From a virus, in IMG/VR virus record IMGVR_UViG_3300027869_000001, positions 1 to 64,000 of that record: a stretch of 64,000 bases of DNA, one strand, 5' to 3'. The position numbers and the translations under genes were made by a program. Shown one piece after another: positions 1 to 64,000 of this stretch (the stretch's first letter is position 1; every line of letters starts with the position of its first letter). The notes below the pieces were generated by a model. It was given only the letters and a program-made list of their open reading frames with translations. It made no database searches and was not told the DNA's origin.

Positions 1-94
1 TCGGGCCGCCCCTCCAGGCGTAGTAATGGGTGACGGTGCGGCCGTCGGCGAGGCGCTTCCTGACCCAGTTAATGCCCTTGAGGCGCAAGCGCAC
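1..94 (-). CDS. int: phage integrase, N-terminal fragment (cut by window edge)
   Basis: Reading leftward from a GTG at 94, the frame stays open to base 1 and gives about 31 residues. They contain the motif KRLADGRTVTHYYAWRGG, typical of the first beta strands of the arm-binding N-terminus of tyrosine integrases. The start overlaps the end of the excisionase-like gene, the usual xis-int arrangement. The catalytic domain lies outside the window, so the family call rests on a short stretch. A TTG at 88 is an alternative start. Its place as the last gene of the leftward operon matches lambda-like temperate phages. Confidence 0.55.
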   Translation of the reverse strand, partial: MRLRLKGINWVRKRLADGRTVTHYYAWRGGP

Positions 95-323
95 GGGCCG
101 CTCTCTTCGCCTTCCACTCGTCATAGGCTGTCGCTGTGTCGGATTGTGGAACGATGCCGCTGAGCTTGTCCAGGGCGCGGTCGATGGCCTTGCGATCCCA
201 GCGGTGAGTTCCGGGGATAGAGCCCGGCATGATCCCGCGGCGGATCCAGTCGTCGAAGGCGGACAGGCTGCAGCGGCAATAGGTTGCGGCTTCGGATTTC
301 GTGAGGAGGCGGGGATCGGTCAC
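69..323 (-). CDS. excisionase-like helix-turn-helix protein
   Basis: An 84-residue protein starting at a GTG (321-323) preceded by a GGGGAAGG-like ribosome-binding site. Residues 6-50 form a MerR/AlpA-type winged helix-turn-helix: LLTKSEAATYC, then WIRRGIMPGSIPGT and RWDRKAIDRALD. Proteins of this pattern are short DNA-binding regulators or excisionases next to phage integrases. It overlaps the integrase start, which supports an excisionase or recombination-directionality role; direct activity is inference. An ATG at 422 would add residues that overlap the neighbouring gene and look unlike the family. Confidence 0.75.
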   Translation of the reverse strand: MTDPRLLTKSEAATYCRCSLSAFDDWIRRGIMPGSIPGTHRWDRKAIDRALDKLSGIVPQSDTATAYDEWKAKRAARALAPQGH

Positions 324-325
324 GC

Positions 326-604
326 TTAGAATCCTTCCCCCGGCAAGTTCTCCCAGTAGACCCAGCACGCCGCGAACACGAGAAAGGCTGCAACCGCAAT
401 AATGGCGACGGCTCCCGGCCATGACATCCGGCCTTTGGGCTCTGGCTTCGGGGCGGGAGCCACGACGTAGCCTCCTATCCCGCGCTCCAGCAGTTCCTTG
501 CCGGTCTCATCTTTGATCTGCCCCAAGTAAGCATCTCCGTATTGGTGGCGGATCATGGCCCCTGCCGCATGTCCATGGCCGAAGCCGGCGGCTCCTCCGC
601 TCAT
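326..604 (-). CDS. small single-pass membrane protein
   Basis: A 92-residue protein of unknown function. Its hydrophilic Gly/His-rich N-terminus is followed by a Pro/Lys segment (about residues 50-58) and one strong transmembrane helix (about 63-85), ending in a short Gly/Glu-rich tail. The start at 604 follows a GGAGGCGGAAGG site and overlaps the upstream peptide by four bases (ATGA). Its stop lies three bases from the next GTG. The operon position argues for a real accessory early gene. Confidence 0.6.
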   Translation of the reverse strand: MSGGAAGFGHGHAAGAMIRHQYGDAYLGQIKDETGKELLERGIGGYVVAPAPKPEPKGRMSWPGAVAIIAVAAFLVFAACWVYWENLPGEGF

Positions 605-672
605 CCTTCCGCCTCCTCGCGGTTGAGCCCTCGGGGCAGGAAGGCCAGCGGGGGGCGTTGGCGCTCGGTCAT
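601..672 (-). CDS. 23-residue peptide, remnant of an HTH protein N-terminus
   Basis: Too short for normal gene calling. An ATG at 672 with a strong GGGAGGCGGGAGG site encodes RPPLAFLPRGLNREEA and then stops by a TGA that overlaps the next ATG. The sequence matches the opening residues of alphaproteobacterial phage HTH proteins, where REEAA normally runs into the first recognition helices. Here the helices are missing. It is either a truncated relic kept for translational coupling or a short functional peptide. Confidence 0.45.
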   Translation of the reverse strand: MTERQRPPLAFLPRGLNREEAEG

Positions 673-702
673 CCTCCCGCCTCCCGGAGTGCTGGTCACG
701 GC

Positions 703-1008
703 TCAGTCCTCCACCGGCAGGGCACGGATGGCGTCCGCCGCATCAAATGCAAAATCTTCGATCCTGGTGGGATGGTCCTCTCTCACGAGGGCGCAGACAA
801 GTTTCGCCGCCCGCTCTCGCATCGCTTCGGCTCCGGCGCGCCGGGCCGGCCCGATCACATTTCCAACCGGCTCGAATTTCTGTGCGGTCCGCAGGTCCGC
901 CAGCACGGCGGCTTCGAGGGCGGCGCGCATGGACGTCCTCGGATCTCCAGAGCACCTTGCTTTCCAGTGAGCGTCCAACGCCGCCTCGATCTGCGCGTCG
1001 GTAATCAT
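703..1008 (-). CDS. hypothetical helical phage protein
   Basis: A 101-residue protein whose ATG lies in an ATGA overlap with the stop of recT. Residues 1-35 (ITDAQIEAALDAHW) and the C-terminal AADAIRALP are typical of short helical early proteins next to phage recombination genes. No catalytic motif is visible. Longer starts upstream run inside recT in another frame and were rejected. The function is unknown; a link to recombination rests only on position. Confidence 0.7.
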   Translation of the reverse strand: MITDAQIEAALDAHWKARCSGDPRTSMRAALEAAVLADLRTAQKFEPVGNVIGPARRAGAEAMRERAAKLVCALVREDHPTRIEDFAFDAADAIRALPVED

Positions 1009-2186
1009 TTCATCCCCCGCAGTTCGGCCGCCCGTGCCTTCGCCATGGCCATCAGCGCGCCATAGGCCTCCTTGCTCACCCCGCACTGCCGGCGCAGCGC
1101 GTGCTGCTGATCGCTGACCAACCAAGCTTGCGATCGCGCCGGGTCATCCATCTCGGCGATCCGGCGCTCGGCCATGGCGCGGTAGCCGGCCTCGTCGCGC
1201 GGTTCGCGCCGGTCCAGCTCGGGCGGGATATCGAGCTGGTCGCGGGCTACCTTGGCGGATTCCGCCCCGCCCGGCTCGCTCTGAGCAGGACGGGGCGGCG
1301 TTACACCGGATCTATCTGGTGCGTTCGACGTTCTAGATCCGGCCAGCAGAATTTGGGAACTTGCGCCCGCATCGTCACTCGGCATCACCTCGCTTTCTGG
1401 TTCGTGTTGCGCCATCTCGGCCTCGGCGTCGATCTGGACGTCGGGCCGCTCCTCGGCATCGCCCGTCAGGACCTCGCCCGTATCCGGGTCAATCACCTCT
1501 GGTTCGGCTGGCGTCCCATCGGCCAATCGGTCAAGGCTGGCGGTCAGGCCCCCGCCACTGCGGACAACGCCGACGGCCGCGGCCGGGCGTTGCGGCTCTG
1601 GCAGTTCGTCGCGGGCGTAGACGCCGAGCAGCACGTCGGGGAAATGCCGCCGGCACCACGCGCGGACGCTGTAGTAAAACTGCTGCTGGTCCGGGTCGGT
1701 TTTCCAAAGCGGGCTGTTCTTTGGTGTTATGCGCCCAAACGGCGGCGATCGATATTCGACAATTTCGCCCGGCTCGTCGCGCAACTCGGCCCAGACCCGG
1801 CACACTTTGGCATCGCCATTGCCCTCGTATTCGACCTTGGGACGCCCCTTGATCGGGGCGCGGCGCAGGATCACGGCCTCGATGAGTTGCGCCTCGTAAG
1901 CCAGGCGGTCGTTGACCGAATAGCTCTTGTTGGCGACCGCGTATGGCGACATCTGCCATTCGATGGCCTGGATGCAGATGCCGAGACACGCGCCCGGGTT
2001 GCCGCGCAGATGTTTCGGGATGGCGATGCTGGACAGCGCCATCAATTTGGAAAACTGCATGAGTTCAGACATATTGACGAACTCAAGGCCGCCAGCTTTA
2101 GTGGAGATCGCCAACTCCGAGGTGATTTTCGGATCAACATTCTCCGCGAGTTTGCGCTCGATCCTTGACGTGTCAACGAGGCTCAT
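1005..2186 (-). CDS. recT: RecT-family single-strand annealing protein
   Basis: A 393-residue protein. RecT proteins anneal complementary single strands after resection by a partner exonuclease. The core spans about residues 35-215, with the family features FSKLMALSSIAIPKHLRG, AIEWQMSPYAVANKSY, DRLAYEAQLIEAVI and YYSVRAWCRRHFPDVLLG. Residues about 220-393 form a hydrophilic acidic extension, long for the family and possibly used for SSB or partner contact. The start overlaps the stop of the YqaJ nuclease gene by four bases, so the two-component system is translationally coupled. Confidence 0.93.
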   Translation of the reverse strand: MSLVDTSRIERKLAENVDPKITSELAISTKAGGLEFVNMSELMQFSKLMALSSIAIPKHLRGNPGACLGICIQAIEWQMSPYAVANKSYSVNDRLAYEAQLIEAVILRRAPIKGRPKVEYEGNGDAKVCRVWAELRDEPGEIVEYRSPPFGRITPKNSPLWKTDPDQQQFYYSVRAWCRRHFPDVLLGVYARDELPEPQRPAAAVGVVRSGGGLTASLDRLADGTPAEPEVIDPDTGEVLTGDAEERPDVQIDAEAEMAQHEPESEVMPSDDAGASSQILLAGSRTSNAPDRSGVTPPRPAQSEPGGAESAKVARDQLDIPPELDRREPRDEAGYRAMAERRIAEMDDPARSQAWLVSDQQHALRRQCGVSKEAYGALMAMAKARAAELRGMK

Positions 2187-3169
2187 TTCCGCGCTCCATT
2201 TTTGATCCGAAGATCGACATAGCTGTATGGCTCAACCGTGTACCCGCTGCGCTCGACGCGCTTGGCCGTGATGACGCGCCCACCCGCGATCCGCGCCGCC
2301 GACGCACCCGACAATTTGTCCAATATCTCAGCCTTGATCTCGTCGAGCCGCACCTTCGCCGACTTGGCGTCGGCGGCCAGCCGCTCCTTCTCATCGACGA
2401 GTGCGACCAGAGCGTTGTCCCCGGACATGTCGACGACCTCGCCGTTGCCGCGGAACAACTGCTCGATCAGCGCGCCGTCGCGGCTATAGTCGGGGTTGGG
2501 TGGCGTCAGCATTCGCACGCCCTCCCAGAACGCGGCCACCTTTTCCTTAACGCGCGCGATGAGGCGGTCATGGATCGGCACGGGCACGATCTTCAATTCC
2601 ACACCGCCGCCGACGATCAGGACCGCTATCGCCGCCCACTTGGCCCGAATGAGGTGCGCCTCGACGATGGTCTGAATTGCCATCGATAGCGGCGGAGAGA
2701 TTTCACCGGCCTCGTCGCACCATTCGGCCTTGAACACCCAGCGCTCGACGACCTTGACCTGGACATTGCCCCAGTCTCCGCAGTCGTCGCGGGTGGGCGC
2801 ATCCGGGGTGGCGCCGAGCCGGGCTGCGACATCTCGATAATAGATGCGGTGCGGGTAATCGACGGTCCAATCGGGCCTCTGCTCGCGCAGCAGCTGGATC
2901 GCGACAGGCTCGAGCAAACGGCCCTGACGCTGCATGATCGTTTCCTCCGGGTCCGCCGTGATCTGCCCGGACTTGAGCATGTGCTGCTCGTATTCCGATG
3001 TGTACGGGTGCACGCCGAACAGGCACCCCGCGACGGACGCGGTGAAGTCCTGCGACCTCTCGCGCATCCATTGGTCGTGATCGCGGATCGCGATTTGCTG
3101 GATCTCAGGATGCAGCCTCCGCTGAACCGAGGCGCGCAGCTCGGCGCTGATCGGGATTTGCTCGTTCAT
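2183..3169 (-). CDS. YqaJ/lambda-exonuclease-like recombination nuclease
   Basis: A 328-residue PD-(D/E)XK nuclease. It would resect double-stranded ends to give 3' tails for the coupled RecT protein. Visible core: GRLLEPVAIQLL (about 84-95), LGATPDAP with the metal-binding Asp (about 117-124), and NVQVKVVE (about 134-141). In the last motif Gln stands where many relatives have Glu before x-Lys. A C-terminal coiled segment (about 260-300) follows. The start has an AACGAGAAT-type site, and an inverted repeat lies just upstream. This pair is the phage's Red-type module. Confidence 0.88.
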   Translation of the reverse strand: MNEQIPISAELRASVQRRLHPEIQQIAIRDHDQWMRERSQDFTASVAGCLFGVHPYTSEYEQHMLKSGQITADPEETIMQRQGRLLEPVAIQLLREQRPDWTVDYPHRIYYRDVAARLGATPDAPTRDDCGDWGNVQVKVVERWVFKAEWCDEAGEISPPLSMAIQTIVEAHLIRAKWAAIAVLIVGGGVELKIVPVPIHDRLIARVKEKVAAFWEGVRMLTPPNPDYSRDGALIEQLFRGNGEVVDMSGDNALVALVDEKERLAADAKSAKVRLDEIKAEILDKLSGASAARIAGGRVITAKRVERSGYTVEPYSYVDLRIKNGARK

Positions 3170-3195
3170 GACATATTCTCGTTCTTGCTTAACGT

Positions 3196-3219
3196 GAATT
3201 CCGGCAAATAGCCGTATTC
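3196..3219. promoter_or_regulatory. inverted repeat upstream of the recombination genes
   Basis: Arms GAATTCCGGC and GCCGTATTC around the loop AAATA form an imperfect hairpin or operator about 27 bases before the start of the nuclease gene, between it and the preceding gene. No consensus promoter was recognised here. It may be a regulatory site for an internal promoter or a transcript feature. Confidence 0.35.
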
Positions 3220-3222
3220 ATT

Positions 3223-3239
3223 AAAAAAGCTAAGCAGCT
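3223..3239 (-). terminator. weak intrinsic terminator after the Cys-repeat gene
   Basis: On the minus strand an AGCT-GCTT-AGCT hairpin is followed at once by six Ts, twelve bases after the stop of the Cys-repeat gene. The stem is only four base pairs, so termination would be partial. It would separate the small-gene part of the operon from the recombination genes. Confidence 0.35.
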
Positions 3240-3250
3240 ATCCGGCACAA

Positions 3251-3895
3251 TTACGAGCATGCCACCGCCTCGGGCCGCGCCAAGCGATGCATATCGGCCA
3301 GCGCGTCCTCGTCGCTGTCATAGAACCGCGCCGGATTGATCCGGAATGACGGATCGCTGGCATCGTAGATCAGCATGGCCGCCAGTCCGGTGTTGTAGAA
3401 GCGCTCCAGCTTCTTGCCGTCTTCGCCGGCGAGCGTGACGACCCAGCCGGCGCGGCAATGCGTGGTGCCGCAGGTGTGCCACCTCCCCATGTTGAGCGCG
3501 CGCGGCTGAGACGCAGCGTCGTAGACTGTCTGATGGATGTTTTCGATCACAGGAATGACGGGCGGCGATGGCGGAGCGCCGTCGGCCGGCGGTTCGGCTT
3601 GAATATTTTCTTTGCCGAGTAGATAGGCGACGTCCGAGCAGCCCGAGCAGCCCGAGCAGCGCGAGCAGCCCGAGCAGCCCGAGCAGCCCGAGCAGTCCGA
3701 GCAGTCCGAGCAGCGCGAGCAGCGCGAGCAGTCCGAGCAGCCCGAGCAGCCCGAGCAGCCCGAGCAGCCCAAGCAGTCCGAGCAGTTGTCGCAATCTTTT
3801 AGAGTGGCGAGTGCCTTACGCGCCTCTTCCTCACTGCCCCAGTATTCGATCGAGCAACGATTGCCTCGGTCGTCGGTAATCCAGGTTTTGCTCAT
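3251..3895 (-). CDS. Cys-Ser-X repeat protein with conserved C-terminal phage domain
   Basis: A 214-residue protein starting at the ATG at 3895 behind a GGAGGG site. Residues about 38-87 are 17 consecutive three-residue units, nearly all Cys-Ser-(Gly/Asp/Arg), so every third residue is Cys. Residues about 118-214 hold a separate domain with MGRWHTCGTTHCRAGW and RFYNTGLAAMLIYDASDP, a pattern seen next to similar repeats in other phage and bacterial proteins. The array could bind metal or form a disulfide ladder; neither is shown. It sits alone between two coupled gene blocks. The function is unknown. Confidence 0.8.
   Translation of the reverse strand: MSKTWITDDRGNRCSIEYWGSEEEARKALATLKDCDNCSDCLGCSGCSGCSGCSDCSRCSRCSDCSDCSGCSGCSGCSRCSGCSGCSDVAYLLGKENIQAEPPADGAPPSPPVIPVIENIHQTVYDAASQPRALNMGRWHTCGTTHCRAGWVVTLAGEDGKKLERFYNTGLAAMLIYDASDPSFRINPARFYDSDEDALADMHRLARPEAVACS
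3635..3784 (-). repeat. 9-bp tandem repeat encoding the Cys-Ser-X array
   Basis: About 17 head-to-tail copies of a 9-base unit (plus-strand form GAGCAGCCC and variants), all in frame with the host gene. Units differ mainly at the third codon, giving Gly, Asp or Arg. The array can expand or contract without breaking the frame. There are no spacers, so it is not a CRISPR array. Confidence 0.9.
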
Positions 3896-4077
3896 CTCAC
3901 CCTCCACATTTTATCCACACCCTGCAACTCGTCCTCTGCCGGCCATTCCGTCTCGCCTCGCGCCGCCTTGGCCAGCGCCAGCGCCTCGGCCCGCTGCCCG
4001 CCAGACCATCCCAGGGCGTAGCCGGTCGCGCCGGCCACGACGGCGACGGCGCCGAATATCCAAATCAGGTCCATCAT
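3892..4077 (-). CDS. small membrane-anchored protein
   Basis: A 61-residue protein with one N-terminal transmembrane helix (about residues 3-23, rich in Ala, Gly and Val) and a charged C-terminal tail. The start ATGATG overlaps the stop of the upstream gene, and its stop overlaps the ATG of the Cys-repeat gene. The function is unknown. Confidence 0.65.
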   Translation of the reverse strand: MMDLIWIFGAVAVVAGATGYALGWSGGQRAEALALAKAARGETEWPAEDELQGVDKMWRVR

Positions 4078-4484
4078 TTATTAGCCCCATGCGCGCGGAT
4101 GTTCGTTGTAACGTGGTACGGGCGCTTTTTGGCGTTCTTCTTTCCGTTGCCGGTTCCAGGCTTGCGCTTGCTGCCAAGCGCTAGAGAAGCCTTGCAAGGC
4201 AACAGCCGATAGATCCCCGGCTCGAACGCTCCCCCTCGGTCGAATGCGACAATCTCTCTGCGGAGAGAGGGCGATGTGGAGTATCTGACCCACTTATTTT
4301 TGACCTTGACATAAGTCCGCCCGATGTGAACGCGCGCCGCTTCTGCCCCCAGCACGCGGATGATTGCTCGGGCCGCCGCGCACTGGCCTGGATCTTTGGT
4401 GGCTCCGGTCCTCACGTCGTTCTTGGTGATTTCCAACTCGATGCCTGACTTGGCGTCTACAACAAGAGTGCCATTGATTTTCAT
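4074..4484 (-). CDS. hypothetical phage protein
   Basis: A 136-residue soluble protein starting MKINGTLVVDAKSG, placed by an ATGA overlap with the upstream gene and a GAGGTACGGGCT leader. It has a mixed alpha/beta look, including a basic strand THVGRTYVKVKNKWVRYST-like stretch and a Lys/Asn-rich tail that may bind nucleic acid. No known domain was recognised. Upstream in-frame starts fall within the neighbouring gene and were rejected. Confidence 0.7.
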   Translation of the reverse strand: MKINGTLVVDAKSGIELEITKNDVRTGATKDPGQCAAARAIIRVLGAEAARVHIGRTYVKVKNKWVRYSTSPSLRREIVAFDRGGAFEPGIYRLLPCKASLALGSKRKPGTGNGKKNAKKRPYHVTTNIRAHGANK

Positions 4485-4810
4485 AGCCCGTACCTCGCAT
4501 CGTCCCGCCGCATCTCGCGGATGGCGTCCCAATCCGGCTCCGGGTCGGTCCACGGCTCCGCGCCGTTGCGCTCGCACCACGCCGCGACATCGCGCGGCAG
4601 TTCGTCCATCCGCTCGTGCGAGTGCTCGGCCACGGCGCGCGCCAGTTCGGCGGTGACGTCGCGAAGCTCGAAGACGCGGGTGGGGATGTCAAATTGCCCG
4701 GCAGCTAGATCACGGATGATGGTGTCGAGGTCGCAACGGTTGACGTTGCTTTCTTCGATGATCTCGCCGTTGGCGTATTTGGTGGCGACGACGAAAAGGC
4801 GGTCAGTCAT
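4481..4810 (-). CDS. hypothetical phage protein
   Basis: A 109-residue protein starting MTDRLFVVATKYANGE behind AGGAGCGCAGCC. Its middle is helical and acidic, and its end is Trp/Asp-rich. It is coupled to its neighbours by short overlaps on both sides. No function is recognisable. Confidence 0.7.
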   Translation of the reverse strand: MTDRLFVVATKYANGEIIEESNVNRCDLDTIIRDLAAGQFDIPTRVFELRDVTAELARAVAEHSHERMDELPRDVAAWCERNGAEPWTDPEPDWDAIREMRRDDARYGL

Positions 4811-4958
4811 GGCTGCGCTCCTGATGACGTTCGGCAAGGGCTGCGTTGAGCAGATAGGCGAGGCCGTCGGTCGTAATCTCGACCGTGCCGGCCTCCCACG
4901 CGGCCTCGCGCTCGGCGAGGGTTTGTTTGGGGCGGTGCTGGGTGCGGGGCTCAGACAT
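4803..4958 (-). CDS. 51-residue hypothetical protein
   Basis: A short gene not visible at ordinary length cut-offs. The ATG at 4958 lies inside the last codons of the upstream gene, and the TGA at 4803 lies just inside the next gene. The protein is hydrophilic with a helical centre (LAEREAAWEAG, then DGLAYLLNAALAE). It fills the only gap in an otherwise fully packed operon, which is the main reason to believe it. Confidence 0.55.
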   Translation of the reverse strand: MSEPRTQHRPKQTLAEREAAWEAGTVEITTDGLAYLLNAALAERHQERSHD

Positions 4959-5145
4959 TGGCGTGTTCCAGCACCCGCAACGCGCCCTCGGGATCGGGGA
5001 AGCTCTTCGCTATCTCCTCCCGTCCGCCCCTGGCGTGAACCATCCGCAGATGCGCGGCGAGCAGGGCCGGGGCGTATTCGCCGGCTGCGGCGAGGTCCGA
5101 GAGGATTTGTGTTGCGAGATGGTCGGCCCAGTCTTGGGTGCTCAT
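4951..5145 (-). CDS. 64-residue hypothetical helical protein
   Basis: Starts MSTQDWADHLATQILSDL behind AGGAGCGCCGC and overlaps both neighbours by a few bases. The sequence is helical with one hydrophobic face and could be a small adaptor, but no family was recognised. Confidence 0.65.
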   Translation of the reverse strand: MSTQDWADHLATQILSDLAAAGEYAPALLAAHLRMVHARGGREEIAKSFPDPEGALRVLEHANV

Positions 5146-5771
5146 GCGGCGCTCCTGACGTTGTGAGCAGTGGCGGCGATCGAGATGAGCAGATTGCGGA
5201 ATGGCAGCGGCGTCGCGTTGCGGATGCGCGTCTTGTTCTTCCCTCCGATCATTGCCATGACGCCGACGCGCCGGGCCTTCTCGTAGCCGTGAAGCTCAAG
5301 CGCGCGAGGATGGATGCGCTGCTCTCCTGGACCCCAGCGAAGCGACGGCAGTTCGACGCCATAAGCGTAGAGCCATGTCGGCTTGCGGGAGATGTGTCCG
5401 TAGTGGCCTTGTTCGACGTGGCAAGTCCAACCGCCGGAGAAATCTGCGGCAACCCATCCACCGCCAGCTGGTGGCGCATTCAGGCGGAACGCGCGCCAAG
5501 CGTGGCTGTGGGCAGGGTGCTCCAGCACGCCGCCGTAGCGGCGCACATGCTCAAGCGCCGCAGCAAAGCATCCACCGTCATCGCCGAGCGCGTACTGGTT
5601 CGGATTGTTCGGCGCGCCGTGCCAGTATCGTCCCCAGCGCTGGCAGGGCGGGTGCGCGACGACTGCATACGGTCCGCGATACAATCGCGCGTCGCGCGGC
5701 TCGTCCCACGGGTCGATGCCCTGCAGATCAAAATAACAACCGCTCGTTTCGACAAACAGCGCGGCAATCAT
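5142..5771 (-). CDS. protein with PPCQ motif, DNA cytosine methyltransferase-like fold
   Basis: A 209-residue protein starting MIAALFVETSGCYF, behind GAGGCAGGGTC and in an ATGA overlap. AVVAHPPCQRWGRYW (about residues 37-51) resembles motif IV of C5-cytosine methyltransferases, which carries the catalytic Cys. GGVLEHPAHSHAWRAF (about 80-95) resembles the ENV region. A clear SAM-binding FxGxG motif is missing; GCYFDLQG may stand in its place. Such proteins are common in phages of alpha- and betaproteobacteria and often called methyltransferase-like. Activity is uncertain. Confidence 0.6.
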   Translation of the reverse strand: MIAALFVETSGCYFDLQGIDPWDEPRDARLYRGPYAVVAHPPCQRWGRYWHGAPNNPNQYALGDDGGCFAAALEHVRRYGGVLEHPAHSHAWRAFRLNAPPAGGGWVAADFSGGWTCHVEQGHYGHISRKPTWLYAYGVELPSLRWGPGEQRIHPRALELHGYEKARRVGVMAMIGGKNKTRIRNATPLPFRNLLISIAATAHNVRSAA

Positions 5772-6016
5772 GACCCTGCCTCGCAAAGCAGGCGGTCGCC
5801 ATCGCGGTCGGCCCAAATCCGGCCGTTGTAGCTGATGCGGGCGACGAACGTGCCGTGCTCGTCAACGATGTCCGCGCCGGGCACGGCGGATGCGCCGAGG
5901 CCGCTTGCATCTCGCGCCGCGCAGAACATCGCGGAGGCGCGGGCAAACGAGGCAACTTCGTAGCGCTTGCAGCCGATCTCGATGAACATCATCTGTCGCT
6001 TCGCGGGGGTGCTCAT
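5768..6016 (-). CDS. 82-residue hypothetical protein
   Basis: Starts MSTPAKRQMMFIEIG in an ATGA overlap with the upstream gene. It is a small alpha/beta protein ending RIWADRDGDRLLCEAGS. No family was recognised. The longer upstream frame overlaps the next gene and lacks a ribosome-binding site. Confidence 0.65.
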   Translation of the reverse strand: MSTPAKRQMMFIEIGCKRYEVASFARASAMFCAARDASGLGASAVPGADIVDEHGTFVARISYNGRIWADRDGDRLLCEAGS

Positions 6017-6309
6017 AGCTCGGCCTCGATGATGTCGGCAATTTCGGCGAAGGTGGCGCCGGTGTCGTTCTTGCGGGCGAGCCTGCGCTGGAAGTCGAGT
6101 GGCAGCAGACTGCTCGGCAAGAAATGATAGGCGACCGAGAACGTCCTCGGCACGATCACGCCGTCGTCGGCTTGCCACTCGAAGCCGGCGACATCGGCAA
6201 GCACTCCGATGCCGCAGAATTCATCGCCAAATTTCAGTTGGCCTTGCCCCTGCTTGTACTTCCCAGACCGCAACGCCGCGATCCATTTGGCCTTGAGTTC
6301 CGCGTCCAT
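6013..6309 (-). CDS. conserved phage hypothetical protein
   Basis: A 98-residue protein beginning MDAELKAKWIAALRSGKYKQG, a widespread N-terminus of small phage and bacterial proteins of unknown function. This ATG has GGGGGA seven bases upstream; an earlier ATG at 6324, in a TGATG junction with the upstream gene, is possible. The middle GDEFCGIGVLADVAG is also family-like. It contains Cys but no clear metal site. Confidence 0.7.
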   Translation of the reverse strand: MDAELKAKWIAALRSGKYKQGQGQLKFGDEFCGIGVLADVAGFEWQADDGVIVPRTFSVAYHFLPSSLLPLDFQRRLARKNDTGATFAEIADIIEAEL

Positions 6310-6323
6310 TTGGTGGTCCCCCA

Positions 6324-6452
6324 TCACGGTTGACGCTCTTCGTCGTCGTCAACATCCTCATCAAACTCGTCGTCGCGGTCATCCTCCGGCCGCGGGTCGC
6401 CGTTCCACCAAGTCGGCTCGGGGAACGACGATGTTGTGCGTGGCCAGCCCAT
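6324..6452 (-). CDS. 42-residue acidic protein
   Basis: A short gene between two longer ones. Its N-terminal half has several Trp residues and its C-terminal half is very acidic, with about fifteen Asp or Glu in the last twenty-two residues. It starts two bases after the upstream stop (TGACATG) and ends overlapping the next start. The charge pattern recalls DNA-mimic or inhibitor peptides, but that is only a guess. Confidence 0.45.
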   Translation of the reverse strand: MGWPRTTSSFPEPTWWNGDPRPEDDRDDEFDEDVDDDEERQP

Positions 6453-6453
6453 G

Positions 6454-6696
6454 TCAGCGGCCCTCGATGAACGCGAGGCCGGCTTCGGTCAGACAAAAAC
6501 GGGACGAAGAGAGAGCGTTGCAGCCGGCGACGCGAAAGCCACCGATCCAACTGACCAGTCCGTCGGCCCTTCCGAAGGGAAGGCCCTCGATCGGCTCGAC
6601 CACGCGTTTGTGGAAAAGCGCCGGGACGCCATCGGCGACCGCCATCAGGAATTGGCGTTGGCCCTTAGTGAGTCGGCGGGAGGCGTGGGTGGACAT
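6454..6696 (-). CDS. hypothetical protein, first gene of the leftward operon
   Basis: An 80-residue basic N-terminal protein (SRRLTKGQRQFLMAVADGV) with a winged-helix-like layout ending FCLTEAGLAFIEG. It is the promoter-proximal gene of the leftward operon, 28 bases after the predicted -10 box, with CGGAGCCCGCC before the ATG. The position corresponds to early-left regulatory genes in lambda-like phages. DNA binding is plausible but not shown. Confidence 0.65.
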   Translation of the reverse strand: MSTHASRRLTKGQRQFLMAVADGVPALFHKRVVEPIEGLPFGRADGLVSWIGGFRVAGCNALSSSRFCLTEAGLAFIEGR

Positions 6697-6723
6697 GGCG
6701 GGCTCCGTTGTTCAGTGGAGCCA

Positions 6724-6753
6724 GCTGTACACGTGGTGCACATTACCTGTCAA
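6724..6753 (-). promoter_or_regulatory. leftward early promoter (PL-like)
   Basis: On the minus strand a perfect TTGACA (-35, 6753-6748) is followed after 18 bases by TACAGC (-10, 6729-6724). One 17-bp operator covers the -10 and spacer and a second lies just upstream of the -35, so a bound repressor would block polymerase. It drives the operon beginning at 6696. Confidence 0.65.
6726..6742. promoter_or_regulatory. repressor operator 1
   Basis: 17-bp near-perfect inverted repeat TGTACACGTGGTGCACA, arms of six with a five-base centre, lying over the -10 and spacer of the leftward promoter. It matches three other sites with consensus TGTRCA-N3GG-TGYACA. Confidence 0.75.
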
Positions 6754-6760
6754 GCCAAAA

Positions 6761-6777
6761 TGTGCAGCCGGTGCACA
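6761..6777. promoter_or_regulatory. repressor operator 2
   Basis: 17-bp perfect inverted repeat TGTGCAGCCGGTGCACA just upstream of the -35 of the leftward promoter, centred 35 bases (between three and three and a half helical turns) from operator 1. Two repressor dimers here could interact. Confidence 0.75.
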
Positions 6778-6837
6778 AAATGAATTGCGCCCATCCCGAG
6801 GCCGCGCTACATACCGCCCATGCCTGACCGGCAACGC

Positions 6838-7062
6838 CTAGAGCCGGATACCGAATTCACGTTTCTGGGACAGCCGGAGAGCTGTGTTGGCTGACAGCCT
6901 GTAAGCCGGTGACTCCACCCACGCAAAAAGCAGCCCTACGGACCCGCCGAGCAGGCAGGACGCGAGCCAACCGATCTGGTGTTCACGCGTCCAGTTAAGC
7001 GGGTTCCATTGGGGCCGTGCCGCTTTGTCGCGATGCCTTGCCGCCGGATCACCGTTTGCCAC
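6838..7062 (-). CDS. small membrane protein next to the repressor
   Basis: A 74-residue protein from a GTG at 7062 with AAAAGGAAAGG upstream. One transmembrane helix is predicted near residues 28-48 (IGWLASCLLGGSVGLLFAW), with a charged N-terminus. It follows the repressor gene closely on the same strand, so it would be expressed in the lysogen and might act in immunity or superinfection exclusion. That role is inference from position. Confidence 0.55.
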   Translation of the reverse strand: MANGDPAARHRDKAARPQWNPLNWTREHQIGWLASCLLGGSVGLLFAWVESPAYRLSANTALRLSQKREFGIRL

Positions 7063-7073
7063 GGCCTTTCCTT

Positions 7074-7415
7074 TTAAGTGCCTGTCTTAATCAGCGTTTT
7101 TGCCACTTCAAGAATTTGATTTTTCTGGCCCGGCTTGGCCTGCTCCCATACGGACCAGATACCATCAGGATCGGTGGGGTCCCGAATCAAGAGAGAAGCC
7201 GGATCCGCCTGAAGCTCTTCGGCTAACCGCTCCAGGAGACGCTGAGCATAGGGCTGCCGTCCTCGTTCAATCCGGCTCAAGCTCCCGTGGCTCACTCCGA
7301 CGCGTTCGGCCAACGTCTCAAGAGATAGACCGCGGTGCTTTCGCCAAGCGCGAATGTGCGTCTTCCCGTAAGGCGGGTCTTTCTTGAGCCTTGATACAAC
7401 AGTATTTTTCGCCAT
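7074..7415 (-). CDS. XRE-family phage repressor (cI-like), short form
   Basis: A 113-residue protein with an XRE helix-turn-helix at about residues 20-75 (IRAWRKHRGLSLETLAERVGVSHGSLSRIERG). The ATG at 7415 has no ribosome-binding site and abuts operator 3, so translation is probably leaderless, as for lambda cI from PRM. The C-terminus lacks the S24/LexA-type Ser-Lys peptidase domain, so classic RecA-triggered self-cleavage is not expected. It most likely binds the four TGTRCA-type operators. Earlier in-frame starts at 7451 and 7490 lack a better site. Confidence 0.78.
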   Translation of the reverse strand: MAKNTVVSRLKKDPPYGKTHIRAWRKHRGLSLETLAERVGVSHGSLSRIERGRQPYAQRLLERLAEELQADPASLLIRDPTDPDGIWSVWEQAKPGQKNQILEVAKTLIKTGT

Positions 7416-7431
7416 GTGCGTATGGTGCACA
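7415..7431. promoter_or_regulatory. repressor operator 3
   Basis: TGTGCGTATGGTGCACA, one mismatch from a perfect inverted repeat, touching the repressor's own start codon. Binding here would control the repressor's own synthesis. Confidence 0.65.
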
Positions 7432-7473
7432 GGCCATTCTGGATCGTCCATACCTGCCGATGCACAAATGGTA

Positions 7474-7502
7474 TTGAAAAGAATGTGCAAGGGGTGTACA
7501 AA
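7474..7502 (+). promoter_or_regulatory. rightward early promoter (PR-like)
   Basis: TTGAAA (7474-7479), a 17-base spacer, then TACAAA (7497-7502). The spacer holds operator 4. The expected transcription start, about 7509-7510, falls directly at the ATG of the Cro-like gene at 7511, which implies a leaderless message. Confidence 0.65.
7484..7500. promoter_or_regulatory. repressor operator 4
   Basis: TGTGCAAGGGGTGTACA, an inverted repeat lying between the -35 and -10 of the rightward promoter. A lone TGCACA half-site lies at 7461-7466 between operators 3 and 4. Confidence 0.72.
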
Positions 7503-7510
7503 TCGCGGCC

Positions 7511-7726
7511 ATGCACCTCGCCGATTGGATGGCCGCCCGAAAGCTTACCGATGAGCAGTTCGCCGCACTGGTGCAGGCCGATCGCGTCACGATCAGTCGC
7601 ATCCGAAGGCGGGTGAACCGTCCTTCGTGGGAACTTGCCGCCCGCATCAAAGCCGCAACTGGCGGCGCAGTAACCGCCGACACCTTTCTTCCTGTTGAGG
7701 CGCAGCCATGCTCCGCGCAGAGCTAA
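7511..7726 (+). CDS. Cro-like helix-turn-helix regulator
   Basis: A 71-residue protein, first gene of the rightward transcript. Residues 5-50 form a helix-turn-helix (WMAARKLTDEQFAALVQADRVTISRIRRR), followed by PSWELAARIKAATGGAVTADTFL, typical of YdaS/Cro-type regulators. No ribosome-binding site precedes the ATG, and the predicted transcript begins at it. It faces the repressor across operators 3 and 4 and is the likely lytic-side regulator. Confidence 0.75.
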   Translation: MHLADWMAARKLTDEQFAALVQADRVTISRIRRRVNRPSWELAARIKAATGGAVTADTFLPVEAQPCSAQS

Positions 7727-7887
7727 GCCCCCGCACGCGCCAGCGCCGCGACGACCTCATCGCCGCCGCGCTGCAACAGATCGAGGAACTGGCCGGCGGG
7801 CCGCTGAACATCTGGATGCTGCGGGCGATCGCCGATCGCGCCCGTCAGGCGATCATTGACGTGTCCAATCTGACCGAGGCGGCCTGA
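7708..7887 (+). CDS. 59-residue hypothetical protein
   Basis: Starts MLRAELSPRTRQRRDDL and overlaps the end of the Cro-like gene by 19 bases. It is basic at the N-terminus, then helical (LIAAALQQIEELAGGPLNIWMLRAIADRARQAIIDV). It is second in the rightward early operon, a place often taken by small regulators. The function is unknown. Confidence 0.6.
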   Translation: MLRAELSPRTRQRRDDLIAAALQQIEELAGGPLNIWMLRAIADRARQAIIDVSNLTEAA

Positions 7888-7904
7888 GATGCCGGGCGCC
7901 GCCC

Positions 7905-7997
7905 TCACGCCACGACCGGGGCCCGGCGCCGCTTCCGCCTTGCGAGCCGCGCGCCGACCCGGTGCAGCCACATCATCGCGGCGATCAGCAGGATCAT
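7905..7997 (-). CDS. possible 30-residue membrane peptide
   Basis: A minus-strand frame with GGGAGTGAGCG before its ATG. It has a hydrophobic N-terminus (ILLIAAMMWL) and a strongly basic tail. The stretch 7888-8129 otherwise has no convincing gene, and an overlapping plus-strand frame from 7889 has poor composition. This peptide is only a possibility. Confidence 0.2.
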   Translation of the reverse strand: MILLIAAMMWLHRVGARLARRKRRRAPVVA

Positions 7998-8065
7998 CGC
8001 TCACTCCCATTCCCGAGGCCGGTGCCCTGAGCCGCCAAGCCGTGGCGCCGGGCCTCACTGCTTCG

Positions 8066-8130
8066 TCCCGTCGACACCATGACGGGATGGAGTTTGCACG
8101 TGCGAAAAATTCCTTTGCGAGAGACGCAAA
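8066..8130. promoter_or_regulatory. cluster of three inverted repeats before the next early gene
   Basis: Three palindromic elements in 65 bases: arms TCCCGTC/GACGGGA (8066-8087), core GCACGTGC (8096-8103), and TTTGCG-AGAGA-CGCAAA (8114-8130). The last ends on the first base of the downstream ATG and has the same six-five-six design as the operators but a different sequence. It may be a second regulator's site or an RNA hairpin over the ribosome-binding site. Confidence 0.45.
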
Positions 8131-8462
8131 TGTCTGACGCTGCGTACATCGAGCAGGCGGCTGGGTGGGCGCGCGAACTCACGCAGGCCGAGAGCAGTGG
8201 GCCGGGCGACATTCCGAACGCCTGGGACCGCCTTGAGCGCAAATACGGAATACCTGCCCGCGCCTTCTGGGCGCTGCGCTACCGGAAGCCCAAAGAGTTG
8301 AGCGTATCGCTGTGGTTCCGGCTGAAGCTTGCCTACGAGGCCGAATGCGAACGTCAGATGCGGAAACTGCGGCATGACATCGAAATCACCAAAGCGATCG
8401 CCGGGCCTGACCACGCTGCTGTGGCTGCGGCTCAGGCTCTGGTGGACCAGGATTTGGAATAG
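8130..8462 (+). CDS. hypothetical early protein
   Basis: A 110-residue protein starting MSDAAYIEQAAGWAREL. The middle AWDRLERKYGIPARAFWALRYRKPKEL resembles short phage proteins with a recognition-type helix, followed by a helical C-terminus. An upstream ATG at 8079 would run through the inverted-repeat cluster and was not preferred. DNA binding is plausible; no family is certain. Confidence 0.65.
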   Translation: MSDAAYIEQAAGWARELTQAESSGPGDIPNAWDRLERKYGIPARAFWALRYRKPKELSVSLWFRLKLAYEAECERQMRKLRHDIEITKAIAGPDHAAVAAAQALVDQDLE

Positions 8463-8481
8463 CTGGTGACGGGGAGGGGAT

Positions 8482-9048
8482 ATGGGCGCGGAATCCTGGG
8501 TTGCCGACACGCCGTGGACGGACGAGCGCGTGGCCGCACTCAAGCGACTATGGGCCGACGGCCTTACGGCGTCACAGATCGCCAGGGAGATCGGCGGCCT
8601 GAGCCACTACGGGGACGGTGGCCGCAGCGCGGTGTGCGGCAAGCTCAGCCGTCTCGGCCTTGGGCGTAGCGATCGAGACCCATCGAAGTTCCGCCCCGGT
8701 CCCAGAAAAATGAGTTCGGCGGCGTCCAGGCCCGCACCTCATCACAACAAGCGCAACGGCGACGCTTTCAAGGTGCTGCACAGGATCAGGCGGAACGCCG
8801 CAGAGGCGCGCGCTGGTGCGGTCGCCGAGGCCGTGGACGATGTTGCCCCGGTCGTGCGGCGCCTCTCCGTGCTCGATCTGCGGGCCGGGGAATGCCGCTG
8901 GCCGCACGGGGACCCTGGCACTCCGGGCTTCGGCTTCTGCGGCGCGCCCGTCGCGTTCGAGGAGTCGTCGTACTGCGGGCATCATCGCGGCATCGCGTAT
9001 CAGAAGGCACCGCTGCGGCCCGTCAGCACGTGGAGGACGTGGCTGTGA
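8482..9048 (+). CDS. GcrA-family cell-cycle regulator homologue
   Basis: A 188-residue protein with a GGGGAGGGGAT site. The N-terminus WTDERVAALKRLWADGLTASQIAREIGG (about residues 12-39) is the GcrA helix-turn-helix. The C-terminus VLDLRAGECRWPHGDPG...FCGAP...YCGHH (about 133-175) is the conserved Cys/His-rich segment that contacts sigma-70. In alphaproteobacteria GcrA binds GANTC sites methylated by CcrM and recruits polymerase. An insertion (HYGDGGRSAV) changes the usual NAVIGK region of the recognition helix, so specificity may differ. It likely redirects cell-cycle or late-gene transcription. Confidence 0.88.
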   Translation: MGAESWVADTPWTDERVAALKRLWADGLTASQIAREIGGLSHYGDGGRSAVCGKLSRLGLGRSDRDPSKFRPGPRKMSSAASRPAPHHNKRNGDAFKVLHRIRRNAAEARAGAVAEAVDDVAPVVRRLSVLDLRAGECRWPHGDPGTPGFGFCGAPVAFEESSYCGHHRGIAYQKAPLRPVSTWRTWL

Positions 9049-9464
9049 GCTACGAGGCCACGCTGGTCCGCCACTACGCCGACGTGTACTCGCGGCTGCG
9101 AGGGCGCGCGCCGGCCGGGCCGATGCGACCCATGCTGCGCTGGTCGACGCCGTTCGTCGTTGAGATTGTCCAGACCGATGAAGAGAAGATCGCGGCGATT
9201 ATTGTCGCCGTCGGCGATCATCCATCGGTTCCGGCCATCATCGTGGCCACCGCCCAGCACTACGGCCTGTCATCGCAGGAGATGCTGCTGCACAGCAGGC
9301 AACAGCGCGTCGCCAAGCCGCGCCTGATCGCGATGGCGATTGCCCGAGCGATCACCGACAGGAGTTACGGCCAGATTGCGCTTCATTTCAGCCGCGAGCT
9401 TTGGACGGTGCCGCGCGCCGTCGAGAAATATGGCCCGCTCGTCGAGCGGGCGATGGTGATGTGA
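9045..9464 (+). CDS. DnaA domain IV-like DNA-binding protein
   Basis: A 139-residue protein starting at a GTG that overlaps the GcrA stop (GTGA), with GGAGGACG upstream. Residues about 65-130 follow the DnaA C-terminal domain: AQHYGLSSQEMLLHSRQQRVAKPRLIAMAIARAITDRSYGQIALHFSR, then PRAVEKYGPLV. The helix-turn-helix basic loop and the PRxIAM signature are recognisable, but the DHTTV recognition motif is altered to LWTVP. There is no ATPase domain. It may bind or occlude DnaA boxes, or serve the phage's own origin. Confidence 0.7.
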   Translation: MSYEATLVRHYADVYSRLRGRAPAGPMRPMLRWSTPFVVEIVQTDEEKIAAIIVAVGDHPSVPAIIVATAQHYGLSSQEMLLHSRQQRVAKPRLIAMAIARAITDRSYGQIALHFSRELWTVPRAVEKYGPLVERAMVM

Positions 9465-9479
9465 CAGGAGGGATAAGCG

Positions 9480-9812
9480 ATGGGACGTGGCGATAATTCG
9501 GCTCCAGTGGCGAGGGAAATGCTCAAGTCGTTTGTCGAGCGGATCGAACGGCTCGACGAGGAAAAAAGGTCGATCGTCAACGACATCAAAGATGTCTACA
9601 CCGAAGCGAAAGGCAACGGCTTCGACGTCAAGGCCCTCCGGGAGATCATCCGCCTGCGCCGGCAGGACGCCGAGCAGCGCGCCGAGCACCAGGCCATCGT
9701 AGAGACGTACATGCACGCGCTCGGCATGCTCGCCGATCTGCCGCTTGGACGCGCCGCGATGGAACGCGATCTGGGCGTCTCCGCAAAACACTCCGTGCCG
9801 GACATGCCGTGA
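9480..9812 (+). CDS. GapR-family nucleoid protein homologue (DUF2312)
   Basis: A 110-residue protein behind AGGAGGGATAAGCG. DNSAPVAREMLKSFVERIERLDEEK, DIKDVYTEAKGNGFDVKALREIIRLRRQD and HALGML are the near-invariant GapR signature, with a coiled coil over about residues 10-75. GapR clamps overtwisted DNA ahead of replication forks and helps topoisomerases in alphaproteobacteria. Unusually, it is carried beside GcrA and DnaA-like genes. The C-terminal 25 residues are phage-specific. It probably aids phage replication or alters host nucleoid topology. Confidence 0.92.
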   Translation: MGRGDNSAPVAREMLKSFVERIERLDEEKRSIVNDIKDVYTEAKGNGFDVKALREIIRLRRQDAEQRAEHQAIVETYMHALGMLADLPLGRAAMERDLGVSAKHSVPDMP

Positions 9813-10231
9813 TGGATGCCGGCCCGCTCACGCCGCAGTCGATCTATTTCGTCGTACCAGGAGTTCCGACGCCATGGGCGCGGGCCGGCAGCAAATCCGG
9901 TGTGCGTTTCACGCCGGCCAAGCAGCGCGGCGCGATGGCCCAGGTCAAGGCGCTATGCGCGTCCCAGATGGGGACGATGCGGCCGATGGAAGGGCCGGTC
10001 GAAATGCAGATCCGCGCGACGTGGACGGCGCCGGCAAGCTGGTCGGCGAAGAAGCGTGAGGCAGCGACTTGGAAAACAGGGCACCCGGACGCTGACAATC
10101 TGGGGAAACTGGTCGCCGATAGTTTGAACGGGATCGCATTTCTCGACGACGCGCAGGTCGTGAGCCTGCATGTCTGGAAAACGTATGGACCGCGCGCTGA
10201 GCTTGCGGTGCGGATCAGGACTGTCGCATGA
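9812..10231 (+). CDS. rusA: RusA-family Holliday junction resolvase
   Basis: A 139-residue protein whose ATG overlaps the GapR stop (TGATG). The family signature PDADNLGKLVADSLNGIAFLDDAQV (about residues 91-115) carries the acidic metal-binding residues, and the N-terminus IYFVVPGVPTPWAR is typical. RusA dimers cleave four-way junctions formed by recombination or replication, fitting the RecT/YqaJ system. Length is normal. Confidence 0.92.
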   Translation: MDAGPLTPQSIYFVVPGVPTPWARAGSKSGVRFTPAKQRGAMAQVKALCASQMGTMRPMEGPVEMQIRATWTAPASWSAKKREAATWKTGHPDADNLGKLVADSLNGIAFLDDAQVVSLHVWKTYGPRAELAVRIRTVA

Positions 10232-10347
10232 ACGGAACAGCGATGCAGCCCAATTATGTGGCGTTCCTGGCCAGCAAGGCAGCAAGCGCGACGCTGCGAG
10301 GGCTTGCCAGTGTGCCAGAACTGTCCTCGCACTTGTTCCCATTTCAG
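10228..10347 (+). pseudogene. N-terminal stub of a phage DEAD/SNF2-type helicase
   Basis: In an ATGA overlap with rusA, the first 40 codons encode NYVAFLASKAASATLRGLAS...SHLFPFQ. This matches the opening of the phage helicases whose next residues lead to the Walker A motif (family knowledge). After LFPFQ the plus frame stays open to 11436 by chance but reads antisense to a different gene, so the helicase motifs are absent. Local composition drops in GC at the same point. I read it as a helicase gene replaced by an insertion. Confidence 0.55.
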
Positions 10348-10359
10348 ATCCTGTGCAAG

Positions 10360-11001
10360 TCGTGGAGGCTGCAGCTTATCATATTCATCGCATGCTTCGT
10401 CTATGCAGTTCCCGCGCTCGCAGAAATTGTGGACGAACCGTTCTGGTTCGCCACTCGGTTTATTGAAGAGACCAATAATATTCCAACAGAATCGTGTAAC
10501 TCGCTGTTTCTTGCTGATTTGATCGAAATATTTCGCGGCGCCCCATACAGTGACGTATCTAAAAATATGTTGACGCCAATTCTCAAAGCACACATGCGAA
10601 ATAGCAGCAAAGGTGGCGCTGTCACTTCCTTTGGGCCCGATGGAATGCGGAATGCCTGCGGGATTCCCCTCCACAAGAAAGAAATTCTCTGGTGGAGGAT
10701 CTCTGGTGAACAACCAATTGACGCGAGCGGATACTTGCGCATTTGCATTTCCAACATTTTCCCACTTGGGGATGACGCCAACTCCATCTGGGGAGTTATA
10801 CAGCGAAATTTCGTTAATAGTGATATTTGGCCGTTGAGTAACAACATTGTTGTTATACATCAAACAGACTTGAACGGCTGTAAATGTGGCCGAAACACAG
10901 GAAATAATGAAAGCAAATATGGCAATTGGCGTAGCCCACCGATAATACTTTTGTTCATGGGTATTGTGTTTGCCGGTTGCGGGTGGCGGTTGCTCGACCA
11001 T
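10360..11001 (-). pseudogene. AT-rich membrane-anchored moron gene, 3' end lost
   Basis: A minus-strand frame starting near 11001 (ATG triplet 11007/11004/11001) with GGGGCG upstream. Residues about 25-48 form one transmembrane helix (WATPIAIFAFIISCVSATFTAV). PKWENVGNANAQ, IPHSIGPKGSDSATF and VTVWGAAKYFDQ...RVTRFCWN then match a bacterial family of single-pass proteins with a periplasmic or cytoplasmic beta domain. Family-like sequence ends near CDEYDKLQ (about 10375). No stop follows, and the frame continues to 9844 through sequence antisense to rusA. Low GC marks recent transfer; it may act in lysogenic conversion. Confidence 0.6.
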
Positions 11002-11124
11002 CATCATCGCCCCATTTTCGGAATGCTTTGTGTGATACTGAGCGGAGGTCTAGTGTTTTGGGGTACCTTATGGCTTGGACTTATTTTAACTGAGACCGCC
11101 AACGCTTCCTCCGATTGTGACGTC

Positions 11125-11271
11125 TCAGCAACGCGCTATAGCCGCACCGAAAATGTTCGGGTTATTCCGATTGTTGTATCGGAACTCAAACTCGGCGACG
11201 TAGAGTGGCAGATATTTGCGGCTCACTTTGTGGAAGCTGCCCATGATGCCGCGCTTCAAAAGCGACCAAAA
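11125..11271 (-). mobile_element. IS1595-family (ISXO2-like) transposase C-terminal remnant
   Basis: Minus-strand codons give SLLKRGIMGSFHKVSRKYLP and then AEFEFRYNNRNNPNIFG before a TAG. This is the conserved C-terminal end of ISXO2-like transposases (RG..G..H..S..YL..Y.AEF.FRYN). The remaining transposase and the terminal repeats are missing. It lies immediately upstream of the moron and marks the right edge of the foreign block. Confidence 0.72.
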
Positions 11272-11280
11272 CCATCGGAT

Positions 11281-11436
11281 AATCGCCATCTGGAGGCTCA
11301 GGATCGCCAGGGCGATCTGTTCCAGGCCGATGACGAATACGACGGGGAGACCGATTTCGCCCGCTCGCTCGACGTGGGGTACGCCGCGATACGAGAGCGC
11401 ATGGCCAAGGGTGGTGGGGCGGGGTGGACGCCGTGA
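11281..11436 (+). pseudogene. C-terminal stub of a phage protein
   Basis: The plus frame from about 11281 reads NRHLEAQDRQGDLFQADDEYDGETDFARSL...GYAAIRERMAKGGG and returns to phage-like codon usage. No start codon or ribosome-binding site is present at its beginning, which abuts the transposase remnant. It is probably the surviving 3' end of the gene removed by the 10.35-11.27 kb insertion, or of the next gene along. Confidence 0.4.
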
Positions 11437-11846
11437 TTGGGATAGAATCGTTAGACAAGCTGTTCGCGGCAATCGATGCCGGAACTCCGATCCACGAGTT
11501 CATGCGGGATAACGAGCGCGCCGCAGGACGCACCGTGGTTGTTCCCGGCTCCGTCCCGTGGCTATCAGCTGACGACTGGGATCCGACCGTAGTTGTTTCG
11601 CGGGAAGGCAACCGCGTTCGCCTGGTAGCCATTCTCGCGCTTAATCCGGGACGCGGAGCGTTGAAGCGCACCGTTGCAGGCATTCAAGAGGTCGGCCTCG
11701 AGCCGTGCATCGTTGAGCCGACGCGCGAGCTGCAGGAAACGCTGCGGCGGTGGGGCTGGCGATCGCGTCGCGTCGGATCAGGAATGGAAAGCGAAACGAT
11801 TTGGTATCCGCGCAGGCGGGCGGCTAGGGCGAGGCCCGCGGCATGA
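11424..11846 (+). CDS. hypothetical phage protein
   Basis: A 140-residue protein from a GTG at 11424, or 11433 in a GTGA overlap. The centre VPGSVPWLSADDWDPTVVVSREGNRVRLVAILALNPGRGALKRTVAGIQ and the end TLRRWGWRSRRVGSGMESETIW look like a compact alpha/beta domain; the second part resembles GNAT-like accessory folds but lacks clear motifs. The function is unknown. Confidence 0.65.
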   Translation: MDAVIGIESLDKLFAAIDAGTPIHEFMRDNERAAGRTVVVPGSVPWLSADDWDPTVVVSREGNRVRLVAILALNPGRGALKRTVAGIQEVGLEPCIVEPTRELQETLRRWGWRSRRVGSGMESETIWYPRRRAARARPAA

Positions 11847-12031
11847 CCCGGCCCTTCACCGCGCGCGTCCGAGACGGCCTCCTGGAGGTCCATCCAGGCC
11901 CGCCCATCCGGCTGATCCTGATCGGCCCGCTGGGCGGCGCCGAGGTCGCGCTGACGCCGGACGGGGCCGTGGCGCTGGGGCGGGCGCTGATCGCGATGGG
12001 GAATGATGATGGCGACGGGAGGGCTCCGTGA
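11843..12031 (+). CDS. 62-residue hypothetical protein
   Basis: Starts in an ATGA overlap. It is a beta-rich small protein with LLEVHPGPPIRLILIGPLGGAEVALTPDGAVALGRALI. The strong codon bias and overlap on both sides support it. No function is recognised. Confidence 0.6.
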   Translation: MTRPFTARVRDGLLEVHPGPPIRLILIGPLGGAEVALTPDGAVALGRALIAMGNDDGDGRAP

Positions 12032-12570
12032 GCGAAAGTTATAAGCACCGTTTTGCGAAGGACACTATGCTTGCGTGGTTGCGCGCGAATAGGAATCTTC
12101 ATTGGTGTGGACCAAATCGCGATACCTGGCCGTTCGGCGTTTACGCTGAATATCCCGTCTGCCTTGACAACAAAAATAACATAGTTGGGGTGGGCGGCAG
12201 CATCTGGGACGAGCCGCATACTATTGATGTACAAACCTCCAATCCGCCGATACCGACATATCAGGAGTGCATCGACGCCGGCATTGTCCCAATCGCAATT
12301 TTTGACATCGCGATAATGCACAAAGGATGTTTCGGAGCGGCCATTGAGATCGTCCACAAGAATGGGGTATCGGCAGAAAAGTCGCAATATCTCCGTCGTA
12401 TTTCCGCGAGAGATCCATTCAGCCTTTTCGTGGTGCCTGCCGACTGGATTTTGTCGCGGTGCAAAGCGCCATCTTCAATCTTCCAATGGAGAGTGGTTGG
12501 TCCCCACCAATGGGACCGTTTTGTGCCAGGCCAGCCGCCGATTTTGCCGCGTGGAGTGATGGCACCGTGA
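12028..12570 (+). CDS. hypothetical protein of lower GC content
   Basis: A 180-residue protein from a GTG in a GTGA overlap, with GGGAGGG upstream. YKHRFAKDTMLAWLRA at the N-terminus and IEIVHKNGVSAEKSQYLR in the middle recall competence CoiA-like or related endonuclease-type proteins, but the match is weak. Codon use is more AT-rich than its neighbours, suggesting later acquisition. Confidence 0.6.
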   Translation: MSESYKHRFAKDTMLAWLRANRNLHWCGPNRDTWPFGVYAEYPVCLDNKNNIVGVGGSIWDEPHTIDVQTSNPPIPTYQECIDAGIVPIAIFDIAIMHKGCFGAAIEIVHKNGVSAEKSQYLRRISARDPFSLFVVPADWILSRCKAPSSIFQWRVVGPHQWDRFVPGQPPILPRGVMAP

Positions 12571-13484
12571 CCTTGAGCGATTCCCTTCCCGAGCCATTGG
12601 TAAGCTCCGACGTGGACCTCCGGGGCTTCTCCGGGTTCATGCTCGATGTCGACCGGCTGCTCGCGAGCGAACTCATCGCGCTCGGCAAGCCGGAGGAGAT
12701 CTGCGCGGCCCTCATGCTGTGGTGCAGGGCGTGGAAGCAGACGCCGCCCGCCTCACTGCCGGATGACGACCGTATCCTTGCGGCATTCTCGGGAACGGGG
12801 AGAAATTGGTCAAAGGTAAAGGCACTGGCCCTGCGTGGGTTCATCAAGTGCAGCGACGGCCGGCTATATCACAAGGTGTTGGCGCAGGAGGCCAAGGAGG
12901 CGTGGGATCGTAGGCTTCAACACATTGAAGTCGTGGAAGCAAAGACAACTAGGCAACAGAGGTGGAGAGAGCGCATCAAGGCTGCTTCAGAACAGCTTCG
13001 GGTTATGGGAATCGTTCCACCGCGAGGCGCCTCACTAGAGACGCTAGAGCGTCTACTTGTAGATGGCGGCGTGCGTCTACAAGAGACGTCTACCGTAGAC
13101 GCCAGTGGAGACGGACATGCGTATTCCGTAGACGGTGCTGAGATTGGTAAGACAGGGACAGGGACAGGGACAGGGACAAAGAAAGAAAGAAAGCAAGATG
13201 CCGCTGACGCGGCGCAGAGTGTCGGGAATGCGACGAACGGGCATGTCGCGGCCCGGAACCCGGAAGCGGACCTATTCCGCCGCGGCAAAGAGCTTCTCGG
13301 CGAGACCTCAGGCGGCCTGATAAAAAAATTGCTTGTCGCAAAAAACAACAACGTCGCGCTTGCCAGAGCAGCAATCGAACAGGCATCAACCAAAGAAAAT
13401 GCTCGCGAGTACATCGGCCGGATAGTTGCTGGCCGCGACAACGAACAGCGCCGCGAAGACGAGCGCGGTGACAAATGGTGGTAG
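12567..13484 (+). CDS. DUF1376-type phage replication protein
   Basis: A 305-residue protein from a GTG in a GTGA overlap. Residues about 15-115 follow the DUF1376 layout: FSGFMLDVDRLLASELIALGKPEEICAALMLWCRAWKQTPPASLPDDDRILAAFSG, then WSKVKALALRGFIKCSDGRLYHKVLAQEA. Such proteins sit before phage primase-helicase genes and act in initiation or helicase loading by analogy. The middle includes a Gly-Thr repeat from tandem GGGACA units (13155-13178) and lies over a cluster of palindromic 7-mers, a possible origin. Confidence 0.75.
   Translation: MTLSDSLPEPLVSSDVDLRGFSGFMLDVDRLLASELIALGKPEEICAALMLWCRAWKQTPPASLPDDDRILAAFSGTGRNWSKVKALALRGFIKCSDGRLYHKVLAQEAKEAWDRRLQHIEVVEAKTTRQQRWRERIKAASEQLRVMGIVPPRGASLETLERLLVDGGVRLQETSTVDASGDGHAYSVDGAEIGKTGTGTGTGTKKERKQDAADAAQSVGNATNGHVAARNPEADLFRRGKELLGETSGGLIKKLLVAKNNNVALARAAIEQASTKENAREYIGRIVAGRDNEQRREDERGDKWW
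13050..13134. repeat. cluster of CGTCTAC/GTAGACG motifs, possible origin
   Basis: Three forward copies of CGTCTAC (13050, 13074, 13087) and two inverted copies (13095, 13128) lie within 85 bases inside the DUF1376-type gene. The third and fourth form the perfect 15-bp palindrome CGTCTACCGTAGACG. A position inside the replication initiation gene is where lambda-type iterons lie. No AT-rich unwinding element is obvious beside it. Confidence 0.45.
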
Positions 13485-13486
13485 CC

Positions 13487-13804
13487 ATGACCGGCAGCGC
13501 ATCAGAAAACTGGCATCTGTTGCAACGTGTCGGCGCCACCCACGTCGGCAACGGACAGAAGAAATATTTCCGCTGCCCGGTGTGCAGCGACACCCGTAGT
13601 GGCGGAAACAAACGGAAGAAATGTCTGGTGGTGAGGGGGAAGGACGATGGGCTTGGATTTGATTGCTTCAACTGCGGATGGGGCGGCTTCGCGTGCATCC
13701 AAACTTTCGGACAGCGCCGTGGCGTGGCTCGGCAAAGAGCGGAAGATCGGCCAAGCGACTTTGGAGCGGCTGGGCGTAGGATCCGGTACGGTGTTTTTCC
13801 CTGA
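13487..13804 (+). CDS. zinc-finger primase domain, split from the helicase
   Basis: A 105-residue protein. CPVC (residues 30-33) and CFNC (60-63) form the zinc ribbon that starts T7 gp4-type primases and reads the template. The frame then runs on for about 40 residues that do not resemble the family. The expected continuation (SDSAVAWLG...) is in the +1 frame of the overlapping downstream gene. It is either a stand-alone zinc subunit or the front half of a gene joined by frameshifting. GGTGGTAG precedes the ATG at 13487. Confidence 0.7.
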   Translation: MTGSASENWHLLQRVGATHVGNGQKKYFRCPVCSDTRSGGNKRKKCLVVRGKDDGLGFDCFNCGWGGFACIQTFGQRRGVARQRAEDRPSDFGAAGRRIRYGVFP

Positions 13805-15152
13805 CCTCGGTCGACGCAGCGAAGCCGTGCTGTTCCGGTACCGTGACGGCTGGAAGGGCCGCTCATTCCCCGAGAAATCGTTCGTGGCCGGCAAGGGCCT
13901 CAAACTCAGCTTCTGGAACGAGGAGGCAGTGCTCGGCAGCTGCGCCGAAACCGTGTTCATCACCGAGGGCGAGCTCGATGCGTGCGCCCTGGTCGAAGCC
14001 GGCATCCAGGCCGATCGCGTGCTGTCCGTGCCGAACGGAGCTCGCCAGCGCTCCAGCGATCAACCAACGGCAAGCCGCGGCTACAGCTACGTCGAGGAGG
14101 CGCTCAAGAACGGCTTGGCGCGCACCAAACGTTTTATCTGGTGTGGAGATGGCGATGATGCAGGCCTAGCGCTTCGCTCAGACATGGCCCGCATCCTCGG
14201 TGTGGCCCGGTTCTGGTTCATTGAGTGGCCGGAAGGATGCAAAGATCCAAACGATGTGCTGCGCCATGACGGCGGACTCTACCTGCGCGAACTCGTCACC
14301 GACGGCGCGCTGCCATGGCCGATCCAAGGTCTCTATCGGCTCAGCGAATTGCCGGAGCCCGCCCCGCTGAGCGTGTGGCATCCCGGCTTCTCGGAATGGG
14401 AAAACAAGCTGCTGCTCGCGCCGCGCGCCCTGTCGGTTGTTACTGGTCATCCAGGTCACGGCAAGACGATGCTGTGGACCCAAATCTGGTATCAGATCGC
14501 CGCCGCCTATCATCTCATCATCTGTGCCGCCACGTTCGAGACACGGCCCAAGCCACACATCCGGCGCCAGCTGCGCTCGCTCTACTGCGGCCGGCTCGAA
14601 CGCACGCTTGGAGAACCGGAGGTGCGCGCCGCCGATCAATGGATCGACGACCATTATCTGTTCGCCGTACATCCGGACCAGCGGCCCAGCCTGGAATGGC
14701 TGCTTGACCTCGCCGAGGTCGCCGTGGTCAGACATGGCGCGCGCGTCATCACGGTCGACCCGTGGAACCGGCTCGAGGCGGCACGGGCCGGCAAGGAAAG
14801 CGAGACCGACTACATCGGCCGCTGCCTGCGCACGCTCCACGTCTTTGCCAACGACATGAATTGCCACGTCCAGATCGTGGTGCACCCGGCCAAGATGGAA
14901 AACACGCGGCGTGGCAAGGTGCCCGACCTCGAGGACTGCGCCGGATCCAAACATTGGGAGAACATGAGCGACCAGGGCTTTGTCGTCCACCGCAACATGA
15001 TGTTTGACGGCGGCAATCGCAAAACCGAGGCCACGCTCTATCACAAAAAAGCGCGGTTCGAGGAGTTGGGATATCCGTGCAAATTCGAGATGCGGTTCGA
15101 TCTGGAGAAAAGCAAATACCGGTCGATCGACTACGAGGTGGGACATGGCTGA
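13647..15152 (+). CDS. TOPRIM primase / DnaB-like helicase
   Basis: A 501-residue T7 gp4/Twinkle-type protein lacking its own zinc finger. The TOPRIM part has ITEGELDA (105-112) and CGDGDDAG (166-173). The RecA-like helicase part has Walker A TGHPGHGKT (266-274), ITVDPWN (368-374) and the downstream VVHPAK. It unwinds the fork and primes lagging-strand synthesis in the family. GAGGGGGAAGGACG before its ATG is one of the strongest sites in the window, so it can be made separately from the overlapping zinc-finger gene. Confidence 0.9.
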   Translation: MGLDLIASTADGAASRASKLSDSAVAWLGKERKIGQATLERLGVGSGTVFFPDLGRRSEAVLFRYRDGWKGRSFPEKSFVAGKGLKLSFWNEEAVLGSCAETVFITEGELDACALVEAGIQADRVLSVPNGARQRSSDQPTASRGYSYVEEALKNGLARTKRFIWCGDGDDAGLALRSDMARILGVARFWFIEWPEGCKDPNDVLRHDGGLYLRELVTDGALPWPIQGLYRLSELPEPAPLSVWHPGFSEWENKLLLAPRALSVVTGHPGHGKTMLWTQIWYQIAAAYHLIICAATFETRPKPHIRRQLRSLYCGRLERTLGEPEVRAADQWIDDHYLFAVHPDQRPSLEWLLDLAEVAVVRHGARVITVDPWNRLEAARAGKESETDYIGRCLRTLHVFANDMNCHVQIVVHPAKMENTRRGKVPDLEDCAGSKHWENMSDQGFVVHRNMMFDGGNRKTEATLYHKKARFEELGYPCKFEMRFDLEKSKYRSIDYEVGHG

Positions 15153-15321
15153 CAGCAAATGGAGAACCGTAACGGTCTGGTCCGCGCTGATGGCCGGCTG
15201 GGCCGTGGGGCTCTGGGCGATCTTCATGCTCATCCATTGCGAGGACACGAAGCCAACGGCAACGCGTCGCGCCGCGCTTTATCTGGTGCATGATTGGAAG
15301 GATGATGTGCCATGCCGATAA
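15145..15321 (+). CDS. 58-residue single-pass membrane protein
   Basis: Overlaps the helicase end by eight bases, with GAGGTGGGAC upstream. One transmembrane helix (VWSALMAGWAVGLWAIFMLI, about residues 10-29) is followed by a polar tail with two Cys. The function is unknown. Confidence 0.6.
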   Translation: MADSKWRTVTVWSALMAGWAVGLWAIFMLIHCEDTKPTATRRAALYLVHDWKDDVPCR

Positions 15322-16220
15322 AACGGGATTGGATGGTTGGATATCGTTTTGGCCGTGTAGTCGTCACCGCTCACGCTGGGCGATCAATGTGGCACGTCAA
15401 ATGCGACTGTGGGGAGGAGAAGACAGTACGCACAGATCATTTGCGGAGGGGCTTGTCGCAGTCCTGCGGGTGTCTGTCCGCAGAAATGGCGCGAGCGCGC
15501 AATAGGAGGCATGGAGACACGGTAGGATATACCCAGACTGCCGAATACAGGACGTGGCGGAAAATGATTGTTCGCTGTGAAAATAAGAATTGTGCCGACT
15601 ACTATTTGTACGGCGCGCGCGGAATTAAGGTGTGCCAGGAATGGCGCGAGAGCTTTGCAGAGTTTTTAGCCCATGTCGGTCGTAAGCCATCTCCTAAGCA
15701 TTCAATCGACCGCATCAACAACAACGGCAACTACGAGCCCGGCAACGTGCGATGGGCAACGGCAAGACAACAACGTAGAAATCAGAGGAGCAAACAAGAG
15801 GTCAGGATAGCTGCTGCCGCAGTGGCGGCTGGATCGCTGTTGTTGTCATTACTGCTGGTTCCGTCCGTATCGGCGCATGACTATAAGAGGCCTGATTTGG
15901 ACCATTGGTACGGCGGCCTGCGCAACCCGCGGTCAAGCAATTCCGCCGTCCGCAGCGTCGGATGCTGCTCCAAGACGGATTGCCACGAGACGCAGGCCGC
16001 GATGCGCGGCAACGAATGGTGGGCACGGCTCGCGGTGCGCAACGGCGTTGATTGGGATCCGGGTCCGTGGGTCAGAGTGCCGGAGGACGCGATCCTTCCA
16101 AATCAGAACAACCCGACAGGCTCCGCGGTTATCTGTCATTCGATGAGCCGCGGCGTCGATGGGAATATTGATCCGGCGTCGAACACGGTGTTTTGCTTCA
16201 TCAGGCCGACGGAGTCGTGA
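15312..16220 (+). CDS. AP2/HNH-type DNA-binding protein fused to a secreted phage protein
   Basis: A 302-residue frame with two unrelated halves. Residues 1-161 form a zinc-containing mobile-endonuclease-like protein: CDCG and CGC Cys pairs, YRTWRKMIVRCENKNC, YGARGIKVCQEWRESF and SIDRINNNGNYEPGNVRWAT. From residue 165 follow a hydrophobic signal sequence (AAGSLLLSLLLVPSVSA) and HDYKRPDLDHWYGGLRNP...GCCSKTDCHET, normally a stand-alone exported protein in Rhizobiales phages. The junction (15804) replaces the latter's start codon. A GTG at 15822 could start the second half alone. Confidence 0.75.
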   Translation: MPIKRDWMVGYRFGRVVVTAHAGRSMWHVKCDCGEEKTVRTDHLRRGLSQSCGCLSAEMARARNRRHGDTVGYTQTAEYRTWRKMIVRCENKNCADYYLYGARGIKVCQEWRESFAEFLAHVGRKPSPKHSIDRINNNGNYEPGNVRWATARQQRRNQRSKQEVRIAAAAVAAGSLLLSLLLVPSVSAHDYKRPDLDHWYGGLRNPRSSNSAVRSVGCCSKTDCHETQAAMRGNEWWARLAVRNGVDWDPGPWVRVPEDAILPNQNNPTGSAVICHSMSRGVDGNIDPASNTVFCFIRPTES

Positions 16221-16221
16221 G

Positions 16222-16698
16222 ATGCCGATTGATCACGAACTGCGCGAGTTGCGTAAGCTTTATCATGCCGCCAACAAGCGCGCCGCAGAGTTGAGGCGGT
16301 CGTGGCTCTGGCTCAGAAACCTAGACGCGCTGATTGATCTATGCAGGGAAATCGAAATGGGCGCAGACCGAGCGAACCAAATCGCGTTAGAAGTGCAAGA
16401 TGCAGCGGGAGAGCTTTTGCGCCCAGAAAAAATGGCCATCGAAAGGATCGATCGTCGGCGGCTGCGTGAGATGAGCGAGATGGTCGAGAGGGTGGCACAA
16501 GCAATCACTTGGGCACTTTGCGTCGGAAAAGGGAAGTGTGACCCAGAGCATTGCAATTGCGGAGCAGAAGGCCGCGTAAGTGCCCGCGCTGCAATCGAAG
16601 CATTTAAATACCCGCCAGACGATTTGCTTGATAGGCTTGAGGCAACACTCGACAACAACGGGTGGAACGCCATGATCGACGCCGCGCTCGAGGATTGA
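16222..16698 (+). CDS. hypothetical helical protein
   Basis: A 158-residue protein starting MPIDHELRELRKLYHAANKR behind GGAGTCGTGAG. Mostly helical, with a Cys cluster CVGKGKCDPEHCNC (about residues 99-112) that could bind zinc. The gene is less GC-rich than its neighbours. The function is unknown. Confidence 0.6.
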   Translation: MPIDHELRELRKLYHAANKRAAELRRSWLWLRNLDALIDLCREIEMGADRANQIALEVQDAAGELLRPEKMAIERIDRRRLREMSEMVERVAQAITWALCVGKGKCDPEHCNCGAEGRVSARAAIEAFKYPPDDLLDRLEATLDNNGWNAMIDAALED

Positions 16699-16706
16699 GG
16701 TGTGAT

Positions 16707-17117
16707 ATGACGAAGCAAGCGACCGACAAGATTGCGAAGGGGTTGAAAGAGGTGGTAGAGATCGCGCGCGGTCGGCGCAAACCAGCGCGAGAGACCAAGT
16801 GGTATACGCTAGATCCAAAAAAGCATGGCGCTGGCGGCATCACCAAACGCATGCCAAAACCGCGCAAGCAAGATAACCGCGCGAGGGCCTGGGAGGGCTA
16901 CGCGGTCGTCTTCTTCCCGCAGTATGAAATTGGGTTCAAGGCAACGGTCGGTTTTCACCAGACGCTTGATACCTTGTCTCAGACTCCGGAAGCCGCACGG
17001 GTGAGGTTTGCGGATAACATCGGCGGTGCGGAAAGCCCGGACGTCAAGTGGAAGGAATACCACAAGGCTGGCCATCGGGTACGGAAGGTCCGCGTTATTG
17101 ATCTGGGGCCGGTGTGA
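16707..17117 (+). CDS. basic hypothetical protein
   Basis: A 136-residue protein behind GAGGTGTGAT. The N-terminal 60 residues are very rich in Lys and Arg, then a compact domain with AWEGYAVVFFPQYEIGF. The basic N-terminus suggests nucleic acid binding, but no family was recognised. Confidence 0.6.
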   Translation: MTKQATDKIAKGLKEVVEIARGRRKPARETKWYTLDPKKHGAGGITKRMPKPRKQDNRARAWEGYAVVFFPQYEIGFKATVGFHQTLDTLSQTPEAARVRFADNIGGAESPDVKWKEYHKAGHRVRKVRVIDLGPV

Positions 17118-17118
17118 G

Positions 17119-17781
17119 ATGGCCAAGCGCAAATCACCCCGCATCAAGCCCCAGGGCGCACCGCACCTCTACGTTCAGCCGCCGACCCCGGAGCGCGAGG
17201 GCAAGGCCGGCGCGTTCGTCCGACGCGACACGCTGGGCCGATGCCACGTCGAGGACGCCCCGCTCGATCGCCTCGCCGCACGCCACGTGCTCGCCCGGGA
17301 CCCGGTGCTCAACCGCATGCTGCACGCCGCGGGCCAGCGCTATTTCGAACACTGGTACCTCTCCGGCATGATGGCGCTCGGTGCCCAGGACGTGAGCCGG
17401 CCATACGCGTGCGGAGGCACGTCAGCGGCCTGCGGGATGCCCACCAGCGAGCGAGCCGCCTATCACCGCCAGCAGTACCGCGGGGCCGTCCAGGCGCTCG
17501 GGGCGTGGTTTTCGGCCGCGGTCGACCCAATCGTCCTGGCCGAGCAGGACCTTGCCTCTGTCGGATCGAAAATATCGGGATACCGCAAGCCGAAGGTGGC
17601 CGTCGCCGTGGCGCTAGACCGGCTGCGCGGCGGCCTGGACCTTCTCGCCATCCATTTTCGCATCAAGAGGCTTGACACGGGGACCCCGAGTATGGCAGCC
17701 ACAGGGCACGAGTTAGAAACGCGCCCGGAGGATTCCACCTCGCGGGCGCTTTTGCGTCATAGGGCACTGGCGGGGATGTAA
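17119..17781 (+). CDS. late-regulator-like protein (DUF6456-type)
   Basis: A 220-residue protein in a TGAGATG junction with its upstream neighbour. The centre SERAAYHRQQYRGAVQALGAWFSAAVDPIVL and the end KVAVAVALDRLRGGLDLLAIHF resemble DUF6456 and other helix-turn-helix antitermination-type proteins. It is the last gene before the regulatory gap that precedes the packaging genes, the usual place of a late activator or antiterminator. The specific family is uncertain. Confidence 0.5.
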   Translation: MAKRKSPRIKPQGAPHLYVQPPTPEREGKAGAFVRRDTLGRCHVEDAPLDRLAARHVLARDPVLNRMLHAAGQRYFEHWYLSGMMALGAQDVSRPYACGGTSAACGMPTSERAAYHRQQYRGAVQALGAWFSAAVDPIVLAEQDLASVGSKISGYRKPKVAVAVALDRLRGGLDLLAIHFRIKRLDTGTPSMAATGHELETRPEDSTSRALLRHRALAGM

Positions 17782-17826
17782 GCGTGTATTCCTCTGCCGC
17801 CCGGAAGCGGCATCGGTTGGCGTCAG

Positions 17827-18114
17827 TCAATCCATCGGGCGAACGGCGACGATCTTGGTTACGAGCGGCATCTGCTCGACTTGCTCGATTACGGCCTGAT
17901 CCTGCCCATCGGCGTCGCCAAGATCGAACCCCTCTGGGGCACGGTAGACGAAATAACCGTCGCGGCCATCAAAGCGCGGTCCACAACCGATATCCTCGTA
18001 ATCATGGCCGTATTCGCGTGCCTCTGCGTCCACGATGCGGCATGCCTCGATCGGGTCGTCGGTCGCCGCTTGGCCCCACACGTAGCCGCTATTGCTGTCG
18101 ATCAGGATAAGCAT
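17827..18114 (-). CDS. hypothetical protein, divergent from the next regulator
   Basis: A 95-residue acidic protein on the minus strand with GAGAGGAGACG before the ATG. Early residues (LILIDSNSGYVWGQAATDDPIEACRIVDAE) suggest a small alpha/beta fold. It is transcribed divergently from the HTH gene at 18251 across a shared control region. Its stop codon lies in a copy of the repeated motif found in its promoter. Confidence 0.65.
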   Translation of the reverse strand: MLILIDSNSGYVWGQAATDDPIEACRIVDAEAREYGHDYEDIGCGPRFDGRDGYFVYRAPEGFDLGDADGQDQAVIEQVEQMPLVTKIVAVRPMD

Positions 18115-18143
18115 CGGTTCGTCTCCTCTCGTCTGATGATTGG

Positions 18144-18173
18144 AGACTACCTCAGGTTCATTAAGTTAGTCAA
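18144..18173 (-). promoter_or_regulatory. leftward promoter of the divergent pair
   Basis: Minus-strand TTGACT (18173-18168), an 18-base spacer, then TAGTCT (18149-18144), 30 bases before the ATG at 18114. The -35 lies in a copy of the 11-base motif GATGGATTGAC. Confidence 0.5.
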
Positions 18174-18218
18174 TCCATCTTCCGATCACGAATTGTTACA
18201 GCCTCTTGATGGATTGAC
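18165..18218. repeat. inverted copies of GATGGATTGAC in the divergent control region
   Basis: The 11-mer GATGGATTGAC occurs on the minus strand at 18169-18179 and on the plus strand at 18208-18218, so each supplies the -35 of one divergent promoter. A third minus-strand copy at 17826-17836 overlaps the stop of the intervening gene. That copy and the first form a 15-base direct repeat with one mismatch (17822-17836 and 18165-18179). Confidence 0.65.
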
Positions 18219-18242
18219 ATGGTGCATGGATTGGCTTTATAG
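18214..18242 (+). promoter_or_regulatory. rightward promoter for the HTH regulator
   Basis: Consensus TTGACA (18214-18219), 17 bases, then TTATAG (18237-18242). The expected start of transcription, about 18249-18250, sits directly before the ATG at 18251, implying another leaderless regulator message. Confidence 0.6.
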
Positions 18243-18250
18243 CTTTATCC

Positions 18251-18595
18251 ATGGCAAGAGATTGGGGCTCCGAGCGTAGGCTCGATTACATCGATTATCG
18301 GATGTTGACGGCCGGAACGTTGCGTCGCGGCGACATCATGGCCGTATTCGGCGTGTCGATGCCGCAGGCAAGCGCGGATATTTCCCGCTTCCTATGCCTC
18401 TACCCCAGCGCGATCGAATATGATCGCAGGGCGAAGTATTACCGATCGGCAGACGGTTATCAGTCTCAGAGGAACCTTAATCCAGACGTCCTGCAGGCAA
18501 TTGAAGCGATGGCGGCAACTGGTCATCCGATGGGATGGAGCCAGCCTAGCGCCGGGACACTGCCGCTCGTCATCGCCGCCATTGGGAGGCGCTAA
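18251..18595 (+). CDS. winged-helix transcription regulator
   Basis: A 114-residue protein. Residues 8-60 (RLDYIDYRMLTAGTLRRGDIMAVFGVSMPQASADISRFL) follow the DeoR-like helix-turn-helix seen at the start of WYL-type regulators. The rest (AIEYDRRAKYYR and a helical end) completes a small winged domain; no WYL ligand domain is present. No ribosome-binding site precedes the ATG. It stands just before the packaging genes and faces a divergent gene across shared repeats, so it may time late expression. Confidence 0.65.
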   Translation: MARDWGSERRLDYIDYRMLTAGTLRRGDIMAVFGVSMPQASADISRFLCLYPSAIEYDRRAKYYRSADGYQSQRNLNPDVLQAIEAMAATGHPMGWSQPSAGTLPLVIAAIGRR

Positions 18596-18619
18596 GATCA
18601 CGCGGGATTCCTTTCAAAT

Positions 18620-18674
18620 CAAAACCGGCCACCGCATTCCCCCAAAACCGGCCACTTGGCTCAAATCCGGCCAG
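18620..18674. repeat. three 13-base repeats before the small terminase gene
   Basis: CAAAACCGGCCAC at 18620-18632 and 18643-18655, then the variant CAAATCCGGCCAG at 18662-18674, with 23 and 19 base periods. Each contains the palindrome CCGG. Repeated sites just before terS can be terminase recognition sequences (cos or pac) or regulator binding sites; neither is shown. Confidence 0.5.
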
Positions 18675-18727
18675 TACCCTTTGATGGCCGTTGCCGGAGT
18701 CAGTGTTGCCACGCCTACCGAGCAGAA

Positions 18728-19246
18728 ATGATGGCAGCCCGCAAGAAACCGTCTCCGCAACCGGCGCAGCCGAAGCGCGGCCGCGGTCGCCCAAGCGCCT
18801 TCCGGCCGGAATACGTCGAGCAAGCAGAGAAGCTCTGCAAGCTCGGCGCGACCGATGTGGAGATGGCCGATTTTTTCGGCGTTTCGATCAACACGATCGG
18901 CAACTGGGCGGTGCGGCATCCGCAATTTTTGGGGGTCCTAAAGCTCGGCAAAGAGGCGTTCGACGATCGAATGGAACGCAGCTTGGCTCACCGGGGCCTC
19001 GGCTATACCTACGACGCAGTGAAAATATTCCCGCCGAAAAGGGAAGGCGGCAAGCCGGTCGTTGTGCCCTACCGCGAGCACCTCCCTCCCGACACCGCGG
19101 CAGCTTTCATCTGGCTCAAGAACCGCCGCCGGGCGGAATGGCGCGACCGGCAGGAGCATGAGCTGACCGGCAAGGACGGCGGCCCGATCAGCCTGGGTGA
19201 GCGCCTTGACCGCGCCATAGCCAAGCTCACGGAGCAATCCGGATGA
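18728..19246 (+). CDS. terS: terminase small subunit
   Basis: A 172-residue protein. A Lys/Pro/Arg-rich N-terminus is followed by FRPEYVEQAEKLCKLGATDVEMADFFGVSINTIGNWAVRHPQF (about residues 24-66), the helix-turn-helix of phage small terminases. LKLGKEAFDDRMERSLAHRGLGYTY follows. The C-terminus AFIWLKNRRRAEWRDRQE is the usual end. TerS recognises the packaging site and recruits TerL. ATG 18728 (or 18731) follows CGAGCAGAA. Confidence 0.88.
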   Translation: MMAARKKPSPQPAQPKRGRGRPSAFRPEYVEQAEKLCKLGATDVEMADFFGVSINTIGNWAVRHPQFLGVLKLGKEAFDDRMERSLAHRGLGYTYDAVKIFPPKREGGKPVVVPYREHLPPDTAAAFIWLKNRRRAEWRDRQEHELTGKDGGPISLGERLDRAIAKLTEQSG

Positions 19247-19842
19247 CCAAACCTGACCGCCTCACGATCCGCGGTCTCTCCGCCGACGATCAGGCATGGC
19301 TCGCAGCTGAATCCGACCGGCTTGGATGTGATCCGGAAAACCTGGTACGGATGATGATCCGGCAGCGGATCGGGCCGGGCACAATCGTGCAGCAGGCTGA
19401 GGTATACCAAGAGCCGGCACCACGATTGCGGACCATCTATCCAGAACTTGCGCGCGATCCCGACCCAGATGAGCCAGACGGCACGCCGCTTCCCGAGCCG
19501 GCAGCCGACCCGACCGACGAAGGATCCCTCGACGACCTGATGGCCGCCGGCCCCTCGATCCTCGACGATGCCGTCAGGACGACGCAGAGAGCCCCCGTGG
19601 CTGTGCCGGCGTTCGACCCCTTCGACCGCTTCGGGGGCCGCGGTCTGCGCTACCAGCGGCCCGCGCAGCGCCGGCAAGCGGTGGCCCGTCCCAACATGGG
19701 TGCATTCAGCGCGGGCAGCATGACGCGGCCGGTGGGTGTCAACCCCGATGTGGCGGGCGGCAACAGTTCCGGGGATGGCGTTGGCAACGTCATGCGAGAC
19801 AACATGCGGCATTTCGGGCTTGTGGGGACGCAGGGGCGATGA
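19243..19842 (+). CDS. hypothetical protein between terminase subunits
   Basis: A 199-residue protein in an ATGA overlap with terS. LTIRGLSADDQAWLAAESDRLGCDPENLVRMMIRQRI (residues 6-42) looks like a ribbon-helix-helix or CopG-type segment. The rest is Pro/Ala/Asp-rich and disordered. It is absent from many terminase modules. The function is unknown. Confidence 0.65.
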   Translation: MTKPDRLTIRGLSADDQAWLAAESDRLGCDPENLVRMMIRQRIGPGTIVQQAEVYQEPAPRLRTIYPELARDPDPDEPDGTPLPEPAADPTDEGSLDDLMAAGPSILDDAVRTTQRAPVAVPAFDPFDRFGGRGLRYQRPAQRRQAVARPNMGAFSAGSMTRPVGVNPDVAGGNSSGDGVGNVMRDNMRHFGLVGTQGR

Positions 19843-20120
19843 TTGGCCGGAGAGAATTGATCGGCTCGTTGGGGCTGCTGATAGCGGCGCCGGCCATCGT
19901 CAAGGCATCGAGTTTGATGCCCGTCAAGGCGATTGAGCCCGGGTTGCGGTTTCTGACGTTGGACGATTGGGCTAAGATGTTGGAGCACCGCATAGAGCGC
20001 GATCCATCGTGGCCGAACCACCCGGCAGATACCGGAATTGATCGAGTTCGGATTAATCTGCCCCGTGATTTACAGTGGAGAGTCTACTACCGTGGTGCCA
20101 ATCTCACCCAATATGCATGA
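19839..20120 (+). CDS. exported protein with Tat-like signal
   Basis: A 93-residue protein starting MIGRRELIGSLGLLIAAPAIVKA, a twin-arginine-like signal followed by a short domain with FLTLDDWAKMLEHRIERDPSWPN. It overlaps both neighbours. Small proteins with this signal type are seen beside terminase genes in Rhizobiales prophages. The function is unknown. Confidence 0.6.
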   Translation: MIGRRELIGSLGLLIAAPAIVKASSLMPVKAIEPGLRFLTLDDWAKMLEHRIERDPSWPNHPADTGIDRVRINLPRDLQWRVYYRGANLTQYA

Positions 20121-21630
20121 AGAATCCATCGAAGACCGCCTCGTCCGCACCGCCGCGGAGAACCGGCGTGATCCGCTTACGTTCACACGTCTGGCCTATC
20201 CGTGGCAGGAGCCGGGACCGCTCGAGCGCCATCCAGGTCCCGACAACTGGCAGACCGACATTCTCGGCTACATCGGGGAGAACGTGCGGCCCGGCAATCC
20301 GCTGCGCATAGCCATCGCGGGAGGCGTCGGCCCCGGCAAATCGGCGCTGATGAGTTGGATCGCGCACTGGGGCATGGCGACCTGCACGGATTGCAGAGGC
20401 CGCGTCACGGCCAACACCGGGCCGCAGCTTTCGACCGCGACGTGGCCGGAGATGACCAAATGGTTTAGCATGTCGCTGTGGGCTCGTTGGTTCGAGATCG
20501 GCGATAGGCGAATCCGCTCCGTCGAGGACGCAAGGAAGGACAGCTGGCGCTTCGACGCGCTGACGTGGGACGAGCACCGGCCCGAAGCGTTCGCTGGGTT
20601 CCATAACGCGGGCAGGAGGATTATCTACGCTTTCGACGAGGCGGCGGCGATAGCAACCGCGATCTACCGCGAGGCCGAGGGCATTCTGGCCGGCGCCGAG
20701 GACACTGAGATCATCTGGCTGTGCCTGGGGAATCCCACACGGACAACCACGCAGTTCCGCACGTTCTTTGCCGGCGGCTCAAACTCGCACCTGTGGAAAT
20801 CCTGGCACATCGACACCCGCACGGCGCGGATGTCGGACAAGAAGCAGATCGAGGAGTGGATTGACAGCTACGGCATCGATTCGGATTTCGTCCGGGTCCG
20901 GGTGACGTCGCAGTTTCCCCGGTCGGGATCGACGCAGTTCATCGCGGAGGATTTGGTTGACGGCGCCGCTTCGCCGCAGCGCGATCCGCAGGTGACGATC
21001 TACGATCCGCTGACCGTCGGCGTTGACGTCGCGCGGTTCGGGGACGACAAATCGGTCATCAGGTTCAGGCGCGGGCGTGATGCGCGGACGATCGCCCCGA
21101 TGAAATTCCGGGGGCTTGATAACATGCAGCTCGCGGCTCGGATCGCGGAGATTAACGAACATTACCAGCCAGACGCGATTTTCATCGACGAAGGCGGTAC
21201 GGGCGCGGGCGTCGTGGACCGTTGCCGGCAACTCCAGTTGCCAGTGCAGGGCATTCAGTTCGGCGCGAGCCCGGATCGATCGATGATCGGCGACAAAGGT
21301 GCAGTCGGTTATGCCAACAAACGCGCCGAGATGTGGGGAGCGATGCGCGACTGGCTTGCGGGCGGGATGATCGATGCGGACGCGGAGCTTCGTGCAGACC
21401 TGACCGGGATCGAATACGGATACGTGCTCCGCAACGCGAAGGACGTGATCATTCTGGAGAAGAAAGAGGACATGAAGAAACGCGGTCTGTCCTCGCCTGA
21501 CGATGCGGATGCGCTGGCGCTGACGTTTGCCTATCTCGTGGCACCGACGGACCATCGCAGCCGCTTGGGCAAGAAGACGCAGCATCAGGTTGATTACGAT
21601 CCATTTGGCAAACTCTTTGAAAGAGTGTAA
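20092..21630 (+). CDS. terL: terminase large subunit
   Basis: A 512-residue packaging ATPase and nuclease. GGVGPGKSA (77-85) is the Walker A loop, IIYAFDE (177-183) Walker B, and GNPT (213-216) the coupling motif. The nuclease domain has VGVDVARFGDD (about 309-319), IFIDEGGTG (about 363-371) and DDADALAL (about 470-477), supplying the acidic triad. The GTG at 20092 has GGAGAG nine bases upstream; ATG 20113 is an alternative without a clear site. It overlaps the preceding gene by 29 bases. Confidence 0.93.
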   Translation: MVPISPNMHEESIEDRLVRTAAENRRDPLTFTRLAYPWQEPGPLERHPGPDNWQTDILGYIGENVRPGNPLRIAIAGGVGPGKSALMSWIAHWGMATCTDCRGRVTANTGPQLSTATWPEMTKWFSMSLWARWFEIGDRRIRSVEDARKDSWRFDALTWDEHRPEAFAGFHNAGRRIIYAFDEAAAIATAIYREAEGILAGAEDTEIIWLCLGNPTRTTTQFRTFFAGGSNSHLWKSWHIDTRTARMSDKKQIEEWIDSYGIDSDFVRVRVTSQFPRSGSTQFIAEDLVDGAASPQRDPQVTIYDPLTVGVDVARFGDDKSVIRFRRGRDARTIAPMKFRGLDNMQLAARIAEINEHYQPDAIFIDEGGTGAGVVDRCRQLQLPVQGIQFGASPDRSMIGDKGAVGYANKRAEMWGAMRDWLAGGMIDADAELRADLTGIEYGYVLRNAKDVIILEKKEDMKKRGLSSPDDADALALTFAYLVAPTDHRSRLGKKTQHQVDYDPFGKLFERV

Positions 21631-21639
21631 AATGCTTGA

Positions 21640-21861
21640 ATGCTTGAGCACTTACAGGCAATCCCCCGTTCTAGAGAAGATGCTCGCCAAGTAGGCAGCA
21701 AGTGGTTCTGGCCAGGACCGTGTACCCGCGCGCATTTATCCCCGCGCTATACATCGAATGGATGTTGTTTCGAGTGCCAGTATGGCAAGCCATGGTCCGT
21801 AGAAAACAAGAACCAGAAGGCGAGGGATGCTCGCACCAAAGCCAAGGGGTTGCTGGTGTAA
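21640..21861 (+). CDS. zinc-binding fragment of an HNH-type endonuclease
   Basis: A 73-residue protein: SREDARQVGSKWFWPGP, then CTRAHLSPRYTSNGCCFEC. This resembles the N-terminal zinc domain of phage HNH endonucleases (G.K.Y..G.PC..GH...R..S...C.EC), with His moved by one residue. The catalytic HNH half is absent, and the protein ends in a Lys-rich tail. It may be a decayed mobile endonuclease or a small stand-alone partner of TerL. Confidence 0.5.
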   Translation: MLEHLQAIPRSREDARQVGSKWFWPGPCTRAHLSPRYTSNGCCFECQYGKPWSVENKNQKARDARTKAKGLLV

Positions 21862-21864
21862 CTG

Positions 21865-22107
21865 ATGGATCACCCGACAGCCCTCTTCACCAACTACCGT
21901 AATGAGGGCGACCGCAAGCTGATGGCCGAGCACGTCCTGCGCACCCGCTACAATTGGGACACGCGGCCCGAAATCCTCGCGCAGGTGATCGAGGAGATAT
22001 CCGGGCTCAACCATATCGGCATCGCATATCTGTACCTCGAAGCGAAGGCGGGAGCGGGCAATCAGGTTTATGCTGATTACGACGCATCGGCGTGGTCGGG
22101 GAGGTGA
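21865..22107 (+). CDS. 80-residue hypothetical protein
   Basis: Starts MDHPTALFTNYRNEGDRKLMAEHVL three bases after the upstream stop. Helical, with no known domain. The codon use and its place between terL and the portal gene support a real head gene. Confidence 0.6.
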   Translation: MDHPTALFTNYRNEGDRKLMAEHVLRTRYNWDTRPEILAQVIEEISGLNHIGIAYLYLEAKAGAGNQVYADYDASAWSGR

Positions 22108-22110
22108 TCG

Positions 22111-22338
22111 ATGGGTTTCCTGATGGGCGGTTCGAGTTCAACGCCTCCCCCGCCGCCATCTCCACCGCCAGCCGCCAACCCGGCGACCTACGCCAACTCC
22201 TCGGTGCAGGCGACGGGTGCGGCGGCAAAGGCGAAGGCGGCGGCAGCATCGGGCGCAGGCTTTGATGGAACGGTGATGACCAGCCCAGAAGGCACGGGCT
22301 CCGCGCCCACGGCAACCAAGCAATTGACGGGGCAGTGA
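22111..22338 (+). CDS. Pro-rich small structural protein
   Basis: A 75-residue protein: Gly/Ser start, a Pro-rich stretch (STPPPPPSPPPAANP), an Ala-rich helix and GFDGTVMTSPEGTG...TKQLTG. The layout is a recurring small protein upstream of the portal in alphaproteobacterial podoviruses. GGGGAGGTGATCG precedes the ATG. Role unknown, possibly virion-associated. Confidence 0.65.
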   Translation: MGFLMGGSSSTPPPPPSPPPAANPATYANSSVQATGAAAKAKAAAASGAGFDGTVMTSPEGTGSAPTATKQLTGQ

Positions 22339-22373
22339 CGCCCCGCGACGCAAATCCTCGCAGCCACGAGGAT
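22328..22373. promoter_or_regulatory. two adjacent hairpins after the small structural gene
   Basis: CGGGGC/GCCCCG (22328-22345) spans the upstream stop codon, and ATCCTCG/CGAGGAT (22354-22373) has a six-base loop. No T-run follows. The 3' arm of the second contains GAGGA, the likely ribosome-binding site of a small frame at 22382, so it could mask translation. Confidence 0.4.
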
Positions 22374-22381
22374 CAAGCGCG

Positions 22382-22492
22382 ATGATCGTTTCCTTATCGG
22401 GACCTCCATCGGCCCCGGCGAAGCGTCATCGCTTCCCCTGGATAATCGCGCCTGGGCGTGGCTGGCCGGGTGCCGATGGAGACGGCCTGTGA
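22382..22492 (+). CDS. possible 36-residue peptide
   Basis: A short frame with GAGGA nine bases before its ATG; its TGA overlaps the GTG of the next gene (GTGA). The peptide is Pro/Gly/Trp-rich without a hydrophobic segment. The coupling to the downstream gene is the main support; it may work as a translated leader. Confidence 0.3.
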   Translation: MIVSLSGPPSAPAKRHRFPWIIAPGRGWPGADGDGL

Positions 22493-23052
22493 AAACCTGC
22501 ATCGCTTCGTTAAAGAGCGCGTCGCCCTATTCGATGTCCCGTCCGATCGTGACTGCGAAAGACGACAAGGAGGATCACCACGAGTTCGAAAAGCGAATTT
22601 GGCCCGAGCGTATCCACGTCGGAGACGATGGGATTCTTTTCATTCCCGGGATGAGCCTGAAAATGTCTCTGGATACGGCGGCTAGGTTCCTTCAACTCAA
22701 AGTGCCGGGTCGGCGCAATGCGACATATACCAAGCATTTTCTTGCTGGCGTCCTCGTGCTTGACAACGCGCCGATCGGGCTGACGAAGGCCGATGTTGAG
22801 CCGGAATGGCTTTACATGAATGCAGACGGGGTGCGCGGCTCTGGCAAACGCGTTTGGAGATGCTACCCGCTGATCAAGCAATGGGCAACGGATGTGACGT
22901 TCTACATCGCCGATGACACTATCACCAAAGAGGTGTTCGAGAAGGTCCTGGCCGAGGCCGGAAAGTTTATCGGAATAGGAAGGTTCCGCCCAGAGAAGGG
23001 CGGGTTCAAGGGGCGGTTTCAGGTGATGGAAACAGTCTGGGCGGAGGGATAA
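22489..23052 (+). CDS. hypothetical head-region protein
   Basis: A 187-residue protein from a GTG with GGAGACGG upstream. It is a mixed alpha/beta protein with HVGDDGILFIPGMSLKMSL and CYPLIKQWATDVTFYIADDTITKEVFEKVLAEAGKFIGIGRFRPEKGG. No domain was named. The pattern of strands and a late helix recalls a phage-conserved hypothetical protein. Confidence 0.65.
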   Translation: MKTCIASLKSASPYSMSRPIVTAKDDKEDHHEFEKRIWPERIHVGDDGILFIPGMSLKMSLDTAARFLQLKVPGRRNATYTKHFLAGVLVLDNAPIGLTKADVEPEWLYMNADGVRGSGKRVWRCYPLIKQWATDVTFYIADDTITKEVFEKVLAEAGKFIGIGRFRPEKGGFKGRFQVMETVWAEG

Positions 23053-23289
23053 CGTCACCCGTCGCAGCGCGCTGCATCGCTTCGCAGCGCGCCGCAACGC
23101 TTCGCACCGCACCGCAACGCAACGTCTACTCAGCTTTCGGCGGCCCACCCGGCGGCCCGCCGTGGGGTGAGGTGACTCACCATCCGACGCTGCGCTGCGC
23201 TGCGCGCCGCGACTTAGCGCTGCGCTCTGCCACGTATCGCGCCGCAACGCAACGAATTCTTCCCCCCCCCCAAAAAAGGCCACGCCCAC
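23053..23289. repeat. GC-rich intergenic repeat island (left copy)
   Basis: 237 gene-free bases full of degenerate CGCAACGC, CGCTTCGC and GCTGCGC units, ending in a run of ten C then six A (23262-23277) before the next gene. The stretch near 23090-23122 recurs almost unchanged after the gene at 23290-23826. No stable coding frame and no clear promoter were found. Confidence 0.6.
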
Positions 23290-23826
23290 ATGAACATCCA
23301 TAAGCTCCGACCCGACACCATCGATCCAACCGGGCAGCGATCCTTTCCTGGCATTGCGATCGAAACCAAGATGATCATCGACTATGTAGTCGAGCAGCAG
23401 CGTGCCGGTATTTTGCGGTTTCCCAGAGCCGATATCGAACAACTGATCGGCCGCCAGATTGGAGGCAATCGCCAAGGTTATCGCTATTTCGCCACCGCGC
23501 GGCGCATTCTTCTTCGGGACAAAGGCGTGCTGATCGATATCGACAGGAACGGCGACATCTTCGTCTGTTCCGACGAGCAGAAGATGCTGGTTGCTGCCCG
23601 TGACGGCAAGCGTGCCCATCGCGCCAACATTCGGCAAAGGCAAAAATTGGTTTCCGTGAACTATGACATGCTCTCGCCCGAAAAGAAGCGGGAGTGGAAC
23701 GCGCGCATGTCCATCGTCGGTGCGCTAGAGCTGATGGGCAAGCCGAAAGCTATCGAGAAAGTTCAGCAGGTCATTGACGCTGCTGCGCTGCCGACAGCCA
23801 AAGTGCTGGACATTTTTGCGAAATAA
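23290..23826 (+). CDS. hypothetical protein flanked by repeat islands
   Basis: A 178-residue protein: IAIETKMIIDYVVEQQRAGILRFPRADIEQLIGRQIGGNRQGYRYFATARRILLRDKGVLIDIDRNG (about residues 17-83) looks like a winged-helix DNA-binding domain, followed by a Lys/Arg-rich helical region. It is the only gene in the head module bounded on both sides by related repeat islands, so it behaves like an inserted cassette. A regulatory role is plausible. Confidence 0.6.
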   Translation: MNIHKLRPDTIDPTGQRSFPGIAIETKMIIDYVVEQQRAGILRFPRADIEQLIGRQIGGNRQGYRYFATARRILLRDKGVLIDIDRNGDIFVCSDEQKMLVAARDGKRAHRANIRQRQKLVSVNYDMLSPEKKREWNARMSIVGALELMGKPKAIEKVQQVIDAAALPTAKVLDIFAK

Positions 23827-23922
23827 CCCCGCGACGCGCCGCATCGCGTCGCCACGCAGCGCTTCGCCACGCAGCGCTTCGCCACGCAACGCTTCGCACC
23901 GCAACGCAACGTTTTTAACAGC
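23827..23922. repeat. GC-rich intergenic repeat island (right copy)
   Basis: Three tandem 15-base units, CGCCACGCAGCGCTT at 23850, 23865 and (one change) 23880, followed by a degenerate fourth unit and CGCAACGCAACG. The end of this island matches 23090-23122 in the left island. It separates the cassette gene from the portal gene and contains no frame. Confidence 0.65.
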
Positions 23923-25788
23923 ATGATCTCCGCAGACGCCATTGCCCGCTACGAGAAGGCCTCGCCGCTGCTCCTCGCCATGGAAAAGCCCATGGTGCCG
24001 GAGGAACGGCCCGAGGAGGAATCGTGGTGGCCGCAGCTTCGCGCGCACCTCGAAGCCCGCCTGATGATGGCGCGCTCCTGGCGGTTCTCCTGGCTCGAGC
24101 ACTGGGCGTTGATCGCGCAGTACCTCAATCCCCGCCGGTCGCTGTGGCTTTCTCAGGGAGGAATGGATCAGCCCGTGCCCAACAGCATGGTGCGCGGCCT
24201 CCCGATCAACCAGGCGATCGTCGACCCGACCGCGACGTATGCGTTGCGGGTAGCGGCGGCCGGGCTGATGTCAGGGCTGATGTCTCCGAGCCGTCCTTGG
24301 TTCAAGCTCGGTCCCGGCATCCGCGACTTCCAAATGGACCGCCCAGCGCAGCTTTGGTACGAGGAGGTGGAAGATCGCGTCTACACCGTCATGGCCGAGT
24401 CGAATTTCTACGACATGGCCGCGCAAATGTTCGAGGACCTGCCTGCTTTCGGCACAGGTCCGATGCTCCTCTACGAGGACGACGAGGACATCATCCGCTG
24501 CTACGCGCCGGTAGTGGGCGAATACTATCTGCTCGTCGGGTCGTCATTCCGTCCCGAGGGGCTGTATCGGCTCTATGTGCTGACTGTTGCCCAGATCGTC
24601 GAGGAGTTTGGCCTCGACAACTGCCCGCAGGACGTTCAATCGCTATGGATGCAGAAGGGCTCGTCGCTCGAACGCGAAATCATGATCGCCCACGCGATCG
24701 AGCCGAATTTCGAGATCCAGAAGCCGGGCGACCCCAAGCCATATGGCAAGGTCAGTGGGGGCTACGCGTTCCGTGAGGTCTATTGGAAATGGGGTGCGGC
24801 AAGCGAGCGTCCGCTTTCCATTCGTGGGTTCAAGGAGCTTCCCTTCATCGCTCCGAGATGGTTTGTCAACGGCAACGACCCCTACGGCCGTTCCGTGGGA
24901 ATGGACAACCTCGGCGACATCATGCAGCTCCAGCAGGAGACAAGGCGCAAGGCCGAATTGCTGGAGAAGATCGTCAGGCCCCCGCTCAACACCCCGATCG
25001 AGCTGAAAAACCAACCCTCCTCGATGCTGCCAGGGCACAACAACTATGTGTCCGACACGTCGAAAGGGATGAAACCGATTTTCGAGATCAATCCCCAGGC
25101 GCTTCAGGGGATCACGGTCGACATCCAACTGATCCAGCAGCGCATCAAGTCTGGCTTTTTTAACGATCTGTTCCTGATGCTCGCGACCGCTACCAAGGAC
25201 ATGACGGCGTTCGAGGTGGCGCAACGGCAGCAGGAGAAGCTACAGGTTCTCGGACCGGTGATCGAGCGTTTCCAGAACGAGGGGGCGGGCCCTGCCATCC
25301 GCCGTGTCCTCTCGATCATGGCGCGCAAGAAGCTGCTTCCGCCCCTGCCGCGGTCTCTTCTCGGCGTGCCGATGAAGATCGAATATGTGTCGCTCCTTGC
25401 GCTGGCGCAGAAGGCAGTAGCGACCGCCGGAATCGAGCGCATCGCCGCCGTGGTCAGCAAGATCGCCCCGCTCAAGCCGGAGATCATGGATACGCTCGAT
25501 TGGGATGAGTTGGTCGCGGAATACGGGGACCAGCTCGCGGTGAGCCACAAGATCCTCAACGACGAACAGTCGATTGCACAATTGCGCCAGCAGCGCCAGC
25601 AGCAGATGGCCAAGGCGCAGGCGGATCAGGCAGCGCAGCACACGGTGCCCGCGCTTGCAGGAGCCGCCAAGGATGCCTCGCAGATCGACTTGGGCGGCGG
25701 CATCAACGCAGCGCAGATGATGTACGGGGCTATGGGCGGAGTTCCTGGCGGGGCTGGTGGCGGGCAGCAGGGAGCCCAGGCGGCATGA
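23923..25788 (+). CDS. portal (head-to-tail connecting) protein
   Basis: A 621-residue protein of the T7-like head-tail connector family. Landmarks include WRFSWLEHWALIAQYLNPRRSLWL (about 53-76), DPTATYALRVAAAGLMSGLMSPSRPWFKL (about 101-129), NDPYGRSVGMDNLGDIMQLQQETRRKAELLEK (about 319-350) and the Gln-rich helix region after 540. It forms the dodecameric portal through which DNA passes and on which the tail assembles. The C-terminal 50 residues are Gly/Ala/Gln-rich. It heads the capsid module. Confidence 0.92.
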   Translation: MISADAIARYEKASPLLLAMEKPMVPEERPEEESWWPQLRAHLEARLMMARSWRFSWLEHWALIAQYLNPRRSLWLSQGGMDQPVPNSMVRGLPINQAIVDPTATYALRVAAAGLMSGLMSPSRPWFKLGPGIRDFQMDRPAQLWYEEVEDRVYTVMAESNFYDMAAQMFEDLPAFGTGPMLLYEDDEDIIRCYAPVVGEYYLLVGSSFRPEGLYRLYVLTVAQIVEEFGLDNCPQDVQSLWMQKGSSLEREIMIAHAIEPNFEIQKPGDPKPYGKVSGGYAFREVYWKWGAASERPLSIRGFKELPFIAPRWFVNGNDPYGRSVGMDNLGDIMQLQQETRRKAELLEKIVRPPLNTPIELKNQPSSMLPGHNNYVSDTSKGMKPIFEINPQALQGITVDIQLIQQRIKSGFFNDLFLMLATATKDMTAFEVAQRQQEKLQVLGPVIERFQNEGAGPAIRRVLSIMARKKLLPPLPRSLLGVPMKIEYVSLLALAQKAVATAGIERIAAVVSKIAPLKPEIMDTLDWDELVAEYGDQLAVSHKILNDEQSIAQLRQQRQQQMAKAQADQAAQHTVPALAGAAKDASQIDLGGGINAAQMMYGAMGGVPGGAGGGQQGAQAA

Positions 25789-26312
25789 GCGATCAACCTA
25801 CCGAATCCCCGGATCTCGACCCCGAGTTCACCCCGATCGAGAACGTCGAGCGGGACAAGCGCGGCTCGCCGATGAGCGAGCTTGAATCCTGGGAGCGTGT
25901 GATCGAGGGCCTGAAGCTCGCGTCGGATGGCGCGCGGCACATGACGCGCCACCGCGACCGGGATACCTGGAACCGGCTGGCGATCTATTTCGACTCGTTG
26001 CGCAAGGCGGTGATCAAGGATGGCGGGTTTGACCGCCCGTCCGATGCAGCGCTCTCGACAGAGAAATGGGGCGGGACAGGCATCTCTTACAGCGATGCGC
26101 TGGGCCGCGTCATGACCGGGCTGCGAGGGGCGTCCGCAGGGGCAAAGCAAATCTCGCTCGGCCAGCGGATGGACCTGCGCTGGACGCAGTACGCCGAGCA
26201 GTTCGAGCGGCTGCGCGACAAATGCCGGGAGATCGCAATCCAGCAGTCTCCGCTGCGCACTGACGCGGGATGGCGGACGAGCGGGCTGGTCGTGCCGGCG
26301 AGAATGCATTGA
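25785..26312 (+). CDS. hypothetical head protein
   Basis: A 175-residue protein in an ATGA overlap with the portal. Helical, with SELESWERVIEGLKLASDGARHMTRHRD and ISYSDALGRVMTGLRGASAGAKQISLGQRMDLRW. No known domain. It overlaps the next gene by 43 bases. Confidence 0.65.
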   Translation: MSDQPTESPDLDPEFTPIENVERDKRGSPMSELESWERVIEGLKLASDGARHMTRHRDRDTWNRLAIYFDSLRKAVIKDGGFDRPSDAALSTEKWGGTGISYSDALGRVMTGLRGASAGAKQISLGQRMDLRWTQYAEQFERLRDKCREIAIQQSPLRTDAGWRTSGLVVPARMH

Positions 26313-26779
26313 CCGACGAAGATCGCACCGCCGCGCGCCGCGCCGGAGAGCCCGAGCGATGGGACGCGGAGGTGTTAACCTCCCTGATGAGCACGCCGCA
26401 GGGCCGCTTCTGGTGCGAGCGCCTGCTCGAGTTCTGCGGCGGAGGCCGTGCGGTCTACCACTACGACGGCGACGCTCTGGGCATGGCGGCCCGTTCCGGC
26501 AAAATGGAAGTGCTGGACTGGATGGAGACCCAGCTTCAAACGCATTGCCCGGACCTCTACCTGCGCATGGTGCGCGAGCGCCGCGAGCGGATCCTCCGCG
26601 CCAAGGAAAAGGCGGATCGCGAGGAAGCGCGCCGTGCCGCGAAGGAACGCAGCGGATTTGATCAGGAAGGGATTGCCGTGAGCGCCGTCGAAGAGATGGC
26701 CGACCAGCAATTGTTTGACGAGCAGAAGCGCGCCGAGGCCGAAGCGAAGGCCAGGGCGAAGACGAAACCCAAGGAATAG
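26270..26779 (+). CDS. Bbp19-like structural protein
   Basis: A 169-residue protein. WDAEVLTSLMSTPQGRFWCERLLEFCG, then YDGDALGMAARSGKMEVLDWMETQLQ and CPDLYLRMVRERRER (about residues 30-105), match the Bbp19-like domain known from Bordetella phage BPP-1 relatives. A charged coiled C-terminus of about 60 residues follows. The role in the head is not established. Confidence 0.72.
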   Translation: MADERAGRAGENALTDEDRTAARRAGEPERWDAEVLTSLMSTPQGRFWCERLLEFCGGGRAVYHYDGDALGMAARSGKMEVLDWMETQLQTHCPDLYLRMVRERRERILRAKEKADREEARRAAKERSGFDQEGIAVSAVEEMADQQLFDEQKRAEAEAKARAKTKPKE

Positions 26780-26782
26780 CGC

Positions 26783-27718
26783 ATGCCTCCAAACATGATC
26801 GGCGCCGTATCCTCGCCGGCGCTGATGGCGGCCAACGGTGTCGAAGGCGGAGGTCCTCCCGCCACGCAGACAACCGAGGCTGCCCCGGCCGCAGCTTCGG
26901 GCGCCAACGGGGCTGCGGCCGCCGCTTCCGCTGAGACTCCCGTTGTCGAGACGCCTGCTGCGGCAGCGCCGTCTCCTGCTGCGACCGAGACGGCCGCCCC
27001 TGCGGCACCGGCAACGCCAGAGCCGCCCAAGAACGAATTTGCGCCGACGCTGCTCGAAGAAGCCGCGGCCAAACCGACCGACGCCAAGCCGGAAGAAAAG
27101 CCCGGCGAGGCAAAGGAAGCAAAGCCAGACGGCGAGAAGAAGCCCGACGGCGAAGCGAAGCCCGCGGAAGCCCCCGGCGAGACGCCTCCGGCTCCGACCT
27201 ACGAGTTCACCTATCCCGAGGGCATCAAGCCAGAGGATGTCAGTTCGGAACGCATGACGGCCTTCACCTCTCTGCTTGGAGAGGGAGAAGATCGGGTAAC
27301 ACCCGCCAAGGCTCAGAAGCTGCTCGACCTGCATCTCGCGGAGGTGGGACAGGTCGCCCAGAAGCTCGCACAGAAGCAATGGGACGTGTTTCAGGAGCAG
27401 CAGCGCGCAGCCAAGGAGCAGGTGCTTTCCGATCCCGAGCTTGGCGGATCAAGACATCAGACCGCCATCCGGGAAATCATGTCGTTCATCGAGCAGTTCG
27501 GCGGGACGGCAGAGGAGCGCAAACAACTGTTTGACGATTTCCGCGCAACGGGAATCGCCAACCGCGTTTCGCTCCTGCGCATGCTGCGGAGGGCCGGCGT
27601 TGCTCTCGCGAGAGAGGGTGCTCCCCACTCGGCTCCGCCGCCGCGCTCGCCCGCGCCTACCAGGCAACAGCGGCAGCTTGCCCGCTACGAGAAGACGACG
27701 CCGGCTGCCGCCGGCTGA
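26783..27718 (+). CDS. capsid scaffolding protein
   Basis: A 311-residue protein just before the major capsid gene. Residues 1-140 are disordered Ala/Pro/Glu-rich sequence, as in many scaffolds. Residues about 150-270 are helical, with KQWDVFQEQQRAAKEQVLSDPELGGSRHQTAIREIMSFIEQFG and RVSLLRMLRRAGVALARE. The last part is typical of podovirus scaffolds, which guide procapsid assembly and then leave. Confidence 0.78.
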   Translation: MPPNMIGAVSSPALMAANGVEGGGPPATQTTEAAPAAASGANGAAAAASAETPVVETPAAAAPSPAATETAAPAAPATPEPPKNEFAPTLLEEAAAKPTDAKPEEKPGEAKEAKPDGEKKPDGEAKPAEAPGETPPAPTYEFTYPEGIKPEDVSSERMTAFTSLLGEGEDRVTPAKAQKLLDLHLAEVGQVAQKLAQKQWDVFQEQQRAAKEQVLSDPELGGSRHQTAIREIMSFIEQFGGTAEERKQLFDDFRATGIANRVSLLRMLRRAGVALAREGAPHSAPPPRSPAPTRQQRQLARYEKTTPAAAG

Positions 27719-27745
27719 GTCTGCGCCTGATGGAACCATGAATCC

Positions 27746-27796
27746 GGCCGCGTCGTGAGACGCCGCCTTTCCCCGCGCCCGTCGTGAGACGCGCGC
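27746..27796. promoter_or_regulatory. two GTGA-loop hairpins before the major capsid gene
   Basis: Two adjacent hairpins (27746-27767 and 27775-27796), each built on CGTC/GACG-type stems around the loop GTGA and each followed by CTTTCCC. They lie between the scaffold stop and the capsid start and resemble a third hairpin at 31934. They could be weak terminators, RNA-processing sites or stabilisers of the capsid message. Confidence 0.5.
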
Positions 27797-27841
27797 TTTC
27801 CCTGAGCGTGGCCGCGCGCCGCGCCTGATGGAGTAACGGCC

Positions 27842-28879
27842 ATCGCCTATCTCACGCTCGCCGATTGGGCCCGCCGCGTCGGTCCCGACGGCAACATCGA
27901 CGACATCGCCGAGCTTCTTGCCCAGTGCAACGAAATCTTCGACGACATGCTCATCCGCGAGGGCAACCAGCCCTTGGGACACACTGGAACGGTTCGCACC
28001 GGACTGCCCCAGGGCACGTGGCGCAACTTCTACCAGGGCGTTCAGTTCACCAAGTCGACCACGGCGCAGATCACCGACACGATCGGTGAATTGGTCGCCT
28101 ACTCGCGGGTGGACCGCTCGCTCGCCGAGTTGGATGGCCAGATCGCCGAGACGCGACTGACCGAGGACAATGCCCACCTCGAGGGCCTCAGCCAGCAGAT
28201 GGCCACTACCGCCTTCTACGGCAACGAGGCCGTGACGCAGGCGCAGTTTACGGGACTTGCCCCGCGCTACAACACAATCAGCACGGCCAATGCGCAGAAC
28301 GCGGTCAACGTGCTCAGTGCCGGCGGCTCCGCCTCGGCCAACACCTCGATCTGGCTGTGCTGCTGGGGAGAGCAGACCGGCTTCGGCTTTTACCCGAAAG
28401 CCTCCAAGGCCGGGCTGACCTTCGAGGACAAGGGCGATATCCGTCCCGGCTTCGACGTCAACAATCGGGAATTCGAGGCCTTCACCTCGTTCTTCATGTG
28501 GAAGATGGGCGTCCACATCAAGAACTGGCAGTTTTTTGCGCGCATCTGCAACATCGACACGACGACCGCCGGGCTTGCCGGCGCAACCCCGCCCGACCTG
28601 TTCGCGATGATGAACAAGCTGCTCTACCGCATGCCCACGTCGGGCCGGCGGATGAGCGGGATTACCAAGGTCGACGCGCCCAACCAACCGTCTCCGGCGA
28701 TTCGCCCGGCGTTCTACTGGAATCGCACTTGCGCCCAGTATGCGGCGATCCAGGCCATCCGCGACAAGAACGTGCTGCTCAAGCCGACCGAGTACGAGGG
28801 CCAGCCGATCCTGGAGTTCCGGGGCGTGCCGCTGCGCGTCTGTGACGTGATCCTCAACACCGAATCGACGCTGACCTAG
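27842..28879 (+). CDS. major capsid protein, apparent ATC start
   Basis: A 345-residue podovirus-type major capsid protein: AYLTLADWARRVGPDGNIDDIAELLAQCNEIFDDM, GHTGTVRTGLPQGTWRNFYQGVQFTKSTTAQITD, and FYGNEAVTQAQFTGLAPRYNTIS. The family N-terminus M-A-x-L-x-L-A aligns with an ATC codon at 27842, which has GGAG eight bases upstream. No ATG, GTG or TTG exists in frame between the stop at 27803 and 27944. Starting at the ATG at 27947 would delete the first 35 conserved residues. The stop shares bases with the stop of the convergent HNH gene. Confidence 0.88.
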   Translation: MAYLTLADWARRVGPDGNIDDIAELLAQCNEIFDDMLIREGNQPLGHTGTVRTGLPQGTWRNFYQGVQFTKSTTAQITDTIGELVAYSRVDRSLAELDGQIAETRLTEDNAHLEGLSQQMATTAFYGNEAVTQAQFTGLAPRYNTISTANAQNAVNVLSAGGSASANTSIWLCCWGEQTGFGFYPKASKAGLTFEDKGDIRPGFDVNNREFEAFTSFFMWKMGVHIKNWQFFARICNIDTTTAGLAGATPPDLFAMMNKLLYRMPTSGRRMSGITKVDAPNQPSPAIRPAFYWNRTCAQYAAIQAIRDKNVLLKPTEYEGQPILEFRGVPLRVCDVILNTESTLT

Positions 28880-29397
28880 GCTCTGGCAAACTCGCCATAG
28901 AGCGTCTTCGCCGCCTCAAGATAAGCGGCGCTGGCCTCTTCAGGAGAATCGAACAGACCGAGATGGCGGAACTTACGATTTACGCAAATGTACGCGCGCC
29001 ATTTTCTGTTTGCGGCAAGCCATCCCACACCCTTGCGGCCAGACTTGCTGTTCTTTTGAGGTCTCCTGTTCTGCATGTTCTGCCCCTTCGTCGCGAGCCG
29101 AAGGTTGGACCAGCGGTTGTTCATCCCGTCCATGTCTGCATGGTCAATGAACGAGTCCGGCCACTCGCCGGTCATGTAGAGCCATGCGAGACGGTGCAAG
29201 CTATAGGTCCGTCCGTCAAGAGTGATGGCCAAGTAATCACTTTTACCACACGCGGGCGTAAAGCGGGTTCCGGCTACAATTCCCGCAGGAATGCGCTTTC
29301 TTCCACCGTGAACAACCCTCCAGGTAAACACTCCGGTATCGGGGTCGTACCGAAGAAGCGATCTCAGCCGATCGGCGCTTATTTGCTCTTTGGCCAT
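28876..29397 (-). CDS. HNH endonuclease with AP2 domain
   Basis: A 173-residue protein on the strand opposite to the head genes. Residues about 8-45 (LRSLLRYDPDTGVFTWRV) and YSLHRLAWLYMTGEWPDSFIDHADMDGMNNRWSNLRLAT (about 64-102) are the NUMOD4/HNH-type nuclease core. SGRKGVGWLAANRKWRAYICVNRKFRHLGLFDSPEEASAAYLEAA (about 118-163) is an AP2 DNA-binding domain. It is a homing-type mobile gene inserted between capsid and cement genes, abutting both. Confidence 0.9.
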   Translation of the reverse strand: MAKEQISADRLRSLLRYDPDTGVFTWRVVHGGRKRIPAGIVAGTRFTPACGKSDYLAITLDGRTYSLHRLAWLYMTGEWPDSFIDHADMDGMNNRWSNLRLATKGQNMQNRRPQKNSKSGRKGVGWLAANRKWRAYICVNRKFRHLGLFDSPEEASAAYLEAAKTLYGEFARA

Positions 29398-29471
29398 TCA
29401 ATGGCTCCTGTGCAGGTGGATACTGCAAGGTTGTAGCAAATAGCCGATCACATAAAAAGGGAGTACGTGTC

Positions 29472-30074
29472 ATCCAGACCGACGGAAACTTGCTGTTTAC
29501 TGGTGGAAACACTGGATCAGCACAAGCAATCACCTCCACCGCCGTCCGCTCCACCGGGATCTTCGATCTCGGCACGGGCCTCATGAACACCGGCACCACC
29601 TATTCGGCGCCGGTCGTCTCCGGCGGCGGCTTCCTGCTCAATGCGGCGCTGCTGTTCGGCGAGGACCTGGGGCCGGGCGCGCAGCGTCTGCGCCTGCTCG
29701 CCATCATCGGCACGGCGTTCACCGGGGGCACCTCGCTTAACATCCAGATCCAGGGCGCGCCGGATGCCTCGGGAGGCACTTATCCGGCGAACCTGTCGGG
29801 CCTGACGTGGGTCACTTATGTGGAGACCGGGGCCATTCCGACCGCTGATCTCGCCACGGCCGCGGCTGCCGGCGTGATCCCGTCGAAGAGCATCATCACG
29901 CTCCCCGACTTTCCCGACCGCTTGCTGACCACGGCGCTGCCGCGGTTCATCTCGCTCAACTACGTGCCGGCGGGCACGTTCTCGGGAGGGGCGATCTCCG
30001 CGGCGGGCGTGTTCCTCGGCAAGCCCGATTTCAACGTGGGCATGTACCCCGGCGGCTTCGTGGTCGCGGCGTAA
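29472..30074 (+). CDS. Bbp16-like capsid cement protein, apparent ATC start
   Basis: A 200-residue beta-rich protein: QTDGNLLFTGGNTGSAQAITSTAVRSTGIFDLGTG, then LLNAALLFGEDLGPGAQRLRLLAIIGTAF and PDFPDRLLTTALPRFISLNYV. It follows the pattern of the Bbp16 cement family that decorates BPP-1-type capsids in equal number with the major capsid protein. The likely start is ATC at 29472, with GGAGTA eight bases before it exactly as for the capsid gene. The only standard start nearby, TTG at 29490, removes conserved residues and lacks a site. Confidence 0.78.
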   Translation: MQTDGNLLFTGGNTGSAQAITSTAVRSTGIFDLGTGLMNTGTTYSAPVVSGGGFLLNAALLFGEDLGPGAQRLRLLAIIGTAFTGGTSLNIQIQGAPDASGGTYPANLSGLTWVTYVETGAIPTADLATAAAAGVIPSKSIITLPDFPDRLLTTALPRFISLNYVPAGTFSGGAISAAGVFLGKPDFNVGMYPGGFVVAA

Positions 30075-30089
30075 CGGAGGCCCTGATCC

Positions 30090-30845
30090 ATGTCGAACGT
30101 CGAACCCAACCGGAAAGCCTCGCCGGCCGCCGCCGACGAGGAAATCCGCGCGCTGCGCGCCGAGCTTGCAAGGCGCAACCACCACATCGCCGCGCTCGAA
30201 CAGGCGACCGGTGGCCTGACCGTCCTCGAGCCGGAGGAACGGCCGGTCTACGAAATGCTCGAGCCGTGGTTCTCCCCCGATTGCGTCTACTACCCCACGG
30301 GCGCGCAGGTGGAGGACATCACCGGGACCATCGTTCCCAACGAGCACATGGTGCCGCTCAACGCCGCGGCCGAAGCGCGGATGATGGAATATCTGTCCGC
30401 ACTGCCGGATTCGGGGACGCTGCCACGCGACCTTCTCATCGAGGCCGCGATGCAGATCAGGCCGCGGGAGGGGGACGATCCCCGCCTCGTCGCGGAGTAC
30501 CACGGCCGCGTCGTCGAGCGCGCGATGGAGCTCAAGTACATGCGCGAGGGCCGCATCAAGCCCGGTCCTGGCGAGAAGCCTCCGGTGCGCATGCCGGTCA
30601 GGCTGCCGACCAAGCCGGGCCACGTGCCGGTTATGGCGAACGTGCGCATCCGAGAGGTGCACCAGGAAGATCGGTTTGGCGGCTACCGTGACCGGTTCAT
30701 GCCGGGTACGCTTCCGCAACGTCCCGCCAATGTCACGAGGCAACGCGCTCCTGCCCAGTCGGCTGCGGAGAAATCCGCGCCGGTCATGGGCACGGTGGCG
30801 AGCCAGCCGCTCGGCAATGTCGGGCCGGGCGTCACCGCACCATGA
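30090..30845 (+). CDS. hypothetical virion-region protein
   Basis: A 251-residue protein behind GGAGGCCCTGATCC. A coiled N-terminus (EEIRALRAELARRNHHIAALEQ) is followed by YEMLEPWFSPDCVYYPTGAQVEDITGTIVPNEHMVPLN and a Pro/Arg-rich end. The conserved centre is seen beside cement genes in related phages. The function is unknown, possibly head assembly. Confidence 0.65.
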   Translation: MSNVEPNRKASPAAADEEIRALRAELARRNHHIAALEQATGGLTVLEPEERPVYEMLEPWFSPDCVYYPTGAQVEDITGTIVPNEHMVPLNAAAEARMMEYLSALPDSGTLPRDLLIEAAMQIRPREGDDPRLVAEYHGRVVERAMELKYMREGRIKPGPGEKPPVRMPVRLPTKPGHVPVMANVRIREVHQEDRFGGYRDRFMPGTLPQRPANVTRQRAPAQSAAEKSAPVMGTVASQPLGNVGPGVTAP

Positions 30846-31351
30846 AACGCACCGTCGCCGCCATCCTCAACGCCGCGTGCGTGATCGCTGTCGGGGCGTG
30901 CATTACCCTTGCCGCGCTCACGCTCGTCCGCGCCCAGAACAGCACGGTCAACGTTCTCACAACGTTGCTCGGCAGCGAGCTGATCCAGGCGCAGTCCCCG
31001 ACCAACACGACGGCGGCGATCGCCTACACGACGGTTGCGAGCCTGCGCGACGGCCGGGACTACCTGATATCGGTGCCGACGACCGGGGGCACCGTCACCA
31101 TGACGACGCTTCAGTCGGCGCTCATCCTCAATCCGGCCGGCGGCCTTTCCACATTGACCGTGGTGCTGCCGCCGACCGCGACCGACGGCAAGACGGTGAC
31201 GATCTTCTCCACCCAGAACGTCACGACGCTCACCATGTCGACGTCGAACGGGGCGACGATCAATCAGCCGCAGACATCGCTCACTGCGAACTCGGCGGCC
31301 CAGGCATGGGTCTACAGCCTCGCCAATACCGCCTGGTACAGGTTCATGTGA
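30842..31351 (+). CDS. exported beta-rich phage protein
   Basis: A 169-residue protein with an N-terminal signal sequence (KRTVAAILNAAC...LTLVRA, cleavage near residue 31), then a Thr/Ser-rich beta domain ending WVYSLANTAWYRFM. The end of the domain (AAQAWVYSLANTAWYRF) recalls short tail-fibre beta modules. It overlaps its neighbours by ATGA and GTGATG junctions. Confidence 0.65.
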   Translation: MKRTVAAILNAACVIAVGACITLAALTLVRAQNSTVNVLTTLLGSELIQAQSPTNTTAAIAYTTVASLRDGRDYLISVPTTGGTVTMTTLQSALILNPAGGLSTLTVVLPPTATDGKTVTIFSTQNVTTLTMSTSNGATINQPQTSLTANSAAQAWVYSLANTAWYRFM

Positions 31352-31533
31352 TGCCGCCCGTATCAGAAAAGCAGCGGCGCTTCATGCGCTATGCCGCCGC
31401 GAACCCCAAGGAAAGCGGTGTGCCCAAGTCTGTGTCCAAAGAGTTCAATGATGCGGATCCTGGCGGGAAGCTCCCCGCGAGCAAATCTGACCAGCAGCGC
31501 ATGAGCGGGCGCTACAAGCAGAAAGGAATGTGA
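31351..31533 (+). CDS. 60-residue conserved small phage protein
   Basis: MPPVSEKQRRFMRYAAANPKESGVPKSVSKEFNDADPGGKLP is a frequent small phage protein type (VSEKQRRFM..A...P). Basic and mostly helical. The ATG follows directly on the previous stop. The function is unknown. Confidence 0.7.
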   Translation: MPPVSEKQRRFMRYAAANPKESGVPKSVSKEFNDADPGGKLPASKSDQQRMSGRYKQKGM

Positions 31534-31536
31534 CAA

Positions 31537-31878
31537 ATGGCAGGGCCATATCAGACGACCGCCGGTTACGGCGTCGCGGGCGTCCAGACCACCGCAGGAG
31601 GTGCCGTTGCCGCCCTCGTCAACACCATCGATGACATGGTGGTGCTCTACCCCGTCCTCAATCCGGCCGGGGCCGTCTCGCAGTTTTCCATCGACCCCTC
31701 GACCCAGCCGGCGGGGACCAACACGCCGGGCCTTGCCGCCATCCTCATCGAGCTGCGGGTGATCACCCAACTGTTGCTGATGTCGCTCAACTCTCCGGCT
31801 CCGCCAAACAACATCGACGTGCAGCAGATCCGGGCGTCGGAAATGTTCGACATCAACCCGACCACCGGCTTCCTGTGA
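31537..31878 (+). CDS. hypothetical virion-region protein
   Basis: A 113-residue neutral protein with AGPYQTTAGYGVAGVQTTAGGAVAALVNTIDDMVVLYPVLNPAG and a helical end before IRASEMFDINPTTGFL. No known domain. AAAGGAATGTGACAA precedes the ATG. Confidence 0.65.
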   Translation: MAGPYQTTAGYGVAGVQTTAGGAVAALVNTIDDMVVLYPVLNPAGAVSQFSIDPSTQPAGTNTPGLAAILIELRVITQLLLMSLNSPAPPNNIDVQQIRASEMFDINPTTGFL

Positions 31879-31933
31879 GCTGGATTTCCCAGCGTTCCAG
31901 TATGCGTACCAAGTAAGCGTATCCCGTCAACAC

Positions 31934-31956
31934 GGCCGCGTCGTGACGACGCCGCC
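31934..31956. promoter_or_regulatory. hairpin similar to those before the capsid gene
   Basis: GCGTCG/CGACGC stem with a TGA loop, framed by GGC and GCC, in a 101-base gap. It is nearly identical in its 5' arm to the hairpin at 27746. AGGGAAACTCGCA then leads to the next ATG. Confidence 0.5.
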
Positions 31957-31979
31957 CATCCCATAGAGGGAAACTCGCA

Positions 31980-32585
31980 ATGTCCACCATTCAGATTGCT
32001 GTCGGCGCCCCGTCCACGACTTCGAACGCGGACGGCATCGCGGCCACCATGCTCGGCGGCAAGTCCGCGGAAGGCATCGTCGCCGAACTGCACGGCAAGT
32101 GGTACACCGCCGCCTACCGCGGCCGCGTGTTCTGCGCGCCGACGCTGATCGCGGGCGTAACCATTCCGGTCAACACGACGACCGCCGCAACCTACATCAT
32201 CTGGAACCCGGTCGGCAGCGGCGTCAACCTGGAGATGATCTCGCTCAACGTCGCCTCGCTAGCGGCCGGCACCGTCGGGTCGCTGCTGGCTTCGGTCGCG
32301 ACCCAGACCCCGACCTCGCCGACCCTGCTTACCCCGATTTCCGTGCCGGTCGGCGCGGGCGGCACCGCGCAGGGCAAGGTCGCGACCGCCGCAACCATCA
32401 CCGCAGTCACGACCCACATCCCGCTGCAGCAGGTCCAGACCACGACCGGCGGCTCGGCGATGCCCAACTACCGCTTCGACGGCGAGCTGGTCGTCGCGCC
32501 CGGCGGCATGATCAATCTCGTGTCGAATCCGGTGCAGACGGCGGTCGCCATTCCGTGCTGGTTCTGGGCGGAATGGCCCGTCTGA
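31980..32585 (+). CDS. hypothetical structural protein
   Basis: A 201-residue beta-rich protein with LHGKWYTAAYRGRVFCAPTLIAGVTIPVNTTTAATYIIWNPVGSGVNLEM and MPNYRFDGELVVAPGGMINLVSN, a jelly-roll-like pattern seen in decoration or tail proteins. Its separate hairpin leader and strong ribosome-binding site suggest high expression. Identity is not established. Confidence 0.65.
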   Translation: MSTIQIAVGAPSTTSNADGIAATMLGGKSAEGIVAELHGKWYTAAYRGRVFCAPTLIAGVTIPVNTTTAATYIIWNPVGSGVNLEMISLNVASLAAGTVGSLLASVATQTPTSPTLLTPISVPVGAGGTAQGKVATAATITAVTTHIPLQQVQTTTGGSAMPNYRFDGELVVAPGGMINLVSNPVQTAVAIPCWFWAEWPV

Positions 32586-32606
32586 CGACGGAGAGATAAC
32601 CAGACA

Positions 32607-33242
32607 ATGAAGGTCGCTGTCTGCATACCGGTCAAGGCCGGCATCCACCCTTACGCGATGGCATCGCTCACGGCCATGCTCCTGACCGCTCGGGGGCAGG
32701 GCCACATGGCGGCGCTGCTGACGACGGACCACTGTCCCGTCGCCAACGCCCGCAACGATCTTATCCGCAAGGCGATGGCAATGGATCCCGATTGGATCCT
32801 GTGCGCAGACAGCGACCATACCTTCCCGCCTGACGCGCTGCTGCGTCTGATGGCTCATGACAGGGACGTGGTGGCCACGTTCTACCCGGCCCGCAAATAT
32901 CCCCATACGGTCATCGGGCTGCTGGTCGATCGCGGGGCTCCGCCGCGCGGAATGCAGCGTGCAAAGCAGTTCGGGATGGGCCTCGTTTTGCTGCGCCCGA
33001 ACGTGTTCAAGCGCGTTCCGTTCCCGTGGTTCTATTATCAGTATGGTGTCGAGCAGCCCACCCCGGACAATCCCGAGGGCTACGTGTCCGAGGACATCAT
33101 GTTCTGCCGCAACCTGATGGCGAGCGGGGTGGAAGCCTGGGCGGATCTCGATCTCTCCTACCAGATCGGGCACATCTGCGAGACCGTGGTCAAGATCGAG
33201 CTTCCCGGCGAGATGGCAGGGAGCCAGGGGATCGCCGCATGA
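32607..33242 (+). CDS. GT-A-type glycosyltransferase-like protein
   Basis: A 211-residue protein. VAVCIPVKAGIHPYAMASLTAMLL opens a nucleotide-sugar-binding fold, NARNDLIRKAM follows, and DPDWILCADSDHTF (about 60-73) holds a DxD-type metal motif. PRGMQRAKQFGMGLVLLRPNVFK and YVSEDIMFCRNL continue the family pattern. Such enzymes could glycosylate virion or host surface components. Its place among head genes suggests a virion protein as target, which is inference. Confidence 0.75.
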   Translation: MKVAVCIPVKAGIHPYAMASLTAMLLTARGQGHMAALLTTDHCPVANARNDLIRKAMAMDPDWILCADSDHTFPPDALLRLMAHDRDVVATFYPARKYPHTVIGLLVDRGAPPRGMQRAKQFGMGLVLLRPNVFKRVPFPWFYYQYGVEQPTPDNPEGYVSEDIMFCRNLMASGVEAWADLDLSYQIGHICETVVKIELPGEMAGSQGIAA

Positions 33243-33583
33243 TCCGCGATCTGATGACCGTTGCAAGTGCGATGGGGCCGCGCATCGAGTCCGTAATGTA
33301 TGACGCGGTGCAGGACGGCAAGCCGCGCGGTGGGGGCTGCGAGGAAACCGTCCGGTATTTCGGCGACAACCTCGAAGCCGCCCATGCCATCTGCGCGCCG
33401 GTCGTTGTCGCACTCGACGGCATGATCCCTGGTTTCAAGGGCTGGATCGAGTTCACCGGGTTTGCCGACGACAAGCTCATGATGGTGGCGCTGATGAATA
33501 TCGCCCACGAGCTTGCCAAACGGCCGCGACCGGCGGACGCGCGCATGCGTCCCGATCACATCCCGGCGCCAAGGTTCATGTGA
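33239..33583 (+). CDS. hypothetical protein
   Basis: A 114-residue protein in an ATGA overlap with the glycosyltransferase. The sequence IRDLMTVASAMGPRIESVMYDAVQDGKPRGGGCEETVRYF and a helical C-terminus give no clear family. Coupling suggests joint action with the enzyme before it. Confidence 0.6.
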   Translation: MIRDLMTVASAMGPRIESVMYDAVQDGKPRGGGCEETVRYFGDNLEAAHAICAPVVVALDGMIPGFKGWIEFTGFADDKLMMVALMNIAHELAKRPRPADARMRPDHIPAPRFM

Positions 33584-33597
33584 GAGGAGCAACCCCA

Positions 33598-33885
33598 ATG
33601 TCTGACGTCAAGGAAGCCCTGAAGGACTCGACCGCCGTACCCCATCCGCAGCCTCCGCTGGTGCCGCCCGACATGATCCGCAAGGCCGAGGAATTGTTGG
33701 CCGAGGTCAAGGTGGGGCGTATCTCTTCATTTGCCGCGATCACCGTCTCTCCCCGCGGTGAGATCAAGTGGCCAGGCTTCGGCATGCAGATCGGCGAGAT
33801 GTTCCTAGGCGCCAGCCTGTTCCAGGATCAGCTCAAGAACATCATCATGAACGCCGCCAAGTCCGGCATCATTCGGCCCGGATGA
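33598..33885 (+). CDS. hypothetical protein
   Basis: A 95-residue protein behind GAGAGGAGCAACCCCA. A Pro-rich N-terminus is followed by IRKAEELLAEVKVGRISSFAAITVSPRGEIKWPGFGMQIGEMFLGASLF, a compact alpha/beta domain. It ends two bases before the stop of the convergent HNH gene. Confidence 0.65.
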   Translation: MSDVKEALKDSTAVPHPQPPLVPPDMIRKAEELLAEVKVGRISSFAAITVSPRGEIKWPGFGMQIGEMFLGASLFQDQLKNIIMNAAKSGIIRPG

Positions 33886-33887
33886 TT

Positions 33888-34550
33888 CTACCGCTTGCAG
33901 CCGCGTCCCTTCCCTCTGCACTTGGAACTGCAGAATTTTGCGGTAGAAACAAGAGAAGGTCGGACGTATCGCTGCGTCCCACACTTTACACAAGCGATGG
34001 TAATTCCAAATCGCTGTCGTGGAATACGGATAAATCTCTCTATTGTTGGGTGCTCGTCCGCGTGGCACCCAGCGCACAATACTTCGATGTTCTCTGCAGT
34101 TGTTCTTAGTTCAGGATAGTGCGCGTGTTGCCTGATGTGGTGTCCTTGTAGTTGATCGGCACCACCACAACGTTGACATGCGCCGATTTTCCTTACCTGT
34201 TCTTTAATGAGACGTCGGGTGGCATGAGCGCGTTCGGCGATACCTCCTTTCCAATTGGGATGGCTTGACCCCTTTGGCATGGCACCCTTGCGGCGGCAGG
34301 CTGGTGAGCAATACTGCATCTTTCCCGCCCTATGCTTTGCCCGCTGGAAGGCCGCGCCGCACTCCTTGCACACTGCAGAGACCAGTGTCGGAGGGGTTTT
34401 AGGTTTTGCTACCAGAGCGCAACGACGCGAACACGAAGTGGTTACGCCCCGCACGTGAGCTTTTGGTCGCCAGAACTGTGTTCCACAGACCGAGCAGGTC
34501 AATTCAACAGAGCCGCGCTCGGATGAGAGTTTACGTTGGAGACGTGCCAT
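33888..34550 (-). CDS. HNH endonuclease with several zinc fingers
   Basis: A 220-residue protein on the opposite strand. Cys pairs form four treble-clef-like units: CSVCG...CSRRC, CKECG...CSPAC, the HNH unit CQRCGG...LQGHHIRQH...NIEVLCAGCHADEH (about 135-177), and CVKCG...CSSKC. NHx/HPNWKGG-type linkers are typical of phage HNH proteins. Its ATG shares bases with the ATG of the divergent gene at 34549. It is the second homing-type insertion in the late region. Confidence 0.88.
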   Translation of the reverse strand: MARLQRKLSSERGSVELTCSVCGTQFWRPKAHVRGVTTSCSRRCALVAKPKTPPTLVSAVCKECGAAFQRAKHRAGKMQYCSPACRRKGAMPKGSSHPNWKGGIAERAHATRRLIKEQVRKIGACQRCGGADQLQGHHIRQHAHYPELRTTAENIEVLCAGCHADEHPTIERFIRIPRQRFGITIACVKCGTQRYVRPSLVSTAKFCSSKCRGKGRGCKR

Positions 34551-34770
34551 GCCGAAATCCAAATGGATCAAGAGTGCCATTAAACCAGAACATAAAGGCG
34601 CCTTCAAAGCGAAGGCCGAGGCCGCCGGCAAATCGACCCGCGAGTTTGCGGCGGAGCACGCGGGCGATTCCGGCACGCTCGGCAAGCAGGCTCGTCTCGC
34701 CCAAACGCTGATGGGCATGCACAAGTCGAAATCGCGCGATGAGCGCAAGAAAGGCCGCTACGGAGGCTGA
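34549..34770 (+). CDS. 73-residue conserved basic phage protein
   Basis: MPKSKWIKSAIKPEHKGAF...LGKQARLAQTLMGM follows a frequent small phage protein family (KWI..AIK...G.LG..ARLAQTL). Lys-rich and helical. Its GGAGACGTGCC site lies inside the coding region of the opposing HNH gene, with overlapping ATGs. Function unknown, possibly virion DNA-associated. Confidence 0.7.
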   Translation: MPKSKWIKSAIKPEHKGAFKAKAEAAGKSTREFAAEHAGDSGTLGKQARLAQTLMGMHKSKSRDERKKGRYGG

Positions 34771-34771
34771 A

Positions 34772-35182
34772 ATGGTTGATCGCTCGCAGCGCTACAAGGA
34801 TTCGCCCAAGGGTACCGAGGCGGCCAAGAAGATCGCAGAGAAGACGGCGGGCGGCAAGGACGCTCCGCACGCCGACAACCCGGACAAGGCCGGCAAGGTT
34901 GGCGAGGATCCAGGCCCGAGTGCAGGGCGGGATTCCACCTGGGGTGTGGTCGCCGACCGCCACAAGCGCGAGCACGCCGACATGACCAAACGCCATTCCG
35001 ATGAGCATGTCAGCGTATCGGAACGCCATACCAAGGAGGCGAGGGACATGATGGCCCGCCACCACAAGGAAATGGCGGATCACATGGAAAGCGCCGCAGC
35101 CGGGAAGGTGGATGCGACCGCCGGATCTCCCAAGGAACTTGGCACCGCGAAGAGCGAAGGCAAGGCGGGGGCCGAAGTCTGA
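34772..35182 (+). CDS. charged helical protein
   Basis: A 136-residue protein starting MVDRSQRYKDSPKGTEAAKKIAEKTAGGKD, two bases after the previous stop, with ACGGAGGCTGAA upstream. The middle is a long His/Lys/Glu-rich helix (DRHKREHADMTKRHSDEHVSVSERHTKEARDMMARHHKEMADHM). The high His and Met content suggests metal binding or a coiled coil. No known family. Confidence 0.65.
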   Translation: MVDRSQRYKDSPKGTEAAKKIAEKTAGGKDAPHADNPDKAGKVGEDPGPSAGRDSTWGVVADRHKREHADMTKRHSDEHVSVSERHTKEARDMMARHHKEMADHMESAAAGKVDATAGSPKELGTAKSEGKAGAEV

Positions 35183-35541
35183 TGGCCCACTTTCAGAGCA
35201 TGGTGTCGATGGCGCGCGGGCCGGACGACATCAAGAAAGAGTTGCCCGCGCCGACCGGAACGGAACTCGGGCCGGTCTACCCCTACGGTCTCGCCCTATC
35301 GCTCACGGACAAGGAACTGGACAAGCTCGACATGGACGAGTTGCCAGAGGTGGGGGACACGATCCATCTCTGTTGCTTCGCTAAGGTCACATCCGTTTCG
35401 CAACACGAGGAGACGAGCACGGACGGCCAGATGTCCAAGCGCCGCCGCGTCGAACTCCAGATCACCGATATTGCTGGTGAGGACGAGGACGAAGAGAACC
35501 GGATGACCTCGGAAGAACGCGCGGAGCGGCGCTATGGATGA
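35182..35541 (+). CDS. capsid staple-like protein
   Basis: A 119-residue protein with ELPAPTGTELGPVYPYGLALSLTDKELDKLDMDELPEVGDTIHLCCFAKVTSVSQHE and RRVELQITDI. It has the layout of the small phage proteins named capsid staple (YPYG..L.L....L.KL......VGD...L.A.A.V..VS, then ELQITD). It would brace capsomers from outside in that family. The name rests on pattern memory. Confidence 0.6.
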   Translation: MAHFQSMVSMARGPDDIKKELPAPTGTELGPVYPYGLALSLTDKELDKLDMDELPEVGDTIHLCCFAKVTSVSQHEETSTDGQMSKRRRVELQITDIAGEDEDEENRMTSEERAERRYG

Positions 35542-35980
35542 CAGGACTGCCCTGCGCGGCGTCATCGCCGGAACGTTCCTGGCCGGGATATGGATCGCCT
35601 GCCTCCTCGGACTGGCGCGCGCCGATCCGGTCTACCAGAGCCAAACCTACGCCTGCACGCACGCAGCCCAGACCGCCGGGACAGCAGGCACGATCCAGCT
35701 TGTTGCGTCATCCGGATCGATCGCGCAGATCTATGTCTGTGGGTGGGACGTCGTGGCAACCGCTGCGGCGACGTGGCAGCTTGAATACGGAACCGGCGCG
35801 ACCTGCGGCAGCGGCACCACGACCATCACCCCCGCGTTCAGCCTTGCCGCCAACGGCATCTTCATCGAGCCGCACTTCTACTACGACGGCATTCCCGCGG
35901 TCCCGAACGGGAACAATCTCTGCGTCGTGATCGGCGGGACGGGTCCTGCTCCCACCATTCTCTACTATTCCCAGTTCTGA
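35534..35980 (+). CDS. exported beta-rich phage protein
   Basis: A 148-residue protein with a signal sequence (GVIAGTFLAGIWIACLLGLARA, cleavage near residue 30) and four Cys in the mature part (YACTHAAQ, VCGWD, TCGSG, LCVVIGG). The domain resembles a short beta sandwich shared with phage-borne exported proteins. It overlaps the staple-like gene by eight bases. Confidence 0.6.
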   Translation: MDDRTALRGVIAGTFLAGIWIACLLGLARADPVYQSQTYACTHAAQTAGTAGTIQLVASSGSIAQIYVCGWDVVATAAATWQLEYGTGATCGSGTTTITPAFSLAANGIFIEPHFYYDGIPAVPNGNNLCVVIGGTGPAPTILYYSQF

Positions 35981-36014
35981 GGACGTGGGTGCCGACGAGA
36001 AGACATGACCCGCA

Positions 36015-36854
36015 ATGACATCCGCTGTCCCCGATCCGGTCACGCTGTGCAACCTTGCTCTTTCTCAGATCGGCTCCCGCGCACAGGTGACATCGATCAA
36101 TCCCTCGGATGGGACGGCCGCAGGGGATGCCTGCTCGCTGCTCTACCAGCCGACCGTGGACGCCTTCGCGCGCGCGGCTCATTGGAACTGCCTGCGCTTT
36201 ACGACGGGCACCAAGGCGGGCCAGCCACCGGCTCCGCTGACCTTGCTCAAGGCCGCTGCCGGCACGCCTGAGAACGTCAACGGCTCGACACTCCCCGTCC
36301 CGCCTATCCGATGGCTCTACGAGTACGAGCTTCCCTCCGACTGCCTCAAGGCGCGCTTCCTCGTCCCGCAGATCACTCAGCAGGCCCTCAACCCGCCGCT
36401 CACGACCGGCACCACGACGTTCCTTCCTGCCTCCGTCGGCAATTGTGCCATCCCATTTGTTGTGGCTGCGGACCTTGATCAGAGCGGCAACGAGATCCAG
36501 GTGCTGCTCACCAACATCGGCACGTTTCTCGCCGGGCCTCCGGCCCTCGTCTATACCAAGCGGCTGCAGAACATCGGGCTATGGGATTCGCAGTTCCTGA
36601 TGGGCGCAAAATCGGCCCTCGCGGCGTGGCTAGTCAATCCGCTCAACTGCTCGTCGGCGATGATGCAGCAGGCGATGGGGATCGCCAAGGTGATGCTCGA
36701 CGCCGCGCGGATTTCAGACGGCAACGAGGGACCGACCACTTCGGACCACGAGGCTACGTGGATTACCGCACGATACGGCGGGCGCCTGCGCCCGCATGGG
36801 CTCTACATCGCGCCATATGACGCGTTCGGTTTTCCTGACGGGATTTCCTACTAG
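36015..36854 (+). CDS. tail adaptor (tail tubular protein A-like)
   Basis: A 279-residue protein: DPVTLCNLALSQIGSRAQVTSINPSDGTAAGDACSLLYQPTVDAFARAAHWNCLR (about 7-61) is the conserved start of podovirus head-tail adaptors, which ring the portal. YEYELPSDCLKARFL and FLMGAKSALAAWLVNPLNCS also fit. It directly precedes the nozzle gene, as in T7 gp11-gp12 order. Confidence 0.8.
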   Translation: MTSAVPDPVTLCNLALSQIGSRAQVTSINPSDGTAAGDACSLLYQPTVDAFARAAHWNCLRFTTGTKAGQPPAPLTLLKAAAGTPENVNGSTLPVPPIRWLYEYELPSDCLKARFLVPQITQQALNPPLTTGTTTFLPASVGNCAIPFVVAADLDQSGNEIQVLLTNIGTFLAGPPALVYTKRLQNIGLWDSQFLMGAKSALAAWLVNPLNCSSAMMQQAMGIAKVMLDAARISDGNEGPTTSDHEATWITARYGGRLRPHGLYIAPYDAFGFPDGISY

Positions 36855-36868
36855 GAAAGGAAACATTC

Positions 36869-36919
36869 ATGATCGGCATGGCAGGCATCGGTGTTGTCGG
36901 GTTCCACGGCGTGAGATGA
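36869..36919 (+). CDS. 16-residue leader peptide before the nozzle gene
   Basis: ATG at 36869 behind the strong AGGAAAGGAAAC, with a stop at 36919, 21 bases before the next ATG. The encoded peptide is Gly/Val-rich. It could be a translated leader, since the next gene's own site (GGAG, 36922-36925) is far from its ATG and can pair with CTCC at 36931-36934. Confidence 0.35.
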   Translation: MIGMAGIGVVGFHGVR

Positions 36920-36940
36920 TCGGAGCATTTCTCCAAGCCC

Positions 36941-39900
36941 ATGTCGATCACCTTCGGCAAGACGTCGTTCGCCGCGGGCGAACTATCCCCGGCGCTGTGG
37001 GGACAGACGGAACTATCGAAGTTTAAAATTGGCTGCTCGACGCTCCGCAACATGTTCGTCGGCATCCGCGGCGGCGCGTACAGTCGACCCGGAACGAAAT
37101 TCTGCGGGCAGGCATTCCAGCCAGCCTTTCCCGGCGTGGCGCCGCCGCGGCTGATCGCGTTCCAGTTCAAGACCGATCAGGGCTACATCATCGAGCTCGG
37201 CAACTTTTACGCCCGATTCATCGCCAATGGGTCCTACATCACGGACACGCCGATCGCACTTTCTGGAGCCACCCGGGCAAACCCTTGCGTGCTGACGGTG
37301 CCGGGCCACAATTACGCCAACGGAGATTGGGTGGCGATCTCCGGCGTGCAGGGGATGACGCAACTCGACGGCCAGACATTTGTTGTACAGAACGTGTCGG
37401 GCAATTCGTTCTCGCTCACTGACACCTTTGGCAACCCGGTTAATTCCCTTCCTTTCACGGCCTATACAGGTGCAGGAACGGCCGCCCGCATCTATACGAT
37501 CGCAACCCCGTGGGCGGATGACGATCTCGACTATCTCAAGTTCACGCAATCCGCCGACGTGATGACGCTCACGCTGTCCAATCCGATATCCGGCAACGAG
37601 TACGTGCCGCAGGATCTGGACCGTCTCGCGGCAAACAACTGGTCGCTGGTGGCGGAAAGCTATTCCGCCTCGATCAACCCTCCGGCCTCCTGCACGGCGA
37701 CACCGACTACCCTTGTCTCGAGCCTGTCGAGCGCCAACAACGCGCCGGCTGCCCAGTACGCCTACTGCGTCACGGCGATTGACGGGCAGACCGGCCAGGA
37801 ATCGATTGCTTCTCCGATCGGCTACACCCCGAACAGCTCTTCGAGCGCGGCCTCGGTCGACATCTCGATCACCGCCGGATCGGTCAACGTTACATGGCCT
37901 GCGGTGCAGGGAGCAGCGAGCTACAACATCTACAGGGCGCCGGCCGCAGTCTGGAACACCGGTTCCTCTGGAACCGCCACGCCGCAGAGCGTGCCGATCG
38001 GATCGTCATTCGGGTATATCGGCTCATCCTACGGTACCCAGTTTTCCGACGACAATATCGTTGCCGACTCCACCCAGACCCCGCCGTTGCATCTCGATCC
38101 GTTTGCCCCGGGCCAGATATTGAGCGTCGGCGCCATCCCGCAAACCGGCACGTTCACACAGTCGACCACAACCGCGAGCATCACCACATCCACAGGATCC
38201 GGCGCGGTCATCCTTCCAGTCGTGGTCAACTCGCTGGTGGCCGCCGCCATCGTCGTCAATTCGGGACAGAGCTACACTGCCGCCGATACGGTCACTTTCA
38301 CCGATTCGAGCAGCCATAACAGCGTGACTGCGACCCTCGACGTCGGCCCGCAATCAGGTAACTACCCAGGCGTCGTCTTTTATTTTCAGCAACGCCGGGG
38401 CTATGCGGACTCGCTCAATGACCCGGACACCTACTGGCTTTCCCAGACAGGGGCCTACGCCAACATGGACGCGGCGGACCCGCCGCTCGATTCCGACGCG
38501 GTGACGGGAACACCGTGGGCGCAACAGGTCAACGGCATCCAATGGGCGGTGCCGATGCCCGCCGGCCTGCTCATTGGAACGGGGCTTGACGCATGGATTC
38601 TGGAGGGCTCCTCCGGCCCCGCCACCGCGGTCACGCCGTCATCGCAGAATGCCGTGCCGCAGGAGACCAACGGCTTCGCTCCAACCGTCCCGCCGATCAA
38701 GATCAACTATCAACTGCTGTTCGTCCAGGCGCTCGGCTCCTATGTCCGGGCGCTCAACTATAACTATTTCACCAACACCTATGCGGGAGATGACCTCTCC
38801 GTTCTCTCCAATCACCTTTTCGACGGCCGGCAAATCCTGCAATGGGCATGGGCGCGCGAACCCTACAAGATCATCTGGGCGGTGCGCGACGACGGGATCC
38901 TGCTATCGCTGACGTACCTCAAGGACCAGGAGGTCATCGGCTGGGCGCGGCATGATACCAACGGAGAGGTGATATCGATCGCAACAGCCTCCGAGCCGCC
39001 GGTCGATGCGGTCTACATGGTTGTGCGCCGCTTTATCCAGGGCAAGGGCCGTTACGCCTACTACGTCGAGCGCATGGACAACCGCATCTGGGATAACGTG
39101 GAGGACGCCTGGTGCGTCGATGCAGGCCTCTCCCTGCTGCTGTCCACGCCCAGCGCCACGCTCTCGGCAAGCTCCGCGACGGGCGATCCGGTGATGGGAA
39201 CGCCGGTCCTCATTAACGGCGGACAGAATTATTCCGCTGGGACGCAGTACGTGGTGACGGACCCGACCGGAGGCGGTGCGACATTTGCTCTTACGATCTC
39301 CAGCGGAGCGATTACCCAGGTCGTGCCGGTCAATCCTGGCTCCGGCTACACCAACCCCACCGGGCAATTCGTCGATCCGCTCGGAACCGGGAGCGAAGCC
39401 GTCGCCAACCCGGTGATCGTCGATCAGGTGATGTTCACGGCCGACCAGCCAGTGTTCATCGGAGCCGTTCCCGGTCAGATCGTCCGCATGGGTGGCGGCA
39501 AGGCGCAAGTCACCTCGGTCATCTCCTCCACGCAATTGCTCGCTGACATGCTCATCCCGATTACGGCGGTCACGCCGGACGATCCGACGAATACGCCGCT
39601 TCAGGCCGGGCCAGGGGACTGGACGTACAGCCAAGCCGTGAGTTCGGTTTCAGGATTGAACCATCTTGAGGGAATGCAGGTAACTGGCCTCGCGGACGGC
39701 GCGGTGATCCCACCTACCACGGTCGTCAACGGCGCGATCACGCTGCCGTTTCCCGCGACCGCGGTGACGGTGGGCCTTGGTTTCCAGGCGCAAGTGCAGA
39801 GCCTCCCCGCAGAAATCCCCGGACAGCCGACCATCCAGGGCAAGCGCAAGAAAATCTCGGCGGTGACGGTGCGTCTTGAAAAATCCCGCGGCGTCAAGCT

Positions 39901-40195
39901 CGGCTCGGACCAGCCAAATGCCTCCCAGATGGAGAACTACGCGCCTGCCCCATGGGGCTCTTACCCCTATGGCAAGATGAACGAAATCCCGGAGATCCAG
40001 AACCAGATCGGATCGGGCTCCTATATCCCGTTGTTTACGGGAGACCGGCGTATTCCGATCGACGGGGACTGGAATTTGGTCGGATGGAGTGCGGCGCCCG
40101 GGATGGCGGCGGCGCAACAGGACTATCCGCTGCCGATGACGATCCTGGCGTTTGATCCAGAGATCAGCGTCGGGGACAACAACTCGCCGCCGTGA
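36941..40195 (+). CDS. tail nozzle (tail tubular protein B-like) with E1 FCCH-like domain
   Basis: A 1084-residue protein. The N-terminus SITFGKTSFAAGELSPALWGQTELSKFKIGCSTLRNMFVGIRGGAYSRPGTKFCGQ is typical of podovirus nozzle proteins. Residues about 115-185 (NYANGDWVAISGVQGMTQLDGQTFVVQ) match the FCCH-like module found in these proteins. Fibronectin-like repeats occur near 275-320 (VNVTWPAVQGAASYNIYRA). The end RRIPIDGDWN...PLPMTILAFDPEI is also conserved. It forms the DNA exit tube of the short tail. Confidence 0.85.
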   Translation: MSITFGKTSFAAGELSPALWGQTELSKFKIGCSTLRNMFVGIRGGAYSRPGTKFCGQAFQPAFPGVAPPRLIAFQFKTDQGYIIELGNFYARFIANGSYITDTPIALSGATRANPCVLTVPGHNYANGDWVAISGVQGMTQLDGQTFVVQNVSGNSFSLTDTFGNPVNSLPFTAYTGAGTAARIYTIATPWADDDLDYLKFTQSADVMTLTLSNPISGNEYVPQDLDRLAANNWSLVAESYSASINPPASCTATPTTLVSSLSSANNAPAAQYAYCVTAIDGQTGQESIASPIGYTPNSSSSAASVDISITAGSVNVTWPAVQGAASYNIYRAPAAVWNTGSSGTATPQSVPIGSSFGYIGSSYGTQFSDDNIVADSTQTPPLHLDPFAPGQILSVGAIPQTGTFTQSTTTASITTSTGSGAVILPVVVNSLVAAAIVVNSGQSYTAADTVTFTDSSSHNSVTATLDVGPQSGNYPGVVFYFQQRRGYADSLNDPDTYWLSQTGAYANMDAADPPLDSDAVTGTPWAQQVNGIQWAVPMPAGLLIGTGLDAWILEGSSGPATAVTPSSQNAVPQETNGFAPTVPPIKINYQLLFVQALGSYVRALNYNYFTNTYAGDDLSVLSNHLFDGRQILQWAWAREPYKIIWAVRDDGILLSLTYLKDQEVIGWARHDTNGEVISIATASEPPVDAVYMVVRRFIQGKGRYAYYVERMDNRIWDNVEDAWCVDAGLSLLLSTPSATLSASSATGDPVMGTPVLINGGQNYSAGTQYVVTDPTGGGATFALTISSGAITQVVPVNPGSGYTNPTGQFVDPLGTGSEAVANPVIVDQVMFTADQPVFIGAVPGQIVRMGGGKAQVTSVISSTQLLADMLIPITAVTPDDPTNTPLQAGPGDWTYSQAVSSVSGLNHLEGMQVTGLADGAVIPPTTVVNGAITLPFPATAVTVGLGFQAQVQSLPAEIPGQPTIQGKRKKISAVTVRLEKSRGVKLGSDQPNASQMENYAPAPWGSYPYGKMNEIPEIQNQIGSGSYIPLFTGDRRIPIDGDWNLVGWSAAPGMAAAQQDYPLPMTILAFDPEISVGDNNSPP

Positions 40196-40386
40196 GGCTA
40201 CTATCCATGTGCGGGTGGCAGGCGGTCGAATTCGGCGGCGTCATCCATGTCCTGCCCGTGAGCGATCTCAGGCCACACACTCTCGACGATCGCTGCTGGT
40301 GCGGCCCGGACAATGACGAGGGCGTGATCGTCCATCACAGCATGGACGGCCGCGAGGCTGGCGAGAACGGAAGAAAGCAGCATTGA
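40192..40386 (+). CDS. 64-residue conserved protein after the nozzle gene
   Basis: From a GTG overlapping the nozzle stop. HVLPVSDLRPHTLDDRCWCGPDNDEGVIVHHSMDGRE is a recurrent short phage protein pattern (CWC.P....DG..VVH...DGRE), often between tail and internal virion genes. Cys and His may bind a metal. The function is unknown. Confidence 0.7.
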   Translation: MRLLSMCGWQAVEFGGVIHVLPVSDLRPHTLDDRCWCGPDNDEGVIVHHSMDGREAGENGRKQH

Positions 40387-40393
40387 GGATCAG

Positions 40394-40606
40394 ATGACCT
40401 GCAGGACCTGTACCGCAAGCTACATGAACGACGGCGTGCTCGAATGCCGGCGCCATCCGCCGCAGGCGACCGCAGTGTCGGATTGGCGCAACACGCGCCA
40501 AAACGAGACGGGGGAAATCCACCGGGAACGCGAATGGACGATCTTCACCTATTTTCCACGCATCTCTCCCGATGACCATTGTGTCGAATACATCCATCAG
40601 ATGTGA
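40394..40606 (+). CDS. small Cys-rich protein
   Basis: A 70-residue protein: MTCRTCTASY...LECRRHPPQ and FPRISPDDHCVEY. The two CxxC-like pairs plus the distal Cys and His suggest a small zinc-ribbon fold. It lies eight bases after the previous gene and is coupled to the next by GTGA. Confidence 0.65.
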   Translation: MTCRTCTASYMNDGVLECRRHPPQATAVSDWRNTRQNETGEIHREREWTIFTYFPRISPDDHCVEYIHQM

Positions 40607-41058
40607 GGTGCGCAATCGTCCCTGCCACGATCGCCCATGTGTACGCGCTTGCGCGCGAGATGAGAGCGGACGACAGGGCAGAGGCTATCGCGCTTGGCGC
40701 CGATCCGCGGAGGCTCCTGCGCATGACTTTCCGCCATTCCCTGTTTGCCGGAACCGCGTTTGTTGACGGCGAGATTGCGGCAATGTGGGGGCTCTGTGCG
40801 GACATGCTTTCCGATTGCGGTGAGCCGTGGCTTGTCACCACCAATGCGGTAGAGGCAATCCCCGTGACATTCGTGCGCGAGGGAAGGAGGCAGGTTGCCC
40901 GGATGCTCGCTGTCAAGCCGCGGCTCGAGAACATGGTGGCGGCTCGCTACCAGCGTGCGGTGCGCTTTCTCGAAGTCCTCGGATTTGTCGTCGATCCACC
41001 GCGGCCATTTGGCCCCAGGCAGGAGGTTTTCCGACGGTTCCACATAGGAGCCGCCTGA
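40603..41058 (+). CDS. GNAT-like internal virion protein (DUF2833-type)
   Basis: A 151-residue protein from a GTG in a GTGA overlap. ATIAHVYALAREMRADDRAEAIALGADPRRLLRMTFRHSLFAGTAFVDGEIAAMWGL and the end RYQRAVRFLEVLGFVVDPPRPFG have the acetyltransferase-like fold of T7 gp13-type internal virion proteins. The acetyl-CoA motif is weak, so a structural role is likely. It begins the ejection-protein genes. Confidence 0.75.
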   Translation: MRCAIVPATIAHVYALAREMRADDRAEAIALGADPRRLLRMTFRHSLFAGTAFVDGEIAAMWGLCADMLSDCGEPWLVTTNAVEAIPVTFVREGRRQVARMLAVKPRLENMVAARYQRAVRFLEVLGFVVDPPRPFGPRQEVFRRFHIGAA

Positions 41059-41604
41059 ATGGGCCTCTCCACGGCTCTTCTTGGCCTTGGCCTTGCCGGC
41101 GCTGGCGTCTCCGCGTTCGGCCAGTACGAATCCGGCCAAGCCACCTCGCAGATGGCTGCCTATCAAGCGCAGGTCGCGCAAAACAATGCCGCTATCGCTC
41201 AACAGAACGCGGCCTGGGAAGCGGGAGCGGGCGAGTCTCAGGTTGCCGCCGAGGGGATGAAGACCGCGGCGAAGGTCGCCTCGACCAAGGCGGCGCAGGG
41301 GGCATCCGGCGTCGATGTCAACACGGGTTCCACCGCCGCGGTGCGCACAGCCGAGACGGAACTGGGTGCGCTCGACGCAATGACCATCCGCTCGAACACG
41401 GCGAAGAAAACATATGGCTACGAGGTCGCGAGCGGGAGCGACATCGCGCAGGCTGGCCTGCTGACTCAGGAAGGTTCGCAGGCGACGACCGCGGGAGATA
41501 TCGGGGCGATGGGGACCCTGCTTTCCGGCGCTTCGAGCGTTGGGTCCAAATACGCCAACTGGTCGCTCGGATCATCAAACAAGCCGCTGAACCTGCTGTC
41601 CTGA
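41059..41604 (+). CDS. internal virion / ejection protein, small
   Basis: A 181-residue Ala/Gly/Gln-rich protein: LSTALLGLGLAGAGVSAFGQYESGQATSQMAAYQAQVAQNNAAIAQQNA, a hydrophobic start followed by a long helix. It matches the small internal core proteins that precede large ejection proteins in podoviruses. It probably helps form the channel across the envelope. Confidence 0.72.
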   Translation: MGLSTALLGLGLAGAGVSAFGQYESGQATSQMAAYQAQVAQNNAAIAQQNAAWEAGAGESQVAAEGMKTAAKVASTKAAQGASGVDVNTGSTAAVRTAETELGALDAMTIRSNTAKKTYGYEVASGSDIAQAGLLTQEGSQATTAGDIGAMGTLLSGASSVGSKYANWSLGSSNKPLNLLS

Positions 41605-41605
41605 C

Positions 41606-43990
41606 ATGGCCCGCTTCGCCTTCGATCCCGTCCCCGAGGTGTCGCCGATTGGGGCACCAGGAGGCGATTACCAGCATATCGAGGCCACGCCCGAGATGTT
41701 CGGCGGGCTCATCGCCCGCTCGGCGGAACGGCTTGGGCAAGGGGTTGAGAGCGCAGGAGAGGCGGGGCTCGGGTATCTTACCGAGAAGCAGAACCTCAAC
41801 AACCAGATCCACGCGAGCCAGCTGCATTCCTGGTTCACCGATCAGGCAACGGATCTCGTCACCAAGTATTCCCAGTTGCAGGGCCAGTCCGCACTCAACG
41901 CACTTCCCAAGTTCAAGCAGGACCTCCAGAACCTCCAGCAGCAGGCGGAAGCGCAAGCGGGCAGCGATCAGGCTCGCACGATGGTTGCGACCAATACCCG
42001 CAGGTCCATGGACTGGTTCTATGGGATCGGGACGCGGCACGCCGACACTCAGCACACGGCGTGGGCGACGCAGACCGCACACGACAACATCACGGCCGCG
42101 ATCGGAGTGGGAGGGCTCGCCGTCCAGAACTTGGACCAGAACAAAACCGACGAGGAGATGCGCCGGATCGATATCGAGGCGCACAACTACTACGATCCGC
42201 AAGGCTACGACCCGCAGACCCTCGGGGTGCAGGTCTCCAAATATAGGGGCCAGGCGCTCAAGAACTGGGTGGAGACGGCGGCGACCAACGACAAGGACCC
42301 GGACGCGCTCACTCACGCCCAACAACTTTATAATCGATATGGCGCGAGTGTGGACCCTGATTCCCGGCTCGCCATTTCCAAGTTCCTGAATACAAGGAAC
42401 CACAATCGCACGGTTGAGAATATCACCGATATCATGATGGCCCCGTCTGGCCGCACGGTCGCTCCGGGCATCTCTCCCGAAAGACGCGGCCTGCTCGATA
42501 CCATCCGGCAAGGAGAAACGGTACACGGCGGCTACGATGAACTTTACACAGGCCGCAGCATCGGTCAGGTGCGACCGGATTTCGACTATTCCGAACATCC
42601 GCGGGTGTTCTTTCCGATTGAGCACGGCCCACACGCCGGGGAAAAGACATCCGCGTTCGGTCCATACCAGATTACGGCGACGACTTGGGACCAGGACAAG
42701 GGGCGTTATGGCCTTTCAGACATCACGCCGCAGTCACAGGACCAATGGGCACTGCACAAAACCCAGGAACTCTATTCGCGCGCCTATCGTGGCCCGCTGT
42801 TTCGAGGGTTCCAGGGGCTTTCTGGCGATCTCGACGAGGACCTGAAATTCCACTCGCAAGATCCGGCGTTCCTCAACGCGCTCGGGCACACCATGAGCGG
42901 GGAATGGACATCGGCGCCGGGCGGGATCGAGCCGAACGCCGCGACCGGCTCATGGGTAGCGCGGTTCCAGAAGAACATTGCGGCCAACCGGGGCGAACCC
43001 GCCGGCATGCCAGATTCAGGCGAGGTCGCAGCTCGCATTATGCAAGACCCGGCGTTCATCGGCCGACCCGAGTTACAACGGGAAGTGTTGCAGCGTGCGA
43101 TGGGCCGCATCTCGCTCATGGAGCGCGCACAGACCCTTCAACAGAAGCAGCAGAAGGAAGCAAGCGACGCCGCCGAGCACGATCTGTTTTTCCGCATCCA
43201 CGGCAACGATCCGTCCAAGCTGCCCACCCTTGACGAGATCAGGGACAATCCGAATCTCTCGATGGCGGCCTCGAAGGAACTGACCCACCAACTACTGGCG
43301 GTGTCCGAAGGAAAGATAGCCAAGATTGACGGACCCGACTTCACCGAGACCTATCTGCGCATTCACGCGCCCGACACCGACCCGCGCCACATCAGTGACC
43401 CTAACGAGATTTACGCGATGGTCAGGGATGGCAAGCTGACGGTTGCCGGCGCGGACAAGCTGGTCGGTCAATTGCACAAGATGGGCACCGATGACGGCCG
43501 CAGGATCGCCGAATTGGAGCGATCGTTCTTCCTCGAACAGAAACGCTACATCTCAGGAGCCAACGAAGAGTTCCACACCAAGGACATTCGCGGCGATCAC
43601 CTGTTTGCGCAGTTTCAGCTGAACGTGCTCAAGCAACTGGAGGAATGGCAGAAAGCCAATCCCGGCAAGAGCCCGTTCGAGTTGTTCGACGACAAGAACC
43701 CCAATTATCTCGGCAAGATGGTTGACCACTATCGCAGACCCATGAGCGAGTGGAACAACGACATCATCAACGACAACCCGGAGGCCACGAAGGGAACGCC
43801 CGGCGCGCGTCCTGAACTGCCATTCGACATCAATTCCATCAAAACCGTGGACGATGCGATCCGCGCGTTTAAGGCTGGCCAGATCACCCAGCAGCAGAGG
43901 GATGACCTTGCCGTCGAGCGCGGATGGGCGAGGCGCAGGCCAGCACCGCCTCCCGCGCCTCCCGAACAAACCGTGCCGATGAGCCAGTGA
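41606..43990 (+). CDS. ejection protein with lambda R-like muramidase domain
   Basis: A 794-residue internal virion protein. Residues about 293-400 hold a glycoside hydrolase 104-like (lambda R type) domain: LLDTIRQGETVHGGYDELYTG with the likely catalytic Glu304, DFDYSEHP (about 325-332), SAFGPYQITATTWDQ (about 349-363) and ITPQSQD. The rest is helical. Such proteins leave the virion with the DNA and open the peptidoglycan. It is separated by one base from the previous gene and coupled to the giant gene by TGATG. Confidence 0.85.
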   Translation: MARFAFDPVPEVSPIGAPGGDYQHIEATPEMFGGLIARSAERLGQGVESAGEAGLGYLTEKQNLNNQIHASQLHSWFTDQATDLVTKYSQLQGQSALNALPKFKQDLQNLQQQAEAQAGSDQARTMVATNTRRSMDWFYGIGTRHADTQHTAWATQTAHDNITAAIGVGGLAVQNLDQNKTDEEMRRIDIEAHNYYDPQGYDPQTLGVQVSKYRGQALKNWVETAATNDKDPDALTHAQQLYNRYGASVDPDSRLAISKFLNTRNHNRTVENITDIMMAPSGRTVAPGISPERRGLLDTIRQGETVHGGYDELYTGRSIGQVRPDFDYSEHPRVFFPIEHGPHAGEKTSAFGPYQITATTWDQDKGRYGLSDITPQSQDQWALHKTQELYSRAYRGPLFRGFQGLSGDLDEDLKFHSQDPAFLNALGHTMSGEWTSAPGGIEPNAATGSWVARFQKNIAANRGEPAGMPDSGEVAARIMQDPAFIGRPELQREVLQRAMGRISLMERAQTLQQKQQKEASDAAEHDLFFRIHGNDPSKLPTLDEIRDNPNLSMAASKELTHQLLAVSEGKIAKIDGPDFTETYLRIHAPDTDPRHISDPNEIYAMVRDGKLTVAGADKLVGQLHKMGTDDGRRIAELERSFFLEQKRYISGANEEFHTKDIRGDHLFAQFQLNVLKQLEEWQKANPGKSPFELFDDKNPNYLGKMVDHYRRPMSEWNNDIINDNPEATKGTPGARPELPFDINSIKTVDDAIRAFKAGQITQQQRDDLAVERGWARRRPAPPPAPPEQTVPMSQ

Positions 43991-46900
43991 TGGCGGACGA
44001 TCCACCGTTTCTGGACGAACTGTTCAAGGACGATGGCGGCGGCCAGACCGAGCCGCCATACGTGGACGAATTGTTCTCTCCCGAGGCAATGAAGTATCGC
44101 GGCTCGATCTGGTCCCTCTTCGGCTCGAAGGCATCTCCCGTCCACGATTTCATGTTTAGCTCTGCCACGAAGATCGGCAACGTGATGGACGCATTCGGGC
44201 AGGGCGCCAAGGATGATTGGGGCGCGCGGCCGTGGCTTTCGGATGAGACCGCCGAATACTTGAGAAAAATGGGCGTCTATAACGAGTATTACGAGGCGCA
44301 CCGCCAGCAGGCCAAGGGCTTCAACGAAGCCTTCATGCGCCCGGCCGCGATGAACGCGATCCTGCCCGAATGGACGTATCCGGCCATGACGCTGGCCGAG
44401 GCTCCGTTTCATGCGCTCGGAGCGCTGACCGCGGGCGCCCAAGCCGCTGTTGCGAAGGCAGGTGAGGAAGTCGGGGCGCCCGGACTGGGTAGGGAACTCG
44501 CGGCGATCCCCGAAGCCTTCCCCTTCTTCGGTCTCGAGATGGGCGCGGCAGGCACGCGGATGGGCGTACCGACCCGCGCCCTGCGCAAGCCGCTCGATCT
44601 TGGCGAGGCCCGCGAGCTTGGCATCATCGGCGGTGGGGAAGCTGCATGGAAGGGCGTTGCCGAGCCTAAGCCCGAGGAGGTGCCGCCCCCTGCTTTGGCC
44701 GCCGTGCTGAAGCCTGCGTCCGGCGAGCCGGAAGGCGTGCGCGAGGGGCGGATCGTCATCACCCCCGGCGCTCCAAAGGGCATCCCGCCGACCCTGTTTC
44801 ATATCCCCGAGCAGCCGGCCGCCGCAGCCCCAGCCCCAGCAGCCGCCACGGACATTCATGCCGTCGCCCGCCAAGCCAACCCGCAACTGTTCGAGCGATG
44901 GGACACCCTGCTCGCCCGCCGCGACACGTTTCAGAAATGGGCCGGCGAACTCGACGAGACTGGAGCGGAGCCCAAAGGCACAGCACTGGTGCGCGAGCGG
45001 CTGCGCCAGACGCAAACCGAGATGACGGAGCTCGCGCCGCAGGTGCAGCAAGCCTACCGCGATGCGCAGTCCAAAGCGCCTGAGCCAACGGAGGAACAAG
45101 GTGGCCGACCTCCCGCCCCCGCGCCCGTCGAAGCAGGCCCCGCCACGCCCGGTGCGCCCGAAGCAGCGCAAGCCCAACCGGCGGCCGAGGGCACCGTTCC
45201 TGCCGAAGCACCCGCTGCCGAAGGCGGCACTGAGGGGCCACGGGGTGGACCTGAGCCCGCAGCCGAAGCCGCCACGCAAGCGGGCGCCCCAAAAGTCGAC
45301 ACCTCCCACGACGTCCGCTCCGGCGCCGTCGCCTCAAAGGACCCCAACGGCCCCGTCTACATCGACCCGCGGATCCCCGAGCTTTCACCGACGCTGAGGG
45401 ATGGAGAAGGCAACCCCGCGAACCTGCACAAATATCTGACCATCCACGAGACCGCCGAGCGCAAGGCGATGGCCGAGGGCATGTCCTATGACGATGCCCA
45501 TACCAAGGTCGCCACTCCGGCCGAGCGCGCGGCCGTTCAAGCCGATGGCGTGAGTTGGGACGGCTACACCAAGGAGATGGATGGGTTCCTGTCCTCGATT
45601 GAGCACGAGAAGGCAGAGAACCCGCCACCGAATCCACACGTCGATCCTGAAAGCGCGATCGGGCATCACAAAGGGGAGAACAAGGGTCCGGCCCTGGACG
45701 ATTCAGCACACGCGGTGCCTCCGCAATTCCGCAACACCAAGCTGGAAACGCCGTCCGGCAAGGTCGACGACACCGGAATATGGTTCCTCGATGGGAATAA
45801 GCCCGTTTACGAAAATGCGACCCGCAAGTCGCTGGATTCGCTTTTCGGCGAACGAGCGGCAGAGTTTGATAAATACCCCTCGCTCACTGGAGCGAATAAG
45901 GACGGCAGCCCAGTCACCGTCTGGTACAAGCCAGGCGAGGAAGCCCGCGCAAAGCAGCTGATTGATCTGTTTCATGACCCTCCATTCAAGGGTGCCGTCG
46001 AGGATCAGATCAAATACCATACTCAGACCGGATTGACGCTTGGGTATTCTACCGACGCAGTTGATGCGTATGTGCGCAAGCGGTTCGGAGACGCCGCGGT
46101 TGAACGAGCCGGGCCGGCACAAGCGGTCCCTCCCGAAGCTCAACCCGCGCAGGAGACCGCAGCCAAGCCCGCCATCAACATTGCCGATGATGTAGCCCAA
46201 CGGCTCATGGCCGCCGGCCGCCCTGAAGCGGAAGCCCGCGCTGCTGCTGCCATTGTCCAGGCCTACTGGGAAACCCGCGCCGCAAGGTTCGAGGGCCGCA
46301 AAGGCACAGCCGCGGAGATGTACGAGCGGGAAGCCCCGGAAATACTGGGCGAGAAGGAAGCGAAGCTCGCCCGCCGCGCTGAGTTCGGCAAGCGCAAGCA
46401 GCGCGAGCCGCATACGCTGCTCGAGTTCCTGGCCAGCAAGGGAGGATTGAAACCCAACGGCGACGTGCACGCCATCCTTGGCCAGTCCAACAAGTTTATT
46501 CCCGGCTTCGGCGCGCTGGTCCGCGAGAAAGGGATGACGCTCGATCAGGCAATCCAGGCCGCGAAGGAAGGCGGGTTCATGCACGATGCTGGCGACATCG
46601 CCGGCACAGAATCCATGCTTTACCACGGCGATCTGCTCGACCTGATCGACCGGGAGAACAGAGGCGAAAAGCAATTCAGGTACGGCGAGGAATGGCGAAG
46701 GCGTGAACCAGAAGGCCCAGAGCCGGAGGAGGGCGCGGAACCGCAGGAGGTCGAGCCGGGACCAGGGCCAGGGCCGGAGCCGCAAGCGGGCGGCGCGGAG
46801 GAGGAGCCTGCCTACTCGCTGGAGGAAACGTTCTTCCAGAGGCTCCGCCAGGGCCGCATCCGCATCCGCGACTCTCTGACCAACATCATCACCCTGCTCA

Positions 46901-49900
46901 AGAACGCCGATGCCTCGACCTTCATCCACGAGACCGCCCATGACTGGCTCGATCGGATGCTCAAGGATGCGAGGGATCCCGACGCGCCCGAGGCTCTGCG
47001 CAAGATCGCCGACGCCACTTTCAAATGGCTCGGGGTCGATTCTCCCGAGAGAGTGAAGGGAAGCCACCACGAACGCTTTGCCCGCGGTTTCGAGGCGTAC
47101 ATGCTGGAGGGCCGAGCCCCGTCACAGGCCCTCGCCGCCGTGTTCGCCAAGTTCCGGGACTGGCTCGTTTCGATCTATCAGTCCGTGAAGGGGATTGAAG
47201 AAGCATCTGGCGTCAAGATCGGGATGAACGATGACATCCGCGGCGTATTTGATCGCATGCTCGCCGAGAAGCCGGAGGCAGTGATTGCGCCCGAAACCGA
47301 GCAGGCCAAAACCTTCGCTGACCAGCACGAGGGTGTGGCGGAAACGACGCCACCGGGGAATGCCCGCGATGCTGCCAACACAATTCGTGACGAACGGGAT
47401 TCCCTCGCCGGCCGGAATTTGGTAGAGGAAGATCAGAATGCGCGACTTGGCGACGTTGCAGCAGGAACTGGCCGACGCGAGGCAGGAGGTAAGGAACCTC
47501 CAAGTGATGGGACTGCGCCCGGACCTGAGTCCGCAGAAGGCGGAGTTCATCCGCAACCTGGAACGGTCGGCGAGGGCGGAAGTGAAACTCCGGCACATGG
47601 CGCTGGCGTATCAGCGGCAGCAGCAGAGCCAGCAAGGCCCACAGAGCCTCCCGCCGGATCAAACGAACGTTTCGGTCGACCCGAATCTGCCAGCATCGAC
47701 AAAGCCGGAAACATACGCCTCGACAACCTCGATACCCCCGAAGATGTAAATGCGGTTCTCCGCGAGGCGGCGGATCAGAACGAAGGCTTCATCGAAGCCC
47801 GCCGGGGTCAAATCTCCGACAAGCAGGTGCTCGACCTAGCCGACGCGCTCGGCATGCAGAACACCGCAGACAAGCTCGCTGCGCGCGCCAAGGGCGAGGC
47901 GTGGAGCGCAGAGTGGATCATGGCGGCTCGCAAGCTGCTGGTCCAATCGGCAACATACGTGCGCGATGCTGCGGCCCAGGCTGTCGGCGGCGACGATGCT
48001 GCCGTGATTGCCTTCGCCAAGGCGGCTGACCGCCACCGGATGATTCAGGAGCAGGTATCGGGCATCACCGCCGAAGCCGGCCGAGCTCTGCGCGCATTTC
48101 GCGACCTCGCCGGCGCCAAGGAAGCGAGAGAAATATCCGCGATCGTCATGGAGGGCACGGGCCGCACGCTCTACCAGCTCCGAAAGCTCGCGACGAAGGC
48201 CGCCAATATGGAAACCCCGTCCCAGGTTTCCAAATTTATGCGGGATACCGCGCGTCCGGGATTGTTCGATTGGGTTCAGGCCTGGTTCATCAACGGGCTT
48301 CTTTCCGGCCCCTGGACGCACTTTGGCTATACGGTTGCCGGTCTCGCTAGCGGGCTATTCCGCGCGGTCGGGGAAGCCGGTGCCGCAGGCATGGTCGGCA
48401 ACCTCAGAAATATCGCAGGACTCGGCCCGGAGGAATACGCGCGCTTCGGCGAGGTGCCCCATCAGCTTTACGGCATGATGAAAGGCAGCCGCGACGGCAT
48501 CAAGGCATCGTGGCAGGCATGGAAGGCCAACCGGACGGTGCTCCCGCCCGAGGTCGAACGCCAGCCCACCCTTCCCGGCTTTGTGGGGCAGAGTATTGGC
48601 GTCCATCAAACCATCCCCAATCCCGAGATCGGCGGCGTGACCATTCCGATCGGGACGGTGATGGAAGCACCAAGCCGCTTCATCGCTTCACTGCATAGCT
48701 TCAACTGGACGACGTTCTATTCGCAATCGATCGCCGCGCAGGCGTTTCGCACGGCCGTAAAGGAGAAACTGCAAGGCGACGCATTCACCAACCGCATCGT
48801 CAACCTCACCCAGAGCCCGACTGACGAAATGGTCAAGCTGGCGAGCACTGAGGCGCAGGAGGGCGCGCTCATGACCCGATCGCCATATGGCAGCTTCACC
48901 GGGCGGCTTTCCCGCGTAACGAATTTCGGCTGGAAACTGCCGGACATTCCTCTCGGCGGCGAACGATCGTTGCCGCTCGGAACGCTGCGCCCGCTCAAGT
49001 TCATCGATCCCTTCGTGCAAGTCTCGGCAAATATTCAGAGGGTCGGGCTGGTCCGCGGCACGCCGCTCGCGCTGTTATCGCAGGAAGTGCGCGACGATCT
49101 GATGATGAAGAATGGCGGCCCCGCATTCGACCGCGCCGCAGGCAAGATACTGGCGGGAACATCGTTCATGATAGCGGCGGGCGGATTGAAAGCCGAGGGG
49201 CTGATGAATGACTCCGGTCCATCCGACCCGAAGGAGCGGCAGGCATGGCAGCGGGTCTACGGCCTCCCGCACGGACTGCGCATCGGGCACATGAGCTACG
49301 ACATGCTGCGGCTCGGCCCGCTCGGCTTGCAGATGAGTGTCGCGGCCGATCTCTACCACGTAGCCCACATGCTCACGAGCGAGGACGCAGGCAACGTCGT
49401 CGCCAACCTCCTGCACGCTTTTTCCTCGAACATCATCGATGAAAGCTCAATGCGCGGTCTCACTGACCTTATGAGAGCCGTCGATGATCACGACCGCTAC
49501 GGCGCGGCATGGGTCCGCAATTTCTTCTCATCGTTTCTGCCGTTCTCGGTCGGCTTGGGCCAGATCGCACGGCAGGTTGACCCCTACTCGCGCCAGGCGC
49601 GCACGGTCATGGACGCGTTCAAGGCCAAGATACCGTTCGTGTCCGAAGAACTGTTCCCGCGCCGCGATATCTGGGGCGAGCCGGTCTCCAATCGCGGCTG
49701 GCTCGGCACCTATTCCGAGCGCATCGCCGATGATCCGGTCGATAAGGCCCTCTACGACCTCCACATCTATCCTGCATTGCCGCAGCGGCATCTGGTCGGT
49801 CAAAAACTGACGGATGAGCAATATGACGAATACGCCAGGATTGTTGGCCGATCCATGCGGATGAGGATCCAGGGGATCATCAGCGTCCCAAGTTTTAACA

Positions 49901-50064
49901 TCATGTCTCCCGAGCGCCGCCATGATCTTATCGAGGGTGCGGTCAAGGCCGCCCACATGCAGGCGCAAGAGTTGATGAAGAAACAATACGAGGAAATTCC
50001 CATCCAGGCCCGCGACGCAAAGGTCCAGCGCCTCCGCGGCGAGAAGCCCGCAACCGTCCACTAA
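43990..50064 (+). CDS. giant polyvalent ejection protein (2,024 residues)
   Basis: The last large internal virion gene. A peptidase-like segment lies near residue 470-560 (PVYIDPRIPELSP...LTIHETAERKAMAEGMSYDDAH). Near residue 974-1040, DASTFIHETAHDWLDRML has an HExxH zinc-protease motif (H980), with HERFARGFEAYMLEG downstream. Long helical regions follow, and the end (SFLPFSVGLGQIARQVDPYSRQ...) is typical of the largest phage ejection proteins. Linkers near 860-1000 bp and 3,350-3,700 bp into the gene are Pro/Ala/Gly-rich; the second hides a nested frame. Confidence 0.85.
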   Translation: MADDPPFLDELFKDDGGGQTEPPYVDELFSPEAMKYRGSIWSLFGSKASPVHDFMFSSATKIGNVMDAFGQGAKDDWGARPWLSDETAEYLRKMGVYNEYYEAHRQQAKGFNEAFMRPAAMNAILPEWTYPAMTLAEAPFHALGALTAGAQAAVAKAGEEVGAPGLGRELAAIPEAFPFFGLEMGAAGTRMGVPTRALRKPLDLGEARELGIIGGGEAAWKGVAEPKPEEVPPPALAAVLKPASGEPEGVREGRIVITPGAPKGIPPTLFHIPEQPAAAAPAPAAATDIHAVARQANPQLFERWDTLLARRDTFQKWAGELDETGAEPKGTALVRERLRQTQTEMTELAPQVQQAYRDAQSKAPEPTEEQGGRPPAPAPVEAGPATPGAPEAAQAQPAAEGTVPAEAPAAEGGTEGPRGGPEPAAEAATQAGAPKVDTSHDVRSGAVASKDPNGPVYIDPRIPELSPTLRDGEGNPANLHKYLTIHETAERKAMAEGMSYDDAHTKVATPAERAAVQADGVSWDGYTKEMDGFLSSIEHEKAENPPPNPHVDPESAIGHHKGENKGPALDDSAHAVPPQFRNTKLETPSGKVDDTGIWFLDGNKPVYENATRKSLDSLFGERAAEFDKYPSLTGANKDGSPVTVWYKPGEEARAKQLIDLFHDPPFKGAVEDQIKYHTQTGLTLGYSTDAVDAYVRKRFGDAAVERAGPAQAVPPEAQPAQETAAKPAINIADDVAQRLMAAGRPEAEARAAAAIVQAYWETRAARFEGRKGTAAEMYEREAPEILGEKEAKLARRAEFGKRKQREPHTLLEFLASKGGLKPNGDVHAILGQSNKFIPGFGALVREKGMTLDQAIQAAKEGGFMHDAGDIAGTESMLYHGDLLDLIDRENRGEKQFRYGEEWRRREPEGPEPEEGAEPQEVEPGPGPGPEPQAGGAEEEPAYSLEETFFQRLRQGRIRIRDSLTNIITLLKNADASTFIHETAHDWLDRMLKDARDPDAPEALRKIADATFKWLGVDSPERVKGSHHERFARGFEAYMLEGRAPSQALAAVFAKFRDWLVSIYQSVKGIEEASGVKIGMNDDIRGVFDRMLAEKPEAVIAPETEQAKTFADQHEGVAETTPPGNARDAANTIRDERDSLAGRNLVEEDQNARLGDVAAGTGRREAGGKEPPSDGTAPGPESAEGGVHPQPGTVGEGGSETPAHGAGVSAAAAEPARPTEPPAGSNERFGRPESASIDKAGNIRLDNLDTPEDVNAVLREAADQNEGFIEARRGQISDKQVLDLADALGMQNTADKLAARAKGEAWSAEWIMAARKLLVQSATYVRDAAAQAVGGDDAAVIAFAKAADRHRMIQEQVSGITAEAGRALRAFRDLAGAKEAREISAIVMEGTGRTLYQLRKLATKAANMETPSQVSKFMRDTARPGLFDWVQAWFINGLLSGPWTHFGYTVAGLASGLFRAVGEAGAAGMVGNLRNIAGLGPEEYARFGEVPHQLYGMMKGSRDGIKASWQAWKANRTVLPPEVERQPTLPGFVGQSIGVHQTIPNPEIGGVTIPIGTVMEAPSRFIASLHSFNWTTFYSQSIAAQAFRTAVKEKLQGDAFTNRIVNLTQSPTDEMVKLASTEAQEGALMTRSPYGSFTGRLSRVTNFGWKLPDIPLGGERSLPLGTLRPLKFIDPFVQVSANIQRVGLVRGTPLALLSQEVRDDLMMKNGGPAFDRAAGKILAGTSFMIAAGGLKAEGLMNDSGPSDPKERQAWQRVYGLPHGLRIGHMSYDMLRLGPLGLQMSVAADLYHVAHMLTSEDAGNVVANLLHAFSSNIIDESSMRGLTDLMRAVDDHDRYGAAWVRNFFSSFLPFSVGLGQIARQVDPYSRQARTVMDAFKAKIPFVSEELFPRRDIWGEPVSNRGWLGTYSERIADDPVDKALYDLHIYPALPQRHLVGQKLTDEQYDEYARIVGRSMRMRIQGIISVPSFNIMSPERRHDLIEGAVKAAHMQAQELMKKQYEEIPIQARDAKVQRLRGEKPATVH
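47438..47749 (+). CDS. nested out-of-frame gene inside the giant ejection gene
   Basis: A 103-residue frame, +1 relative to the host gene, with GAGGAAGATCAGA before its ATG. The protein starts MRDLATLQQELADARQEVRNLQ and continues with LSPQKAEFIRNLERSARAEVKLRHMALAYQRQQQ, an amphipathic coiled coil. For the first about 75 codons its third positions are strongly G/C while the host frame's are not, so selection seems to act on this frame. The host frame here encodes only a Gly/Pro/Glu linker. Confidence 0.55.
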   Translation: MRDLATLQQELADARQEVRNLQVMGLRPDLSPQKAEFIRNLERSARAEVKLRHMALAYQRQQQSQQGPQSLPPDQTNVSVDPNLPASTKPETYASTTSIPPKM

Positions 50065-50083
50065 CAGCAGGAAGCACAATCAG

Positions 50084-52486
50084 ATGAGACGTCTTGCGCC
50101 GCTCGGCGCCACGCTGATCCTTTGCCTGCTCGCGCTCGTTCTCCCGGCCGGCGCCGTCATCTCGACGTCTGCCAACAAGGTGATCGTCTCCGGGAACGGC
50201 TCGCAGACGATCTTCTCCTATTCGTTCGTGGCGGATGCGGCGTCCGACATCAATGTGATCTACACGGATGCGTCAGGCAACGAGACGACGCTCACCCAGG
50301 GCCCCGGTCCCACCCAGTTCCAGGTCACGGTCAACAGCCCGGCCTATCCCGCGCTGTGGGGAGTAGGAGGAACCGTCACCTATAATCCGAGTGGAACCCC
50401 GATCGCCTCCGGCACGACGCTCACGATCTATCGTAACCTTCCCTTCACCCAATCGACCAGCCTCCAAAATCAAGCCTCGTTCGGGCAACTGGCCAAATCC
50501 ACCGAGCAGGGCCTCGACGTGCTGGAAATGCAGATCCAGCAAATCGCCGAGGCGCAGACCCGCGTCATCTCGGCGCCAATCGTCGATCCCTCCACCATCA
50601 ACCTCGCGCTTCCTTCCGCCGCGCAGCGAGCCAATGCCGCACTCTGCTTCGATGGATCCGGAAACGTCCAGGCCTGCTCGACGCTCCCTTCAGGCTCCGT
50701 CTCCTCCGCGATGCAGCCCGTCGTCAATTCCGCCTCGCTTGCCGGCGGTCGCACCGCCTTCGGGCTCGGCTCGATGGCAACCGAGAACATCAATTCCGGC
50801 ACCTGCGGCGGCGCCACCCTTCAGGACGACGGATCCGGCAACGCGCGGGTCGTCAATACGCCCGTATCGGACGCCACCAGCCAAACGGTCGCATGCACAT
50901 TCCACCTGACGCAAAGGATTGCGACCGGTCCTCTGACCTATACGCTGCCGGCCGCCAACAGCTTGTTCCCGGGCTTCGGCTTCTGGATCAATGTGCTGCC
51001 GGGTACAAGCGGCGCCACCCTTGCGCCCAACGCCAGCGACCTCATCTACGGCAATTCCTCCGGCACTGCGGTCACGCTGCTTCCAGGCATCACCTATTTC
51101 GTGACGACGGACGGGGCCACGTTCGGCACCTGGTACGTGTGGCAGTCCTCGTTCGGCGTGGGCGCGCACCTCGTCATTGATCCGCGCTGGTGGGGAGCCA
51201 AGGGCGACGGCACCTCCGACGACACGGCGGCAGTTCAGGCGGCAATCAATTTCCTGACCGGCGGCGGCACCGTGCAACTTTCCGCCGGCACGTTCTGCAT
51301 CAAGAGCGGCCCGCTGACCGTCACCGTCGCAGGCGTGACGCTGCTCGGCACTAACCGCCTTGCCACGACGCTGAGTGCCTGCGGCGCCAATGTCGGCATC
51401 ATCGCCATGTCAGGGATCCACGACGAGATCGTCAATCTCGGCGTGTTGGGATCGCTGACAGTGAACACGGCGCACGACGCGATCAGATTTTCCTCCGGCT
51501 GCTTCGAATGCACCGTATCCAACTCGGAAATCCACTATGGCCGCTACGGCATCAACGCCGCCGGCTCCGGCGAAATCTACCTCTTCAACAACAAGCTGCA
51601 ATGGTTCTACGGAAGCGCCGCGATCTACGTCGAGGCGGCCGGCGGCTATATCTGGCGCAACAAGCTCGACCAGCCATACCCCTACGCAACCCCGAGCGCC
51701 GGGATCACCGTCTCGCCATGGGCTGGCCTGACCTCCTACGCAGCCGGGGTCATCGTGTCCAACGGCACCTATCTGTTGCAGGCGACGCAGGGCGGCGTCA
51801 GCGGCTCGGTGGCACCGTCCAATCCCGCCTTCGGCTCGACGGTGACCGACGGCACTGTCAAGTGGGGATTGATCGGCCAAACGGTCTATTACGGCATCCA
51901 GGTCGACACGTCTGGCGGCAATGCACTGATCATCGGCCTCAATGACCTGTCATCGTCCTTCACGCACGGCCTCGCCTTTACCAACAGCCTTGCCGGCACC
52001 GCGCCGGCATTGATCGATGTCTATGGCAACACCTTTGCGGCGCAACTCGTCGCCAACATCGCAATCGCCGCGGGATGGGACATCACCATCGAGCACAACC
52101 AGATGGGCGGCTGCCAGGAGGCAAGCTGCACCATCCTCAACATCGAAAACGGCACGATCGGCGACGTGCGAATCGACGGCAATATCATCTACGGCACGAC
52201 CGGGGGCACGGGAATTTTTCTCGGCGGTGGCGTCGGGACGATAATCACTGGCAACATCATCGGCGCGACGACGACGGCGGTATCGGTTGCGGCCGGTGTC
52301 TCGGCCTTCAACATCGAGAGCAATCAGCTCGGTGAAAACGCAGTCTGGGGCGCGAACACCAATAGCGTGTTCATCGCGACCGGCTCCTCCGACCATTACA
52401 ACGTCACCGGCAATATCGTCTATCCGGCGACCGGCGTCAGCGACGGGGGCACCGGCACGCACAAGACCATCTCCGGTAACAACTGA
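50084..52486 (+). CDS. tail fibre/spike with signal peptide and beta-helix
   Basis: An 800-residue protein. Residues 1-24 are a classic Sec signal (RRLAPLGATLILCLLALVLPAGA). Then VIVSGNGSQTIFSYSFVADAASDINVIYTDASG resembles the T7-type tail-fibre N-terminal domain that docks on the tail. From about residue 368, WWGAKGDGTSDDTAAVQAAINFL starts a pectate-lyase-like right-handed beta-helix. It likely binds or degrades host polysaccharide. A signal peptide ahead of a tail-docking domain is unexpected. Confidence 0.8.
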   Translation: MRRLAPLGATLILCLLALVLPAGAVISTSANKVIVSGNGSQTIFSYSFVADAASDINVIYTDASGNETTLTQGPGPTQFQVTVNSPAYPALWGVGGTVTYNPSGTPIASGTTLTIYRNLPFTQSTSLQNQASFGQLAKSTEQGLDVLEMQIQQIAEAQTRVISAPIVDPSTINLALPSAAQRANAALCFDGSGNVQACSTLPSGSVSSAMQPVVNSASLAGGRTAFGLGSMATENINSGTCGGATLQDDGSGNARVVNTPVSDATSQTVACTFHLTQRIATGPLTYTLPAANSLFPGFGFWINVLPGTSGATLAPNASDLIYGNSSGTAVTLLPGITYFVTTDGATFGTWYVWQSSFGVGAHLVIDPRWWGAKGDGTSDDTAAVQAAINFLTGGGTVQLSAGTFCIKSGPLTVTVAGVTLLGTNRLATTLSACGANVGIIAMSGIHDEIVNLGVLGSLTVNTAHDAIRFSSGCFECTVSNSEIHYGRYGINAAGSGEIYLFNNKLQWFYGSAAIYVEAAGGYIWRNKLDQPYPYATPSAGITVSPWAGLTSYAAGVIVSNGTYLLQATQGGVSGSVAPSNPAFGSTVTDGTVKWGLIGQTVYYGIQVDTSGGNALIIGLNDLSSSFTHGLAFTNSLAGTAPALIDVYGNTFAAQLVANIAIAAGWDITIEHNQMGGCQEASCTILNIENGTIGDVRIDGNIIYGTTGGTGIFLGGGVGTIITGNIIGATTTAVSVAAGVSAFNIESNQLGENAVWGANTNSVFIATGSSDHYNVTGNIVYPATGVSDGGTGTHKTISGNN

Positions 52487-53157
52487 TGTCGCTCCCCCTC
52501 GCCAATCTCTCCTACGATATTCCGGTCCTCGGGCCGATCGGCGTCGCCGCCATCATCCCCGATGGTTTGCCCGTACAAGTCCTGCCGGCCGATAATGTGC
52601 GTCATGCTCTGATCTTTCATAATCCAGGGACCAACAACATCCGCGTCGCTCCAGCCAACCTCACGGTGTCGACCGGTTCAGGATCTATCCTCATCTACCC
52701 GCAGAGCGAACTCATCATCTTCCCGGATGACGACGAGCTGATCAACGTCAACTGTGCCTGGAACGCCCTCGCGGATTCCGGCCTGTTCAATCCACTCACC
52801 ATCTTCAATTTCACCGACAACAACCAGTCTGTGCCCGCGCCAGAGCCGCTGAGCCGGGTCACGACCTCGATCCCGGTGTCCTCGCCGCAGGCCTCCGGCT
52901 TCTCCGTGGCGACATCATCAGGACCGACGGTGGGCACCAATCCGGTCCGGCGCGGGATCAGCTTTCACAATCCCGGAACAGTCAACGTCGCAGTTTCCCC
53001 TGCCAACATCGCCGCCGCGCTCGGCGCTGGATCGATGATCGTGCTGCCCGGCCAGACCAAAACCATCATGGCGAAGGGCAGGCGCCGCGTGAACTGTGCC
53101 TGGAACGCGATTGCCGCTTCCAGCAGCAGTCCGCTGACCATCCTCGAATATCTCTGA
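52486..53157 (+). CDS. tail-associated protein with internal duplication
   Basis: A 223-residue protein starting on the last base of the previous stop. It contains two related units of about 75 residues: LIFHNPGTNNIRVAPANLT...NVNCAWNALA and ISFHNPGTVNVAVSPANIA...RVNCAWNAIA. There is no signal peptide. It is probably a virion accessory protein such as a fibre collar or chaperone. Confidence 0.7.
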   Translation: MSLPLANLSYDIPVLGPIGVAAIIPDGLPVQVLPADNVRHALIFHNPGTNNIRVAPANLTVSTGSGSILIYPQSELIIFPDDDELINVNCAWNALADSGLFNPLTIFNFTDNNQSVPAPEPLSRVTTSIPVSSPQASGFSVATSSGPTVGTNPVRRGISFHNPGTVNVAVSPANIAAALGAGSMIVLPGQTKTIMAKGRRRVNCAWNAIAASSSSPLTILEYL

Positions 53158-53173
53158 CAAGGCCACGCACGAC

Positions 53174-55966
53174 ATGATTCGCAGGCTATGCGGCGTCCTC
53201 ATCTGGTTGTTCGTGCTAGCCGCCCCCGCGATGGCGCAGAACTTCATCTGCCCAACTGCGCCCTACGGGACGAGCAATAACCAATGTGCCTCGACCGCCT
53301 TCGTGCAGGCGGCCGTCGCGGGGGGCGGAGGTGGAGGCGGCACGCCCGGAGGGACCAACGGGCAGCAGCAATACAACAATGCCGGATCGTTCGGCGGCTT
53401 CACGATGTCGGGTGATGCGACGCTCAACACCGCAACCGGCGTCATCACAGTTACAGGCACCAATGGCACACCGTTCGGCTCGCTCGCCACGCAGTCGGCA
53501 ACGTTGGGACCGTTCGCGACACAGACCGCGCCCTGCTCGATTGCGCAGGGGTGCACGGGCCAGACCACGGCATCGGCGGCCTTCACCGCGCTTGCGCCGA
53601 CCATCACCCAGACCGGAGACATCGCCTATTGGAACGGCTCCGTGTGGCAGACGCTGCCGGGCAACAACAGCGGCACCAACTGTCTATCTGAGTCGTCAGG
53701 GGGGATTCCGTCCTGGGCCGCGTGCGGCGGCGGCGGCGGCGGCGGAACGGTCACTTTCAACGCGCAGGATTTCGTCGCCTCGAATGGCGATTTCACCCCC
53801 GGCACGACGATGAGCCTCACGCTCACCAGTGCCCCTGCCAACGCCAACGCGCTATGGGTGTCGTTCGATGGCGACCTGCAAAGCGCCTATGCGGTATCGA
53901 GCGTATCTGGCACAACGATCACATTCAGGGCCGCAATCCCCACCAACGTTGCCGTCGTGCATGCCGCGTGGGGGTCGATCTCCGGCGCGGTCGGGGTCAA
54001 CTCGGTCTCCAGCAGCCTCGGATCGCTGACGTGCTCGCCGTCCACGGGCAGCGCCCTGTGCGACGTCAATACAGCCTATGCCGGCAACCAGATCACGCTC
54101 GGCACCACGGCGATGCACCTCGGCTCGACCTATACGTCGATTGCCGGCAATATCACATGGACTGGGAACCAGACGGTCAACGGCTCAGACAAGATCGAGG
54201 CGACGCTTGCGATCCCCTCCGGCGGCACGGCCGGTGCGGGATTGAGCATGTCGACCACAGGCAATTTCGGGCTCTATTTCGGGACGGGGGCGCCTACTCT
54301 CTCTGCGGCCAAGGGCTCACTTTATCTGGAGAACGGCACCGGCATTCCCTATTACAATTCCAGCGGCTCGACGACCTGGATATCGCTCAATCCCGCCGGA
54401 TCGTTCGCAAATCCGACCGCCTCGATCGGCCTTTCAGCGATCAACGGCTCCGCCCTGACCGGGATGCGCTCCGATGCGGCACCTGCCTTGTCCCAGACCA
54501 TCGCCCCGACCTGGACCGGCATCCACCAGTGGAGCGCCGACGCCTACATGGGCTCGGGTCGCCCGTGGGCGGATGTGCGGCAATGCGGGGCCAAGGGCGA
54601 CGGCTCGACCGACGACACCGCTGCGATCAACACTTGTGTAACGAGGCTCACGGCGCTCACACCGGTCTCCGGCGGCACCCTCTACTTCCCCACCGGGAAA
54701 TATTGCACCATCACCGGGCTGACCTTTTCCGCCTCTGGTTTGCACATTGTCGGGGAAGGGACGATCAATACCGGCGCCGCCACCATTTCCACATGCGGAC
54801 ACAACGTCACTGCGGTCACGGTGACCGGCCAGAACGACGAGATTTCCAACCTCAAGATCCAAGGCCCCGACATGCAGGCGGGCGGGGTGTCCCCGACAGG
54901 CGATGCCCTGGTGCTGGCCGGCGTCGGCATGATCGTGGAGAACTCCTACCTCGCACATGGCAGGTTTCCTCTCAACATTGCGGCGGTGGACTACTGGATC
55001 ACCAACACGATTGTCGCATACGGGTACGGGGGCGCTCTTATCTATCACGGCTGCAACAGTGGAGTTACGTGCCCCACATCCAATGGAGTCCCCGATTCCA
55101 ACGGGTACATGCTGCGCGTCAGCGCCGATGAGAACACCGCTGGCAGCTGTGGAATGCCGACCAGCACGACATCATGGTCCGCAACGACTGCGTTTTCCGC
55201 CTGCGCTGTCGTCGGCCTTTCCGGGGTCACGAATTTTCTGATCCAGAACGTCGGCAGCAACTGCACCAGCGGCAGCTCGACGCCGGTTGCGGCAAGCTAC
55301 GGCACCAACATCACGGATGGCAGCTGCACTTGGCAGACATTGTACGCCAAGAAACTGGTCGTGAACACGGCCCTTTCCTCATGCAGCATGGTGTACGACT
55401 ACGGCAGCTATGTCAGCTGGGCGGTATTGAGCGATTTTTCCGGCGCGGCCAACAACGCGATCTGCCTCTATAATTCGCTTAACAGCGGCAACACTCCAAC
55501 CAACATCAATCTGATAGGCAATGACACCGAGGCGCTGAACATCGGCCTTGACATAAACAACGGTGAGATAGTTACCGGCATCAATAATTTTTTTGGTCCC
55601 TGCACGGTGTCCGGAGGGGCCGCAGTTCGCGTCGAAGTCGGCGGAACATTCGTCGGCGATCTCACCCTGAACAGCAACACTATTACCGGATGCGCGCAAG
55701 GCGTCGATCTTGCCAAAACCGGTATTTCGGGCATCAACATAAGTAACAACCTCATCGCCGGTAACACAACCAGCGGGATCGATACCAACAGCAGCGTTTC
55801 GCTGTTCAGTGTCAGCAACAACCAGATGCACTCGCCCACCTACGGCAGCAACGGCGGCGTCAACGTCACCGTCGGGTCCAGCAACAGCAGCTGTCTGGTG
55901 CTCGGGAACTTCGCCGGGTCCGGCTCCTACACGACAACCGGCTGCACGGCGAGCGCTAACCTATGA
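53174..55966 (+). CDS. tail fibre/spike with signal peptide and beta-helix (second)
   Basis: A 930-residue protein. Residues 1-21 (IRRLCGVLIWLFVLAAPAMA) are a signal peptide, followed by NFICPTAPYGTSNNQCASTAFVQAAV, a motif common in exported fibre proteins of Bradyrhizobium-type prophages. Glycine runs (residues about 52-58 and 186-192) separate domains. A beta-helix begins near 467 with CGAKGDGSTDDTAAINTC. Many Cys in the mature part suggest periplasmic oxidation. It is likely a receptor-binding protein. Confidence 0.78.
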   Translation: MIRRLCGVLIWLFVLAAPAMAQNFICPTAPYGTSNNQCASTAFVQAAVAGGGGGGGTPGGTNGQQQYNNAGSFGGFTMSGDATLNTATGVITVTGTNGTPFGSLATQSATLGPFATQTAPCSIAQGCTGQTTASAAFTALAPTITQTGDIAYWNGSVWQTLPGNNSGTNCLSESSGGIPSWAACGGGGGGGTVTFNAQDFVASNGDFTPGTTMSLTLTSAPANANALWVSFDGDLQSAYAVSSVSGTTITFRAAIPTNVAVVHAAWGSISGAVGVNSVSSSLGSLTCSPSTGSALCDVNTAYAGNQITLGTTAMHLGSTYTSIAGNITWTGNQTVNGSDKIEATLAIPSGGTAGAGLSMSTTGNFGLYFGTGAPTLSAAKGSLYLENGTGIPYYNSSGSTTWISLNPAGSFANPTASIGLSAINGSALTGMRSDAAPALSQTIAPTWTGIHQWSADAYMGSGRPWADVRQCGAKGDGSTDDTAAINTCVTRLTALTPVSGGTLYFPTGKYCTITGLTFSASGLHIVGEGTINTGAATISTCGHNVTAVTVTGQNDEISNLKIQGPDMQAGGVSPTGDALVLAGVGMIVENSYLAHGRFPLNIAAVDYWITNTIVAYGYGGALIYHGCNSGVTCPTSNGVPDSNGYMLRVSADENTAGSCGMPTSTTSWSATTAFSACAVVGLSGVTNFLIQNVGSNCTSGSSTPVAASYGTNITDGSCTWQTLYAKKLVVNTALSSCSMVYDYGSYVSWAVLSDFSGAANNAICLYNSLNSGNTPTNINLIGNDTEALNIGLDINNGEIVTGINNFFGPCTVSGGAAVRVEVGGTFVGDLTLNSNTITGCAQGVDLAKTGISGINISNNLIAGNTTSGIDTNSSVSLFSVSNNQMHSPTYGSNGGVNVTVGSSNSSCLVLGNFAGSGSYTTTGCTASANL

Positions 55967-56394
55967 GAACGATCTTAGCCTTGCTGATGCTCTCAGTTGC
56001 CGCCCTCGCGGATGAAACCCTCCCGCACGACCAGGAATGGACGTGCCATCAGATCATGTCGGCCCATATCGACGCGGGCTCGGGCTATGTGCCGGGCACC
56101 TACAGAAACGTGGAGATGGTGGGAGGCAACGGTTCCGCCGCGCGGGCGGACCTCACGGTCGGACCCCATGGCACGGTGGATGATGTCCGCATGCTCCCCG
56201 GCCAGGACTACGCGATCGGCGACAGGCTCACGGCAGAGCTGCCCGGAGGCTCGGGCTTCGCGCTCACGGTCGAGACCCTGACGGACTTTCACCCGGCGAT
56301 GCTGCGCCGGGACGTGCGCTCACGGCAGCGCGCCGAGATGCAAGGCCGCAACCCCTGTTTTACCCGCAAGAAGGTTTCGGAGCCCCCGAAATGA
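55963..56394 (+). CDS. small exported tail-region protein
   Basis: A 143-residue protein in an ATGA overlap. Residues 1-16 (RTILALLMLSVAALA) are a signal peptide. GGNGSAARADLTVGPHGTVDDVRMLPGQDYAIGDRLTAELPGG is a collar-type beta repeat also seen in the nozzle protein (about 775-810 there). It could cap or fold the fibres. Confidence 0.65.
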   Translation: MRTILALLMLSVAALADETLPHDQEWTCHQIMSAHIDAGSGYVPGTYRNVEMVGGNGSAARADLTVGPHGTVDDVRMLPGQDYAIGDRLTAELPGGSGFALTVETLTDFHPAMLRRDVRSRQRAEMQGRNPCFTRKKVSEPPK

Positions 56395-58706
56395 AGGCGA
56401 TCAATCATCTCCTCGGTGCTTTCGCGGCGCTGCTTGTAAGCGCAGGTATTGCCTGCGCCCAGCCTGCGACGACCTATCCAAACGTCTACAACACGCTCTC
56501 CTTCTGCAACTCGAATGCTCCCGTTCTCGGGAACGGCAGCGGCACGAGGGGCGTGGCGTGCGGCACGGTCTCCGGCAACACCACCAAGTTCATGACCGGC
56601 TCGGGGAGCTTCACCAACGGGGACTTTGCGGCGTTCGACGCGAACGGCAACATCGTGGACGGAGGAGCAGGATCAGGCGGCGGCACCTCCCTTGCGGACG
56701 AGTCTGCATTCACTCAGGGGACGACCTCGCTTACTCCTATCGGTGGATCATACATCCCGGAAGCGAGCGTGACGCTGCTCACCTCCGGGCAGGCGGGCGT
56801 GGCCCGGATGACGCCGAACCGCTTCATGCTCACTGAGCTCGGCCTTCCCGTGGTGACACTATCGGCATGGAATTCCGGCACCTCACTTAATGCCACACAG
56901 ACGATCCTGGCCGGCACCGAAGCGATCGCGGCAGCCCTGCTGCAACTCGACCAGACGACGACGCTCACGGGTGGCGCCGTCACGGCTGAAGGCACGTATG
57001 ATGGCACCAACTGGGTAGCTCTTGCTGCGGATCAGGTGGTCGACCCGACCTCGACCACAGGGGCGCAGATCAGCATGCCGTACACCTTGCAGGCCAGCAC
57101 CAACAAAGCCTTCCTGCTGCATGTATTCGGATTCCAACAAGTAAGGATCCGGCTCTCCACGGTCATCACCGGCACGGGCACCGTCACTCCTTATGTGACC
57201 AAGATCCCCTATGGGGTCGGCACGACATTGCTGCCCGGCGTCAACCCGATCGGCACCGTCGATCCGACAACCATCGGCAAGTGGGGGCTGATGTCCGGCA
57301 CGGTACCGGGGACTGCTCCGACCAACACCGCGATCGTGGGATGCATCTACAATTCGAGCGCGCCATCTCCCACAGCCGGACAGACATTGCCGTGCCAGAC
57401 CGATTCATCCGGCCGTCTGATTGTCTCGGTTAACGCCTCGACCGCGACGCTCTCAAATAACATCACGCAGTTCGGCGGATCGAACGTGGTGACGGGAACG
57501 GGCGCGTCGGGCTCCGGCATCCCGCGCGTCACGGTTTCAAACGACTCCACCGTGGGGCTTGTTGCCGGATCGGCCACTGTCGGCAAGGTCGACGTGCTCG
57601 GCAATGCGGGTGCTATCATGGATTTCGCCGGGCAGAATGCATCGAGCCCGGCCAATGCGCTGCTCACCGGCTGCCAATTCAATACCTCGCCGACAACGAT
57701 CACCTCCACCAACTCCTCCCCGGTTCAGTGCGACAACGCAGGCAATACGCTCGTCAACCTCAAGACGGCCATTCCTGCCGGCACCAACGTCATCGGTAAA
57801 ATTGATGTGCTGGGGAATGCCGGCGCCGCCTTCGACCAGGCCACGGGCTCCGCAGTCCCCGCCAACGGGCTCTATGCCGGGATCAACGTTGCCGGCAATC
57901 TTCGCGGATGGACAGGTGTCAACCCTTCGGGGTCGATCTACGCGGGTCAGGTCGATCTCGCGTCTGTCGCCGGCACGACCGCATCCACGGCCGCATCGGG
58001 CGTGCTCAAGGTCGGTGTCGTCGGCAACGCCAACGGCGCCATGGACGCCGCAGGAGCGAACCAGTCGGCACCCGCTAACGAGCTGATCGTCGGCGGCATC
58101 TATCAGTCCTCCCCTGCGGCAGTGACCGCAGGCAACGTCTCGCAATTGCAGATCGACAATCACGGCTCGATGCGCGGCGTCATCATGGACGGGGCGGGGA
58201 ACGCCCGGGCAGCCAACGTCACCTCCGGCAACAACCTCAATACGATCGATGCCGGCACCGGCGCGACCGGCTCTGCCGTCCCGGCCAACGCCGGGTACAT
58301 GGGCGTCAACGTCGGCGGCAACCTGACCGGGCTCGTCGGCGATCCGTGCCAGGTGGTCGCGAAAACCTACGTAGTAATCAACAACGCGGGCTCGGCCTCC
58401 AATCAGCAGATCATCACCGGCACGTCGAGCAAAAAGACTTACGTGTGCCATATGTTCGTGTTCGCTGCGGCCGCGCAGAACCTCAACCTTGAGGAAGGCA
58501 CCGGAACGGTGTGCGCAACCAACACAACCGGCATGCTCGGCGGCGCGACCGCTGCACTTGGCATCAATCTCGCCGCCAACCAGGGCTTCGTGCTGGGCAA
58601 CGGCGAATCCGGTGTGGCGATCACCGCGACGGCCGCCGACAACGTGTGCCTGTTCTACTCCTCCACCGCTCAGACATCCGGTGTCTTGAGCTACGTGCAA
58701 TTGTAG
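56391..58706 (+). CDS. exported fibre protein with repeated units
   Basis: A 771-residue protein with a signal peptide (residues 1-23, ending GIACA). The mature part has beta-rich modules, including repeats around KVDVLGNAGAIMD and KIDVLGNAGAAFD, and GAGSAVPAN-type units. The C-terminus (CHMFVFAAAAQNLNLEEGTGTVCATNTTGMLGG) is common in phage fibre tips of this group. It is probably a third fibre or tip protein. Confidence 0.72.
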   Translation: MKAINHLLGAFAALLVSAGIACAQPATTYPNVYNTLSFCNSNAPVLGNGSGTRGVACGTVSGNTTKFMTGSGSFTNGDFAAFDANGNIVDGGAGSGGGTSLADESAFTQGTTSLTPIGGSYIPEASVTLLTSGQAGVARMTPNRFMLTELGLPVVTLSAWNSGTSLNATQTILAGTEAIAAALLQLDQTTTLTGGAVTAEGTYDGTNWVALAADQVVDPTSTTGAQISMPYTLQASTNKAFLLHVFGFQQVRIRLSTVITGTGTVTPYVTKIPYGVGTTLLPGVNPIGTVDPTTIGKWGLMSGTVPGTAPTNTAIVGCIYNSSAPSPTAGQTLPCQTDSSGRLIVSVNASTATLSNNITQFGGSNVVTGTGASGSGIPRVTVSNDSTVGLVAGSATVGKVDVLGNAGAIMDFAGQNASSPANALLTGCQFNTSPTTITSTNSSPVQCDNAGNTLVNLKTAIPAGTNVIGKIDVLGNAGAAFDQATGSAVPANGLYAGINVAGNLRGWTGVNPSGSIYAGQVDLASVAGTTASTAASGVLKVGVVGNANGAMDAAGANQSAPANELIVGGIYQSSPAAVTAGNVSQLQIDNHGSMRGVIMDGAGNARAANVTSGNNLNTIDAGTGATGSAVPANAGYMGVNVGGNLTGLVGDPCQVVAKTYVVINNAGSASNQQIITGTSSKKTYVCHMFVFAAAAQNLNLEEGTGTVCATNTTGMLGGATAALGINLAANQGFVLGNGESGVAITATAADNVCLFYSSTAQTSGVLSYVQL

Positions 58707-58715
58707 CGAGGGCCG

Positions 58716-59420
58716 ATGCGCCGTTTTCTCGTTGCTTGCTTTGTCTGGCTGGCGCTGGCGTTTCCTGCGCAAGCGATCTCCATCGCGAATATCGGGACCA
58801 GCACGGGAGGCAGCGCCACCTCTGGCACTCTGTCATCCGTTACTGAATCGTCAGGAGGAGTCATATATGTCATTCTGAGAACAAGCGTGGCTGTAACAAG
58901 CCCATCTTGCTCAGACGGCACAAACGGCGCCTATACGCTCATCACAACTAAGACAAATACACAAGAACAGCTGGTTTTCTATTTCAACAATTCAGCTTCG
59001 CTGAGCACAGCGACAATAACGTGCTCATGGACGACATCGGCGGCCTGGAACATCTCGGCATCTTACATTACAGGGCAATCCGCCTCCCCGTTGGACACAG
59101 CTGTCACCAATTCGGCATCCGGCACGAGCACGGCGCCAAGCGTTTCAAATGCCGGCACTCCAGGTGTTTCAGGAGAGTTGTTCATCGGGTCAGTTGTGGC
59201 CAGTGCTACCTTTACGCAAGCCAGTGGCTGGGCTGCGCCCCCCAACGGAACGACCTCGATTGAAGCTGGCAATCTGGTGAATGCCGGCACAGGCAACCAG
59301 ACCTATAATCCGACATTAGGGTCAAGCGTTGCTTGGACTGACATTATCGTAGCGTTCAAGCCATCCGGCGGTGCGCCAACTGTCATCTACAACTTCACAA
59401 CCCTCGGAGCGGGGTCCTGA
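58716..59420 (+). CDS. exported beta-sandwich protein
   Basis: A 234-residue protein with a signal peptide (RRFLVACFVWLALAFPAQA) followed by Ser/Thr-rich beta sequence and a C-terminal WTDIIVAFKPSGG, typical of concanavalin-like or tip domains in phage fibres. It is less GC-rich in its centre. Probably part of the receptor-binding set. Confidence 0.65.
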   Translation: MRRFLVACFVWLALAFPAQAISIANIGTSTGGSATSGTLSSVTESSGGVIYVILRTSVAVTSPSCSDGTNGAYTLITTKTNTQEQLVFYFNNSASLSTATITCSWTTSAAWNISASYITGQSASPLDTAVTNSASGTSTAPSVSNAGTPGVSGELFIGSVVASATFTQASGWAAPPNGTTSIEAGNLVNAGTGNQTYNPTLGSSVAWTDIIVAFKPSGGAPTVIYNFTTLGAGS

Positions 59421-59421
59421 A

Positions 59422-59694
59422 ATGGTCACGCAGGCACAGGTGAAAAGCGGGTATCCGATCTCCGCAGCACTCGACTCATTGGCGGCGGCGCTCGCCGCAT
59501 TGAACGCGGCCAACGGCAACAACTCTCTGCTCCGATTGTCCGTCGTGATCGGGGATGGAAACCTCAACCAGACCGGTCAGGTGGATGTCACCGCATCCCT
59601 GCCGCCGAGTGCCGCCGCGCCGTTCTTCCAGACGATGATCGCGCAGCTGACCGCGTTGCAGACAGCGTTGAACAGCCAGCTGGCCGCCATTTGA
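59422..59694 (+). CDS. 90-residue tail-region protein
   Basis: Starts MVTQAQVKSGYPISAALDSLAAALAALNAANG one base after the previous stop. Helical, no signal. A short fibre-associated or chaperone-like protein is plausible. The function is unknown. Confidence 0.6.
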   Translation: MVTQAQVKSGYPISAALDSLAAALAALNAANGNNSLLRLSVVIGDGNLNQTGQVDVTASLPPSAAAPFFQTMIAQLTALQTALNSQLAAI

Positions 59695-60035
59695 CCATCC
59701 ACATCGCCAACGACTACGGCGGCAACGTCGCGGCCTATGCGGTCTACGAACGCTGGATCGAGAAGCGCGGCGAGCACGTCGTGATCTCCGGCCCCTGTGC
59801 GTCGGCCTGCACGGTGCTGCTGGCGCTTCCGGGTCCCCAACTCTGCGCCACCACGAAGGCGGAACTCCATTTCCACCAGGGAACGACCGTCCTCGCGACA
59901 GAAACCATGTGGGCCTCCTATCCGGAACGAATCCGGGACTGGCTCGCGCAACGGGGCGGATTGACCGCCCAATGGCTCTATCTACGGGGGCTTGCCCTCT
60001 TCACGATGATCAGGAGATGTCATGCGGACGAATAG
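59691..60035 (+). CDS. ClpP/S49-like protein
   Basis: A 114-residue protein from a TTG overlapping the previous stop (TTGA). ISGPCASACTVLLALPG...CATTKAELHFHQG has the pattern of small ClpP-like proteins in Rhizobiales (GPC.SACT, then LGFH), with Ser in the nucleophile position. It is shorter than true ClpP, and a full catalytic triad is not evident. Placed just before the lysis genes, it could process envelope or virion proteins. Confidence 0.55.
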   Translation: MTIHIANDYGGNVAAYAVYERWIEKRGEHVVISGPCASACTVLLALPGPQLCATTKAELHFHQGTTVLATETMWASYPERIRDWLAQRGGLTAQWLYLRGLALFTMIRRCHADE

Positions 60036-60393
60036 GCTGGCGTTGCTTGTAACCGGATCGATGCTGCTCGCCGGGGCCTCCCCCGCCAAGTCAATCGAGA
60101 TCACCATCAAGTTGACCGATCAGGACCAGCAGGTGATCGGGCAATTGCCGCTGCAGTTGACCGACTGCCTCGCCTCGATCGCCTCGAACGACGGGGACCG
60201 CAAGTCCTGCCAGGCGGTGCGCAACACGGTTGCCGCGATTGCCAATTCCACCGGGCAGGCGCAGCAGGGCGCCTTGAGGGCAAGGGCCGACGCCGACGCA
60301 GCCAAGGCCCGCGCGGATGCGGATGCAGCGAGAGCCAAGGCGGAGGCCGCAAAGCCGGAACCCGCGCCGGCTCCCGCGGAAACGAAGCCCTGA
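60022..60393 (+). CDS. exported coiled-coil protein, spanin-like position
   Basis: A 123-residue protein with a signal sequence (LALLVTGSMLLAGASPAKS), a short domain with two Cys (TDCLASIAS...KSCQAV), then an Ala/Arg/Asp-rich coiled coil with a repeat of RADADAAKA type. It is located immediately upstream of the endolysin. It may span the periplasm, but there is no lipobox. Confidence 0.55.
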   Translation: MRTNRLALLVTGSMLLAGASPAKSIEITIKLTDQDQQVIGQLPLQLTDCLASIASNDGDRKSCQAVRNTVAAIANSTGQAQQGALRARADADAAKARADADAARAKAEAAKPEPAPAPAETKP

Positions 60394-60395
60394 AC

Positions 60396-61634
60396 ATGAG
60401 CGCAGAAATCCCCGGCCACGTTTCCGACCTGCTGCAATATCTGCCGTGGGTCGTGATCCTGCTGATGTGGCTCGGCGGGGCCGTGCGCTCCGCGGTCACG
60501 ACCGTCATTCTGCTGCGGCTCATTTCGTGGGTCGTCAAGCGGCAGCAGCCGGCGGCGCCAGTGCCAGTGCCGGCACCTGTCCCGCCTGTTCCGGCGCCCG
60601 CTCCCGCGCCGCTGCATCCAGCGCCGGCACCACTCCCCGCGCCCATCCCCGCTCCCGCGCCGCTGCATCCCGCTCCCGCTCCGGCGCCGAGCCCGGCTCC
60701 CGTCTCAAGCGACCCGTTCGCGGCTGCCCCGCCGTGGTTCAAGTGGGCACTCAAAGAAATCGGCACCGCCGAGATCGGATCGAGCAACGACGGGCCGGCA
60801 ATCGCGCGGTATCGCTCCCTCGCAAAATGCGGGAGTCCCGGCGACCCCTGGTGCGCGATCTTTGCGAATGCGGCGCTCGAAAGCGTCGGCATTCCCGGCA
60901 CCAAGTCACCGAGTTCGCAGAGCTTCCGCACCGACACGGACTACATCCAGTTGTCCGCCCCGACGCTCGGCGCCCTTGCCGTGTTCTGGCGCGGCTCGCC
61001 GTCCTCGGGCCTCGGGCACGTCGGCTTCTACCGGGGCGAGCTGGGCAACAACCTTTGGATTCTCGGCGGCAACGAGAACAACATGGTCCAAATCGAAGCG
61101 CTGCCGCGGTCTGCCGGCAATTTCGGGCTGGTCGGCTATTGGTGGCCCAAATCCGTGCCCGTGCCGTCAACCGGCCCGGTGACCATGCCGCAGGGTTCTC
61201 CGACCCACGTACAGGCCCCGCCCGGGGTGGCTGCCGCGCCCGTAGTGCCGGCACAATGGCCCAAGATGACCGGTATCACCGCCACCATGTTTGGAGGCTC
61301 GGGCGACGCGCAGAAATCCGCGTACACAGGGCTGCCCATTGATCCGACCCAGCCCGGATGCGCGCTGCCGTACCATTTCACGACGATAACTCCCGAGGTC
61401 GTCGTGACCAACCCGGCGAACGGCAAGTCCGTTACGTGCAAAATCGTCGACGTCGGCCCATGGAACATCAACGATCCCTACTGGACGACCGGATCGCGAC
61501 CGCAAGCCGAAAGCGGCATCGATACGACCGGGCGTCATACCAATCACGCCGGGATCGATCTTACACCAGCGGCAGCTGCCGCAATCGGAATCGACGGCAA
61601 GGGTGTCGTTGACTGGCAGTTCATAACTGTCTGA
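60396..61634 (+). CDS. membrane-anchored endolysin with NlpC-like and RlpA-like domains
   Basis: A 412-residue protein. Residues about 15-45 form a membrane anchor (signal-arrest type). A Pro/Ala linker with two APAPLHPAPAP-type units runs to about 105. Residues about 112-250 match the NlpC/P60-like TIGR02594 group, with the Cys in DPWCAIFANAAL (C153) and the His in GLGHVGFY (H208). Residues about 288-412 resemble an RlpA-like double-psi barrel (SAYTG, VDVGPWN). It would cut peptidoglycan once the membrane is depolarised. Confidence 0.82.
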   Translation: MSAEIPGHVSDLLQYLPWVVILLMWLGGAVRSAVTTVILLRLISWVVKRQQPAAPVPVPAPVPPVPAPAPAPLHPAPAPLPAPIPAPAPLHPAPAPAPSPAPVSSDPFAAAPPWFKWALKEIGTAEIGSSNDGPAIARYRSLAKCGSPGDPWCAIFANAALESVGIPGTKSPSSQSFRTDTDYIQLSAPTLGALAVFWRGSPSSGLGHVGFYRGELGNNLWILGGNENNMVQIEALPRSAGNFGLVGYWWPKSVPVPSTGPVTMPQGSPTHVQAPPGVAAAPVVPAQWPKMTGITATMFGGSGDAQKSAYTGLPIDPTQPGCALPYHFTTITPEVVVTNPANGKSVTCKIVDVGPWNINDPYWTTGSRPQAESGIDTTGRHTNHAGIDLTPAAAAAIGIDGKGVVDWQFITV

Positions 61635-61651
61635 AACAAGGAGCAAATGTA

Positions 61652-61837
61652 ATGTTCAATTTTTCTACCCTGACGATGCTGTTCGAAAAGCTTCCCGCTC
61701 TCGTGACAGCAATCGAGACGATCCTCAATTCGGGCGAGGTAAAGACGGTCGAAGACGCGATCAGCGCGCTCATCAGCCACATCACGCCGGGGCAGCCCAA
61801 CAGCCCGGCGCTCGATCAGACCAAGCCGCCTACGTGA
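61652..61837 (+). CDS. 61-residue lysis-region protein
   Basis: Starts MFNFSTLTMLFEKLPALVTAIETIL behind CAAGGAGCAAATGTA. Amphipathic N-terminal helix, Pro-rich end, no clear membrane span. It is coupled to the next gene by ATGA. A lysis accessory role is plausible. Confidence 0.6.
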   Translation: MFNFSTLTMLFEKLPALVTAIETILNSGEVKTVEDAISALISHITPGQPNSPALDQTKPPT

Positions 61838-62088
61838 TGGATTTACCGTGGCTCATCGGCATTCCGGTATGGCTGATGATAGGGTGCGCAGCCTTCGCCT
61901 ATTTTGAGTGGAAAGGGCTGCGCTATCCCACCCGTCACGACACGCTGTCGCTGTTCCTGTATCGGGTCGGTAGCAAGTTCCCGCTGTCGATCTTTCTCGG
62001 CGGCTTGCTCATCGGCCTGTTCCTTGGCGCAGTCGCCACACATCTGCTGTGGCACTGGTGCCCGCCTGGATCGATCTCTACAGGGTGA
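61834..62088 (+). CDS. two-span membrane protein, holin-like
   Basis: An 84-residue protein with two transmembrane helices (about residues 5-24 and 51-72), typical of class II holins in size. It sits between the endolysin and a peptidoglycan-binding protein. It could be the holin or a partner of the Pam3-type protein at 62456. Confidence 0.6.
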   Translation: MMDLPWLIGIPVWLMIGCAAFAYFEWKGLRYPTRHDTLSLFLYRVGSKFPLSIFLGGLLIGLFLGAVATHLLWHWCPPGSISTG

Positions 62089-62091
62089 GCC

Positions 62092-62343
62092 ATGAACATC
62101 CTCGCCATCCTCGAGCTGATCTATGCCAATCGCGCCGGGATCGCGGCTCTGGTGGGCATGTTCGGCGGCCTCGAGAAGCTGATACCGCAGGCGCAGCAGG
62201 TGGCTACGGTATTGGCCTATACCCAGCAGACGGCCGATAAGGTCCGGGCGTTCCAGACGGCGCATGGGCTTGAGGTCGACGGCATCGTCGGCGATCAGAC
62301 ATGGAGCAGGGTCGAGGAGCTGCTCGGCGCCAAGGCCACGTAA
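62092..62343 (+). CDS. peptidoglycan-binding protein
   Basis: An 83-residue protein. Residues 48-80 (TADKVRAFQTAHGLEVDGIVGDQTWSRVEELLG) follow the PG_binding_1 repeat; the N-terminal half is helical and hydrophobic. It is likely to help target lysis proteins to the wall. Confidence 0.72.
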   Translation: MNILAILELIYANRAGIAALVGMFGGLEKLIPQAQQVATVLAYTQQTADKVRAFQTAHGLEVDGIVGDQTWSRVEELLGAKAT

Positions 62344-62455
62344 TTCGCGGGAGATTTCCGCAGGGCGTACCGGCGTCCTCAAGGGTTGATGCGGCCCCGC
62401 GATCGCGCACTGACACCGCATCTAAACCCGCCCGGTTCTAAGGAGAATGCCTGCC

Positions 62456-62881
62456 GTGACCATCTCCATGCCGTCCAGCGCCTCCCTGGTATCGATAGGG
62501 CGGCATGTCGTTAGCTACGCGATGGGCGCCGTCACCATGGCGGCAGGCCTTCACTTTGTGAGTTCCGATCAGGCCGAATCGATCACCGCAGCCATCCACC
62601 AGATCGCCAGCGGCCTGACCAGCATCTATGGCGGCATGTCCACGCTGATTGCGATCGGCTCCGGCCTGTGGGCGGCCTATCGGGTGTCCCTGTCAGCGCA
62701 GAAGGCAACCGTGGCGGCCGTCCCCGGCACCATGATCGTAATCGATACGGCCAAAGCGCCGCACGAAATGGTGATGTCGGCCCTCAATCCAGCCGAGCCC
62801 AACATCGTCACGACGCAGGAGGCTGCTACCAAATTGGCGGGTCCAGCAGCGGCGGCATCCTCGTCTCGATTGTCATTCTAA
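62456..62881 (+). CDS. Pam3-gp28-type holin
   Basis: A 141-residue protein. HVVSYAMGAVTMAAGLHFVSSDQAESITAAIHQIASGLTSIYGGMSTLIAIGSGLWAAYRVS is the pattern of the Pam3-gp28 holin group, with two membrane segments. AAGGAG lies ten bases before the GTG at 62456 but only one base before an ATG at 62447, so the GTG is favoured. It would time lysis by opening the inner membrane. Confidence 0.75.
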   Translation: MTISMPSSASLVSIGRHVVSYAMGAVTMAAGLHFVSSDQAESITAAIHQIASGLTSIYGGMSTLIAIGSGLWAAYRVSLSAQKATVAAVPGTMIVIDTAKAPHEMVMSALNPAEPNIVTTQEAATKLAGPAAAASSSRLSF

Positions 62882-62962
62882 AACCTGATGAAAAATCGCC
62901 AAACATCCGTGAACCAACTCACAAAAGACTACACCCTCCACACGTGAGGATGAGCAAGTGGC

Positions 62963-63343
62963 ATGGCAAATGGTGGTGAGGGCGAGGCGTCCTCGTGGAT
63001 CGCCCTCGCACTGCATGGGGCCGGCGTCTTGTTCGGGATCCTCGTCGGAATATGGGGCGCGGCTTGGGGGATGGCCGATCGCTTCCGCACGCGCGAGGAT
63101 AACCTGACCAAGCTCATCCGCGAGCTGGAAAAGCGGGAAATCGAAGAACGCGCCGCCTTGATCGCGAGGCTCGAAACCATGATCAAGGATATGTCAACCG
63201 ACATGATGATGCTGCATCGCGAGAACATCAAGCGGCACGACGCAATGCGGGAGCAACTGGGCAATTTCGACCGCGCGATCGGCCGCATCGAAGGCCGCGA
63301 GGAAGGCGCGGAGAGGCGGCGACGCGAACGAACCGATGACTGA
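62963..63343 (+). CDS. membrane-anchored coiled-coil protein
   Basis: A 126-residue protein with one transmembrane helix (about 12-34) and a long charged coiled coil (about 45-110). The layout matches i-spanin-type or membrane-tethered lysis proteins. The 81-base gap before it shows nothing but short A-rich sequence. Confidence 0.6.
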   Translation: MANGGEGEASSWIALALHGAGVLFGILVGIWGAAWGMADRFRTREDNLTKLIRELEKREIEERAALIARLETMIKDMSTDMMMLHRENIKRHDAMREQLGNFDRAIGRIEGREEGAERRRRERTDD

Positions 63344-63363
63344 CGGGACTGAGGTGGCGATCC

Positions 63364-63573
63364 ATGACGACTGAACATATAGCCTCGCTGATCGGTATAA
63401 GCCTTTCTGCGCTGGGGTCGCTCTTTGCGTTCCTGAAATCGCGAGAGAACGGCCGGCAAATTGCAGAAATTCACGTCATTATCAACAGCCGCATGACCGA
63501 ACTGCTGGAATCGACGCGCAATTCTGCGATGTACAAAGAACGCGGAGAGAAGTCGGCCCGAGATCGGCCGTGA
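63364..63573 (+). CDS. small membrane-anchored protein
   Basis: A 69-residue protein: an N-terminal hydrophobic helix (about 6-24) followed by NGRQIAEIHVIINSRMTELLEST, a recurring short phage lysis-region pattern. GAGGTGGCGATCC precedes the ATG. Confidence 0.6.
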   Translation: MTTEHIASLIGISLSALGSLFAFLKSRENGRQIAEIHVIINSRMTELLESTRNSAMYKERGEKSARDRP

Positions 63574-63658
63574 CCGCCGTCACGCTCACGATCGCGCTGC
63601 GGCATTGAGCCCCTGCTTGGCCCCGGGGCGGCGGGCGGTGAATTCGAAAGGATAAGCC

Positions 63659-63871
63659 ATGAACGATCAATTTGAGGCTAAGGCCATCAGCAACGAACTG
63701 GATACACTCGCTTTGCGAATTGAAAGCTTGCCGCCACATACAGACTACACAGAGGCCGGCGAGCTCGTTCGCAGGGCAAAGGAAGCGATCATGCGCGGCG
63801 TGGGCGATCTTCACCAGCGTGAGACCCGCGAGCGGTTTGCCGCACAGGATCGGTTACGACAGGTTCGATAA
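63659..63871 (+). CDS. 70-residue helical protein
   Basis: Starts MNDQFEAKAISNELDTLALRIE behind GAAAGGATAAGCC. It is soluble and helical with no known domain. Its end overlaps the end of the convergent frame at 63854 by 18 bases. Confidence 0.55.
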   Translation: MNDQFEAKAISNELDTLALRIESLPPHTDYTEAGELVRRAKEAIMRGVGDLHQRETRERFAAQDRLRQVR

Positions 63872-64000
63872 CTGGCGTTCCACGCTGGCTTTGGCTTTGG
63901 CAATCGCGCGGTCCAACCGATTGAAGTAGGACTGCATGGTGTTCCCGCGCGTGTGTACCGACTTACGAAGCTGTCGCATCAGATCGTTGCGTTCAGTGGT
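63854..64000 (-). CDS. C-terminal part of a minus-strand gene (cut by window edge)
   Basis: A frame open from base 64000 to a TAA at 63854-63856, 48 residues: RNDLMRQLRKSVHTRGNTMQSYFNRLDRAIAKAKASVERQL. It is basic and helical, with a basic start resembling DNA-binding or small regulatory proteins. The start lies outside the window. It may be a phage gene transcribed toward the lysis genes or the first host gene. Confidence 0.45.
   Translation of the reverse strand, partial: TTERNDLMRQLRKSVHTRGNTMQSYFNRLDRAIAKAKASVERQLSNLS

Follow-up and report, generated by a model that had tools for sequence, protein, structure and literature searches.

Apparent AUC start codons behind a recurring leader in virion genes of an uncultured epsilon15-like phage

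Introduction

Where does translation begin in two virion genes whose reading frames both open with ATC, behind the same ribosome-binding motif? Near-cognate AUN start codons are thought to be rare in bacteria, the textbook cases being infC and pcnB, and no report of such starts for phage capsid, portal or cement genes was found in the literature searched. The two genes discussed here belong to an uncultured virus (IMG/VR record IMGVR_UViG_3300027869_000001, 65,839 bases or 65.8 kb in total), of which positions 1 to 64,000 were analysed and are referred to as the window. One of the two carries a 12-base leader that also stands before virion genes opening with AUC in many phages without other relationship, and AUC start in phage virion genes looks like a real, recurring and probably regulated mode of translation start rather than an error. 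If it is real, gene finders overlook these genes or misplace their starts, common phage marker genes among them, phages gain a handle on initiation fidelity (IF3) that controls virion assembly, and a compact initiation element of 15 nt becomes open to testing.

The phage and its head module

The record is a temperate, epsilon15-like phage whose head module encodes terminase, a head-tail adaptor, protease/scaffold, a PF20911 major capsid protein and a second virion protein. The integrase gene at the far end of the record and a homolog of GcrA, a cell-cycle regulator of Alphaproteobacteria (window 8482-9048), together point to a temperate phage of Alphaproteobacteria, which are its probable hosts; scans of genome contigs confirmed no bacterial prophage homologs. 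The PF20911 profile matches the capsid protein along its whole length (E 3.4e-108). The second virion protein, whose gene adjoins the capsid gene, is by its predicted fold a jellyroll cement protein of the BPP-1/Carin1 type, the best matches of a structure model with a mean pLDDT of 63.8 being the Carin1 capsid protein (8cjz, E 2e-5) and the Bordetella phage cement protein (3j4u, E 4e-3). The epsilon15 / phiV10 / BPP-1 module likewise has a PF20911 capsid gene and then a jellyroll cement-type gene, and phiV10 keeps the same order, but, unlike the window phage, it has ATG at both genes. The features of the locus are as follows.

27830..27841, plus strand: capsid leader GGAGTAACGGCC, with the Shine-Dalgarno motif GGAG and an 8-nt spacer; its counterpart in contig L011 is GGAGTAACGACC, also before ATC
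27842..27844, plus strand: ATC, apparent start codon of the major capsid gene, aligned with the ATG of relatives at 85-88% identity and lacking a canonical alternative
27842..28879, plus strand: major capsid protein gene, epsilon15 gp7 family (PF20911 / phrog_212)
28876..29397, minus strand: HNH endonuclease gene (HNH_3 domain; phrog_99), antisense between the capsid and cement genes, its stop overlapping the capsid stop
29460..29471, plus strand: cement leader GGAGTACGTGTC, a recurring phage element by sequence recurrence
29472..29474, plus strand: ATC, apparent start codon of the cement gene, aligned with the ATG of relatives at 72-75% identity and with the ATC of contig L091
29472..30074, plus strand: cement (capsid decoration) protein gene, by predicted fold and by its place after the capsid gene in relatives

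Two virion genes that open with ATC

The first-pass annotation had pointed to the same GGAGTA, the same 8-nt gap and the same ATC before the capsid and cement genes, with an HNH gene separating the two, and all of this is borne out by the sequence. GGAG-TAACGGCC-ATC leads into the capsid frame and GGAG-TACGTGTC-ATC into the cement frame; the two 8-nt spacers differ in sequence, and identity is confined to GGAGTA and ATC. The window contains just two copies of GGAGTANNNNNNATC, both at these starts, against a shuffle expectation of 0.13, and none of 100 shuffles reached two copies.

It had also been claimed that no ATG, GTG or TTG would keep the conserved N-termini, and this holds for both genes. 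The capsid frame contains none of the three codons upstream as far as its stop, and the next canonical start lies 35 codons downstream, within the conserved N-terminus. Between codons 2 and 35, comparisons with relatives give 9-12 synonymous and 1-3 nonsynonymous codon differences, an excess that points to purifying selection, as expected of translated sequence. The cement frame likewise has no ATG, GTG or TTG upstream; TTG 29490 stands six codons into the frame, and a start there would lose the conserved QTD.NL. Neither gene is interrupted by a stop codon. Upstream or out-of-frame starts were considered for both genes and none fit, and an intron hiding the true start was rejected, as there is no Rfam intron match in window 26800-30400 and the overlapping stops of the capsid and HNH genes leave no room for a 5' exon.

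All other window genes with homologs have a normally placed start. A screen of 13 contigs (233 homology-anchored gene ends) for frames lacking ATG, GTG and TTG near the conserved start flagged four, namely the window capsid, the window cement, the cement of L091/G010 and a probably spurious frame at the end of contig G006. The leader region of the capsid gene also contains two tandem 29-nt repeats (window 27744-27801), each with a CGTC-GTGA-GACG hairpin with a GNRA-type loop; L091 has one copy.

Comparison with relatives

Alignment of homologs at the two codons, a check that had been proposed with the first-pass annotation, gave a divided answer. The closest relatives have ATG at both genes (capsid identity 85-88% in L021, L022, L025 and L026, cement identity 72-75%), while ATC is found at one gene each in two phages from other samples. 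L091 has GGAGTACGTGTC-ATC before a cement gene of only 42% identity, with 17 consecutive bases matching the window at the leader between poorly conserved flanks, and its capsid starts with ATG. L011, whose capsid is 75% identical, has its ATC before the capsid gene and starts its cement gene with ATG; an in-frame ATG three codons past the ATC makes it an ambiguous case, so that support for the capsid site consists of the window and one ambiguous partner. As ATC and the same or a similar leader recur in these two phages from other samples, sequencing error is unlikely, in agreement with the earlier view that the non-canonical starts are not two random errors. The further suggestion that capsid and cement form a matched dosage pair is not supported, since the spacers differ, ATC is at the capsid only in L011 and at the cement only in L091/G010, and the 85-88% relatives use ATG at both. 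L011 (2457-3158) and G008 (4211-4402) have, in addition, a second capsid-like gene ahead of the capsid gene, diverged and partial.

A recurring leader before ATC in other phages

A viral collection of 2.9 million contigs was scanned with a single fixed query, RGGAGTACGTGTC-AT[C/G], which returned 42 contigs, 28 with ATC and 14 with ATG. An open reading frame opens at that ATC in 28 of the 28 ATC contigs, about a dozen of which represent one near-identical gene. Seven of the ATG contigs open frames of at least 60 codons and seven resemble non-genes. About ten families are represented among the ATC genes, and all those whose function is recognised belong to the virion: cement, portal (phrog_145), major head (phrog_334, in G022 and in the intron-containing L211/L226 group), head closure Hc3 (phrog_578), DNA ejection (phrog_598) and structural proteins (phrog_280, phrog_6121), next to three families without assigned function. 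In four families the leader and ATC are common to homologs at 34-56% identity; the ATC start is kept in the L091 cement and within four other families, whereas the closest relatives of the window use ATG. The ATC form is present as one copy in each of eleven contigs ascertained by the leader, and in phages other than that of the window it occurs once per contig, before a portal, ejection, head-closure or capsid gene.

Several of these frames leave little choice of start. In G022, a stop lies five codons before the ATC of the capsid frame, and no canonical start follows within 65 codons; in G018 the stop is likewise five codons before the ATC and the next canonical start is at 32; the G020 frame lacks canonical starts ahead of its ATC, and the first one after it is at 92. 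The portal ATC coincides with the annotated ATG of the cultured phages RDJL3 and NP1, and the G022 capsid ATC with the annotated ATG of Acidovorax AP1. A strict count of frames with a Shine-Dalgarno motif and ATC in related contigs was not above that of other codons, so the claim rests on GGAGTA-type leaders together with homology. Folding of the leaders revealed no structure in common, and a structured leader was accordingly rejected. When L213 and L231 are compared with L197, homology starts exactly at the leader while the upstream genes differ, as would be seen if the leader marked the edge of a module.

Near-cognate starts in bacteria

AUC can initiate in E. coli, where it ranks within the top seven codons by initiation strength (PMC12350097) and where one native ATC-initiated upstream start has been seen by N-terminomics (PMC13245402). 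AUC starts belong to the IF3-repressed class, as the first-pass annotation had stated; members of this class are sigR, with GTC, and infC, with ATT in E. coli but ATC in Streptomyces (PMC5472188). In S. aureus reporters, near-cognate AUN starts (AUA/AUU) behind a strong Shine-Dalgarno motif give about 10-30% of AUG (PMC13009471).

The closest parallel is infC (ATT in E. coli and Rhizobiales, ATC in Streptomyces, AUA in S. aureus), which, like the phage sites, has an AUN start behind a strong Shine-Dalgarno motif and in one case uses AUC itself (PMC5472188). In Rhizobiales, S. meliloti included, the infC start reads GGAGAGTACGACC-ATT; the plasmid-borne infC genes in Rhodobacterales and Azospirillum have an apparent ATA start. 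Both phage genes share two features with infC, a non-NUG start, here lacking a canonical alternative, and a Shine-Dalgarno motif at normal spacing, here GGAG with 8 nt. However, infC is one host gene controlled by feedback, while the phage case involves unrelated virion genes with one common leader, for which IF3 control is proposed. The idea that the cement leader was copied from a host infC leader was discarded, as none of four alphaproteobacterial plasmid-collection records contains the exact sequence. Streptomyces sigR likewise has a non-canonical start that keeps the gene down through IF3 (PMC5472188), but it differs in codon, in being a host regulator and in that its IF3 repression has been experimentally shown. 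In S. aureus, the AUA/AUU starts of infC, cvfC1 and ccpN are selected by strong Shine-Dalgarno motifs (PMC13009471); these are host genes whose motif is an extension of the Shine-Dalgarno sequence, whereas in the phage leader the spacer too is identical across genes.

AUC as the probable start codon and the competing explanations

The explanation we favour, and consider probable with some reserve, is that AUC is the real start of both genes within a recurring, infC-like phage initiation element. Its parts differ in strength. Judged from sequence, AUC is very likely the true start codon: we infer initiation there from the location of the codons, the lack of alternatives, the recurrence across phages and the bias towards virion genes, all of which can be read directly in the contigs. 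Selection on the leader and AUC as a unit is likely. Control of the IF3 type is a tentative element, with slightly less than an even chance, and IF3 sensitivity and late timing are speculative. The cement site would be one copy of RGGAGUACGUGUC-AUC, a strong Shine-Dalgarno motif, a fixed 8-nt spacer and AUC, placed before virion genes of many phages, and the capsid site a related variant, GGAGUAACGRCC-AUC. Aided by the strong Shine-Dalgarno motif, fMet-tRNA would initiate at AUC. Because AUC and the initiator anticodon mispair at the third base, IF3 should repress a start of this kind, holding it down as at infC and letting it rise whenever there is little free IF3 per 30S subunit. The result would be a weak start depending on growth state or infection phase, and virion genes might go up late, as free IF3 falls relative to ribosomes; the late-phase switch raised in the first-pass annotation is possible in this form. 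Against this explanation stand the ATG codons of the closest relatives at both genes, and a weak start for the most abundant virion proteins is counter-intuitive. IF3 sensitivity alone also leaves the pairing of one spacer with AUC (or AUU) unexplained, so that a factor reading the leader stays conceivable. In its strongest form, which we regard as unlikely, RGGAGUACGUGUC-AUC would be a dedicated signal by which a phage or host factor, or a late-infection state of the ribosome, licenses AUC (and AUU) initiation, placing one key virion gene per phage under rules unlike those of host AUG messages. No PF05198 match to a phage IF3 occurs anywhere in the record. Neither the record nor the ATC loci searched yielded a tRNA, and recoding by a phage tRNA reading AUC was rejected on this ground.

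A simpler possibility, with a small but real chance of being right, is that the change from ATG to ATC just lowers translation of structural genes, with no dedicated control, and that the leader recurs as a good ribosome-binding site passed from phage to phage. The S. aureus reporter values (PMC13009471), the sporadic occurrence of ATC with ATG in close relatives, and the L213-L197 homology that begins at the leader would all fit, but the collection scan found the leader less often with ATG than with ATC, and both leader and ATC have been kept in homologs at 34-56% identity. It would be more surprising if the start region were, or had been, a target of HNH endonucleases inserted nearby, ATG to ATC being an immunity change spread by co-conversion. 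An HNH gene lies within 750 nt upstream in three ATC gene families, against a background of 1.4%, L091 has an HNH homolog (53%) at the same place, and in the epsilon15-like group the cement has ATC in the two HNH-bearing phages and ATG in those without HNH. Most ATC families, at many loci, nevertheless have no HNH nearby, the window capsid site has none upstream, and ATT stands behind the same leader in G022. Leader and ATC are present in both L197, with an HNH gene about 230 nt away, and L201, without one, which shows that HNH is not the source of the leader; for this reason, and given the many loci without HNH, the view of the leader as a component of a free-standing HNH homing cassette was rejected.

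The remaining two explanations seem to us very improbable, slightly more so than the HNH effect. One is that the ATC bases are assembly errors or marks of dying genes, in keeping with the origin of all sequences in metagenome assemblies and with the ATG of the 85-88% relatives; yet leader and ATC recur in several gene families from independent samples, the N-terminal capsid codons are under purifying selection, and both genes are free of interrupting stops. The other places the true starts downstream, at ATG 27947 for the capsid and TTG 29490 for the cement, which are in frame and would be chosen by standard ORF rules. Either codon would cost the conserved N-terminus, however; ATG 27947 has no Shine-Dalgarno motif, L091 has CTA at the position of the TTG, and G022, G018 and G020 offer no close alternative.

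Hosts and further features of the ATC-leader phages

GcrA homologs are also found in several other ATC-leader phages; five of 14 ATC records have one (one of them below the cut-off), against none of the three ATG relatives searched. This suggests alphaproteobacterial hosts for some of them at least, and Alphaproteobacteria are probably hosts of at least some phages with the recurring leader. Other AUN codons appear in similar positions. In G022 (L249, reverse strand, offset 5384), the leader GGAGTACGTGTC stands before ATT and a frame of 115 codons, while the capsid gene of the same contig has the leader with ATC. A phrog_2941 structural gene in L241 (G017 28214-29038, minus strand) has an apparent ATA start after GTGGAGTAATT. 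In L211, a group I intron (RF00028; 3626-3838, minus strand) lies in a phrog_334-type capsid gene, after a first exon of 25 codons that opens at ATC, and in L226 there is another such match, located farther downstream.
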